Shown in pieces: positions 1 to 34,363 of a stretch of 34,363 nucleotides of DNA (position 1 is the first letter of the stretch; each line of letters begins with the position of its first letter). The stretch is taken from IMG/VR virus record IMGVR_UViG_3300035703_000268, positions 1 to 34,363 of that record; one strand, 5' to 3'. A model generated the notes under the pieces. That model was not told where the DNA came from. It saw only the letters and a list, made by a program, of their open reading frames with translations, and did not search any database. The DNA comes from a virus. Position numbers and translations under genes: made by a program.

Positions 1-186
1 GGGCATTTCACAATGACTATGAGTTATACGAGTGGTTCGTTTAGTGCTGCAATAGATGCTTCTTCAAATATGTATTTAAGCCCAGCACAGAAAATCTTGC
101 GTGCTCGTCTTTTGTTTAACTCTGGTAGTATAGTACTTGGAAAAGTCTACTTCTTCCGCCGCCGTGAATATGCTTCCTCTCCGTGA
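1..186 (+). CDS. C-terminal end of an unidentified late gene (partial at window edge)
   Basis: Frame 1 is open from the first base of the window and stops at TGA 184-186. It could start within the window at ATG 13 (57 codons), but because it is open upstream it is more likely the tail end of a longer protein. The visible residues are Ser/Ala rich and end in a basic-aromatic stretch (GKVYFFRRREYASSP). No domain is recognised. It lies just before the lysis genes on the same strand, where siphoviruses usually carry tail fibre or other distal tail genes, so a structural role is plausible but not shown. A-rich and T-rich codons are more common here than in the neighbouring genes. Confidence 0.5.
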   Translation, partial: GHFTMTMSYTSGSFSAAIDASSNMYLSPAQKILRARLLFNSGSIVLGKVYFFRRREYASSP

Positions 187-195
187 GACAATGCC

Positions 196-438
196 ATGAT
201 TGACGATCAAACCTTCAAAGTGCTCGGGGCCATCATGCAATGGATCATCGCGCCAGTGGCCGCGTTTGTCTGGGTTATCTACCGCCAGCAACAGGCGCAC
301 GAGACAGCCATCGCAGTTCTGCAAGCGCAGACTGAAACGTCGCGTACAGCGCACGACCGTGAAATCAAGGAGATCCGCGAGACGAGCCGCGCCATCATGG
401 CGAAGCTAGACAGCATCGAAGAGGCCTTGAGAAAATGA
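196..438 (+). CDS. Small membrane protein with coiled-coil tail, lysis cassette
   Basis: Eighty residues. One hydrophobic segment (about residues 9-29, LGAIMQWIIAPVAAFVWVIY) is followed by a charged, Gln/Glu/Arg-rich helical tail (about 30-80) with coiled-coil periodicity. It therefore looks like a one-pass inner membrane protein with a cytoplasmic or periplasmic coiled coil. Its last codons overlap the start of the endolysin gene (ATGA), so the two are translationally coupled. Position suggests a lysis accessory (holin, antiholin or spanin-like), but there is no signal peptide or lipobox, so a classical spanin is not supported. Function unknown beyond that. Confidence 0.72.
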   Translation: MIDDQTFKVLGAIMQWIIAPVAAFVWVIYRQQQAHETAIAVLQAQTETSRTAHDREIKEIRETSRAIMAKLDSIEEALRK

Positions 439-842
439 AACTGCCATCATCGTCTCTTGCGAAATTGTGGGGCGTGCATCTTGATATGGTGCGTGTGGTC
501 AACCGATGCGCTGCCGATTGGAAAGATGCTGATACAGGTTTTATTGTTACCTGCGGATTGCGCACGCTAGAAGAGCAGAAGATTCTCAAGGCAAAGGGTG
601 CCAGCAAGACGCTGCGCTCTCGGCATCTTACCGGCCACGCTGTTGATCTGGCTTGCACCATCAAGGGCCATGTGCGCTGGGATTGGCCGCTGTACGATAG
701 ACTCGCCAAGCGCATGAAGGCGGCGGCAAAGGCTGAGAATGTTCTGATTGAAGCAGGTGCTGATTGGGTTTCGTTCAAGGACGGGCCACATTTTCAACTG
801 CCGTGGAAGCAATATCCCGGCACAACAAAAGGAAGCAAGTGA
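435..842 (+). CDS. Endolysin, M15-family L-alanyl-D-glutamate / D-Ala carboxypeptidase-type metallopeptidase
   Basis: 135 residues, normal for single-domain phage M15 endolysins. The family's zinc site is visible: SRHLTGHAVD at 62-71 (SxHxxGxAxD pattern, ligands H64 and D71) and KDGPHFQL at 115-122 (third ligand H119, with an acidic residue, D116, just before it). GLRTLEEQ near 41-48 matches the conserved SGxRs.eeQ region. The enzyme would cut the peptide stems of host peptidoglycan at lysis. There is no signal peptide, so release should depend on the holin encoded next. The start at ATG 435 overlaps the upstream stop, and the stop overlaps the next ATG by one base (TGATG). Confidence 0.93.
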   Translation: MKLPSSSLAKLWGVHLDMVRVVNRCAADWKDADTGFIVTCGLRTLEEQKILKAKGASKTLRSRHLTGHAVDLACTIKGHVRWDWPLYDRLAKRMKAAAKAENVLIEAGADWVSFKDGPHFQLPWKQYPGTTKGSK

Positions 843-1003
843 TGACAAAAGAAATGGTCTGGGGCGTTGTTCGCGCCGTTCTCGCGGCTGGTGGCGGCTA
901 TGTTGTCGGAACCGGGCTCATTGATGCTACGGCCATGAACGAGATCATCGGCGCGCTTGGCGTCATCTTCGCCGCTGGTTGGTCTATCTGGGCAAAGAAG
1001 TGA
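842..1003 (+). CDS. Putative holin, Pam3-gp28-like two-helix membrane protein
   Basis: Fifty-three residues from ATG 842, chosen over a longer in-frame start at 764 because it overlaps the endolysin stop by one base. Two hydrophobic stretches (about 5-27 and 32-50) flank a short polar turn, and the C-terminus ends AKK. Size, two-helix layout, Gly-rich first helix and position directly after the endolysin fit the small holin family named for Pam3 gp28 in public annotation. It would form the membrane lesion that lets the endolysin out. Assignment rests on pattern and context, not on a search. Confidence 0.75.
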   Translation: MTKEMVWGVVRAVLAAGGGYVVGTGLIDATAMNEIIGALGVIFAAGWSIWAKK

Positions 1004-1230
1004 ACTGGATCGAGATTGCCGCCATGGTCATGCTGTTGATCGGCATTGGCGCTGGCGGCTTTCTCGTCGCTCAAAGGCCATCCTTTTGGTTCGGCCTTGG
1101 CGTTGTTATGTTCAAGGCAACATTGCCTTTTCTTGCAAAACGGATGACGCCTGAGAAGGAACAGGAGTGGCGGGATTGCATCCGCCGTGGCGGCGAGTGG
1201 GATCATCATCGGAAGCGATGCAAGAGGTAA
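1000..1230 (+). CDS. Small two-helix membrane protein with basic C-terminus
   Basis: GTG start at 1000 overlaps the holin stop (GTGA). A longer in-frame start at 979 would lie inside the holin gene and is less likely. Seventy-six residues: hydrophobic segments at about 4-24 and 27-46, then a charged tail rich in Glu, Arg, Lys and His, with a pair of cysteines (…RDCIRRGGEW… and …KRCKR). A second membrane protein directly after a holin often modulates lysis timing or serves as an antiholin, but no family is recognised. The function is inferred from position only. Confidence 0.65.
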   Translation: MNWIEIAAMVMLLIGIGAGGFLVAQRPSFWFGLGVVMFKATLPFLAKRMTPEKEQEWRDCIRRGGEWDHHRKRCKR

Positions 1231-1234
1231 CACT

Positions 1235-1483
1235 ATGGCACGCCGCAAGATCACCATCGAATGGAAGACCTGTGAGCGTGCTTGGGGCTGGGCCTATATT
1301 GGCGAAGATCATATCCAGCTAGACCCGCGCCTCCTTCAGAAGCCGAAACTGCTTTTGGAGATCGCCGCACACGAAGTGGCACATCTTATTTTTCCAGAAG
1401 CAGAAGAAAAGCAGATCGACACGTTCGGCAAGCAAGTCGCAGACGTGATCTGGCGGTTGAACTTCCGCCGCGCGCAGGAGTAG
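1235..1483 (+). CDS. Minimal HExxH (zinc-peptidase-like) protein
   Basis: Eighty-two residues from ATG 1235, preceded by AGAGG five bases upstream. Longer in-frame starts run back into the previous gene. Residues 46-50 read HEVAH, a perfect HExxH zinc-binding motif inside a predicted helix (LLEIAAHEVAHLIF), with acidic residues following (E55, E57, E58) that could supply a third ligand. The N-terminal third reads like a short beta region (ITIEWK…AYIGEDHIQLDP). This resembles the catalytic core of ImmA/SprT-like proteases, cut to a minimum. Substrate unknown. Ends with TAG and is followed after 3 bases by the phosphoesterase gene. Confidence 0.7.
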   Translation: MARRKITIEWKTCERAWGWAYIGEDHIQLDPRLLQKPKLLLEIAAHEVAHLIFPEAEEKQIDTFGKQVADVIWRLNFRRAQE

Positions 1484-1486
1484 CGA

Positions 1487-2443
1487 ATGACTAAGAGATA
1501 CTCCGATCAAGAATTTATCGACGCATGGAAGCGTCTAGGCTCACCTTCTGCCGTATCCAAAGAATTGGGCCTCAACCTGCGGGGCGTCAACGCTCGACGG
1601 GATAGCCTTGAGCGCAAGCATGGAATCATTCTGAACACGATTTCGCAACCCGCCAAGCGCGTCAAGATCGAGGTGCCGACAAAAGGTTTCCGCGCCTTAA
1701 AAGAAAATGTCGTCGGCTCCGTCATCATCGGCAGCGATGGGCATTTCTGGCCGGGAGAGCGAAGCAAGGCGTTTGCGGCCATGATTGAGATCATCAAGGA
1801 TTTGCAGCCGTCAATGGTTATCATGAACGGCGACAGCTTCGACGGTGCAAAGATCAGCCGTCATCCGCCAGGCGCTCGCGTACAGACACCTAGCGTGGCC
1901 GAGGAACTAGAAGCCGTCAAGGAGCGTCACGCGGAAATCGAGGCTTATGCGCCTCCCGGCTGCTATCTCATGTGGACCGACGGTAACCACGACAACCGCT
2001 TTATGGCGAGGCTGGCGCAAGCAGCGCCGGAATATGTACAGGTTCAAGGATTCGACATCGCAGACCACTTTCCTGCGTGGCAGTTCTGTACAAGCCTATG
2101 GCTTAACGAGCACACGGTTGTAAAGCATCGCATTCACCAAGGCGTGCATGGTGCCTATAACAATACATTGAAGAGCGGAAAGTCTATTGTGACCGGGCAT
2201 ACGCATCGGCTCCAAGCTACAATGTTTGCGGATTACAACGGCCTTCGCTGGGGCGTAGAGTGCGGCACGCTTTCTGATTACGGACCTGAGAATGACAAGT
2301 TTGCTTATGCGGAGGATAACCCCGTGAACTGGTCACAGGGTTTTGTTGTGTTGCACTTTGCACCTAGCGGCATGTTACTAGAGCCAGAGTTCTGCCGTGT
2401 GATCAATGGTCAGGCTTGGTTTCGAGGTCAGCCGGTGGTGTAA
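1487..2443 (+). CDS. Calcineurin-like metallophosphoesterase with N-terminal HTH-like region
   Basis: 318 residues, with GGAG before ATG 1487. Residues 1-45 look like a terminase-small-subunit-type helix-turn-helix (YSDQEFIDAWKRLGS, then PSAVSKELGLNLRGVNARR). Residues 78-300 carry the metallophosphoesterase motifs in order: D84-x-H86 (GSDGHFW), GD at 115-116 with D119, GNHD 166-169, H218/H221 and GHTH 237-240. All metal-binding residues look intact, so the protein should bind a di-metal centre and hydrolyse phosphoesters. The substrate (nucleotide, nucleic acid or protein) cannot be read from sequence. The HTH-like head suggests nucleic acid contact. The 3' end overlaps the opposing DUF6378 gene by 41 bp. 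Confidence 0.88.
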   Translation: MTKRYSDQEFIDAWKRLGSPSAVSKELGLNLRGVNARRDSLERKHGIILNTISQPAKRVKIEVPTKGFRALKENVVGSVIIGSDGHFWPGERSKAFAAMIEIIKDLQPSMVIMNGDSFDGAKISRHPPGARVQTPSVAEELEAVKERHAEIEAYAPPGCYLMWTDGNHDNRFMARLAQAAPEYVQVQGFDIADHFPAWQFCTSLWLNEHTVVKHRIHQGVHGAYNNTLKSGKSIVTGHTHRLQATMFADYNGLRWGVECGTLSDYGPENDKFAYAEDNPVNWSQGFVVLHFAPSGMLLEPEFCRVINGQAWFRGQPVV

Positions 2444-2684
2444 GCCACCGCTCGCTCAACGTGGCATAGCCCGCGATGTCACGCCAGTGATCGGACTCGT
2501 GCGGGTTGCCTGACAGGATGCGGCCAATCTTGCTGGCGATCATCTCTAGCGACTCGCGTTGAGGATCATCAAGTTCTTTCCAATTTTTTCCGTGACGCAT
2601 GGCGTCTTTTAACGACTGAGCCATTGTAGACACAGAGAAATAACTGCCGTGGGTCTTCTCGCGTTCATCTAGAATGTCATTCAT
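2403..2684 (-). CDS. DUF6378-like protein
   Basis: Ninety-three residues. The opening ILDEREKTHGSY and the later MIASKIGRILSGN…SDHWRDIAGYATL match the pattern of phage DUF6378 proteins (MazG-neighbour-like small helical proteins of unknown function, seen in many phage early regions). The start ATG 2684 has GGTGG upstream and lies 8 bp inside the preceding gene. It is the last gene of the leftward operon and runs 41 bp into the 3' end of the rightward phosphoesterase gene. No catalytic residues can be named. Confidence 0.75.
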   Translation of the reverse strand: MNDILDEREKTHGSYFSVSTMAQSLKDAMRHGKNWKELDDPQRESLEMIASKIGRILSGNPHESDHWRDIAGYATLSERWLTPPADLETKPDH

Positions 2685-2913
2685 CTCTCACCACCTTTAC
2701 CGTCAGCCTCAATCCTAAAGCGTTATAACAGGCTTCCAGTTCCGCGACGCGCGGGCAGTGCCGCGTTCGCCAGCCCTTGAACGTGTTCCTTGCGATGCCC
2801 GTCCGCTCGGCCATGTCGGTGACGCCGATCCGCTGGCTGTTCATCTCTGCGTACAGCCGCCGCACCAGCGGGTGCGCGCGTTGCGGGATAGGCATGTAGC
2901 GAAAACGCCTCAT
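2677..2913 (-). CDS. Small helix-turn-helix DNA-binding protein
   Basis: Seventy-eight residues with a central XRE/Cro-type HTH: IGVTDMAERTGIARNTFKGWR (about 29-49) has the spacing of helix 2-turn-helix 3, preceded by a basic N-terminus (MRRFRYMPIPQRAHP). ATGA overlap with the upstream gene and an 8-bp overlap with the downstream gene show tight coupling. It could be a repressor or activator of phage early genes. No operator can be assigned to it. The C-terminal YNALGLRLTVKVV is typical of phage HTH proteins that end in a short beta strand. Confidence 0.72.
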   Translation of the reverse strand: MRRFRYMPIPQRAHPLVRRLYAEMNSQRIGVTDMAERTGIARNTFKGWRTRHCPRVAELEACYNALGLRLTVKVVRDE

Positions 2914-3191
2914 GGTTTTTCCTTCAATGCAACGGTGGCTGGGTTTGATGCCATAGCTTGCGCCAGTTCCTTCTGGCTGTATGGGTGATCGCCCGGATAT
3001 TGCATCCGGTAGTAGGCATTCAGCTCCAGCTCACACACACACAGCGCCGCCCGCAGCCTCTCTACCTCTGCGGTGAAGCGGGTGATGGTGTCAGCAGCTT
3101 CTCTCAACGCAATGGTCATGTTCTGCGGCGCTTGCTGGTCCTCGAACTGCTGAGCATACAGTATTAGCAACTTGCTCAGTGAATGGCTCAC
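2910..3191 (-). CDS. Unknown early protein with helical N-terminus
   Basis: Ninety-three residues from GTG 3191. This start forms a GTGA overlap with the upstream stop and has GGGAGG six bases upstream. A TTG three bases earlier is possible. The sequence is mostly helical and heptad-like (REAADTITRFTAEVERLRAAL, about 30-50), followed by CVCELEL and a polar C-terminus (PYSQKELAQAMASNPATV). No domain recognised. It belongs to the leftward string of overlapping small genes. The DPYSQ-KELAQ segment could be part of a short helical DNA-binding region, but this is speculation. Confidence 0.6.
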   Translation of the reverse strand: MSHSLSKLLILYAQQFEDQQAPQNMTIALREAADTITRFTAEVERLRAALCVCELELNAYYRMQYPGDHPYSQKELAQAMASNPATVALKEKP

Positions 3192-3352
3192 CAATCCCTC
3201 CCAGATGCTAGTGCCGCCGCTCTGTGTGCCTCTGCCAACTCCTCTCGAAGCCGTCGAATTCTTCTGTCAGCATCGGCCAAGTCTTTCTGCAATTTTCTCA
3301 CCGTCTCGCCCAATGCGCGATTAACGGTTTCAAGATCAGGTTCTCTGGTCAT
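3188..3352 (-). CDS. Short coiled-coil protein
   Basis: Fifty-four residues from ATG 3352, which overlaps the stop of the lytic transglycosylase gene (ATGA). A longer frame upstream is only antisense overlap with that gene. Nearly the whole protein is a charged heptad helix (ETVNRALGETVRKLQKDL, then ADRRIRRLREELAEAHR), so a coiled-coil oligomer is likely. No membrane segment. The function is unknown. Coupling to an exported muramidase suggests co-production but not a shared task. Confidence 0.58.
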   Translation of the reverse strand: MTREPDLETVNRALGETVRKLQKDLADADRRIRRLREELAEAHRAAALASGRDW

Positions 3353-3744
3353 CAACGTCTCCTCTTCTTTTTGCCATACAACACAGACACGCCAACCTGG
3401 TGGCACCGTTTCGCCAAGGCCGCATTGCCTCGTGCTCCGCGCCAGCACATAGCCAAATGTTTCATGCCGTAATGCGTCTGCGTAGCGCATGAAGCACGCC
3501 GGATGTCGCCTCGGTAGCCCATAGCTCGCGCTGTGCCGCGTAGAACCTGCAAGGGGCCGGATGCACTGCTTCGCTTGTTGTGGTTGTGGCATCGAACACC
3601 ACTCTCGATCTTTGCCATCTTCAAGGCGAATCCGACCGGCACGCCTTGTCGTCTAGCTTCCGATGTAACCAATCGAGTCGCATCCGAAGCATGAGCCAAG
3701 ACACTTCCAGCCGTCATTGCGGCGATCAAAACAAGATACCTCAT
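3352..3744 (-). CDS. Exported lytic transglycosylase (SLT-like)
   Basis: 130 residues from ATG 3744. A GTG codon directly before it (3747) is an alternative. Residues 1-19 form a Sec signal peptide (MRYLVLIAAMTAGSVLAHA). The mature part has the SLT catalytic glutamate in KMAKIESG (E47) and the downstream SASGPLQVLRGTARAMGY (about 60-76), equivalent to the GxMQvmp.ta..g motif. It should cleave the glycan strand in the periplasm. It ends in a very basic KKKRRR tail. It is encoded in the leftward, presumably early, group rather than with the tail or lysis genes, which is unusual for a phage muramidase. It starts within the stop codon of the preceding gene (TGATG). Confidence 0.82.
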   Translation of the reverse strand: MRYLVLIAAMTAGSVLAHASDATRLVTSEARRQGVPVGFALKMAKIESGVRCHNHNKRSSASGPLQVLRGTARAMGYRGDIRRASCATQTHYGMKHLAMCWRGARGNAALAKRCHQVGVSVLYGKKKRRR

Positions 3745-3956
3745 CACGGCCAGTAAACTCCCATCAGGAAACCAAGACCGACCATGATTGGACCGCAGAT
3801 CAGCCAGTCGATCAGGGAGAGCCGAGGGGCGCAGCTCTCCCTGACCTGGGTAGACTTGGCATACCGCTGATCAGCAGCGGCCACTGAACCGGACAGCACG
3901 CCCGGATCACCATGGAGCCACTCTTCTTGTGTGGCATCGTATTCATATTTCGCCAT
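3744..3956 (-). CDS. Small single-pass membrane protein
   Basis: Seventy residues. A polar, acidic N-terminal half (MAKYEYDATQEEWLHG…) is followed by one hydrophobic segment at about 47-69 (LSLIDWLICGPIMVGLGFLM). The start ATG 3956 has a strong AAGGAGG ribosome binding site seven to eight bases upstream, the clearest in this operon, consistent with it being the first gene of its own transcript. It is coupled to the transglycosylase gene behind it. It could help or control the exported enzyme, for instance as an anchor. No family recognised. Confidence 0.66.
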   Translation of the reverse strand: MAKYEYDATQEEWLHGDPGVLSGSVAAADQRYAKSTQVRESCAPRLSLIDWLICGPIMVGLGFLMGVYWP

Positions 3957-3972
3957 GACGTTCCTCCTTGAA

Positions 3973-4002
3973 ACTATGGCAAGCCTAGACTAGAATTCTC
4001 AA
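3973..4002 (-). promoter_or_regulatory. Candidate promoter for the membrane protein/transglycosylase group
   Basis: On the minus strand TTGAGA (4002-3997), an 18-nt spacer and CATAGT (3978-3973) match the -35 and -10 boxes in 5/6 and 4/6 positions. It lies between a hairpin and the strong ribosome binding site of the 3956 gene. Seen by eye; not tested. Confidence 0.4.
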
Positions 4003-4018
4003 TCAATCGTTAACGCAA

Positions 4019-4045
4019 GCATCCGGTCTGCTCGCTCCCGGATGC
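4019..4045 (-). terminator. Hairpin between VRR-NUC gene and the next leftward gene
   Basis: Perfect 8-bp inverted repeat GCATCCGG (4019-4026) and CCGGATGC (4038-4045) with an 11-nt loop. No U-run follows on the minus strand, so it may be a weak or factor-dependent terminator, or an mRNA processing/stability element, ending the VRR-NUC-helicase transcript before the next promoter. Confidence 0.42.
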
Positions 4046-4046
4046 T

Positions 4047-4082
4047 AGGGGCGGTGGCTATCCTCCTTTAGTTGCCGCCCCT
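4047..4082 (-). repeat. Inverted repeat spanning the VRR-NUC stop codon
   Basis: AGGGGCGG (4047-4054) and CCGCCCCT (4075-4082) are perfect complements around a 20-nt loop. The right arm is within the last codons of the nuclease gene. It sits next to the 4019-4045 hairpin, giving two stem-loops in series at the operon boundary. Confidence 0.4.
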
Positions 4083-4429
4083 CCCATATTCAGAAGTGAC
4101 AGCAGCTTGTCGCTGGCATCGGTTGCGCCATAGCCAACAATAACGCGATGGCCGATGCTTTCCAAGTATGAAATCATGTCGTCCTGATCCGATGAAGTGC
4201 GCCCGCCTTTCTGGCGTTTCATCTCAATCCAGATTCCCCATGCCGGAATGAACAAGTCTGGCACACCAGGAACAACGCCTTCGGCCTTCAGCTTCTTTGC
4301 CGTCGAGATGTTGCGCTTGCCACCATTCGGTATTGCAAATATCAATACACGAGGCCACTTGGCGCGGAACCATTGAACGAATCCGGCTTGCTCGTCATGC
4401 TCAGAAGGGAGGGAAACCGTTGAACGCAT
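4058..4429 (-). CDS. VRR-NUC domain nuclease
   Basis: 123 residues from ATG 4429, chosen because AAGAAGG stands 5 bases upstream. The frame extends to 4492, but no ribosome binding site precedes that start. The PD-(D/E)xK core of VRR-NUC proteins is visible: GVPDLF (D58), IEMKRQKGG (E69, K71) and a following Q82 in the helix, preceded by the conserved PNGGKR (34-39). Stand-alone phage VRR-NUC proteins act on DNA in replication or recombination, often next to a helicase, as here (81 bp behind the helicase stop). Ends with TAG. Confidence 0.88.
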   Translation of the reverse strand: MRSTVSLPSEHDEQAGFVQWFRAKWPRVLIFAIPNGGKRNISTAKKLKAEGVVPGVPDLFIPAWGIWIEMKRQKGGRTSSDQDDMISYLESIGHRVIVGYGATDASDKLLSLLNMGGAATKGG

Positions 4430-4509
4430 CGCAGCCTTCTTTCTGTACCTCATCAGGTACAACGTCACGCCAATGAGTGCAATATCGAGCATCGTACAGG
4501 CTCATGCAA

Positions 4510-6135
4510 TTAGAACAGCGGCTCTTGAAGTTCTGCCAACTCTTCGGCGGTGAGACGCTTGGGCTGGCTGTAGTTGAGTTGTACAATGTCGTGGAACTTG
4601 TCATTCGGCTTTACCTTTATCCTGCGCGGCTTGATCCAGTGGTCGCACTCTTGCATGGCCTCTTCGGTGGTCATGGCAGACGCCCCTAGTGATGGCATCC
4701 GCTTGTGGTATCGCTCCGCAGCATAGCCTCCGTGGTCAGGGCATAGCCACTCAGAAACCTTGATCAAGCCGCAATAATAGGTGACGCGAACGCTATCCGG
4801 CTTGCCTTCCTTGCGCCAGCGCGCATAGCCCACATCGTCAACGTCAACCCATTCGGCCTGTACCTGTGTGGAGATCATCGCGCCAGAATATGCCTTCGTT
4901 CCGTGGTTGAACTGCGGAGGCGGGAATTCATGGCCGCACTCGATGCACACTCTAATAGCGGCATGATTGACAGTCAAACATTCAGGGCACTTCTTGACCG
5001 GGGCTTGACCGTCTTCACTGCGGCCTTTGATCTTCGGCTTGATCTTGTCGATGAAGCCGTGGCGCATCACGTTGTCGCCGTAGTCCAGCACCAGGCAGTT
5101 CTCTTTCTCCGGCGCAATGCGTGTGCCGCGCCCGACAATCTGGATGTATAGGCCGGTGCTTTCGGTGGCTCTTACGATTGCCACGAGGTCAACATGCGGG
5201 ACATTGAAGCCGGTGGTCAAAACGTTGACGTTGATCAAGCACTTGCTTCCGCCACGCCGGAACCGCTCGATCTTCTCGCCGCGTGCGCTCATGCCATCGG
5301 CACCAGTCACCACATCCGCCTCGATGCCGTGCGTCTCAAACTCGGCACGGAGCAACTCGGCGTGATTGACACCGCAAGCAAAAACCAGCCACGCCTTGCG
5401 CTCCGCACCATAGCGCACGATTTCTGCAACTGTTTCTGTTACCAATTCCGGGTCCGATGCAGCCTTGGCTAGTTCGCTCTCGATATACTCCCCGCCGCGT
5501 TTGCCGACGTTCGATAAGTCGATGGTCTTGACGCCGCTCTTGCTAATCACCGGGGCCAGGAATCCTTGCTCCATGAGATCGGCTACCGGGATGTCGTATG
5601 CGATGCCGTCAAAGATCGCGTTGTCGCCTTCGTGCAGGTAGCCACTATCAAGTCGGTATGGCGTAGCCGTGAGGCCAACCACCTTCACACCGCGATTGCA
5701 TATGCGAAGGTCAGAGAGGAACTTGTTGTAGCGTGTGCCGTAGTTCTTCGGAATCAGGTGCGCCTCGTCCACGATCACCAGATCAGGCGCTGGGACTATC
5801 TGATAGGCCTTCTTGTGGATCGACTGGATGCCCGCAAATGTGATCGGCTTCCGCAGCACCTTCTTCTTGAGGCTGGCGCTATAGAAGCCGACATCTGCCT
5901 CGGGATAAAGCGCCACCAACTCGCTGGCGTTCTGCTCCAGCAACTCCTTGACATGCGTTAATACAAGCACGCGCGTGCCGGGATAACTCATCGCATCCTT
6001 GATCAGGTGCGCGATGATGAGGCTTTTCCCTGAGCCGGTCGGTGCGACGATGATGGGGTTATCGCCCTTCTTGTCTGACCAATAATTGTATAGGCCATCA
6101 ATGGCGGCGCGTTGATAGGGGCGGAGTTTAAGCAT
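4510..6135 (-). CDS. Superfamily 2 DEAH-box helicase with zinc-finger C-terminal part
   Basis: 541 residues from ATG 6135, which overlaps the methyltransferase stop (TAATG). A GTG at 6147 is possible. Motifs in order: Q-like LRPYQ (4-8), Walker A APTGSGKS (31-38), DEAH (123-126), TATP (156-159), NVLTTGFN (304-311) and QIVGRGTR (332-339). Two CxxC pairs (C383/C386, C397/C400) form a zinc knuckle like those in phage replication helicases of this type. The C-terminal 140 residues are specific to the group and end in LQEPLF. It should unwind DNA or remodel forks in the phage replisome. No separate DnaB-type helicase was seen. Confidence 0.92.
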   Translation of the reverse strand: MLKLRPYQRAAIDGLYNYWSDKKGDNPIIVAPTGSGKSLIIAHLIKDAMSYPGTRVLVLTHVKELLEQNASELVALYPEADVGFYSASLKKKVLRKPITFAGIQSIHKKAYQIVPAPDLVIVDEAHLIPKNYGTRYNKFLSDLRICNRGVKVVGLTATPYRLDSGYLHEGDNAIFDGIAYDIPVADLMEQGFLAPVISKSGVKTIDLSNVGKRGGEYIESELAKAASDPELVTETVAEIVRYGAERKAWLVFACGVNHAELLRAEFETHGIEADVVTGADGMSARGEKIERFRRGGSKCLINVNVLTTGFNVPHVDLVAIVRATESTGLYIQIVGRGTRIAPEKENCLVLDYGDNVMRHGFIDKIKPKIKGRSEDGQAPVKKCPECLTVNHAAIRVCIECGHEFPPPQFNHGTKAYSGAMISTQVQAEWVDVDDVGYARWRKEGKPDSVRVTYYCGLIKVSEWLCPDHGGYAAERYHKRMPSLGASAMTTEEAMQECDHWIKPRRIKVKPNDKFHDIVQLNYSQPKRLTAEELAELQEPLF

Positions 6136-6671
6136 TAGATAGACCACTCAATCGTTGTTGAACCAATGTGGTCTTGATCCCAAACACACCAGCAGAAATC
6201 TATAGACCCGCCACCGCGAATAGATTCACCGTGCGTGCGCAGCATTTCGCCTGGAGGCATAGAGGGTCTGCGACTAAACATGATCACTTTCTGCATCTCG
6301 CGGCGATGAAACAAACTGTGCCGCCTTTGAGATGCGAGGAATTTTGTCTGAACAAGTGCGGCAACCTTGTGCTTCGTGATCTTCAAGGCGTGTTCAATTA
6401 TTGATTGTGCAATTCCATACGGCGGATTGGTTACAATATTATCGTATGCACGAAGATCGCTCATAAAGTCTTGTTGCTCATATCCATATCCACGGTCAAT
6501 CAAATCGGCTCCGGTTGCACCTAGCATATTCGGAATCGTTCCCATGCCGCAGCATGGATCATGGATCGACCCTTTGAATTGAACGCTAAACCTCAAGGCA
6601 TCAATGCACCAAGATGGCTCTACATACCAATCGTTTTCATCTCGTGTGTACTCAGACGGGCGCTCACCCAT
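6135..6671 (-). CDS. SAM-dependent DNA methyltransferase (NPPY type, amino-methyltransferase)
   Basis: 178 residues from ATG 6671, with GGGAG about 8 bases upstream and an 8-bp overlap with the nuclease gene. Longer starts lie inside that gene. Motif I is HDPCCGMGT (37-45, SAM binding) and motif IV is TNPPYG (81-86), the signature of N6-adenine or N4-cytosine methyltransferases. Tryptophan-rich C-terminal part (FCWCVWDQD). No target recognition domain is evident in this short protein. It probably modifies phage or host DNA, for example to evade restriction. Motif order I then IV. Target sequence unknown. Confidence 0.86.
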   Translation of the reverse strand: MGERPSEYTRDENDWYVEPSWCIDALRFSVQFKGSIHDPCCGMGTIPNMLGATGADLIDRGYGYEQQDFMSDLRAYDNIVTNPPYGIAQSIIEHALKITKHKVAALVQTKFLASQRRHSLFHRREMQKVIMFSRRPSMPPGEMLRTHGESIRGGGSIDFCWCVWDQDHIGSTTIEWSI

Positions 6672-7593
6672 TATGAAACTCCCTGCCCTTGTTCCGCACG
6701 ATTTCGCCGTCTTCGTTGATATAGTCGATCCAGTCTTCGCCGCTATCATGCACCGGAAGCTTTACCAGCTCCGGATTGTAGATGTGATCACCGCATCCGC
6801 TGCGCTGGTCTATCTCATCGAGTGCCTTCTTGTGCCTGGCGCATGACCAGCCTTCTGTCTCTGCCGTCGAGAAGGCGCATGTGCGACAATTCATTTCCGC
6901 AGCGCCATCTCCGTGGCAGATCGAATGATATGGGCAGAACTTGCACTCGAACCACGCCGGGTCATTGCTGATGCCCAGCGGTGGCCGTTCGGTCAATATG
7001 ATCTTTCTTGCCTTCTCGATAAGCCCTTCTGCAAAAGCATGATCGACGTTGAGCCGCTCCGCATAAATCTCATCAGTGTTCTTGTTGACCGAAATGAACA
7101 GGCAGCGATCCAGCCCGCTCAGGTGCATTCCGATCTGGCACTGTGCATAGTAGATCGGCTTCGCCTTCTCGACGCCAAGGTTGCACAGTACCTTGAAATA
7201 CTTCTCGCTCATGGTCTTCACTTCGAGCGTGTGGACCTTGTTACTTTCCGGCAAGCCCTCGACCACTCCGTCTAGGCTCAAGGCGAAATGTCCGCCAACC
7301 GCCGTATATCGAAACTGCTGGCCTGTGGCCGGATCGCGATCCCAGACCGTGCAACCGGCGGCTCGAAGGTTCTGGATTACCCGCCCTTCTTCACGTTCGC
7401 CCGTCTCGAAGAGGCGCAAGATGCGGCCTTCGTGCTTCTCGGTATAGGTCCACCGGAATTGATACCAAAGCGCGCGAGAACAGATGTTCCCGATCTGCGA
7501 CCCGCCAAGATGCGGCCTGTGTGCGTTGCGGCGGTTCTCTTCGTATCGCTGATAGATCGCCTTTACGATTGGCGATGTCATGTCGAGTTTCAT
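6664..7593 (-). CDS. Cas4/RecB-like PD-(D/E)xK nuclease with Fe-S cluster cysteines
   Basis: 309 residues from ATG 7593, which forms an ATGA overlap with the upstream stop. A GTG nine bases earlier is less likely. Nuclease core: H102, SLDGVVEG (D108), HTLEVKTMSE (E124, K126) and YAQCQIGMHL (Q151). A cysteine at 38 (GNICSRALW) and three near 217-226 (ECKFCPYHSIC) match the one-plus-three pattern of the 4Fe-4S cluster in AddB/Cas4-family nucleases. A further cysteine group follows (CRTC…CARH, about 236-254). Expected to be a DNA end-processing exonuclease that cooperates with the Sak4-like ATPase and DUF669 protein of the same operon. Confidence 0.86.
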   Translation of the reverse strand: MKLDMTSPIVKAIYQRYEENRRNAHRPHLGGSQIGNICSRALWYQFRWTYTEKHEGRILRLFETGEREEGRVIQNLRAAGCTVWDRDPATGQQFRYTAVGGHFALSLDGVVEGLPESNKVHTLEVKTMSEKYFKVLCNLGVEKAKPIYYAQCQIGMHLSGLDRCLFISVNKNTDEIYAERLNVDHAFAEGLIEKARKIILTERPPLGISNDPAWFECKFCPYHSICHGDGAAEMNCRTCAFSTAETEGWSCARHKKALDEIDQRSGCGDHIYNPELVKLPVHDSGEDWIDYINEDGEIVRNKGREFHNG

Positions 7594-8045
7594 ACGCCGC
7601 ACATCCCTTCACAATCGTTCACAAACATATTCAATTGCCCTCTTTCTTCGGCTGTTGAAAAATCAACCTCATCCAAAGGCTTCAAGCTGCGGTGCATATA
7701 TTGCTGTCCACGAAACCCAGGCTGATTACGAATAGCTTTGTCTATGAAAACCGCATCGGCAAATTCTTCTGGCGTCAATGCCCGCCATTGATCGTCACTG
7801 TGGAACGGGCAACCGATGCATGAGGACTTGGGCGGCTTAGGGTACTTCCGCTCTTCCATCCATCGAAGGCATTGCTGCCTTGTGATTTGCTTATCAATCA
7901 GCGGAAATATGTTCTTGATATATTGGACGCGCGACGGCTTCATACGCCAAACTTCATCCATCGAAATGCCGATCAGCATCTCGCAGCCGCCCTTGGGGCG
8001 TTTACCGCCGAGGATTTCAACGACCTTCCGCTGTAATGGCCGCAA
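7590..8045 (-). pseudogene. C-terminal half of PAPS-reductase-like gene, cut off by an in-frame amber codon
   Basis: Same reading frame as the 8064-8366 half; the two are separated only by TAG 8066-8064 and six sense codons. It holds the conserved back half of the family: KRPKGGCEMLIGISMDE, the WMEERKYP helix, the cysteine pair SSCIGCPFHSDDQW (C183 and C186 in whole-gene numbering) and the C-terminal GQLNMF…CEGMCGV. The only near start at 8045 is a TTG without a ribosome binding site, so separate translation looks weak. Without readthrough the C-terminal half is probably not made. Conservation of all motifs argues that the stop is recent or is suppressed. Confidence 0.72.
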
Positions 8046-8063
8046 CTTGTATTCAGCGGTACA

Positions 8064-8366
8064 CTAACGGCGACCCATTCCCTTGCTGCCGTCTTTATTG
8101 AGTGTGTACCAAGGGACCGCAGCAAATCGCTGACCCGTTGAATTGCTTCGAGTCAATGTGTCGTTGCGAAGATTCCCAACAGATACTTGATACACCGGGA
8201 AAGGCAGCTGCTTCTCAAGCCAGCCCAGCCATTCATAAACGGCTTTAGGCTCCCAGCCGGTATCTGAAAAGATCGCGCAATCAACGGGTGGCAGATCGCC
8301 GCGCGCAATCATCAGGGCCAAAGTGGAAGATTGCACGCCAGCCCCAAGTGATAGAACCCTAATCAT
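8064..8366 (-). CDS. N-terminal half of PAPS-reductase / adenine nucleotide alpha-hydrolase-like protein
   Basis: One hundred residues from ATG 8366, with a purine-rich GGGAGGGAATAGGA in front. The PP-loop is LGAGVQSST (7-15), followed by DCAIFSDTGWEP (29-40), both standard for the phage PAPS-reductase-like/ATP pyrophosphatase group, which activates a substrate by adenylation. Translation ends at TAG 8066-8064 after KGMGRR. The same frame then continues CTAEYKL…, where relatives have a glutamine at the stop position (GRRQCT), so a single CAG to TAG change explains the break. The full frame would be 258 residues (7590-8366). Possible role in nucleotide or DNA modification; substrate unknown. 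Confidence 0.8.
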   Translation of the reverse strand: MIRVLSLGAGVQSSTLALMIARGDLPPVDCAIFSDTGWEPKAVYEWLGWLEKQLPFPVYQVSVGNLRNDTLTRSNSTGQRFAAVPWYTLNKDGSKGMGRR

Positions 8367-8368
8367 TC

Positions 8369-8833
8369 CTATTCCCTCCCTGTCACGCTCTCAACCAACC
8401 TTCGCTCGTAGCCCATCAATAGGCAAATGGTTTTCACTGGTGTGGCTTGATCATGCAGCCACTTGACGATCTTCATCCGCCTGATCGTGACTTCCTTGGT
8501 CATATTCGCATCTTGCTGCGCAATGACGCGCTTGTAATAGTCGCTCGTGGCCGTGTCGCTTGCTCCGAAGTTTCTGGCAATGTCCTTCCATGATCTGCCC
8601 TTGATCCGCAGCTTCTCCATCCGCTGAAAATCCTCCATTGACCAATCGCGGCGAACGATTTGCGCCTTGGGCCGATCTTCCTCGCCGTCCGTCCATGTGT
8701 AGCGTTTGAACTGCGGGATGAAGTCAACCGCGACATCATTCCAGACGATCCGGCCTTCGACATCGAAGCTCCAGAAGTTTCCGTCTAGCTGCTGCTTCAT
8801 CAGGCGTTCGATTGCATAGGTGTCGGTGGTCAT
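8369..8833 (-). CDS. HTH-like early protein (GcrA/Myb-like pattern)
   Basis: 154 residues from ATG 8833, preceded by GGAGG five bases upstream. An ATG at 8845 is in frame but would bury that site in the coding sequence. The centre reads DWSMEDFQRMEKLRIKG followed by RSWKDIARNFGAS, a W-acidic-hydrophobic helix and helix-turn-helix pattern seen in GcrA-like or SANT/Myb-like DNA-binding proteins. The N-terminal 50 residues have two short Trp-containing strands (FWSFDVEGRIVW). The last 40 residues look like a second HTH (TPVKTICLLMGYERRLVE). Probable DNA-binding protein. Ends in TAG. Confidence 0.6.
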   Translation of the reverse strand: MTTDTYAIERLMKQQLDGNFWSFDVEGRIVWNDVAVDFIPQFKRYTWTDGEEDRPKAQIVRRDWSMEDFQRMEKLRIKGRSWKDIARNFGASDTATSDYYKRVIAQQDANMTKEVTIRRMKIVKWLHDQATPVKTICLLMGYERRLVESVTGRE

Positions 8834-8852
8834 GTGATCCTCCATCGTAATA

Positions 8853-8876
8853 GGGGCGACCCGTGAGAGCCGCCCC
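8853..8876 (-). repeat. GC-rich hairpin behind the DUF669 gene
   Basis: GGGGCG (8853-8858) and CGCCCC (8871-8876) pair over a 12-nt loop in the 51-bp gap between the DUF669 and HTH-like genes. On the minus strand it is followed by TATTACG, not a U-run, so attenuation or mRNA protection is more likely than full termination. Confidence 0.35.
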
Positions 8877-8884
8877 GTTTCTCC

Positions 8885-9337
8885 TTACTTCTTCTTCCAA
8901 GGTGGCGTTGCAGCCGCCGCAGGTGCAGCAGCCGGTGCGCCACCTTCGCACGGCTCGTATCCTGCAATCTCGTTCGATGCCTGATAGCTGCCTTCTGCGG
9001 GCTTTACCTTGACTGTGATCATCATCGGCTTGTCGTGGAGGTCAGAACTCTCGTTCGGCATCATCACACCAACCGACCGGCAGATGGCCGAGAGCGTGCG
9101 CTGCGCAATCTCTTCCGCCGTCTTGTTCGGGTTGTTGAGGTTGAGCCGGTCCATCAGGCTAACGCCTTGATGCGGCCCTTCAATGATCTGGCATGTCAGC
9201 ACCAGCATCGAGCCGGTCTGTGCCTTCGTGGGGCGCTCCTCCGACTTCGTGATCACGGCCTTGTACTTGCCAGCCGGGATCGTTTCGCGCGGCGCACTCG
9301 GCTCCACGACATTCGCGTCAAATCCATTCAGTCTCAT
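8885..9337 (-). CDS. DUF669 family ssDNA-binding-type protein
   Basis: 150 residues, AGGAG upstream of ATG 9337. The pattern PAGKYKAVITKSEERPTKAQTG, then LVLTCQIIEG, and LMDRLNLNNPN (about 21-70) fits DUF669, an OB-fold-like family encoded beside phage recombinases and thought to bind single-stranded DNA. The N-terminal FDANVVEP is the usual opening. The C-terminal 25 residues are a flexible Ala/Pro linker ending WKKK, in place of the acidic tail of bacterial SSB proteins. It probably protects single strands for the adjacent Sak4-like ATPase and primase-helicase. Confidence 0.88.
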   Translation of the reverse strand: MRLNGFDANVVEPSAPRETIPAGKYKAVITKSEERPTKAQTGSMLVLTCQIIEGPHQGVSLMDRLNLNNPNKTAEEIAQRTLSAICRSVGVMMPNESSDLHDKPMMITVKVKPAEGSYQASNEIAGYEPCEGGAPAAAPAAAATPPWKKK

Positions 9338-9346
9338 TCTCTTCTC

Positions 9347-10102
9347 CTACTTTGCTACAAAGGCTTCAAAAGGGTTGCCGCTCTCAAAGGTGAACGGCAG
9401 CGGCTGGGTGATGTTGAAACGGTTCTTGGTGACGCTCGACGCTTGCGGGAAGCAGATGATTTCCCGGTCGCCTGTACTGATTGCCCGCTTCTTGTCACCA
9501 TCACCTCGAACGTAGGTCTTGAGCCTGATCAAGCCCACGAGGTCCACGTTGTCGGTGTAATGCGGCAGTGACTTCTTGTGCATCCGCACGGTATATCTGG
9601 CGAACGGGTCGAAGTCTGGCAAATCAAGCGTCTCGGTGTCAGCGTGGCCGATGAACACCACGTTCATGCCGCGTTCGTAGGCCAGTGCGCCAGCCCATTC
9701 CCGCACCTGCCGGTGCTTCTCGGCGGCGGTGTTATAGCCCGCTCCGTAACCGCCACCGGCTTGGTTGATGCTCTTGGCCTTGGGATCGGCTGCGACAATC
9801 TCATGCTCGATCATGGTGGCAAGCTGCGTGATGCTATCCAGCACGACCGTCTTGAAGTCATGCTCCTGCGTTGCCAACGCCTCGATCTGGTCAAGCACTT
9901 CCTGGCTTGATGAGACCAGCGGGAAAAGCATCACCTCGTCATTGCCAGCAAGCGATGCCGTGCCGTCCTCGGTGCGGATGAAGACCGGCCTCGGGAACAT
10001 CGCAGCCAAGGTTGACTTGCCCATGCCGCCTTCACCGAACACCGTTGCGATGATGGGCCGTTGCCCTTTCGGGCGCTCCAATTTCTTCAGATCAATTGCC
10101 AT
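9347..10102 (-). CDS. Sak4-like RecA-fold ATPase (single-strand annealing recombinase type)
   Basis: 251 residues. Walker A is FGEGGMGKST (22-31), and Walker B is FKTVVLDSIT (about 83-92, D89). A polar GGGYGAGYNTAAEK follows at about 116-129, and FIGHADTE (about 150) corresponds to the sensor region. This is the AAA_24/Sak4 pattern found beside DUF669 proteins in phages, acting in annealing and recombination-dependent replication. It begins 11 bp inside the small upstream gene and ends 9 bp before the DUF669 start. No other recombinase (Erf, RecT, UvsX) was found in the window. Confidence 0.87.
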   Translation of the reverse strand: MAIDLKKLERPKGQRPIIATVFGEGGMGKSTLAAMFPRPVFIRTEDGTASLAGNDEVMLFPLVSSSQEVLDQIEALATQEHDFKTVVLDSITQLATMIEHEIVAADPKAKSINQAGGGYGAGYNTAAEKHRQVREWAGALAYERGMNVVFIGHADTETLDLPDFDPFARYTVRMHKKSLPHYTDNVDLVGLIRLKTYVRGDGDKKRAISTGDREIICFPQASSVTKNRFNITQPLPFTFESGNPFEAFVAK

Positions 10103-10265
10103 CGTTCTCGGCCTCCTTAACTCCGAGTATCCTCATAGCCTCTCGCAGGTTCTCAATAGCGCACCGCACATGATGCTCGCGGTTCACCTTGTCAGTCTTC
10201 GCAATGACCAAGTGGTCTCTGGCATACTGCAAAGCGTCTGCTGCTCCGTAGATGTCTTTACTCAT
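10092..10265 (-). CDS. Small helical early protein
   Basis: Fifty-seven residues from ATG 10265, with AAGGTGG about 6 bases upstream. The longer frame to 10370 is antisense overlap of the next gene. Fully helical and charged: AADALQYARDHLVIAKT, then HHVRCAIENLREAMRILGVKE. It overlaps the upstream stop by 8 bp and the Sak4-like start by 11 bp, so it is probably translated with them. No family recognised. A role with the recombination proteins is only suggested by linkage. Confidence 0.62.
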   Translation of the reverse strand: MSKDIYGAADALQYARDHLVIAKTDKVNREHHVRCAIENLREAMRILGVKEAENDGN

Positions 10266-10641
10266 CGGCCACCACCTTGACGCCGATTTTCCCCGGCGTA
10301 GCCGTGATGGCTTTCGCAGCAATAGCCCAAAGGTCAGGACGCTCTTTTGCAAGCCACTTGCATCCGGCATCGTCCACTTCGATCTTGACCTTGATCGGCC
10401 AAGCCTCGGCGGGCATGTCGTGCTTGACGGTCTCCCAGATTGACAAATCGATCTTGCGATAGATCGGCTGGGTGAGCGTCACCCGATACGGCTCGACCTT
10501 GTGCGTGATCGCGCCTTCGGTCTTGGCATCCAGTGCTTCGGTGATGTCTTGCTCGATCTTGCGACGCGCCTCGATGGCTTCGTCTTCGCGGCGTTTGGCT
10601 TCAAGCCAGGCCCCGCAAAGGCCCGTGATGTTGCTGCTCAT
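10258..10641 (-). CDS. First gene of leftward early operon, DUF7173-like unknown
   Basis: 127 residues, AAAGGAGG eight bases before ATG 10641. N-terminal charged helix with coiled-coil character (AWLEAKRREDEAIEARRKIEQDI, in parts about 11-34). Then a short beta region (THKVEPYRVTLTQPIYRKID) and a C-terminal KPDLW-like helix followed by ATPGKIGVKVV. The layout resembles phage proteins annotated DUF7173 in recombination operons; this name is given with moderate confidence. As the gene nearest the divergent control region, it should be among the earliest expressed. Confidence 0.66.
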   Translation of the reverse strand: MSSNITGLCGAWLEAKRREDEAIEARRKIEQDITEALDAKTEGAITHKVEPYRVTLTQPIYRKIDLSIWETVKHDMPAEAWPIKVKIEVDDAGCKWLAKERPDLWAIAAKAITATPGKIGVKVVADE

Positions 10642-10673
10642 TGTCAGCCTCCTTTTCTCTCAACGGAATGGCT

Positions 10674-10716
10674 TATTGCATATTTTTGAAATGCGTGCAA
10701 TAGAAAAAATTGCAAT
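10674..10716. promoter_or_regulatory. Divergent control region with TTGCA half-sites (candidate operator)
   Basis: The 95-bp gap between divergent genes holds TATTGCA (10674-10680), TGCAATA (10696-10702) and the palindrome ATTGCAAT (10709-10716). The first two are an inverted pair centred on an A/T-rich stretch. Weak -35/-10-like pairs overlap them on both strands (for example TTGCAT, 17 nt, AATAGA on plus). This is the expected place for the early promoters and for binding of the small XRE protein encoded at 10737. Confidence 0.5.
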
Positions 10717-10736
10717 CATCAAACAGGAGACTGACC

Positions 10737-10910
10737 ATGTTATCTATCGAAGAGATTCGCGCCCGCCTTACCGGGGCTGATATTCCCGAGATCGTCAAGG
10801 CCACCGGCCTCTCCTACAATACCGTGAAAGCGATTCGGGATGGCGCTCCCGGCGCTCGATACGAGACGATCAAGCTGCTCACGGAGTTTTTTGGCGAGAA
10901 GCAGCAGTGA
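10737..10910 (+). CDS. Small XRE/Cro-like DNA-binding protein
   Basis: Fifty-seven residues from ATG 10737, with CAGGAGA 6-7 bases upstream. An in-frame start at 10710 falls inside the operator-like repeats and is rejected. Most of the protein is one HTH: IPEIVKATGLSYNTVKAIRDG (about 18-38), with a short helical end (YETIKLLTEFFGEKQQ). The size and position at the divergent control region fit a Cro-like switch protein that binds the TTGCA sites. A GTGA overlap couples it to the next gene. Confidence 0.78.
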   Translation: MLSIEEIRARLTGADIPEIVKATGLSYNTVKAIRDGAPGARYETIKLLTEFFGEKQQ

Positions 10911-11461
10911 GGGTACTGGTCGCTTGTGAATACTCTGGCACGGTGCGGGATGCATTCGCTGCCAGAGGCCACGATGCTTGGTCTTGTGACCTGCTGCCGA
11001 CCGAACGCCTTGGCAATCACATCCACGGCGATGTGCTTCAGCATTTGCACCGCAACTGGGATTTGATGATCGCTCACCCGCCTTGCACTCATCTTGCCGT
11101 TTCCGGTGCTCGATGGTTCAAGGACAAGCAGATCGAACAGGCCGAGGCGCTCGACTTTGTGCATCGCCTCATGGACGCTCCTATCCCACGCATTGCCCTT
11201 GAGAACCCGATCAGCATCATATCGAGCCGCATTCGCAAGCCAGACCAGATCATCCAGCCGTGGCAATTCGGGCATGGGGAAACCAAGGCCACTTGCCTTT
11301 GGCTCAAGAACCTGCCGAAGCTGATGCCCACGAACATCGTGGAAGGCCGAGAGGCGCGCATTCACAAGATGCCGCCGGGGCCAGATCGCTGGAAAGAACG
11401 CAGCAGGACGTTTGAAGGCATCGCTCAAGCGATGGCTGAACAATGGGGAGGCCGCACATAA
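10907..11461 (+). CDS. Rossmann-fold protein of the phage 'DNA cytosine methyltransferase' group
   Basis: 184 residues from GTG 10907 (GTGA overlap). The N-terminus has the SAM-fold start VLVACEYSGTVRDAF (3-17), an acidic strand end SCDLLP (26-31), HGDVLQH (40-46) and a motif IV-like IAHPPCTHLAVSGARWF (55-71). Public annotation often calls relatives DNA cytosine methyltransferase, but the protein is much shorter than C5 enzymes and lacks the later motifs and a target recognition domain. Catalytic role therefore uncertain. It could act on nucleotides or DNA. Coupled to the primase-helicase behind it. Confidence 0.72.
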   Translation: MRVLVACEYSGTVRDAFAARGHDAWSCDLLPTERLGNHIHGDVLQHLHRNWDLMIAHPPCTHLAVSGARWFKDKQIEQAEALDFVHRLMDAPIPRIALENPISIISSRIRKPDQIIQPWQFGHGETKATCLWLKNLPKLMPTNIVEGREARIHKMPPGPDRWKERSRTFEGIAQAMAEQWGGRT

Positions 11462-13792
11462 ATGACCATCATCGCGAGCATCAAGCAGTACACTGACCTC
11501 GGCTGGTATCTTGTCCCGATCCCGGCAGGGCAGAAGGGGCCGACATCCTACGGCTGGAACCAAAAAGACAAGGCACTCACCGGCCAGGGTGCTATCGACT
11601 TCTATTCTAAGAATCCGACTTGGAATGTCGGTCTCATCCATCAATGGACCGGCACCTGCGCGATCGACATCGATCACATGGAATGGACGCGGATCATCTT
11701 CGAGGGGCTGGGACTAGACCTAGACGCCTTGATGGCATCAACCGCTAGAATCCGTGGGCGGGAAGGCCGAGGCAAACTGATCTTCCGCGCCCATCGGGAT
11801 GACCTCTCCCGGCATTCCATCGCATGGCCGAACAAGGATGGCCGAGGCAACACAACCGTCTTCGAGTTGCGCGGTGGGCCGGTGCAAGATGTCCTGCCGC
11901 CGTCGATCCACCCCGACACGATGCAGCCATATGTCTGGGAGGGGTTGCCCTTCGATCAGATTCCGATCTTGCCGAAGCAGCTGCAGGTCATGTGGGACGA
12001 ATGGGATCGCTTCCGCCCGCAAATGATGGACCTATGCCCGTGGAAGGTCAGGCCTGAGTATCAGGCCCCGGTTCGGGTTCGATCACCCAATCCCGGCACA
12101 TCGGTGATCGATGCCTATAATGCGGCGCACAATATCGGAGAGTTGCTGGTCAAGTATGGCTATCGCCGCACCGCACCGAATCGGTATCTAAGCCCGAACA
12201 GCGGCACCAAGCTGGCCGGTTGCAATGTGTTCGACAATAACACGGCATTCAGCCATCACGGTTCCGATCCGTTCGGCAACGAACACGCCTTCGATTGCTT
12301 CGAGCTTTACCTACAGTTCGAGCACGCCGGTAATATGAGTGCGGCGATCAAGAACGCAGCCGCCTTCCTGAACATCACCACCGATCCGAGCCATGAGTGG
12401 ACGCCCGAGGCGAAGGTTCAGATTGATCACGGCAAGGCGGCAACCCCCGGCGTACTGCCTTCCAAGCGCATCACCAGCGTCACGCCCGACAACCCGCTGG
12501 CATCTATCCCGGCGCACTTGCTTTCGATCCCTGGCGTGCTTCAAGACGTTGTGCGGTACTACGAAACAACCGCCATCAAGACGCAGCCGCAGTTTGCCGT
12601 GCAAGCCGCCATTGCCCTTGGTGCCGTTGCAATGGGGCGGCGATGGACAACGAGCCAGCGCAACTTCAGCAACCTGTACCTGCTCAATATTGGCGAGACT
12701 GGTTGCGGCAAGGAACACGCCAAGACGGTCATCGAGGCCATGCTTGATGCAGCCCAGCTAGGGCATCTGCTAGGGCCAGCCGGTTACACCAGCGCCAGCG
12801 GCGTCTTCTCGGCGCTCATCTCCCGGCCTATTCACGTTTCCGTGATCGATGAGTTGGGGCGAACACTCAAGAGTGCCGCCAACCGTTCGATGCAGCACAA
12901 GGCCGATAGCCTCACGGCCATCATGGAATGCTTTGGGCGGCAGGATGGCGTCTTGCGGCCACAAGGATACGCCACCATCGGCTTAACCAAGGAACAGGCA
13001 GAGTCCTTCGAGAAGGTGATCAGAAGGCCGTCCTTGACGCTCCTAGGCATGTCTACGCCCAGCGAGTTCTACGGGGCGATTTCAGGCGGCGACATTGCGT
13101 CTGGCCTCTTGAACCGCTTCCTGATCGTCAAGTCTGAGATCGGCGTGCAAATGAGCCAGGAGCGGCGGATCGTGCCAATTGGCGACCGCATCATCGGATG
13201 GCTCCAAGAACAGGCACAGGCGCACTCTGGAGCGGGGAACCTGACCGGCACCAATACCTATGACATGCCGCCCGATCCCGTCGAGGTGCCCTTTACAAGG
13301 CCAGCAATGGACATCCTGCGGGACTACGAGGCCGAACTGGTCGCGGCGATCAAGAGCGAGAACGAAACCGGCCTCGAGGCGATGTACAACCGCAGCCGTG
13401 AGATTGCCATGCGGATCAGCTTGATTGTCGCTAGGTCATTGCTCGAGACCGAGATCGGACCTGAGCCTATGCAATGGGCGATTGATTATGTCAGGTTCTA
13501 CAACCGGCGGGCCATCGCCATGTTTAGGGACAACATGGCCGAGAGCAGCCATCAGGCGATCTGCAAGGCCGTCATTGCCAAGCTTAGGGCATCCGGCCTC
13601 AAGGGGCTGACGGAATCCGAACTGGGCAACCGCATCTCCGCGTTCGATGCTTTGACGCTTCGAGACCGGGGCCAGGTGATGGACAAGTTGGTTGCCGACT
13701 ACGGCATCCAATGCCGCCATACGAACAAGGGCCAGCGGGGCCGACCCAGAATGGCATGGTTCATCCCGGCACCGGAGGCTACAGAAGATTGA
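11462..13792 (+). CDS. Primase-helicase: Prim-Pol (AEP) domain plus DUF3987-type ATPase
   Basis: 776 residues, with GGGAGG ten bases before ATG 11462. N-terminal archaeo-eukaryotic primase-like domain (about 5-180): AIDIDHM gives the metal-binding DxD (D69, D71), ELRGG at 135-139, and PPSIHPD the SxH motif (S148, H150). Central ATPase (about 345-620): Walker A GETGCGKE (411-418) and Walker B HVSVIDELG (D463, E464), typical of the DUF3987/YfjI group. The C-terminal part ends in a winged-helix-like region (LRASGLKGLTESELGNR). It probably lays primers and drives unwinding at the phage origin. No stand-alone DNA polymerase was seen, so elongation may use host Pol III or the AEP domain. Confidence 0.92.
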   Translation: MTIIASIKQYTDLGWYLVPIPAGQKGPTSYGWNQKDKALTGQGAIDFYSKNPTWNVGLIHQWTGTCAIDIDHMEWTRIIFEGLGLDLDALMASTARIRGREGRGKLIFRAHRDDLSRHSIAWPNKDGRGNTTVFELRGGPVQDVLPPSIHPDTMQPYVWEGLPFDQIPILPKQLQVMWDEWDRFRPQMMDLCPWKVRPEYQAPVRVRSPNPGTSVIDAYNAAHNIGELLVKYGYRRTAPNRYLSPNSGTKLAGCNVFDNNTAFSHHGSDPFGNEHAFDCFELYLQFEHAGNMSAAIKNAAAFLNITTDPSHEWTPEAKVQIDHGKAATPGVLPSKRITSVTPDNPLASIPAHLLSIPGVLQDVVRYYETTAIKTQPQFAVQAAIALGAVAMGRRWTTSQRNFSNLYLLNIGETGCGKEHAKTVIEAMLDAAQLGHLLGPAGYTSASGVFSALISRPIHVSVIDELGRTLKSAANRSMQHKADSLTAIMECFGRQDGVLRPQGYATIGLTKEQAESFEKVIRRPSLTLLGMSTPSEFYGAISGGDIASGLLNRFLIVKSEIGVQMSQERRIVPIGDRIIGWLQEQAQAHSGAGNLTGTNTYDMPPDPVEVPFTRPAMDILRDYEAELVAAIKSENETGLEAMYNRSREIAMRISLIVARSLLETEIGPEPMQWAIDYVRFYNRRAIAMFRDNMAESSHQAICKAVIAKLRASGLKGLTESELGNRISAFDALTLRDRGQVMDKLVADYGIQCRHTNKGQRGRPRMAWFIPAPEATED

Positions 13793-13816
13793 CCTAGGGA
13801 CATATCATTTTGATAG

Positions 13817-13846
13817 GGCCTCGGAGCGATCCGGGGCCTTTTCTTT
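13817..13846 (+). terminator. Rho-independent terminator after the primase-helicase gene
   Basis: Nine-bp stem GGCCTCGGA (13817-13825) / TCCGGGGCC (13830-13838) with one G-U pair and a GCGA tetraloop, followed by TTTTCTTT. It sits 25 bp after the primase-helicase stop. Confidence 0.85.
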
Positions 13847-14337
13847 GATGATGGCACATACGATTGTGCGATGCCTCGCCATGCCATAGAAACGGGCCTT
13901 GTGGGCGTTTCTTGTGGGTGTCCGCTAGGGTAGTGGCTCAGGCACCATGAAGGCCGCTGGCGGGCCCCCCAGATTAAACAGGCTTATTCAGGGGATGCGT
14001 CTCACCCGTAAGTCGGACCGCTAAGTGCTTGATGTCGCTAGTCTACTGTAAGAGAGAGAAGATATATAATATTATTATCATTTACTATGTGTGTACTCTC
14101 ACGTACGTGTTGCATAGGAGGTGGGGGTGTTTCCACTTCCATCTTTCTTCCGGCCAGCGATCTTATGCTGGAAAACCCATAAATATGTTTTTGCACCGTA
14201 AAGCATTGAAAAGAAAAGGTTTCTTTTTTAGGGTTATTTTACAAGCCCCCAAGCGCAAGCCACTTCTAATCAAAGCCGGTTGCATTTTTGATGCTCAGGG
14301 GGTATGCAACATTGATTGACAGCAACAGGAGGCAACT
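13847..14337. other. Largest gap: no convincing gene; inverted repeats, AT-rich block
   Basis: About 490 bp between a terminator and the HNH gene. The first half is GC-rich, with AGAAACG/CGTTTCT (13888-13912) followed by TTG, GCACA/TGTGC (13854-13869) and a run GGGCCCCCC near 13962-13970. From about 14041 it turns strongly AT-rich, with TATAAT at 14065-14070 but no good -35. GTTGCAT (14279-14285) and ATGCAAC (14304-14310) form a perfect inverted pair just before the HNH ribosome binding site. A 96-codon frame at 14032 has no ribosome binding site and looks like chance. The stretch could hold a promoter, a packaging (cos) site, an origin or a small RNA; none is shown. Confidence 0.5.
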
Positions 14338-14844
14338 ATGGATTGTGAGATGCTATCAGATTTTGTCCATTACTACTCAAATGGAGACATGACATGGAAA
14401 CCCAGGACGGTTGATCTCTACATCAAGCATGGCATCGCGGAGCGCGGCATCCCCAACCTTCACGACTGGAACCATCGTCACACCGACCGACCAGCATTTG
14501 CCACGCTGACCAAAAACGGTCGCCTCTACGGAGACTTCTTCGGCAAACGTCTTTCAGCAGCCGCAGTCGTTTGGGCAATACATGTCAAGAAATGGCCAAA
14601 CCATTACCTTCATCACATCAACGGGAACAAGGCGGATAACCGGATCGAGAACCTTTCATCTATTCGAACCAATTCTTTCCTCAAGGACAGGCTTAACTTG
14701 ATGCTCAGATCAACCGACCGCCTCAAACTTCACGACAATGGCGTCTGGGCGTTTCGCAACGGAGAAGCCTTCAAATGGCTTTCACCAGCAAAAACACACG
14801 GAGAGATTGGTGCAATCAGCAGAAAAATGGATATGGACCATTAA
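14338..14844 (+). CDS. HNH endonuclease
   Basis: 168 residues, AGGAGG six bases before ATG 14338. The core (about 64-110) reads YGDFFGKRLSAAAVVWA, then HHINGNKADNRIENLSSI, the usual HNH_3 layout with H92/H93, N97, N101 and N105. The C-terminal 50 residues (GVWAFRNGEAFKWL…) may be a worn AP2-like DNA-binding part. Free-standing HNH genes near terminase genes can be homing endonucleases or packaging helpers. The lower GC and the AT-rich sequence in front suggest it arrived separately from its neighbours. Confidence 0.88.
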   Translation: MDCEMLSDFVHYYSNGDMTWKPRTVDLYIKHGIAERGIPNLHDWNHRHTDRPAFATLTKNGRLYGDFFGKRLSAAAVVWAIHVKKWPNHYLHHINGNKADNRIENLSSIRTNSFLKDRLNLMLRSTDRLKLHDNGVWAFRNGEAFKWLSPAKTHGEIGAISRKMDMDH

Positions 14845-14854
14845 AAAATGCACT

Positions 14855-14902
14855 TTTCTGCAACATGAGGCTTGCAAGTTTCTGCAAGATGTGGGATGAA
14901 GG
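14855..14902 (+). repeat. 24-nt tandem direct repeat upstream of a small gene
   Basis: TTTCTGCAACATG (14855-14867) and TTTCTGCAAGATG (14879-14891) recur 24 nt apart, with TTGCAAG between them. The block lies in the 82-bp gap between the HNH gene and the 14927 gene and shares the TGCAA core with the sites at 10674-10716. Possible binding site for a phage regulator. Confidence 0.42.
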
Positions 14903-14926
14903 GACATCAAAAAGGGAGGCCATCAT

Positions 14927-15091
14927 ATGAAGTTCACCGATTACATTCTGACCAGAACCGTTTGGTTCTCATCTCTGTGCAAGACAGATTACCTTGCTCA
15001 CAAGGTTGCTCGTGATCTCATCAACTATCGCGCTAACGGCGATTCCGATGGCATTGCGAACCTCTTGAATATTGTACGCCGCTACGAGTGA
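14927..15091 (+). CDS. Small unknown protein (54 aa)
   Basis: ATG 14927 is preceded by AAAGGGAGG, a clear ribosome binding site, and the frame runs 54 codons to TGA 15089-15091. The protein is hydrophobic-basic: KFTDYILTRTVWFSS, then AHKVARDLINYRANG and IANLLNIVRRYE, probably a helical bundle without a membrane segment. No family recognised. It overlaps nothing upstream, and the downstream gene starts about 60 bp later. As a small gene in a variable zone between HNH and terminase, it is a candidate host-takeover or anti-defence gene. That is inference. Confidence 0.7.
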   Translation: MKFTDYILTRTVWFSSLCKTDYLAHKVARDLINYRANGDSDGIANLLNIVRRYE

Positions 15092-15147
15092 CGCCTAACC
15101 GAGGGGCCACGCGCCCCTCACCCACCAACCCAACAGGAGACGTCAAA

Positions 15148-15351
15148 GTGACTAGTCAGCCTAAACCCAATGGACGCCCGCCCAAGTATCCGTGGCGCAC
15201 CGTCGAAGTGGGCGAATCCTTCTTCGCACCCGGTCGCAGTTCCAAATCGCTCCAGCACGATGCCGCCCGTTACTATCGCCCACGCCGCTACACTTGCCGC
15301 AAGATCAGCCTTAGAGGCATCATCGGCACCAAAGTCACGAGGACCGAATGA
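15148..15351 (+). CDS. Small basic protein with GRPPKYPW motif
   Basis: Sixty-seven residues from GTG 15148, which has AGGAG eight bases upstream. The frame also opens at GTG 15088 (overlapping the previous stop), but without such a site. Starts with a polar NGRPPKYPWRTVEVGESFFAP, in which GRPPK resembles an AT-hook, and continues with a very basic RYYRPRRYTCRKISLR. Proteins with the 'PWRTxEVGESFF' phrase occur in various phages with no known function. Possibly a DNA-binding accessory protein. ATGA overlap with the next gene. Confidence 0.66.
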   Translation: MTSQPKPNGRPPKYPWRTVEVGESFFAPGRSSKSLQHDAARYYRPRRYTCRKISLRGIIGTKVTRTE

Positions 15352-15533
15352 CCATCGAATGGGCTATGCAAGAACTCAAGATCAGACGACAGGAAGAACG
15401 CGAGGCCGAAGAAATTGGAACATGGGAAGCATTCGCCGCAATGAAACGCCGCAGATCCTACAGACGCAAAGACATGGGATACAGCCGCACCAAAGCCAAA
15501 GCATGGCTCGAACTGGCAGAGGTACACCAATGA
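15348..15533 (+). CDS. Small charged helical protein
   Basis: Sixty-one residues, starting in an ATGA overlap with the gene before and ending in an ATGA overlap with the gene after, which supports real translation. Highly charged: QELKIRRQEEREAEEIG, then AAMKRRRSYRRKDMGYS and a Trp/Leu helix (AKAWLELAEVHQ). No family or motif recognised. It is probably made together with its neighbours in the HNH-to-regulator operon. Confidence 0.58.
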   Translation: MTIEWAMQELKIRRQEEREAEEIGTWEAFAAMKRRRSYRRKDMGYSRTKAKAWLELAEVHQ

Positions 15534-15775
15534 CCGCCACATGGACCCCTGTCATCAAAGGCGAGCGGAAGCCCGAAGGATGTGTCCTCGTCACCTGTAC
15601 CTACGAGACCAGCAAATTCGAGCTTGCCATGTTCGGCGGTCCCGTCGAAACTTTCCATCGCATCCGCATAGGCCGATGGAACAAGACGAGCCAGAGATGG
15701 CACGATGACGGGCCCCGAGGCGAGAAACTCAATAACGTCACCGCATGGATGCCACTTCCGGAGCCTCACCAATGA
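15530..15775 (+). CDS. DUF551-like protein
   Basis: Eighty-one residues from ATG 15530, with ATGA overlaps on both sides. The longer frame back to 15170 runs antiparallel to nothing but overlaps two coding frames and is rejected. Pattern: WTPVIKGERKPEGCVLVTCTY at the start, central HRIRIGRW…SQRWHDD, and the end NNVTAWMPLPEPHQ. The closing WMPLPEP and opening W-P-kP-G-VLV are hallmarks of DUF551, a small phage protein family of unknown function. Placed directly before the XRE-sigma4 regulator gene. Confidence 0.72.
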   Translation: MTATWTPVIKGERKPEGCVLVTCTYETSKFELAMFGGPVETFHRIRIGRWNKTSQRWHDDGPRGEKLNNVTAWMPLPEPHQ

Positions 15776-16338
15776 CCGACTTCGCCGTCAAAGTCACCGT
15801 TCGCAATGCCAGACTCCTTCGCGCCATCAAGGCCGCAGGGTTCGCCACACAAGCCGAGTTCGCCAAGTTCATCGGCACCACGCCACAACGCATTGGCGAA
15901 CTCCTCAACTTCAAGTTAAAGCCCATAGCCAACGGCGACTGGTCATCCCTTGCAATGGACATCTCCTCCGCACTCCGCACCGAGCCGGAACACCTCTGGC
16001 CGCACCACATGCGTGACCTGCTGACCGCCCGCAACTCCATCGAGGCAGAGATTGACGCCGAGCAACTAGCCCAGATCGCTGCACCGTCGAGCCTGGAAGT
16101 GGACAAACCACTCCTCTCCAAGCTGGTCGCGGCCATCACCCACCCAAAGCGCCGCGCCATGATCGAGGCCCGCTTCGGCCTCACCGGCGAACCGGAACAG
16201 ACGCTCGAAGAGATCGCCAAAGACTATGGCGTCACCCGCGAACGCATCCGGCAGAACGAATGGAAGGCCATTCGCGAGATGAGGGAAAAGGCTAGACGCA
16301 TGGGCATTGAAGTGCCAAAGCATCCATATCGATACTGA
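15772..16338 (+). CDS. Regulator combining XRE-like HTH and sigma-70 region 4
   Basis: 188 residues from ATG 15772 (ATGA overlap). Residues about 10-75 form an XRE-like HTH (RAIKAAGFATQAEFAKFIG, TTPQRIGELLNF, then EPEHLWPHH). Residues about 112-175 are sigma-70 region 4: a helix ITHPKRRAMIEARFGLTGE, then TLEEIAKDYGVTRERIRQ (144-161) with the near-invariant RERIRQ of the -35 recognition helix. Regions 2 and 3 are absent, so it cannot act as a full sigma factor. It more likely binds a phage -35 element or operator and touches host RNA polymerase. It is the last gene before the terminator and the packaging/head genes. Confidence 0.85.
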   Translation: MTDFAVKVTVRNARLLRAIKAAGFATQAEFAKFIGTTPQRIGELLNFKLKPIANGDWSSLAMDISSALRTEPEHLWPHHMRDLLTARNSIEAEIDAEQLAQIAAPSSLEVDKPLLSKLVAAITHPKRRAMIEARFGLTGEPEQTLEEIAKDYGVTRERIRQNEWKAIREMREKARRMGIEVPKHPYRY

Positions 16339-16375
16339 TCCCCCTGCGGTTTACTCCTCCCGCCGCAGCAAACTG

Positions 16376-16403
16376 GCCCCGCCCTTGTGGTGGGGCTTTT
16401 TTT
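16376..16403 (+). terminator. Rho-independent terminator after the XRE-sigma4 gene
   Basis: Stem GCCCCGCC (16376-16383) / GGTGGGGC (16389-16396) with one G-U pair and a CTTGT loop, followed by seven T (16397-16403). Its right arm and loop contain the -35 element of the next promoter. Confidence 0.87.
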
Positions 16404-16413
16404 GCTCTATATT
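16385..16413 (+). promoter_or_regulatory. Promoter TTGTGG-17-TATATT, probably leaderless
   Basis: TTGTGG (16385-16390), 17-nt spacer, TATATT (16408-16413). The ATG of the XRE gene follows after 7 nt (16421), at the expected transcription start, and no Shine-Dalgarno is present. The same layout is found at 20426-20454 and, with an 18-nt spacer, at 28426-28455. Confidence 0.6.
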
Positions 16414-16420
16414 GCGCCGC

Positions 16421-16600
16421 ATGACACCAGACGAACTCATCCAATGGCGCACCTCGGTCGCCCTATCAAAGCGCAAGGCCGCAGAGGCCCTTGGCCTCGC
16501 ACGCAACACATTTCGCGCCTACGAAACCGGAAAGCAGCCGATTCCGCGATACATCGAACTTGCCGTTAAGGCAGTTCCACCTAGCCTCAAAACAGGCTAA
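16421..16600 (+). CDS. XRE-family HTH protein before the terminase genes
   Basis: Fifty-nine residues from ATG 16421. The in-frame extension upstream crosses the terminator and is rejected. Almost entirely an XRE HTH: ELIQWRTSVALSKRKAAEALG, then LARNTFRAYETGKQPIPRYIELAV (5-50). No ribosome binding site. The start lies at the +1 of the promoter in front, suggesting a leaderless transcript. It is separated by 2 bp from the small terminase gene. It could autoregulate that promoter and so control entry into the packaging genes. Confidence 0.8.
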   Translation: MTPDELIQWRTSVALSKRKAAEALGLARNTFRAYETGKQPIPRYIELAVKAVPPSLKTG

Positions 16601-16602
16601 AA

Positions 16603-16989
16603 ATGCCCACGCCGCCCCCTCCGGTTCATTCTCGGTTCAAGAAAGGTCAGTCTGGTAATCCAGGCGGGATAACATCTGAGCAGCGCAAGGCTGAAATCCG
16701 CAACGCCGAACTGGCCACCAAGATCAGAACGCGGCTTCTTGAAGCCGTTCAAGCAACGCTCCAAGATGACACATCAACCGCTGCCGCTCTTGAACGCATA
16801 GAGGGCAACATTCTAAAGCTGATCAAGGAAAGCGAAGATCGCGGCCTAGGTATGCCAAAGGCTTCCGTTGATCTTACGAGCGAAGACGGCACCATGACGC
16901 CGCGTCCGTCCCTCGATGTATCTGTCCTATCGACTGAGACGCTGGCCGAAATCATGCGGGCTGCGGATGCACAATCTAAACGGCGCTGA
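16603..16989 (+). CDS. DUF5681 protein, probable small terminase subunit
   Basis: 128 residues. The N-terminus RFKKGQSGNPGG (11-22) is the DUF5681 signature, found directly upstream of large terminase genes in many phages of this type. The rest is helical (ELATKIRTRLLEAVQATLQ, RIEGNILKLIKESEDRG) and ends in a segment (LSTETLAEIMRAADAQ) that may contact the large subunit. By position and family it should recognise the packaging site and recruit the motor. Its 3' end overlaps the large terminase start by 23 bp. Confidence 0.82.
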   Translation: MPTPPPPVHSRFKKGQSGNPGGITSEQRKAEIRNAELATKIRTRLLEAVQATLQDDTSTAAALERIEGNILKLIKESEDRGLGMPKASVDLTSEDGTMTPRPSLDVSVLSTETLAEIMRAADAQSKRR

Positions 16990-18394
16990 CCTTGCGGCGG
17001 TTGAGAAGGAACTATGCCGCAGGTCACTTATCTACTTCGCACAACGTGCATGGCACATTCTTGAGCCATCAACGCCTCTCAAATGGGGATGGGCGCTTGA
17101 TGCTATATGCGAACATCTTGAAGCCGTGACGCATGGCAATATCAGGCGGTTGCTCATGAACGTCCCGCCAGGGTCGATGAAGTCACTTCTCACCGGCGTG
17201 ATCTGGCCCGCATGGGAATGGGGGCCGCGCGACATGCAGGAACTGCGATACATCGGCACCGCGCATAAGCAAGAACTCGCTATTCGTGACAACCTCAAGT
17301 GCCGCCGCCTCATCCAGTCGCAGTGGTATCAATCACTTTGGCCTCTTGAGTTAACTGGTGATCAAAACGCCAAGACCAAGTTTGAGAACACACGTACTGG
17401 TTTTCGAGAAGCAATGGCATTCGAGAGCATGACCGGCTCACGCGGAGACCGTGTGATTATAGACGATCCGCATTCGGTCGATGATGCCAATAGCCCCGCC
17501 AAGTTAAAGGGCGGTATCACCACATTCCGCGAAGCCCTTCCATCGCGCGTCAACAATGAACAATCCGCAATCGTCATCATCATGCAGCGGTTGAACGAAG
17601 GCGATGTTTCCGCCGTGGCTCTCGACCTCGGATATGATCATCTATGTATCCCGATGCGATACGAGCCAGATCGTGCTAAAACCACAAGCATCGGATGGGC
17701 CGATCCGCGCAAGGTCGAAGGCGAATTAATGTTCCCTGACCGATTCCCTGAGGAACAAGTTCAAGAACTTGAACACTCGCTAGGCACCTATGCCGTGGCC
17801 GGTCAACTTCAACAACGCCCCGCCCCGCTTGGCGGCGGCATCTTCAAGGATGAATGGTGGCGCTTCTATGAGGCCATGCCACCGCTCAAGTGGCGCGCGA
17901 TCTATGCTGACACTGCGCAAAAGACAAAGGAGCAGAATGACTATTCCGTCTTCCAATGCTGGGGCCAAACGCAAACCGGACAGATCGTGCTGCTCGATAT
18001 GGCACGCGGCAAGTGGGAGGCTCCAGAACTGGAAACGATGGCTCGGGCATTTTGGAATAAACATAAGGCAGCATCGGACAAATGGCCGCTTCGAGCCTTC
18101 AAGGTCGAAGACAAGGTAAGCGGCACCGGCCTGATCCAGAAGCTGAAACGCGAAGGAATTCCGATCATTCCGATTCAGCGAAACACCGACAAAGTGACAC
18201 GCGCATTCGATGCCGCGCCCTACGTTCAATCGGGCAATGTCTATATCATGTCCAATATTGATCACCTGGCCGATTTCATGTCCGAGGCGTCCGTCTTTCC
18301 TAACGGCACGCATGATGATATGATAGACGCCGCAATGAGTGCAATTTCCGATATGACCGCGCCGCAGTCTGCTCCTGCGGTTCGCGCCTTGTGA
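16967..18394 (+). CDS. terL: Large terminase subunit (ATPase and nuclease)
   Basis: 475 residues from ATG 16967; the frame is open further upstream but only inside the small terminase gene. ATPase: Walker A-like VPPGSMKS (66-73), a common terminase variant of GKS, and Walker B DRVIIDDPHS (161-170). Nuclease: IYADTAQK (D315), FKVEDKVSG (E381, D382) and THDDMIDA (D450, D451, D454), the RNase H-like metal site. The C-terminal part matches the psiM2 ORF9-type terminase group. The protein drives DNA into the prohead and cuts it at genome ends. The portal gene follows after 8 bp. Confidence 0.95.
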   Translation: MHNLNGADLAAVEKELCRRSLIYFAQRAWHILEPSTPLKWGWALDAICEHLEAVTHGNIRRLLMNVPPGSMKSLLTGVIWPAWEWGPRDMQELRYIGTAHKQELAIRDNLKCRRLIQSQWYQSLWPLELTGDQNAKTKFENTRTGFREAMAFESMTGSRGDRVIIDDPHSVDDANSPAKLKGGITTFREALPSRVNNEQSAIVIIMQRLNEGDVSAVALDLGYDHLCIPMRYEPDRAKTTSIGWADPRKVEGELMFPDRFPEEQVQELEHSLGTYAVAGQLQQRPAPLGGGIFKDEWWRFYEAMPPLKWRAIYADTAQKTKEQNDYSVFQCWGQTQTGQIVLLDMARGKWEAPELETMARAFWNKHKAASDKWPLRAFKVEDKVSGTGLIQKLKREGIPIIPIQRNTDKVTRAFDAAPYVQSGNVYIMSNIDHLADFMSEASVFPNGTHDDMIDAAMSAISDMTAPQSAPAVRAL

Positions 18395-18402
18395 GGTTCT
18401 AA

Positions 18403-19665
18403 ATGGGACTTTTTGACCGTTTCCGCCGCCCGCAAGAGCGCAAGGAATCCGCTGCCGCCAAGCTCATGGTGATCAATCCCGGCCAGGCCGTGTGGTCGCC
18501 ACGCAACTACGAGAGCTTCGCAAAAGAAGCCTATGGCAAGAACGTGGTGGCATATCAGGCCATCAACCGGATCGCTGATGCCATCGCATCTGTCCATCTT
18601 GGCGTCTACCGTGGTGATACGGAACTGGTCGATCATCCGCTCATCACGCTGCTCGAACGACCGAATCCGCTTCAGTCCTATTCCGATTACGTTCGCGCCA
18701 AGGTATCGTTCCTGATGATCGCGGGCAACGGCTACGAAGAGCGGTTCATGGTGGGCCGCGAGGTCAAGGAACTCTATCAGCTTCGCCCCGACCGCATGAA
18801 GATCGTTCCGTCATCCAACGGCATCCCGTCTGCATACGAGTACACGCTCGGCCAGAACAAGGTGCGATGGGAGATGGACCCTCGCACGCTCGAATGCGAT
18901 GTGCGGCACTTGAAGCTGTTCAACCCGCTGAACGACTGGTACGGGATGAGCCCAATCGAGGCGGGTTCCTACGCCATCGACCAGAACAACGAAGCCATGA
19001 ACTGGATGCAAGCCTTGCTTCAGAACTCGGCGCGCCCCTCTGGTGCATTGACCGTCAAGGATTCCGGTACGCTATCAGACGAGAATTTCAACCGCCTAAA
19101 AGCCCAGATCGAGGAACAATACTCTGGCTCCTCGAACGCCGGTCGCCCGATGCTCCTCGAAGGTGGACTTGACTGGCAGCAGATGGGCCTAAGCCCGACT
19201 GACATGGGCATCATCGAGGTCAAGTTCTCCTCGGCCCGTGACGTTGCCCTAGCATTCGGCGTGCCGCCGCAGTTGCTCGGCATACCTGGCGATAACACCT
19301 ATTCCAACTATGCCGAGGCCCGTCTGGCCTTCTGGGAAGACACGGCGCTTCCATTGCTCCAGATGATCGTCAACGATTGGAACAATTGGCTCGGTTCCAT
19401 CTACGGTGTCGAGATCAAGCCAGACATCGACAGCATTCCGGCGATTGCCGAGAAGCGGCTTTCGATGTGGCAGATGGCTGATCAGTCACAAGACCTTACC
19501 ATCAACGAACGCCGCGCCTTGAAGGGATATGGGCCAATCGATGGCGGTGATGTGCTATTCGTTTCTTCCGCCGAAATCCCCTTGAGCATGGCAACCGAAC
19601 CGGCACCGGAACCTCTCAGCCCCGATCTTGTGAAAGCACTGGCCTATGGCTCGAAGGCTGGTTGA
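18403..19665 (+). CDS. Portal protein, HK97 family
   Basis: 420 residues. Typical opening MGLFDRFRRP, then VVAYQAINRIADAIASVHLGVYRG (about 48-71), LLERPNPLQSYSDY, LIAGNGYEERF, and the conserved LRPDRMKIVPS. Later FNPLNDWYGMSPIEAG, and in the C-terminal half DVALAFGVPPQLLGIPGDNTYSNYAEARLAFW, quoted in parts here. All are HK97-type portal landmarks. Length is normal for the family. It forms the dodecameric ring at one capsid vertex. Overlaps the MuF-like gene by 20 bp. Confidence 0.95.
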   Translation: MGLFDRFRRPQERKESAAAKLMVINPGQAVWSPRNYESFAKEAYGKNVVAYQAINRIADAIASVHLGVYRGDTELVDHPLITLLERPNPLQSYSDYVRAKVSFLMIAGNGYEERFMVGREVKELYQLRPDRMKIVPSSNGIPSAYEYTLGQNKVRWEMDPRTLECDVRHLKLFNPLNDWYGMSPIEAGSYAIDQNNEAMNWMQALLQNSARPSGALTVKDSGTLSDENFNRLKAQIEEQYSGSSNAGRPMLLEGGLDWQQMGLSPTDMGIIEVKFSSARDVALAFGVPPQLLGIPGDNTYSNYAEARLAFWEDTALPLLQMIVNDWNNWLGSIYGVEIKPDIDSIPAIAEKRLSMWQMADQSQDLTINERRALKGYGPIDGGDVLFVSSAEIPLSMATEPAPEPLSPDLVKALAYGSKAG

Positions 19666-20431
19666 TTCAAACACGCGCCGCGAGGTGCGCCGTCAAGGCG
19701 CATTACTCGACAGGCTTACGGCTCAATTCCGGGGCCGTCTTCAGCGTGAGATCGCAACCGCCATGCGTGAGATGGTCGAGCATTGGGAGCAGACCGGCAA
19801 CGTCACCTTGCCGCGAGACTTCCGTGACCGCATCGAGGCGACATATCGCCAGATGGCAATGGCATCGATCACCACATTCGGATCCCGCATCATGGAGCAA
19901 GCCAAGGCGCGAGGCTTGAAGCTGGAGACGAAAGAGAGTTTCGCCCAGATCATGACGCGCAGGGCATTGCGCTTTATTGAGCAAGAGGCGATCCGCCGCC
20001 GCATCACAGAGGTGACGGAAACAACCCGCGACCAAATCATCCGGGCAGTTCGGAAGGGCTACGAGGACGGCTTGGGCCAACGCGGCACAGCTTCCTACAT
20101 CCTCGATCTAGTGCCGCAGATTTCGTCCTACAGGGCCGAAATGATTGCCCGCACCGAGACGCACGGCGCTGCCAACTACGGCTCCCAAGAGGCCGCAAAA
20201 CAGACTGGCTTGCCCTTGGCCCGCGAATGGCTGGCCGCTGCCGATGACCGCACCAGAGAGACGCATCGAGAAGCAAACGGTCAGGTTGTCGGAATGGACG
20301 ATACATTCCGTGTGGGCGATTCTGACCTAGCCTTTCCGGGCGATCCTTCCGGTCCCGCCGATGAGGTTATCAACTGCCGCTGTGCCGTTGGTTACATCGT
20401 AGACGAAGCCGCCCTTGAGGCCATGTTGTGA
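19646..20431 (+). CDS. MuF-like minor head protein (SPP1 gp7 type head morphogenesis)
   Basis: 261 residues. The N-terminal 150 residues are helical and Arg-rich. The C-terminal domain carries the SPP1 gp7/Mu F signature: AEMIARTETHGAANYGSQ (about 166-183), EWLAAADDRTRETHREANGQ (about 192-211) and the closing DEVINCRCAVGY (about 241-252). These proteins enter the head beside the portal and may be injected or help capsid assembly. No toxin domain follows; the protein ends soon after the CRC motif. The stop TGA overlaps the -35 box of the next promoter. Confidence 0.9.
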   Translation: MARRLVDSNTRREVRRQGALLDRLTAQFRGRLQREIATAMREMVEHWEQTGNVTLPRDFRDRIEATYRQMAMASITTFGSRIMEQAKARGLKLETKESFAQIMTRRALRFIEQEAIRRRITEVTETTRDQIIRAVRKGYEDGLGQRGTASYILDLVPQISSYRAEMIARTETHGAANYGSQEAAKQTGLPLAREWLAAADDRTRETHREANGQVVGMDDTFRVGDSDLAFPGDPSGPADEVINCRCAVGYIVDEAALEAML

Positions 20432-20454
20432 TTTCAATCAAGCAATGATATATT
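20426..20454 (+). promoter_or_regulatory. Promoter TTGTGA-17-TATATT, probably leaderless
   Basis: TTGTGA (20426-20431, overlapping the previous stop), 17-nt spacer, TATATT (20449-20454), then 6 nt to ATG 20461. No Shine-Dalgarno precedes that ATG. Same geometry as at 16385-16413. Confidence 0.58.
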
Positions 20455-20460
20455 CCCCTC

Positions 20461-21603
20461 ATGCCTAGCCCCGGCCCGACCGAAAACGAAGACGAGTTCA
20501 TCTCCCGTTGCATGAGCGACGAGGAGGCGATGTCTGATTTTCCCGATGAAGATCAGCGTTATGCCGTCTGCATTTCCAAGTGGGAAGGCAAGGCCGATGG
20601 GTTCTCTCCCAACGAGGCAATGGCACGAGAAGCCACACGCGGCCTTGAATGGCGCGATGAGTTCAGCCGTGGCGGCACCGAGATCGGCGTTGCCCGCGCC
20701 CGTGACATCAAGAATCGCCGCAACCTTTCACTCGATACAGTCAAGCGGATGGTATCCTACTTCGCCCGCCATGAGGTGGACAAGCAAGGTCAAGGCTGGT
20801 CTCCCGGCGAGGATGGCTATCCGTCCGCTGGTCGCATCGCCTGGGCGCTTTGGGGCGGTGATCCTGGCCGCTCATGGGCCAACGCAATAGTTCGCAGAGA
20901 AGAGGGCGACAAGTTCATGTCCGAACCGATCCAGCATAAGAACGTATCCCTCACGCTCAAGCGCGAACCGGATCAAGATGGCGTCTTCGAAGGCTATGCC
21001 TCGGTGTTCGGCGTTGTCGATCAGGGAATGGATGTGGTCGAACGCGGTGCATTCCGCAAATCGCTCGGTTCTCGCAAAGTCAAGATGCTGTGGCAGCACG
21101 ATATGAGCCAGCCCATTGGCGTCTGGGATGACATCTATGAGGACGAGCGTGGCCTTTTTGTCCGTGGCCGTCTGCTCAAGGAAGTAGAAAAAGGCCGCGA
21201 GGCAATGGCGCTTCTCCGCGCCGGGGCCATCGATTCAATGTCGATCGGCTATCGCACAATGGAAGCCATCCCGGAAGGTGATGGCCGTGTTCGCAAGCTG
21301 ATGGAAGTGGACCTATTCGAGATCAGCCTTGTGACGTTCCCGATGCTTCCCGATGCAAAGGTGACAAACGTCAAGTCGATCACCACTGAAAGAGATTTCG
21401 AGCGTTTCCTGCGTGAAGCCGGATACTCTCGTAAAGAGGCCGTGGCTCTTACTCTCCACGGATTCAAAGCCCTACAGAGACAGCGGGACGCTGGCGATGA
21501 AGAGGCCGTAATCGAGGGCGTAGATGCCCTTTTACAGTCACTGTCAAAGCTAAAGGAATCCCTGCATGTCAGAGGAAATCAAGAAGGCCATCGGCGCGGT
21601 TGA
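20461..21603 (+). CDS. HK97-type prohead protease with a 150-residue N-terminal extension
   Basis: 380 residues, long for this family (about 200-230). Protease domain from about 155: FEGYASVFGVVDQGMDVVERGAF, in parts, then KMLWQHD (H213), IDSMSIGY (probable nucleophile S261, with S259 near) and VDLFEISLVTFP (E287). It cleaves capsid delta domains and itself. The extension has two parts, DEFISRCMSDEEAMSDFPDE (11-30) and a basic module GGTEIGVARARDIKNRRNLS (71-90) … GYPSAGRIAWALWGGD (119-134). An internal ATG at 20917 with AGAGGG upstream could yield a short protease (228 residues). Confidence 0.9.
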   Translation: MPSPGPTENEDEFISRCMSDEEAMSDFPDEDQRYAVCISKWEGKADGFSPNEAMAREATRGLEWRDEFSRGGTEIGVARARDIKNRRNLSLDTVKRMVSYFARHEVDKQGQGWSPGEDGYPSAGRIAWALWGGDPGRSWANAIVRREEGDKFMSEPIQHKNVSLTLKREPDQDGVFEGYASVFGVVDQGMDVVERGAFRKSLGSRKVKMLWQHDMSQPIGVWDDIYEDERGLFVRGRLLKEVEKGREAMALLRAGAIDSMSIGYRTMEAIPEGDGRVRKLMEVDLFEISLVTFPMLPDAKVTNVKSITTERDFERFLREAGYSRKEAVALTLHGFKALQRQRDAGDEEAVIEGVDALLQSLSKLKESLHVRGNQEGHRRG

Positions 21604-22861
21604 CGCGCTGCACGCCGGATTCGAAGAGTTCAAGAAGGCCAACGACGAGCGCCTTGCCCAGATCGAGAAGAAGGGCAGCGCCGATGTCGTGACCGAGGCC
21701 AAGCTGCAGAAGATCGAAGCCGATCTTGAGAAGGCCCAGAAGATCGCTGACGAGGCCGTTCTGGCTTCCAAGCGTCAGTCCCGCATCGTCACCGATGAGC
21801 GTGGCGAAGTGGTCGACCTCGACCGCAAGGCTCAGGAGTGGGCCTCCATGAACGCCCGCCGCCGTGGCGCTGTTGTCGGTTCCTTCGGCGCTGCCGATAT
21901 GGACGGCTACAAAACCGCGTTCGACACCTTCCTCCGCAAGGGCGAGGAAGTCATGGGACCGGAAGAGCGCAAGGCTCTCTCAGTTGGCACCGATCCCGAT
22001 GGTGGCTATGTGGTCAATCCCGACCTCTCTGGCCGTATCGTGATGAAGGTCTTCGAGAGCAGCCCGATGCGTGCATACGCTTCGGTCCAGGTCATCTCCT
22101 CGGATGCCCTCGAAGGTCTGTTCGACCTCAACGAAGCCTCCTCGGGCTGGGTTGGCGAAACGGACAGCCGTCCTGAGACCAACACGCCGCAGCTTGGCAA
22201 GTGGCGCATTCCTGCCCACGAACTCTATGCGAAGCCAAAGGCTACGCAGAAGCTGCTCGATGACGCCTCGATCAACATGGAAGCATGGCTTGCTTCTAAG
22301 GTTGCCGAGAAGTTTGCCCGTGACGAGGCCAACGCCTTCGTTGTCGGCAATGGCGTCAACAAGCCCCGTGGCTTCCTGACCTTCCCGTCTGGCACCACAC
22401 TCCCCGGCACCATCGAGCGTTTCGATACCGGCGTGAACGGCGCATTTGCTGCCGCTCCGAACGGTGGCGATGTTCTCATTAACGCGCTCTATGGCCTCAA
22501 GCAGCAGTACCGCGCCAACGCAACCTGGTTCATGAACCGCGCCACGCTCAAGCTGACGCGCAAGCTCAAGGACACGGACGGCGCTTATCTGTGGTCTCCC
22601 GGCATCGCTGCCGGTCAGCCCGCGTCGCTGCTCGGCTATCCGGTCGCGTCCTTCGAGGATATGCCCGATCCGGCCACGGACTCGCTCTCCATCGCTGTTG
22701 GCGATATGCGCGAAGCCTATCAGATCGTGGACCGCCTCGGCATCCGCACTTTGCGCGATCCCTACTCCGCCAAGCCCTACGTTGAGTTCTATACCACGAA
22801 GCGCGTCGGCGGCGATGTCGTGAACTTCGAGGCCATCAAGCTGATCGAGTTTACCTCGTAA
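21566..22861 (+). CDS. Major capsid protein, HK97 fold
   Basis: 431 residues. Residues 1 to about 136 are the charged coiled-coil delta/scaffold domain (LQKIEADLEKAQKIADEA). Cleavage is expected near EERKALSVGTDPDGG, after which GYVVNPDLSGRI starts the mature fold. Landmarks are SSPMRAYASV, the ETDSRPETNTPQLGK loop, KATQKLLDDASINMEAWL and the C-terminal AKPYVEFYTTKRVGGDV. Starts 38 bp inside the protease gene, with AAGGAATCC upstream. Codons are strongly biased to C/G-ending forms, as expected of the most abundant protein. Confidence 0.95.
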   Translation: MSEEIKKAIGAVDALHAGFEEFKKANDERLAQIEKKGSADVVTEAKLQKIEADLEKAQKIADEAVLASKRQSRIVTDERGEVVDLDRKAQEWASMNARRRGAVVGSFGAADMDGYKTAFDTFLRKGEEVMGPEERKALSVGTDPDGGYVVNPDLSGRIVMKVFESSPMRAYASVQVISSDALEGLFDLNEASSGWVGETDSRPETNTPQLGKWRIPAHELYAKPKATQKLLDDASINMEAWLASKVAEKFARDEANAFVVGNGVNKPRGFLTFPSGTTLPGTIERFDTGVNGAFAAAPNGGDVLINALYGLKQQYRANATWFMNRATLKLTRKLKDTDGAYLWSPGIAAGQPASLLGYPVASFEDMPDPATDSLSIAVGDMREAYQIVDRLGIRTLRDPYSAKPYVEFYTTKRVGGDVVNFEAIKLIEFTS

Positions 22862-22870
22862 TGCACTAAC

Positions 22871-22896
22871 GCGGGGCGGCAATAACGCCGCTCCGC
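22871..22896 (+). terminator. Strong hairpin directly after the capsid gene
   Basis: Ten-bp stem GCGGGGCGGC (22871-22880) / GCCGCTCCGC (22887-22896) with one G-U pair and an AATAAC loop. No U-run follows, so mRNA stabilisation or processing that sets high capsid expression is more likely than full termination. Confidence 0.5.
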
Positions 22897-22924
22897 AACC
22901 ACGCCGATAAGAAGGATTCTTGAG

Positions 22925-23368
22925 ATGCGTGATATGCTTTCTAACAAGCAGGTTGTCCTGCTTGGCACCGTGACCCTCTCTGGCACCACGCCGGGAGCCA
23001 CCTCCTGGGTTGATACGCGCGGCTTTGATGCCGTCACCCTGATGCTTGCCACCGACACCGTGACCGATGCTGGCGCTGCCGCCGGTTTTACCTTCACGGT
23101 TCAGCACTCCGACACGACTGCGGCGGCTGACGCTGCGGCTATCGTCGCGGCTGATTCGGTCAATGGCACGATTGCTCTGTCTGTTACTGCCGATGGCGAT
23201 GACAACAAGATCATCGGCGGCATTGGCTACAAGGGCAGCAAGCGTTACGTTCGTATGAACGGCGTTGGCACCCTTGCCACCGATGCGACCGTCAAGGTCT
23301 ACGGCATCCTCAATGTGCCGCACCGCGCTGCTACCACGTTTGTCGGCAGCAACGTGGCCGCTACTTAA
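22925..23368 (+). CDS. Probable capsid-associated (decoration-type) protein
   Basis: 147 residues, AAGGA eleven bases before ATG 22925. Low-charge, Thr/Val/Ala-rich and beta-like throughout (VVLLGTVTLSGTTPGATSWV, then TFTVQHSDTTAAADAAAI, and GSKRYVRMNGVGTLATD). No known catalytic motif. Position between capsid and connector genes, composition and high-expression codon use suggest a structural protein, perhaps a capsid decoration or head fibre base. Its family is not recognised. A terminator follows 7 bp after the stop. Confidence 0.68.
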   Translation: MRDMLSNKQVVLLGTVTLSGTTPGATSWVDTRGFDAVTLMLATDTVTDAGAAAGFTFTVQHSDTTAAADAAAIVAADSVNGTIALSVTADGDDNKIIGGIGYKGSKRYVRMNGVGTLATDATVKVYGILNVPHRAATTFVGSNVAAT

Positions 23369-23375
23369 TAGGATC

Positions 23376-23402
23376 GGGAGCGAGTTTCGGCTCGCTCCCT
23401 TT
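23376..23402 (+). terminator. Rho-independent terminator after the decoration-type gene
   Basis: Perfect 9-bp stem GGGAGCGAG (23376-23384) / CTCGCTCCC (23391-23399), loop TTTCGG, followed by TTT CC GTTT. It separates the capsid unit from the AT-rich insert. Confidence 0.78.
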
Positions 23403-23435
23403 CCGTTTCATCATCAATAATACAGGCGGAAGCGC

Positions 23436-23768
23436 ATGGCATCGCAAAGCATCAACTTCAAGCGCGGCGATACATTTAGCCTGACATGCACAAGAAAAGA
23501 TGGCTCAGGTAGCCCGATCAATCTGACCGGATACACTATCACGTCAACCGCTAAAGTCGGCACGTCTTTTTCTGATGTTCTTACTGTTACAATAATCAAT
23601 GCCGCCGCAGGAATATTTACGCTTACCGAGACAGCAGCAAATACAGCAACTTGGCCTATCAGTTCAGATGCTTCGATCATGTATTGTGATGTGCAATTTG
23701 TTCTGTCTGGCGTAGTGAAAAGCAGTGAAACCTTTATCATCAATGTGATTGAGGACATCACTACATGA
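23436..23768 (+). CDS. Small beta-rich protein (Ig/BppU-like), start of AT-rich insert
   Basis: 110 residues. SINFKRGDTFSLTCTRKDGSG and INLTGYTITSTAKVG, then IFTLTETAANTATWP and a closing VVKSSETFIINVIEDI suggest an Ig-like or baseplate-upper-protein N-terminal-like beta sandwich. Codon use differs from the capsid gene (ATA, AGA, ACA and T-ending codons are common). ATGA overlap with the next gene. A host-surface or capsid-fibre anchoring role fits the partner but is inferred. Confidence 0.6.
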   Translation: MASQSINFKRGDTFSLTCTRKDGSGSPINLTGYTITSTAKVGTSFSDVLTVTIINAAAGIFTLTETAANTATWPISSDASIMYCDVQFVLSGVVKSSETFIINVIEDITT

Positions 23769-25144
23769 GCGTTTTAGAGGTAAGCTCATGCTCGCAGCAA
23801 ATAACTCTATCAGTGTTTGAAAATTCATCGATAGATCTACTGGATCAATTCGATGGTCAGTCTATCACGATACCAGTTTGCCCGGATAATTTAGTACTCG
23901 ATTTTGGGTTTGATTACTCTCCATCGTATTTATTTGCGGCAGGAGAGCAGGGCGTTTGGTACGATCCGTCTGACTTTTCAACGATGTTTCAAGACGCTTC
24001 TGGTACAATCCCAGTAACGGTTATAGAGCAGCCTGTTGGCAGAATTCTTGATAAGTCTGGAAGAGGCAATCATGCATCTCAGGTAACTTCTGCATCTCGA
24101 CCAATATTGAGCGCCAGAATAAATCTGCTGACACAGACCAACAATATTGTTGCAGCGACATGGCCGACCCAGTTCATAACTAACGCGACCAGAACAAATG
24201 CAAGTTTGTCCGTAACGACAAACGAAGGTTTTGTTTATATACGAGCTTCGTCGTCAAACACTCTTGCGGCAACACAGCATATCGCATCTTTTGATGTCGT
24301 GTGTGACACAACTGTAGCAAATGTTCCATTCCGCGTAACATTTGGCACCGGAGCAGGATCGGCTCTTGTTTCTCTCACAGCTGGAATAACGCAACGTGTA
24401 AGCATTACATTTACGCCGCAAGCGACAAGCAACAATTTCGCTATTGGATTGGACGCAAGAAATGCCGTTGTTCCGGGTGGGTCGAACGAAACAGGCTACA
24501 TCGTCACGATTTCTAACCCTGATTTTCGTTCAATTAACGAAAATATTGGCATTCCTGTCTATCAAAGAGTCACCACTAGCACGGATTACGACGTAACAGG
24601 GTTCCCTTATTACCTGCGATTTGATGGCACGGATGACGGCCTTGTAACGGCCAGCGTTAATTTTAGCGCGACCAACAAAATGAACGTATTCGCAGGAATG
24701 CTGAAATTAAGCGACGCGGCGCAAGCCGTTGTCGTTGAACTTGGCGCGCCAGCAGCGACAGGCCTATTCACGTTACAAGCACCGTCAACATCGCCGGGTA
24801 CCAATAAATATCTGTACACCCAAAGTGGTTCCGCCGCCGCCGCGTTGTCTTCTCTTGTAGGGTCTCAATATAACGCCCCACAGACCAGCGTGTTTACCGG
24901 ATACGGCGACATTGCTGCGGACGTAAACATCAGCCGCCTCAATGGTACGCAAGTGTCGTCGTCTGCGACTGATCAGGGAACAGGCAATTTTTCCAACGCG
25001 GTGTTGAATATCGGGCGGCGTAACAACGCGACGCTCCCATTCAACGGGCGGCTTTATTCGTTGATTATCTGCGGAGCGGCGCTCACCACCACTCAAATTA
25101 CGGACACAGAAACTTGGGTCAACGGCAAGACGATGGCATACTGA
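23765..25144 (+). CDS. LamG/concanavalin-like structural protein (possible head fibre or adhesin)
   Basis: 459 residues. The phrase GVWYDPSDFSTMFQDASGTI (about 64-83), followed by PVGRILDKSGRGNHASQ, is common in phage fibre-like proteins. The second half has a laminin-G-like sandwich: YYLRFDGTDDGLVTA (about 279-293) and, near the end, ADVNISRLNGTQV … NIGRRNNATLPFNGRLYSLI. Such domains usually bind carbohydrate. The composition is AT-rich compared with flanking genes, which suggests separate acquisition. It sits between the capsid and connector genes, not with tail fibres, so a capsid-surface location is plausible. Confidence 0.7.
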   Translation: MSVLEVSSCSQQITLSVFENSSIDLLDQFDGQSITIPVCPDNLVLDFGFDYSPSYLFAAGEQGVWYDPSDFSTMFQDASGTIPVTVIEQPVGRILDKSGRGNHASQVTSASRPILSARINLLTQTNNIVAATWPTQFITNATRTNASLSVTTNEGFVYIRASSSNTLAATQHIASFDVVCDTTVANVPFRVTFGTGAGSALVSLTAGITQRVSITFTPQATSNNFAIGLDARNAVVPGGSNETGYIVTISNPDFRSINENIGIPVYQRVTTSTDYDVTGFPYYLRFDGTDDGLVTASVNFSATNKMNVFAGMLKLSDAAQAVVVELGAPAATGLFTLQAPSTSPGTNKYLYTQSGSAAAALSSLVGSQYNAPQTSVFTGYGDIAADVNISRLNGTQVSSSATDQGTGNFSNAVLNIGRRNNATLPFNGRLYSLIICGAALTTTQITDTETWVNGKTMAY

Positions 25145-25554
25145 TGAATTACATCTTCCGCACTCTCATTGTTCCGGCTGACAGCGTTCAGTTGGCCTGC
25201 GCCATCGCAACATCCTTTGGCCCCGGCGGCGAAGGTATGTGGACCACACCCTTGGCTGCATCCGGCCTAGACCCCGCATCTCACTACATCTCATCGGGCT
25301 ATGTGCCGCCCGAGTATGGGTATCTTGTGCCGCTACAGGTCTGGGCACTTGATGGAGATAGCAACTGGGCGCTGGTTAGCAGCGAACCCGGAGATCCAGT
25401 AGCAGTCTACACGGCGGCTACGGCGCAGGGCGTTGTTTGCACGCAGGAGGACATAGACAACCTTTTTGCAACGGTTGATGTTACAGAACAAGAACCGTTT
25501 GTGGCAATAGGTCGCTTGGGTCTGACCATCATCAACCCTCCAATGGATATATAA
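25144..25554 (+). CDS. Unknown protein following the LamG-like protein
   Basis: 136 residues from ATG 25144, which overlaps the preceding stop by one base (TGATG). NYIFRTLIVPADSVQLACAI, then a Gly/Pro-rich GPGGEGMWTTPLAASG, HYISSGYVPPEYGYLVPLQV and an acidic end (TQEDIDNLFATVDVTEQEPF). Small acidic proteins that follow fibre genes can be assembly helpers, but no family is recognised here. Codon usage is nearer to that of the phage core than to the LamG-like gene. Confidence 0.6.
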   Translation: MNYIFRTLIVPADSVQLACAIATSFGPGGEGMWTTPLAASGLDPASHYISSGYVPPEYGYLVPLQVWALDGDSNWALVSSEPGDPVAVYTAATAQGVVCTQEDIDNLFATVDVTEQEPFVAIGRLGLTIINPPMDI

Positions 25555-25555
25555 G

Positions 25556-25750
25556 ATGAAAGCAACTCTTCTCCATGATTATGCGTGCGCCCCAGAGGGG
25601 CATACGATCTTAAAGTTCAAAGCCGGAACAACCATCGAAAGCCCTATTGCAGAAATGGCAATAGCCGATGGCGTAGCAATTGAAATTCAGTCAATCTCTG
25701 ATCTGGAAACCAAGATCGAGACGCCAAAAAAGAGAGCCAAGAAAGGTTAA
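25556..25750 (+). CDS. Small protein upstream of the connector gene
   Basis: Sixty-four residues. Pattern KATLLHDYACAPEGHTILKF and AGTTIESPIAEMAIADGVA resembles small phage proteins that open with a strand-loop '…rdfap.G…' and lie before the gp6/gp8-type connector in several phages. The end is basic (TPKKRAKKG). Begins 1 bp after the previous stop. Role unknown; probably structural or assembly-related by context. Confidence 0.62.
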   Translation: MKATLLHDYACAPEGHTILKFKAGTTIESPIAEMAIADGVAIEIQSISDLETKIETPKKRAKKG

Positions 25751-25753
25751 TCA

Positions 25754-26434
25754 ATGAGCCTTCGCGCCGCCGTTCCGCTTTATCAGTTCCGGGGTTCGGT
25801 TCTTACGTCCGCCCCTGCATCCGAGCCGGTGACGGCTGCGGAACTCCGAACGCATCTCCGGACTGATTCGACGGAACTTCCTGACGCTGAAGCTAATACG
25901 CTCATCACGGATGCTCGAACCGAGATCGAGAACATGACCGGCCTTGCGTTCATCACGCAGTCATGGCGGCTCTCGCTTGATCGCTGGCCCGCTGGTGGTG
26001 AGGCTTGGTGGGATGGCGTGCGCGAGATGTCGATCACAGAACTCTATCGCACCAGCACTATTCAAAGCCTTGCAATCCCGCGTTGGCCTCTTCAATCAAT
26101 CACATCGGTCACGGTCTATGACGAGGACAGCAACGCAACGGCCATCACGGTTGCCAATGTCTTCGACATTGACATCTATCAGACGCCTGGAAGGTTGACA
26201 CTCAAGCGGGGCCAGACTTGGCCGGTTGCTCTGCGTGCCAATAACGCCATCCAGATCATCTATGTGTCTGGATTCGCCAATGCAGCAGCAGTGCCTTCTC
26301 CAATGAAACGTGCCGTCAAGCAGCTTGCGGCTTTCCTCTATAGCAACCGTGGCGATGACTGCGATGCAAGTGATGCCTATGACGCATCCGGCGCTTCGGT
26401 CATTATGGCTCAATATAAGGCCATGAAGATATGA
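25754..26434 (+). CDS. Head-tail connector, phiE125 gp8 / HK97 gp6-like
   Basis: 226 residues. PVTAAELRTHLRTDSTELPD (about 23-42), ANTLITDARTEIENMTGLAF and QSWRLSLDRWP match the gp6-like connector core. IPRWPLQSITSVTVYDEDSN and PMKRAVKQLAAFLYSNRGD are the usual C-terminal landmarks of the phiE125 gp8 family. It should form the ring below the portal. ATGA overlap with the next gene. Confidence 0.9.
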   Translation: MSLRAAVPLYQFRGSVLTSAPASEPVTAAELRTHLRTDSTELPDAEANTLITDARTEIENMTGLAFITQSWRLSLDRWPAGGEAWWDGVREMSITELYRTSTIQSLAIPRWPLQSITSVTVYDEDSNATAITVANVFDIDIYQTPGRLTLKRGQTWPVALRANNAIQIIYVSGFANAAAVPSPMKRAVKQLAAFLYSNRGDDCDASDAYDASGASVIMAQYKAMKI

Positions 26435-27201
26435 CCTATCCCAGCAGTCTCGACATTGCGCGCGGACTGGCTTCGGGTTGTCGGTCGTTCAACAAGTTCG
26501 GGCGCAATATTGCCATCGGTTCCAACTTCACGCCTGTTACACGTTCCGGCTTCTATCGCACGCCGAAATGGCCGGATTCAGTTCTGCTCCGCATCAAGGC
26601 AGGTGGAAATGCGAACGATACGGCCAATGGTTCCGGCGGCAGAGAAGTCACGCTGATCGGTCTCAACCCTGCTGGGGAGCTGATAAGCGAAACACTTGCT
26701 ACGGCTGGCGCATCGGCAAGCGCAGCGACCACTCAGGCTTTCATGCGTTTGACCGATGCGTATGTATCCAAGTCTGGAACGTATGCAACGCAGACTGCCG
26801 GATCACATGCTTCAACAATCGTGATCGAAAATGCAGCTGGTGGAGAGGATTGGGCAACCATCGCAGATGGCGCACTAGGCCGTGGCAAGACTGAGATGGC
26901 CGTCTACACCACGCCGCGAGATCGGAGTGCTGCAATTCGCAATGTGACCATTTCTAGCGATGCCGACAAAAAGGCGAACATCGTTCTTTATAAGCGCGAA
27001 AATATCCGCGAAGCAGCGGCACCATATACCTCGATGCTGCTCGTGACCGAGTATCCGCAGAGTTCCGGCCTTATTGATGTTGTCTTCGATCCGCCGCTCT
27101 ACTTTCCGCCGCTGTGCGACTTCGGCTTCCTTGCAAACGTATCGGCCAGCACCGTTGACGTTTCCGTGAATATGGACATCGTGGAGTTCATTAGTCGATG
27201 A
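26431..27201 (+). CDS. Structural protein of the connector region
   Basis: 256 residues, starting in an ATGA overlap with the connector gene. Opening IARGLASGCRSFNKFGRN, then beta-rich blocks: REVTLIGLNPAGELISETLA (about 71-90), STIVIENAAGGEDWATIADG (about 128-147), NVTISSDADKKANIVLYKRE and a closing DVSVNMDIVEFISR. No catalytic motif. This looks like a virion protein that decorates the head or neck. It is conserved in position in some rhizobial and cyanophage-like genomes as far as can be recalled, with no function known. Confidence 0.65.
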   Translation: MTYPSSLDIARGLASGCRSFNKFGRNIAIGSNFTPVTRSGFYRTPKWPDSVLLRIKAGGNANDTANGSGGREVTLIGLNPAGELISETLATAGASASAATTQAFMRLTDAYVSKSGTYATQTAGSHASTIVIENAAGGEDWATIADGALGRGKTEMAVYTTPRDRSAAIRNVTISSDADKKANIVLYKRENIREAAAPYTSMLLVTEYPQSSGLIDVVFDPPLYFPPLCDFGFLANVSASTVDVSVNMDIVEFISR

Positions 27202-27545
27202 TGAAATGTTGCGACATGAATTCCGGCAAGCTGAAAGAGCCGGTGACATTTCAACGCCGCACCTTGACCAGCGACGGAGCAGGAGGCCAAACGGAATCCT
27301 GGGCCACCGTTTCCGGCGCACCAACTCGCGCCTATGTGGTGCCGGTTGGCGGCTCGGAGCGATTTGCCCATGACCGCACCGAGGCAACCGTTCGGTTGCG
27401 TCTTGTGGTTCGCTACACTTCAGCGTTGCTGGATTCCGACCGCGTGCAGATCAGGAACAAGATCCACAACATCCGGTTCATCGACAACATGGAGTTTGCC
27501 AACAAGTGGCTTCAGATCGACGTTGATGGCGGGGTTGCGGCCTGA
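27198..27545 (+). CDS. Head closure protein, SPP1 gp16-like head-tail adaptor
   Basis: 115 residues. SGKLKEPVTFQRRTLTSDGA (about 9-28), GGQTESWATVSGAPTRAYV and the end KIHNIRFIDNMEFANKWLQI match head-tail adaptors of the SPP1 gp16/HK97 gp7 type. Start in an ATGA overlap (two adjacent ATG codons, 27198 and 27201). It seals the connector after packaging and links to the tail. Stop TGA overlaps the next ATG by one base. Confidence 0.88.
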   Translation: MMKCCDMNSGKLKEPVTFQRRTLTSDGAGGQTESWATVSGAPTRAYVVPVGGSERFAHDRTEATVRLRLVVRYTSALLDSDRVQIRNKIHNIRFIDNMEFANKWLQIDVDGGVAA

Positions 27546-28015
27546 TGGCGTATCCTGATGTCAAGGTGGAGATCAAGGGGCTGAAAGAGGTCAACGCGGC
27601 CTTGCAAGCCTATGGGAAAGACCTTGGCAACTCTCTGGCTCTCATTGTCGATGCCACCGCCTTGGAAGCCGTCACGGACGTTCGCAAGGCCATACAGGGG
27701 CCACCGAAGACCGGCAGGGAATATGCCAGAGGCGTGAACAACGACAAGGTTCACCGCGCATCTGCTCCGGGGGAAGCACCGGCAACCGATACCGGCACAC
27801 TGGTCAATTCCATCTACAACGAAAGTCGTGGCAAGTACTCCAGAGCCATCGGAAGCCGTCTTGACTATGCCTATTACCTTGAGTTCGGCACCTTCAAGAT
27901 GGCGAAACGTCCGTCTTGGATTCCCGCCGTTGAGAGAGCGATTCCAAAGATGCTAAAACGGGTCGAGATTGCAATCGCCAAAGCCAAGGCACGCGCGGAG
28001 AAGACAACGAAATGA
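27545..28015 (+). CDS. HK97 gp10-like tail completion protein
   Basis: 156 residues. VEIKGLKEVNAALQAYGKDL (about 8-27), a helix with TDVRKAIQGPPKTG, ATDTGTLVNSIYNESRG (about 80-96), YAYYLEFGTFKMAKRPSWIP and a Lys/Ala-rich helical end. This is the usual gp10 family layout (including 'Y..lEfGT.km..rP'). It acts in joining heads and tails. ATGA overlap with the following gene. Confidence 0.9.
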   Translation: MAYPDVKVEIKGLKEVNAALQAYGKDLGNSLALIVDATALEAVTDVRKAIQGPPKTGREYARGVNNDKVHRASAPGEAPATDTGTLVNSIYNESRGKYSRAIGSRLDYAYYLEFGTFKMAKRPSWIPAVERAIPKMLKRVEIAIAKAKARAEKTTK

Positions 28016-28440
28016 AATCCGATGATCTTCAAACGGCAGTATACAACCGCCTTAACGATAGTGCCGTGACCAGCCTTCTCAGCACCTATTACAGCCCGCT
28101 CGTGGCGATCTTCACCGATGTCCCCCAGGCGGCTGACAGTGAGTTGGAATCGGCATTCCCGTTCATCACCATCGGGGCCGACACGATCAATCCGTTCGAC
28201 AGCAAAGATGATCTTGGCGGATCGGCAATCCTCCAGATCGACGTATGGGACCGTGCCGCATCCATGCTCGATCTGAAGACCGTAGTTGATGCCGTAGATG
28301 GCCGGATGCGCCGCCAGCCTCTTTCCATTGCGGGCGTCACGCACATCACCACCGAACTCGATTCTTGCAATTTCTCGCGCGATCCTGATGGCAAGACCAA
28401 GCGCGGCCTCATCTTGTACCGTGTATTGTGGATTGCATAG
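28012..28440 (+). CDS. DUF3168-like tail terminator/completion protein
   Basis: 142 residues. LQTAVYNRLNDSAVTSLLST (about 6-25), IFTDVPQAADSELESAFPFI, ILQIDVWDRAASMLDLKTVV and VDAVDGRMRRQPL follow the DUF3168 pattern (HK97 gp10/lambda gpU neighbours). It should cap the tail tube at the head-proximal end. Its last 15 bases contain the TTGTGG box of the promoter for the tail-tube genes. Stop TAG. Confidence 0.87.
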   Translation: MKSDDLQTAVYNRLNDSAVTSLLSTYYSPLVAIFTDVPQAADSELESAFPFITIGADTINPFDSKDDLGGSAILQIDVWDRAASMLDLKTVVDAVDGRMRRQPLSIAGVTHITTELDSCNFSRDPDGKTKRGLILYRVLWIA

Positions 28441-28460
28441 TTTCCGTGATATAATCACGG
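28426..28460 (+). promoter_or_regulatory. Promoter TTGTGG-18-TATAAT with palindrome over the -10 box
   Basis: TTGTGG (28426-28431), 18-nt spacer, perfect TATAAT (28450-28455). The -10 box lies inside the perfect palindrome CCGTGAT-ATA-ATCACGG (28444-28460), a likely operator or short hairpin. It precedes the first tail-tube gene (28480), which has an AAGAGG ribosome binding site. Confidence 0.6.
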
Positions 28461-28479
28461 CCAAAGAAGAGGTTCTTGC

Positions 28480-29160
28480 ATGGCTATTTCTGGCCGATCA
28501 GTTCGCATAAGCCGCAACGGCTCCAACATCGTGGGCGCTCGTGCTGACAGCGTGACGATCAATAATGAGCCGCTCGACATCACGGACAAGGATGATCTTG
28601 GCTGGCGCACCATGCTGGCAGATGTCGGCTTGCGCTCCGTCTCTTGCGAGATAGAGGGCGTGCTCAAAGATACCGTCCTCTTGGCGGATTCCGTAGGCAC
28701 GGCCACCACGGCGCTCCTCAAGGAATGTGTGGTTACGATCAGCGGCATTGGCACCTTGACCGGCGACTTCATGCTTCAGGGCCTGCAGATCGGCGCGGAA
28801 CAGGCTGATGTTGTAACATTCACCGCCACCCTTGAGAGCGGCGAGAACATGACGGCCACCATTGGCCCATACAACACCGTTCTCCCGGCAATCACCGGCA
28901 CGCTTTCCGGAACCAACGTTCAGACCACCACGAATGGCACATGGGCTGGCGATGCCACGATCACGTTCGCCCGCCAGTGGCAGCGCGGCAATGCTGCCGA
29001 TCCCAATGACCCGTCATGGGCTAACATCGCCTCTGCGACAGGCCTCACATACACACTCACAGGCTCCGACACCGGAAAATATATCCGGTGCCGTGTAACC
29101 GCCACCAATAGCGTAGGGTCTACGGTGGCCTTCTCCAACATCCGTGGACCCGTGACCTAA
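28480..29160 (+). CDS. Major tail (tube) protein with C-terminal Ig-like domain
   Basis: 226 residues. Residues 1-130 are the tube domain (GRSVRISRNGSN, GARADSVTINNEPLDITDKD, DVGLRSVSCEIEGVL, EQADVVTFTATLESG), about half identical by eye to the next gene. Residues about 135-226 are an added Ig-like domain (GTNVQTTTNGTWAGDATITF, WQRGNAADPND, TYTLTGSDTGKYIRCRVTAT, ending NIRGPVT). Ig domains on tail tubes face outward and can bind host surface sugars. The first of two tandem copies; AAGAGG stands about 8 bases upstream of ATG 28480. Confidence 0.87.
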   Translation: MAISGRSVRISRNGSNIVGARADSVTINNEPLDITDKDDLGWRTMLADVGLRSVSCEIEGVLKDTVLLADSVGTATTALLKECVVTISGIGTLTGDFMLQGLQIGAEQADVVTFTATLESGENMTATIGPYNTVLPAITGTLSGTNVQTTTNGTWAGDATITFARQWQRGNAADPNDPSWANIASATGLTYTLTGSDTGKYIRCRVTATNSVGSTVAFSNIRGPVT

Positions 29161-29175
29161 GAAAGGAACTGAAAC

Positions 29176-29565
29176 ATGCCCGCAATCGCTGGACGCAAAG
29201 TCCGTATCAAGCGCGGCTCGACTGCCGTGGCTGGCGCTCGTGCCGATAGCTTCACCATCAACAATGAGCCGATTGACATAACCGAAAAGGATGATGCTGG
29301 TTGGCGCAAGTATCTTGCCGATGTCGGTGTCCGCTCCATCGATGCCGAAGTCGAAGGCATCCTTGAGGACACCACCTTCCTGGCGCTTGCCGTTGGCACC
29401 GCCTCGGCTTTGCTCGAATCCTACACCATTGAACTGCTCGGCCTCGGATCGTTCACCGGCAACTTCTTCCTTGCCAGCTTCGCTGTGACCGGCGAACAGG
29501 CAGACGCCACGACCTTCACGGCCTCGATCCAGTCTTCTGGCACGATTACGTTCACGGCCTCGTAA
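29176..29565 (+). CDS. Second tail tube protein, paralogue without Ig domain
   Basis: 129 residues, AAGGA before ATG 29176. GRKVRIKRGSTAV, GARADSFTINNEPIDITEKD, DVGVRSIDAEVEGIL and EQADATTFTASIQSSG match the upstream tube protein segment by segment, then the protein ends without an Ig-like part. The two genes are 15 bp apart and clearly arose by duplication. Both may be built into the tube in different proportions, or this one is the bulk subunit and the Ig-bearing one a decorated minority. Confidence 0.85.
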   Translation: MPAIAGRKVRIKRGSTAVAGARADSFTINNEPIDITEKDDAGWRKYLADVGVRSIDAEVEGILEDTTFLALAVGTASALLESYTIELLGLGSFTGNFFLASFAVTGEQADATTFTASIQSSGTITFTAS

Positions 29566-29567
29566 TC

Positions 29568-29945
29568 ATGGCAATTTTCCGCGAGCTAACAATCAAATGG
29601 AAGGGTGAGGAATATCGCTTCGTCCCTTCCATGAAGCTGATGCGATCCATTGAGATGGGCGACATATCCTTCACGGACATTGCTGTTCGCACAAGCCAAG
29701 GTCGCCCGCCTGTCAGCCACATCGCTTTCGTTCTCTCCAAGATGTTGCAGTCGGCAGGTGCCAAGGTCACGGACGAACAGGTCTATGAGGAATTGATAAA
29801 TGGCAGCGCAACAGACGTTGCCGATTTGATTTCCTTGGTCATGCTGGCCTTCTCTCCTTCCGAGACCAAAGCAAAAAATCCAGACGCCCAGACCGAAAGC
29901 CAGTCGAAGGCGAGGGCGAAGATCATGGAGAGTATGGAGAACTAG
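29568..29945 (+). CDS. Tail assembly chaperone (gpG-like), frameshift donor
   Basis: 125 residues, beginning 2 bp after the tube gene. ELTIKWKGEEYRFVPSMKLM (about 6-25), helical PVSHIAFVLSKMLQSAG, TDEQVYEELINGSATDV and a polar Lys/Gln/Ser tail. The position directly before the tape measure gene fits lambda gpG-type chaperones. Codons AAA AAT at 29874-29879, preceded by an A, form the -1 slippery heptamer A AAA AAT. The -1 frame is open from there to 30136. Two products are expected, 125 and about 189 residues. Stop TAG. Confidence 0.85.
   Translation: MAIFRELTIKWKGEEYRFVPSMKLMRSIEMGDISFTDIAVRTSQGRPPVSHIAFVLSKMLQSAGAKVTDEQVYEELINGSATDVADLISLVMLAFSPSETKAKNPDAQTESQSKARAKIMESMEN
29873..29879 (+). 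promoter_or_regulatory. Slippery heptamer A AAA AAT for -1 ribosomal frameshift
   Basis: Six A (29873-29878) and T29879, in the zero-frame phase X XXY YYZ. After a -1 shift, translation continues from 29879 without a stop until TAG 30134-30136. Same device as lambda G/GT, at the expected place between tail tube and tape measure genes. Confidence 0.83.
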
Positions 29946-30136
29946 ACTGGAACGGGATGTATCTATGGGCGAGGGAATGGGGAATTCAGCCTAGCGAGTT
30001 CTGGGAGATGACCATTCCAGAGTGGTGGTTGGAATACGAGTTGAAGAAGCCGAAAGAGCCAGGCGAAACATACGCCGGGAAACTGACTAGGGCCGATGTA
30101 GAGGAATTGAAGGAACTGTTGCATGGCTCAAGTTAG
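29879..30136 (+). CDS. T part of tail assembly chaperone, -1 frame extension
   Basis: Read in the -1 frame relative to the 29568 gene. From the slippery site the frame encodes SRRPDRKPVEGEGEDHGEYG, ELDWNGMYLWAREWG and IQPSEFWEMTIPEWWLEYEL, then a Lys/Glu-rich end (EELKELLHGSS), 85 residues. The Trp-rich 'PSEFW.mti.EWW' pattern is typical of the second tail chaperone. An ATG at 29957 could start a 59-residue form, but no ribosome binding site precedes it. It overlaps the tape measure start by 14 bp. Most likely made only as a fusion (about 189 residues). Confidence 0.8.
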   Translation, partial: SRRPDRKPVEGEGEDHGEYGELDWNGMYLWAREWGIQPSEFWEMTIPEWWLEYELKKPKEPGETYAGKLTRADVEELKELLHGSS

Positions 30137-31904
30137 CGGAATCGAAGTCAAGATCAGCGCCAATACGGATGACTTCGACAAGGGCATTGCGAGTGCTGGT
30201 AGCAAGATACAGAACTTCTCGAAGCTTGCCGCCGTTGGTCTCGCTGGCTTTGCAACGGCGGCAGCGGCTGGCGGAGTCGCCATTGGTGCGCTGACCAAAC
30301 AGGCTATCAACTTCGCCGATGAAATCGGAAAGACTGCTCAGAAGATCGGCATGACTTCCGAGAGCCTTTCACGCTTAGAGTATGCCGCTAAACTTTCGGA
30401 TGTGTCTCTAGGTCAATTGCAAGTCGGTCTTGGTCAGCTTTCCAAGAACATGCAATCCGGGAACGAAGCCTTCACGGCTCTTGGCATTTCGGTCACTGAT
30501 GCCCAAGGCAATCTGCGCGGCACAGAGGAAGTTCTGCTTGATGTGGCGGAACGTTTTGGTGGCATGGAAGATGGCGCTGGCAAAACAGCGTTGGCAATGG
30601 CGATATTTGGTCGCTCCGGTGCCGATCTGATTCCAATGCTCAATGCGGGTCGCGATGGTCTCGCACAGATGACGGAAGAGGCAAACCGATTCGGCCTGAC
30701 GATATCGACCCAGACATCCAAGGCGGCAGAAGGTTTCAACGACAACCTGACCAGAATCAGCAGTGTCCTCACTGGTCTTGGGAATAAAATTGCTGAACGC
30801 TCTGCGCCAGCGATGAAGGATTTGACAGATCGTTTCATCGTATTCGTCAATGAAGGAAACTATGTCGAGCGCATTGCTAACGCGATTGGCAGTGCAATGG
30901 ATGCGCTGGCGCAAGCCGTGCAATGGGCATCTTCCGCTTGGGAAGTCTTTGCAATCCGCATCAATGCAGGAATTGCCGTCCTTGGCTATCTGACGAATCT
31001 CGATCTTTCCGGAGCGATGGATGCTTGGTCTTCATCTTCTGTTGCCGCCGGAAAAGTATGGGAGCGCAATGCTCAGGTTTTGGCTCAACTTCGTGGAGAA
31101 ATTCAGAGCGTTAACAGCGAGTTGAAGACTGATCTTGAGCAGCCAAAAGCAAAAGCACCAATGCTTCCTAGTGATGGCACAGCAGCTGCAGCGGATGATT
31201 TCAGCATTGCTCCATCGCAGGAGCCGGGAACCGCATTCGCGGATCGGCTTTCCATGATAAAAGACCAGTTCGCAACCGAGCGTGAAATCCTTGCGGAAGA
31301 ATACACGCTCAACCAAGAAACTCTTGACGGCGCACTGGCAAACAAGCTGCTTTCCGAGCAAGAGTACTATGACCTGTCACGCAAGTTGGCGGAAGATCAT
31401 GCCACATCTCTTGCTGCCATTCAGTCTCAACGTCTTGATGGTGATCTGACTGCCGCGTCTTCCTTCTTTGGCTCTATGGCCCAAGTCGCACAAGCGGGCG
31501 GAAAGCGTCTGCTTAAAGTGGCGAAGGCCGCAGCAGCCGCACAAGCAATCGTTGACACCATCCGCGCAGCCGTTAGTGCGATGAATGATCCGACCGCCAT
31601 CACGCCTATTCAGAAGTTCGCCAATTACGCCGCCGTCTTTGCCAAGGGAATGAGTGCCGTGGCGGCTATCAAGGGCGTCTCCGAAGGCGGTGGCGGTGGT
31701 GGTGGTGGCGGCGGCGGTGGTGGCCGTCGAGGCGGTGGCGGTGGTGCATCCGCAGCCCCGGCAGCGGCATCGCCAACGACCACGTTTCAGTTTACAATGA
31801 TGAATGATCCGATGGGCTTTGGCGAGAAGTTCGCCAGACAGTTCATCGACCAGCTTAACAGCACGCAGCGCAACGGCGGCACAATTCGCGGAGTGATAGC
31901 CTGA
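30123..31904 (+). CDS. Tape measure protein
   Basis: 593 residues, AAGGA about 9 bases before ATG 30123. Long helical protein: N-terminal hydrophobic Ala/Gly stretch (34-58, AAVGLAGFATAAAAGG), the TMP phrase SESLSRLEYAAKLSDVSL, GRSGADLIPMLNAG, a second Ala-rich helix (AKAAAAAQAIVDTIRAAVSA, about 470-490) and then a Gly tract (13 Gly at 522-534, RR, 5 Gly) before a C-terminal globular tip (FQFTMMNDPMGFGEKFARQF). It sets tail length (roughly 90 nm if about 0.15 nm per residue, a rule of thumb). The stop TGA overlaps the next ATG. Confidence 0.93.
   Translation: MAQVSGIEVKISANTDDFDKGIASAGSKIQNFSKLAAVGLAGFATAAAAGGVAIGALTKQAINFADEIGKTAQKIGMTSESLSRLEYAAKLSDVSLGQLQVGLGQLSKNMQSGNEAFTALGISVTDAQGNLRGTEEVLLDVAERFGGMEDGAGKTALAMAIFGRSGADLIPMLNAGRDGLAQMTEEANRFGLTISTQTSKAAEGFNDNLTRISSVLTGLGNKIAERSAPAMKDLTDRFIVFVNEGNYVERIANAIGSAMDALAQAVQWASSAWEVFAIRINAGIAVLGYLTNLDLSGAMDAWSSSSVAAGKVWERNAQVLAQLRGEIQSVNSELKTDLEQPKAKAPMLPSDGTAAAADDFSIAPSQEPGTAFADRLSMIKDQFATEREILAEEYTLNQETLDGALANKLLSEQEYYDLSRKLAEDHATSLAAIQSQRLDGDLTAASSFFGSMAQVAQAGGKRLLKVAKAAAAAQAIVDTIRAAVSAMNDPTAITPIQKFANYAAVFAKGMSAVAAIKGVSEGGGGGGGGGGGGGRRGGGGGASAAPAAASPTTTFQFTMMNDPMGFGEKFARQFIDQLNSTQRNGGTIRGVIA
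31686..31745 (+). repeat. GGY triplet tract encoding poly-glycine in the tape measure protein
   Basis: A run of GGC/GGT codons with only two Arg codons (31725-31730) in the middle: 13 Gly, 2 Arg, 5 Gly. It forms a flexible hinge before the C-terminal tip and is a likely site of replication slippage. Confidence 0.85.
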
Positions 31905-32512
31905 TGGCCGACATCAAGATCAGCGCACTATCAGCACTGACCGGGGCCAACACGGCCACCGATGATCTCTATGTGGTGGTGGACACAAGTGTCCCAGAGA
32001 CCAAGAAGCAGACGCGCGCGGAACTGTTTCAGAATGTTCCTGCGGCATCATTCGCAGGGGCTAACGTCTTCAACGATGCTGGCGCGGATGTAGATCAACG
32101 CATCGAGGGCGACACCGACGCTAACCTTGTTTTCGTAGACGCATCAACGGATCGCGTTGGTTTCGGTACAGCAACGCCGACAGCAAAGGTGCAGGTGAAT
32201 GGATCGTTTGCTATCACTGCTCCGGTGACTGTCACGACAGATTATACGGTTGCGGCTACGGCTTATTACATCATATCGAATCGTGCAGCCTCAAATACGC
32301 TTACACTTCCTGCTGTTGCGACAAGTGCAGGTCGCATTCTAAAAGTGCAAACTAGAACTGCCCAAACCGTAGTTTCCGCAACGTCGAACGTCACCCAGAA
32401 AGCAGGTGGTGCTGCCACAACGGCTATTCTGCCAGCGACAATAGGCGCATGGGCAGAACTTGTTTGTGATGGCTCAACGTGGATCATAGTGGCCGCAGGA
32501 ACAATTCCATAA
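31904..32512 (+). CDS. Minor tail / fibre-like protein
   Basis: 202 residues. IKISALSALTGANTATDDLY (4-23), VVVDTSVPETKKQTRAELFQ and ASTDRVGFGTATPTAKVQVNG are common phrases of phage fibre proteins (the 'VGFGTATPTAKV' segment occurs at fibre shaft/chaperone boundaries). The last 90 residues, Thr/Ala/Val-rich (NRAASNTLTLPAVATSAGRI, GAWAELVCDGSTWIIVA), form a beta domain frequently seen at fibre C-termini. Encoded directly after the tape measure, so likely a tail-tip or tail-side fibre. Stop overlaps the next ATG (TAATG). Confidence 0.68.
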   Translation: MADIKISALSALTGANTATDDLYVVVDTSVPETKKQTRAELFQNVPAASFAGANVFNDAGADVDQRIEGDTDANLVFVDASTDRVGFGTATPTAKVQVNGSFAITAPVTVTTDYTVAATAYYIISNRAASNTLTLPAVATSAGRILKVQTRTAQTVVSATSNVTQKAGGAATTAILPATIGAWAELVCDGSTWIIVAAGTIP

Positions 32513-33294
32513 TGACCATCTCCACGAGCAACTATACCATCTCCACGAATGAGCCGTTAAATCATGCCCGCATCTTGTGGGACATGATAACCGGCACTGT
32601 CTCTGGCGATGGCACGAATCCGGCTTATGCTGCCAATGACTACACATCGCAGCGGTGGGAACTTGCGCCAAGCTCGAATAACTGGACCCTTGTGGCAGCG
32701 GCAGACGTATCTATTGATTGCGTTTTTATTGCAGCGCACAATCTATCTGGCAAAACCGTCACGATTTCCACGGCAGCAACAGTCGGCGGTGGTCACACCA
32801 CTCGCGCGACAATATCGCCTACCGACAACTCGACCATCGCGGTGTTCTTCAATAACGCTGGGGCGCTTTACACCGTCCGTGAAGTGCGAATAAACGTCAA
32901 CGATGGAACGGATATCGCCATCGGCATCATCCGCGCGGGCGCTGCATTGCAAATGCCCATTCCGATCTATGGAGGCCATAGGCCGCTCAACCTCAACCGC
33001 GTCACCGAAGCACAGCAACAGTTCTCCGAGACCGGCCAATGGCTTGGGCGCATCATCAAGAGGCGCGCCGTCACCACATCTTACGATTGGGAGTATCTGA
33101 CAACGGCTTGGTACGATACATACTTCGAGCCATTCGCAAAGACGCTGCCATTGCAACCGTTCTGCATCGCTGGCAATCCGTCCAAGATAACAACCGATGT
33201 TGGCTTCGTCTGGACCGACCGAGATGTTGAACCGGTGAACATGGGCATCAAGGCTTATCGATCAGTGAGCCTCGGCGTCACGGGATATTACTGA
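32512..33294 (+). CDS. Distal tail region protein
   Basis: 260 residues from ATG 32512, preferred over an in-frame start at 32479 because it overlaps the previous stop (TAATG). N-terminal half beta-rich (TISTSNYTISTNEPLNHARI, WELAPSSNNWTLVAAADVSI). The C-terminal half has PIPIYGGHRPLNLNRVTEAQ, then SETGQWLGRIIKRRAVTTSY and DWEYLTTAWYDTYFEPFAKT, a pattern of tail proteins placed between tape measure and hub (distal-tail-like). Assignment to the Dit position is by context. Confidence 0.66.
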   Translation: MTISTSNYTISTNEPLNHARILWDMITGTVSGDGTNPAYAANDYTSQRWELAPSSNNWTLVAAADVSIDCVFIAAHNLSGKTVTISTAATVGGGHTTRATISPTDNSTIAVFFNNAGALYTVREVRINVNDGTDIAIGIIRAGAALQMPIPIYGGHRPLNLNRVTEAQQQFSETGQWLGRIIKRRAVTTSYDWEYLTTAWYDTYFEPFAKTLPLQPFCIAGNPSKITTDVGFVWTDRDVEPVNMGIKAYRSVSLGVTGYY

Positions 33295-34363
33295 TGACCT
33301 TTGCAGCGCGCCCCGTCGAGATTGTCGAGATCATTCAGCCGCTCTGCTCACGCACGTTCGGTGTTTCGCCGTGCAATGCAACGGGCGATGCCTGTTGGAA
33401 CACGGACCGCAGCTGCAAGTTCCTATCGGCTCTTGATCTTAGCAAGTCACTGACGCTGCGCTTCGTCAACGATGACGTTTACGAGTGGCAAGACAACAAC
33501 ACCAATCTGCTGACCGAGAATGGCAACACGCTGACCACGGAAGCAGGCGATCCGTTCCTGATCGATTACATTTACCAGCCCGCACTCGCCATCCCGGCGA
33601 TGCAGAACTATCAGACGGCTCCGACCGTTCTCAACGTGGCCTCGGGATCGCGTAATAAAAGCCCGCTAGGCTATCGCGCAGTGAGCAATGTCCGCATCAA
33701 GGACTTCCCTTGGAATGACGTAGGCACCGATCCCTATGTTTCCACGAGAGCTTATGATCCGGATCAGATCGGCAGCTTCTGGAGCAAGTGGCTTGCACGC
33801 AATCCTTATCACATCGGATACACGCTGAACATCTACGAAGGGCTGATAGGCCAACCGCTTTCGGTCATGACGCAGCGGGAATATGTGATTGAGAAGATTG
33901 ACGCCGGTCGCAATGGCGTTTCGATCACAGCCAAGGACATCCTGCGAAAAATCACCGACACCAACCTGACGGCACCGTATCTGAGCCGTGGCGAATTGGC
34001 CTCTAACATCACGAACGTGGCCACGGCCATGACCGTGGCTGGCGCAACATTGAGCGACTATCCTGCGGCTGGCTATGTCAGGATCAACAGCGAGGTGATC
34101 CAATATGCCCAGCGTTATGAAACGACCGGCGGAAACATCTATTTCGATGGGTTGACACGAGGCTTGGCCGGAACAACGGCAGCGGCTCAAAGTCAGAACG
34201 ACCGCGTGCAGCGTGTGATCTATTACAACGCTACGCCATTCCACGAAATCCTCTATGACCTTCTTGTCAACTGGGGCGGCATCCCTGCGAAATACATCAA
34301 CTTTTCGGATTGGGCGACGGCAAAGACAACATATCGACCAGACTACAATTTCACGGCGTGGAT
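33294..34363 (+). CDS. Hub-like tail protein (partial, open at window end)
   Basis: ATG 33294 overlaps the previous stop (TGATG). The frame is open for at least 356 codons to the end of the window. The N-terminus holds four cysteines (C18, C27, C34, C41) in the pattern QPLCSRTFG…PCNATGDACWNTDRSCKF, followed by beta segments (YIYQPALAIPAMQNY, VSNVRIKDFPWNDVG) and YVIEKIDAGRNGVSITAKDI. Clustered N-terminal cysteines recall the hub proteins of gene transfer agents and related phages, which hold a metal or Fe-S site. This likeness is tentative. Expected to continue in the next part of the genome. Confidence 0.68.
   Translation, partial: MTFAARPVEIVEIIQPLCSRTFGVSPCNATGDACWNTDRSCKFLSALDLSKSLTLRFVNDDVYEWQDNNTNLLTENGNTLTTEAGDPFLIDYIYQPALAIPAMQNYQTAPTVLNVASGSRNKSPLGYRAVSNVRIKDFPWNDVGTDPYVSTRAYDPDQIGSFWSKWLARNPYHIGYTLNIYEGLIGQPLSVMTQREYVIEKIDAGRNGVSITAKDILRKITDTNLTAPYLSRGELASNITNVATAMTVAGATLSDYPAAGYVRINSEVIQYAQRYETTGGNIYFDGLTRGLAGTTAAAQSQNDRVQRVIYYNATPFHEILYDLLVNWGGIPAKYINFSDWATAKTTYRPDYNFTAW

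Follow-up and report, generated by a model that had tools for sequence, protein, structure and literature searches.

Bacteriophages bend the host RNA polymerase to their own ends through separate proteins that touch region 4 of the sigma factor, lambda CI and AsiA/MotA being examples. In PDB 1rio, sigma region 4 and the N-domain of lambda CI are two distinct proteins sitting on one DNA, whereas the protein described here, XRE-sigma4, is a single chain. Its residues 112-176 align with region 4 of RpoD/SigA (PF04545) along 4.1-4.2, with the TRERIRQ motif kept; unlike those sigma factors, it lacks regions 1-3 and is fused to a repressor-type domain. Since regions 1-3 are missing, it would be unable to melt promoters. 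With the Cro/CI-type N-domains (434, P22 c2, lambda CI) it shares a predicted helical XRE fold, but the partner of this fold is region 4 and not an oligomerisation or protease domain.

Two further systems invite comparison. The late-gene regulator Q of phage 21 possesses a sigma-R4-like fold in helices H3-H6 (PMC6606751), whereas XRE-sigma4 has a true region 4 sequence, another N-domain and no terminator after the promoter. The Ltr/RinA/ArpU late regulators occupy a place before the packaging genes similar to that of XRE-sigma4 in the clade of our phage (PMC13123087), yet XRE-sigma4 has no Pfam or PHROG match to them, and the late promoter of relatives apparently does not depend on it. A protein of an uncultured marine virus (A0A0F7L6V6, 200 aa), compared by Foldseek match and annotation, matches XRE-sigma4 over its whole length (E 1.9e-6) and carries 'Sigma-70 region 3 domain protein' as its sole annotation. 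No description of an XRE and region 4 fusion was found in the literature searched.

Gene and domain architecture

The gene lies in IMG/VR virus record IMGVR_UViG_3300035703_000268, the 34,363 bp of which constitute the window, that is, the whole stretch of DNA analysed (Table 1). Its reading frame is open, with an ATG that overlaps the stop codon of the preceding gene, and the proteins of all 31 close relatives begin with the same MTDFAVKV; a dN/dS of 0.14-0.24 indicates purifying selection. XRE-sigma4 is the final gene of a variable small-gene operon between terminators at 13815-13840 and 16375-16403, in agreement with a preliminary description of this DNA that had placed it last before a terminator. 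That account had also put it directly before the terminase and head genes: it does precede the packaging genes, but two genes, the 59-aa HTH gene and a DUF5681 gene (16603-16989), intervene before the large terminase. The preceding DUF551-like gene is found together with XRE-sigma4 at many close loci as well as in L061/L062 and is missing before it in L011, L039, L042, L043 and L046; it is a frequent, non-constant partner. An obligate pairing of the two was rejected because XRE-sigma4 stands alone at several loci.

Table 1. Features of the window discussed in the text
Feature	Coordinates	Strand	Remarks
57-aa Cro-like regulator	10737..10910	+	phrog_18104 transcriptional regulator; candidate reader of TTGCA operators
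TTGCA/TGCAA half-sites	10676..10715	+	Divergent early promoter region
Two inverted repeats (A/T)TGCA-N6-TGCAA, 24 bp apart	14848..14887	+	Candidate operators, small-gene operon promoter
DUF551-like gene	15530..15775	+	Overlaps XRE-sigma4 start; Pfam DUF551 E 0.001, below cut-off
XRE-sigma4 gene	15772..16338	+	188 aa; 31 close relatives share the reading frame with its start and stop; Sigma70_r4 E 3e-10
Cro/CI-type (XRE) DNA-binding domain, residues 13-90	15808..16041	+	AlphaFold pLDDT 81; Foldseek to 434/P22/lambda repressors
Block with helices 2-3, residues 24-53	15841..15930	+	Alleles A and B differ here as a unit
Sigma-70 region 4 (4.1 and 4.2), residues 112-176	16105..16299	+	TRERIRQ-E-KA kept as in RpoD
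Intrinsic terminator	16375..16403	+	After XRE-sigma4
Late promoter core TTGTGG-N17-TATATT	16385..16413	+	Overlaps terminator 16375-16403
59-aa HTH gene	16421..16600	+	First gene of late operon; apparently leaderless

The AlphaFold model of residues 1-95 (pLDDT 81) finds the 434, P22 and lambda repressors among its best 50 Foldseek matches and no sigma domain at all; against the 434 repressor (2or1) it reaches a TM-score of 0.77 by target length at 1.7 A. Two 1rio entries among these 50 are lambda CI chains from the complex with sigma region 4. Sequence similarity to Cro/CI-type repressors is weak, while the predicted fold is that of an XRE domain: HTH_3 scores weakly in 19 of 22 family members and falls below the Pfam cut-off for the XRE-sigma4 of the window. 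Sigma70_r3 scores in just two of the 22 (best E 0.08), and for sigma region 2 Pfam gives no match in XRE-sigma4. The N-domain as a degenerate sigma region 3 was rejected on the grounds of this sparse Sigma70_r3 signal and of the best 50 folds, which are free of sigma domains. The absence of a sigma region from the model of the N-terminal half, together with the prevalence of HTH_3 over Sigma70_r3, therefore points to a repressor-type domain joined to region 4, and bears out the earlier assignment of an XRE-like fold with no sigma regions 2-3. In the full-length model a low-confidence segment (89-110) links two domains; XRE-sigma4 comprises a Cro/CI-type domain, a flexible linker of ~20 residues and a complete region 4.

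The C-terminus is the canonical region 4 HTH that had been recognized there. Pfam Sigma70_r4 matches residues 125-172 (E 3.1e-10, above the curated cut-off) and scores in 22 of 22 aligned family members, the closest solved structures are those of SigA/RpoD region 4, and the -35-reading helix TRERIRQ-E-KA is identical to that of RpoD and kept in the window's clade. Reading of the -35 element is not constant in the family, because contacts are partly lost in diverged members (R to P in L064, E to A in L095). Having region 4 with its -35 contacts and lacking region 2, XRE-sigma4 is not a sigma factor.

Distribution of the family

Close full-length copies, with 85-97% identity, are found on 31 IMG/VR contigs, and more distant ones include two at ~50% (L061, L062) and seven at 38% (L063-L069). 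Full-length relatives are present in 4 of the 301 genomes searched from the family of a Comamonadaceae MAG; otherwise RpoD in these genomes matches only about residues 114-182. No phage record in an INPHARED-derived collection reaches 80% coverage of XRE-sigma4. Plasmid matches titled 'sigma factor-like HTH protein' were set aside, being annotated at ~520 aa, far above 188 aa. The fusion is real, conserved and recurrent in other phages.

Its surroundings change with phylogenetic distance. XRE-sigma4 sits between the portal and the scaffold/major head genes in L065, is flanked by a Cas4-type exonuclease and primase in L095 and L139, and has RuvC or integrase genes nearby in L061/L062. The gene thus occurs in the replication or head modules of distant phages, and its place before the terminase is therefore peculiar to the window's clade. 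It is also associated with other primase types (66-67% primase in L048, L174 and L198), and the variety of primases and of unrelated modules fits a movable accessory gene.

Proposed role and apparent allelic exchange

What could be the function of such a protein? We favour, with a probability of about one half, an accessory phage transcription regulator that joins a DNA-reading domain of Cro/CI type to sigma-70 region 4. The XRE N-domain would bind an operator, while the region 4 domain would occupy either a -35 element close by or the polymerase's beta flap, thereby aiding or obstructing the host RNA polymerase at a small number of selected promoters. That XRE-sigma4 couples operator binding to polymerase contact, as already suggested in the preliminary description, is plausible. 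Counted against an accessory regulator are the want of an allele-separating site, the partial loss of -35 contacts in L064 and L095, and the partial state of some of the contigs that lack the gene.

Two main alleles, A and B, are distinguished by residues 24-53 (PQRIGELLNFKLKP versus PQHINAIINFREKP). Within this block pN is 0.29 and pS 0.51, compared with a pN of 0.002-0.043 and a pS of 0.17-0.24 in the rest of the protein (pN 0.04 in region 4). From the sequences, it looks like the operator-reading unit has been exchanged and the output domain kept: same output, new address. A bolder and more tentative version of the regulator hypothesis would make region 4 a modular, DNA-addressed element, a second -35/beta-flap module brought to promoters that are picked by an exchangeable repressor domain, with phages re-targeting RNA polymerase by swapping the 30-residue HTH block. 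A CI-like domain and region 4 naturally fused in one chain, with a block-variable DNA-reading part, would re-address the polymerase simply, and XRE-sigma4 would be a ready scaffold for studying region 4 apart from sigma.

The same allelic pattern bears on two less likely explanations. XRE-sigma4 might serve as a decoy in host takeover, its region 4 displacing the host sigma-70 from the beta flap and the XRE domain merely tethering or dimerising it. This would accord with a complete region 4 close to that of RpoD, with the location among the variable genes of the small-gene operon and with the known phage proteins that remodel region 4 (AsiA/MotA, PMC6755090), but it leaves unexplained why A and B differ in the DNA-reading helices while the rest stays constant, and we regard it as unlikely. 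Somewhat less probable still is a repressor acting on DNA only, in which the two HTHs read a composite of operator and -35 site and exclude RNA polymerase, serving immunity or competition in the manner of Cro. The closeness of the N-domain to phage repressors, the retention of TRERIRQ and the differences in the HTH block, which are expected for immunity types, would all suit such a repressor, yet a k-mer and inverted-repeat search of the phage genomes found no site cleanly separating allele A from B, and hence no allele-specific operator in these phages.

Relation to the late promoter

The gene had been proposed to act as a late-gene switch through three TTGTG sites. These sites (13864-13916) are not conserved in relatives, and TTGTG occurs 62 times in the window against 71 expected by chance; as operators they were rejected, and the proposed route of action is not supported. 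The late promoter itself has a good -10 and a poor -35 (TTGTGG), and its spacer is exactly 17 in all 30 of the 32 loci in which the core is found, the other two having the cassette cut off or replaced. The -10 TATATT stands 7 bp before the ATG of the 59-aa HTH gene, with no Shine-Dalgarno sequence in 16408-16421, and the start of the late operon appears leaderless. A different gene begins at the position of this ATG in L025, L055 and L059.

Primase relatives were gathered independently of XRE-sigma4 and then scanned from primase to terminase. XRE-sigma4 is present on 13 of the contigs that have both ends, and it is absent between primase and terminase from L188 (primase 96%), L190 (terminase 91.5%), L193 and L196, as well as from eleven more distant contigs. 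A search of whole records with the family profile and PF04545, for which G003 served as the positive control, returned no XRE-sigma4 copy elsewhere in these four, of which L188, L193 and L196 are partial contigs and L190 belongs to a 44-kb record (G313) with one sub-threshold PF04545 match (E 0.025). L188, L190 and L193 retain the late promoter core, with a diverged spacer of equal length in L190 and L193. The late promoter therefore seems not to need XRE-sigma4, and a requirement for the protein in late transcription does not appear from these sequences. Because the late promoter is unchanged in close relatives that lack the gene, XRE-sigma4 is better viewed as accessory than as the master late-gene switch; near-identical backbones that dispense with it, and its placement elsewhere in distant phages, speak against the role first ascribed to it. 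A suggestive gene position, as this comparison of relatives illustrates, is no proof of a late switch.

An inverted repeat at 16344-16368 (loop TTTACTCCTCCCG), just before the terminator, begins 41 bp upstream of the late -35. It is alike under the A and B alleles and missing from L011, which has XRE-sigma4; in L190, L193 and L196 the stem letters differ and pairing is retained. The repeat is more likely an RNA hairpin, because the diverged stems still pair in other lineages, and was rejected as an XRE-sigma4 operator on account of its identity in A and B, its loss in L011 and the pairing retained by its diverged stems. A dedicated late-gene activator, binding near 16340-16385 and recruiting RNA polymerase to the weak -35, is accordingly about as improbable as the repressor acting on DNA only: the place of XRE-sigma4 at the end of the early genes, next to the late operon, the imbalance of the promoter elements, the conserved repeat upstream and a position resembling that of Ltr/RinA regulators (PMC13123087) would all be in its favour, but the promoter core is the same in L188, L190 and L193, where the gene is missing, the repeat behaves as described, and distant phages keep the gene in other modules. 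A Q-like antiterminator is highly improbable: although the region-4-like fold at the early/late junction, where Q genes sit, recalls the resemblance of helices H3-H6 of phage 21 Q to sigma region 4 (PMC6606751), the + strand has no terminator from 16421 to 18500, after the late promoter start, the N-domain is XRE, and relatives lack XRE-sigma4.

The hairpin is possibly a 3'-UTR small RNA. Its sub-threshold Rfam matches are two-hairpin sRNAs (anti-hemB, E 0.017; suhB/mmgR, 0.13; ar14, 2.2), and an anti-Shine-Dalgarno-like TCCTCCC noted with it occurs once on the + strand and is absent from the - strand. In L011 (817-3071) and L170 (10531-12785), genes for a 459-aa and a 299-aa protein (by eye helicase-like and methyltransferase-like, respectively) are inserted and separate the late cassette from XRE-sigma4 or from the site that it would occupy.

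Probable TTGCA operators and a Cro-like protein

The inverted repeats at 14848-14887, better supported as operators than the TTGTG sites, are the only such pair in the window, where 0.33 single sites are expected by chance, and they are kept in relatives whose flanks differ. They overlap a promoter-like TTGCAA-N17-GATGAA, from which the small-gene operon with XRE-sigma4 would be transcribed. Repeats of the form TTGCA-N6-TGCAA occur in phages whether or not they carry XRE-sigma4, and under both alleles; their conservation without the gene and under either allele led us to reject them as XRE-sigma4 sites. Their probable reader, at both 10676-10715 and 14848-14887, is the 57-aa Cro-like protein, the recognition helix of which is nearly invariant in the close clade and in relatives whether they carry XRE-sigma4 or lack it. 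Its homologues occur in L188, L190 and L196, all devoid of XRE-sigma4, and we infer that it is a simpler candidate for a temporal switch than XRE-sigma4. In L196, two TTGCATAATGTTGCAA repeats lie directly behind the late terminator (12918-12957); they are of the TTGCA operator type, here at the late cassette.
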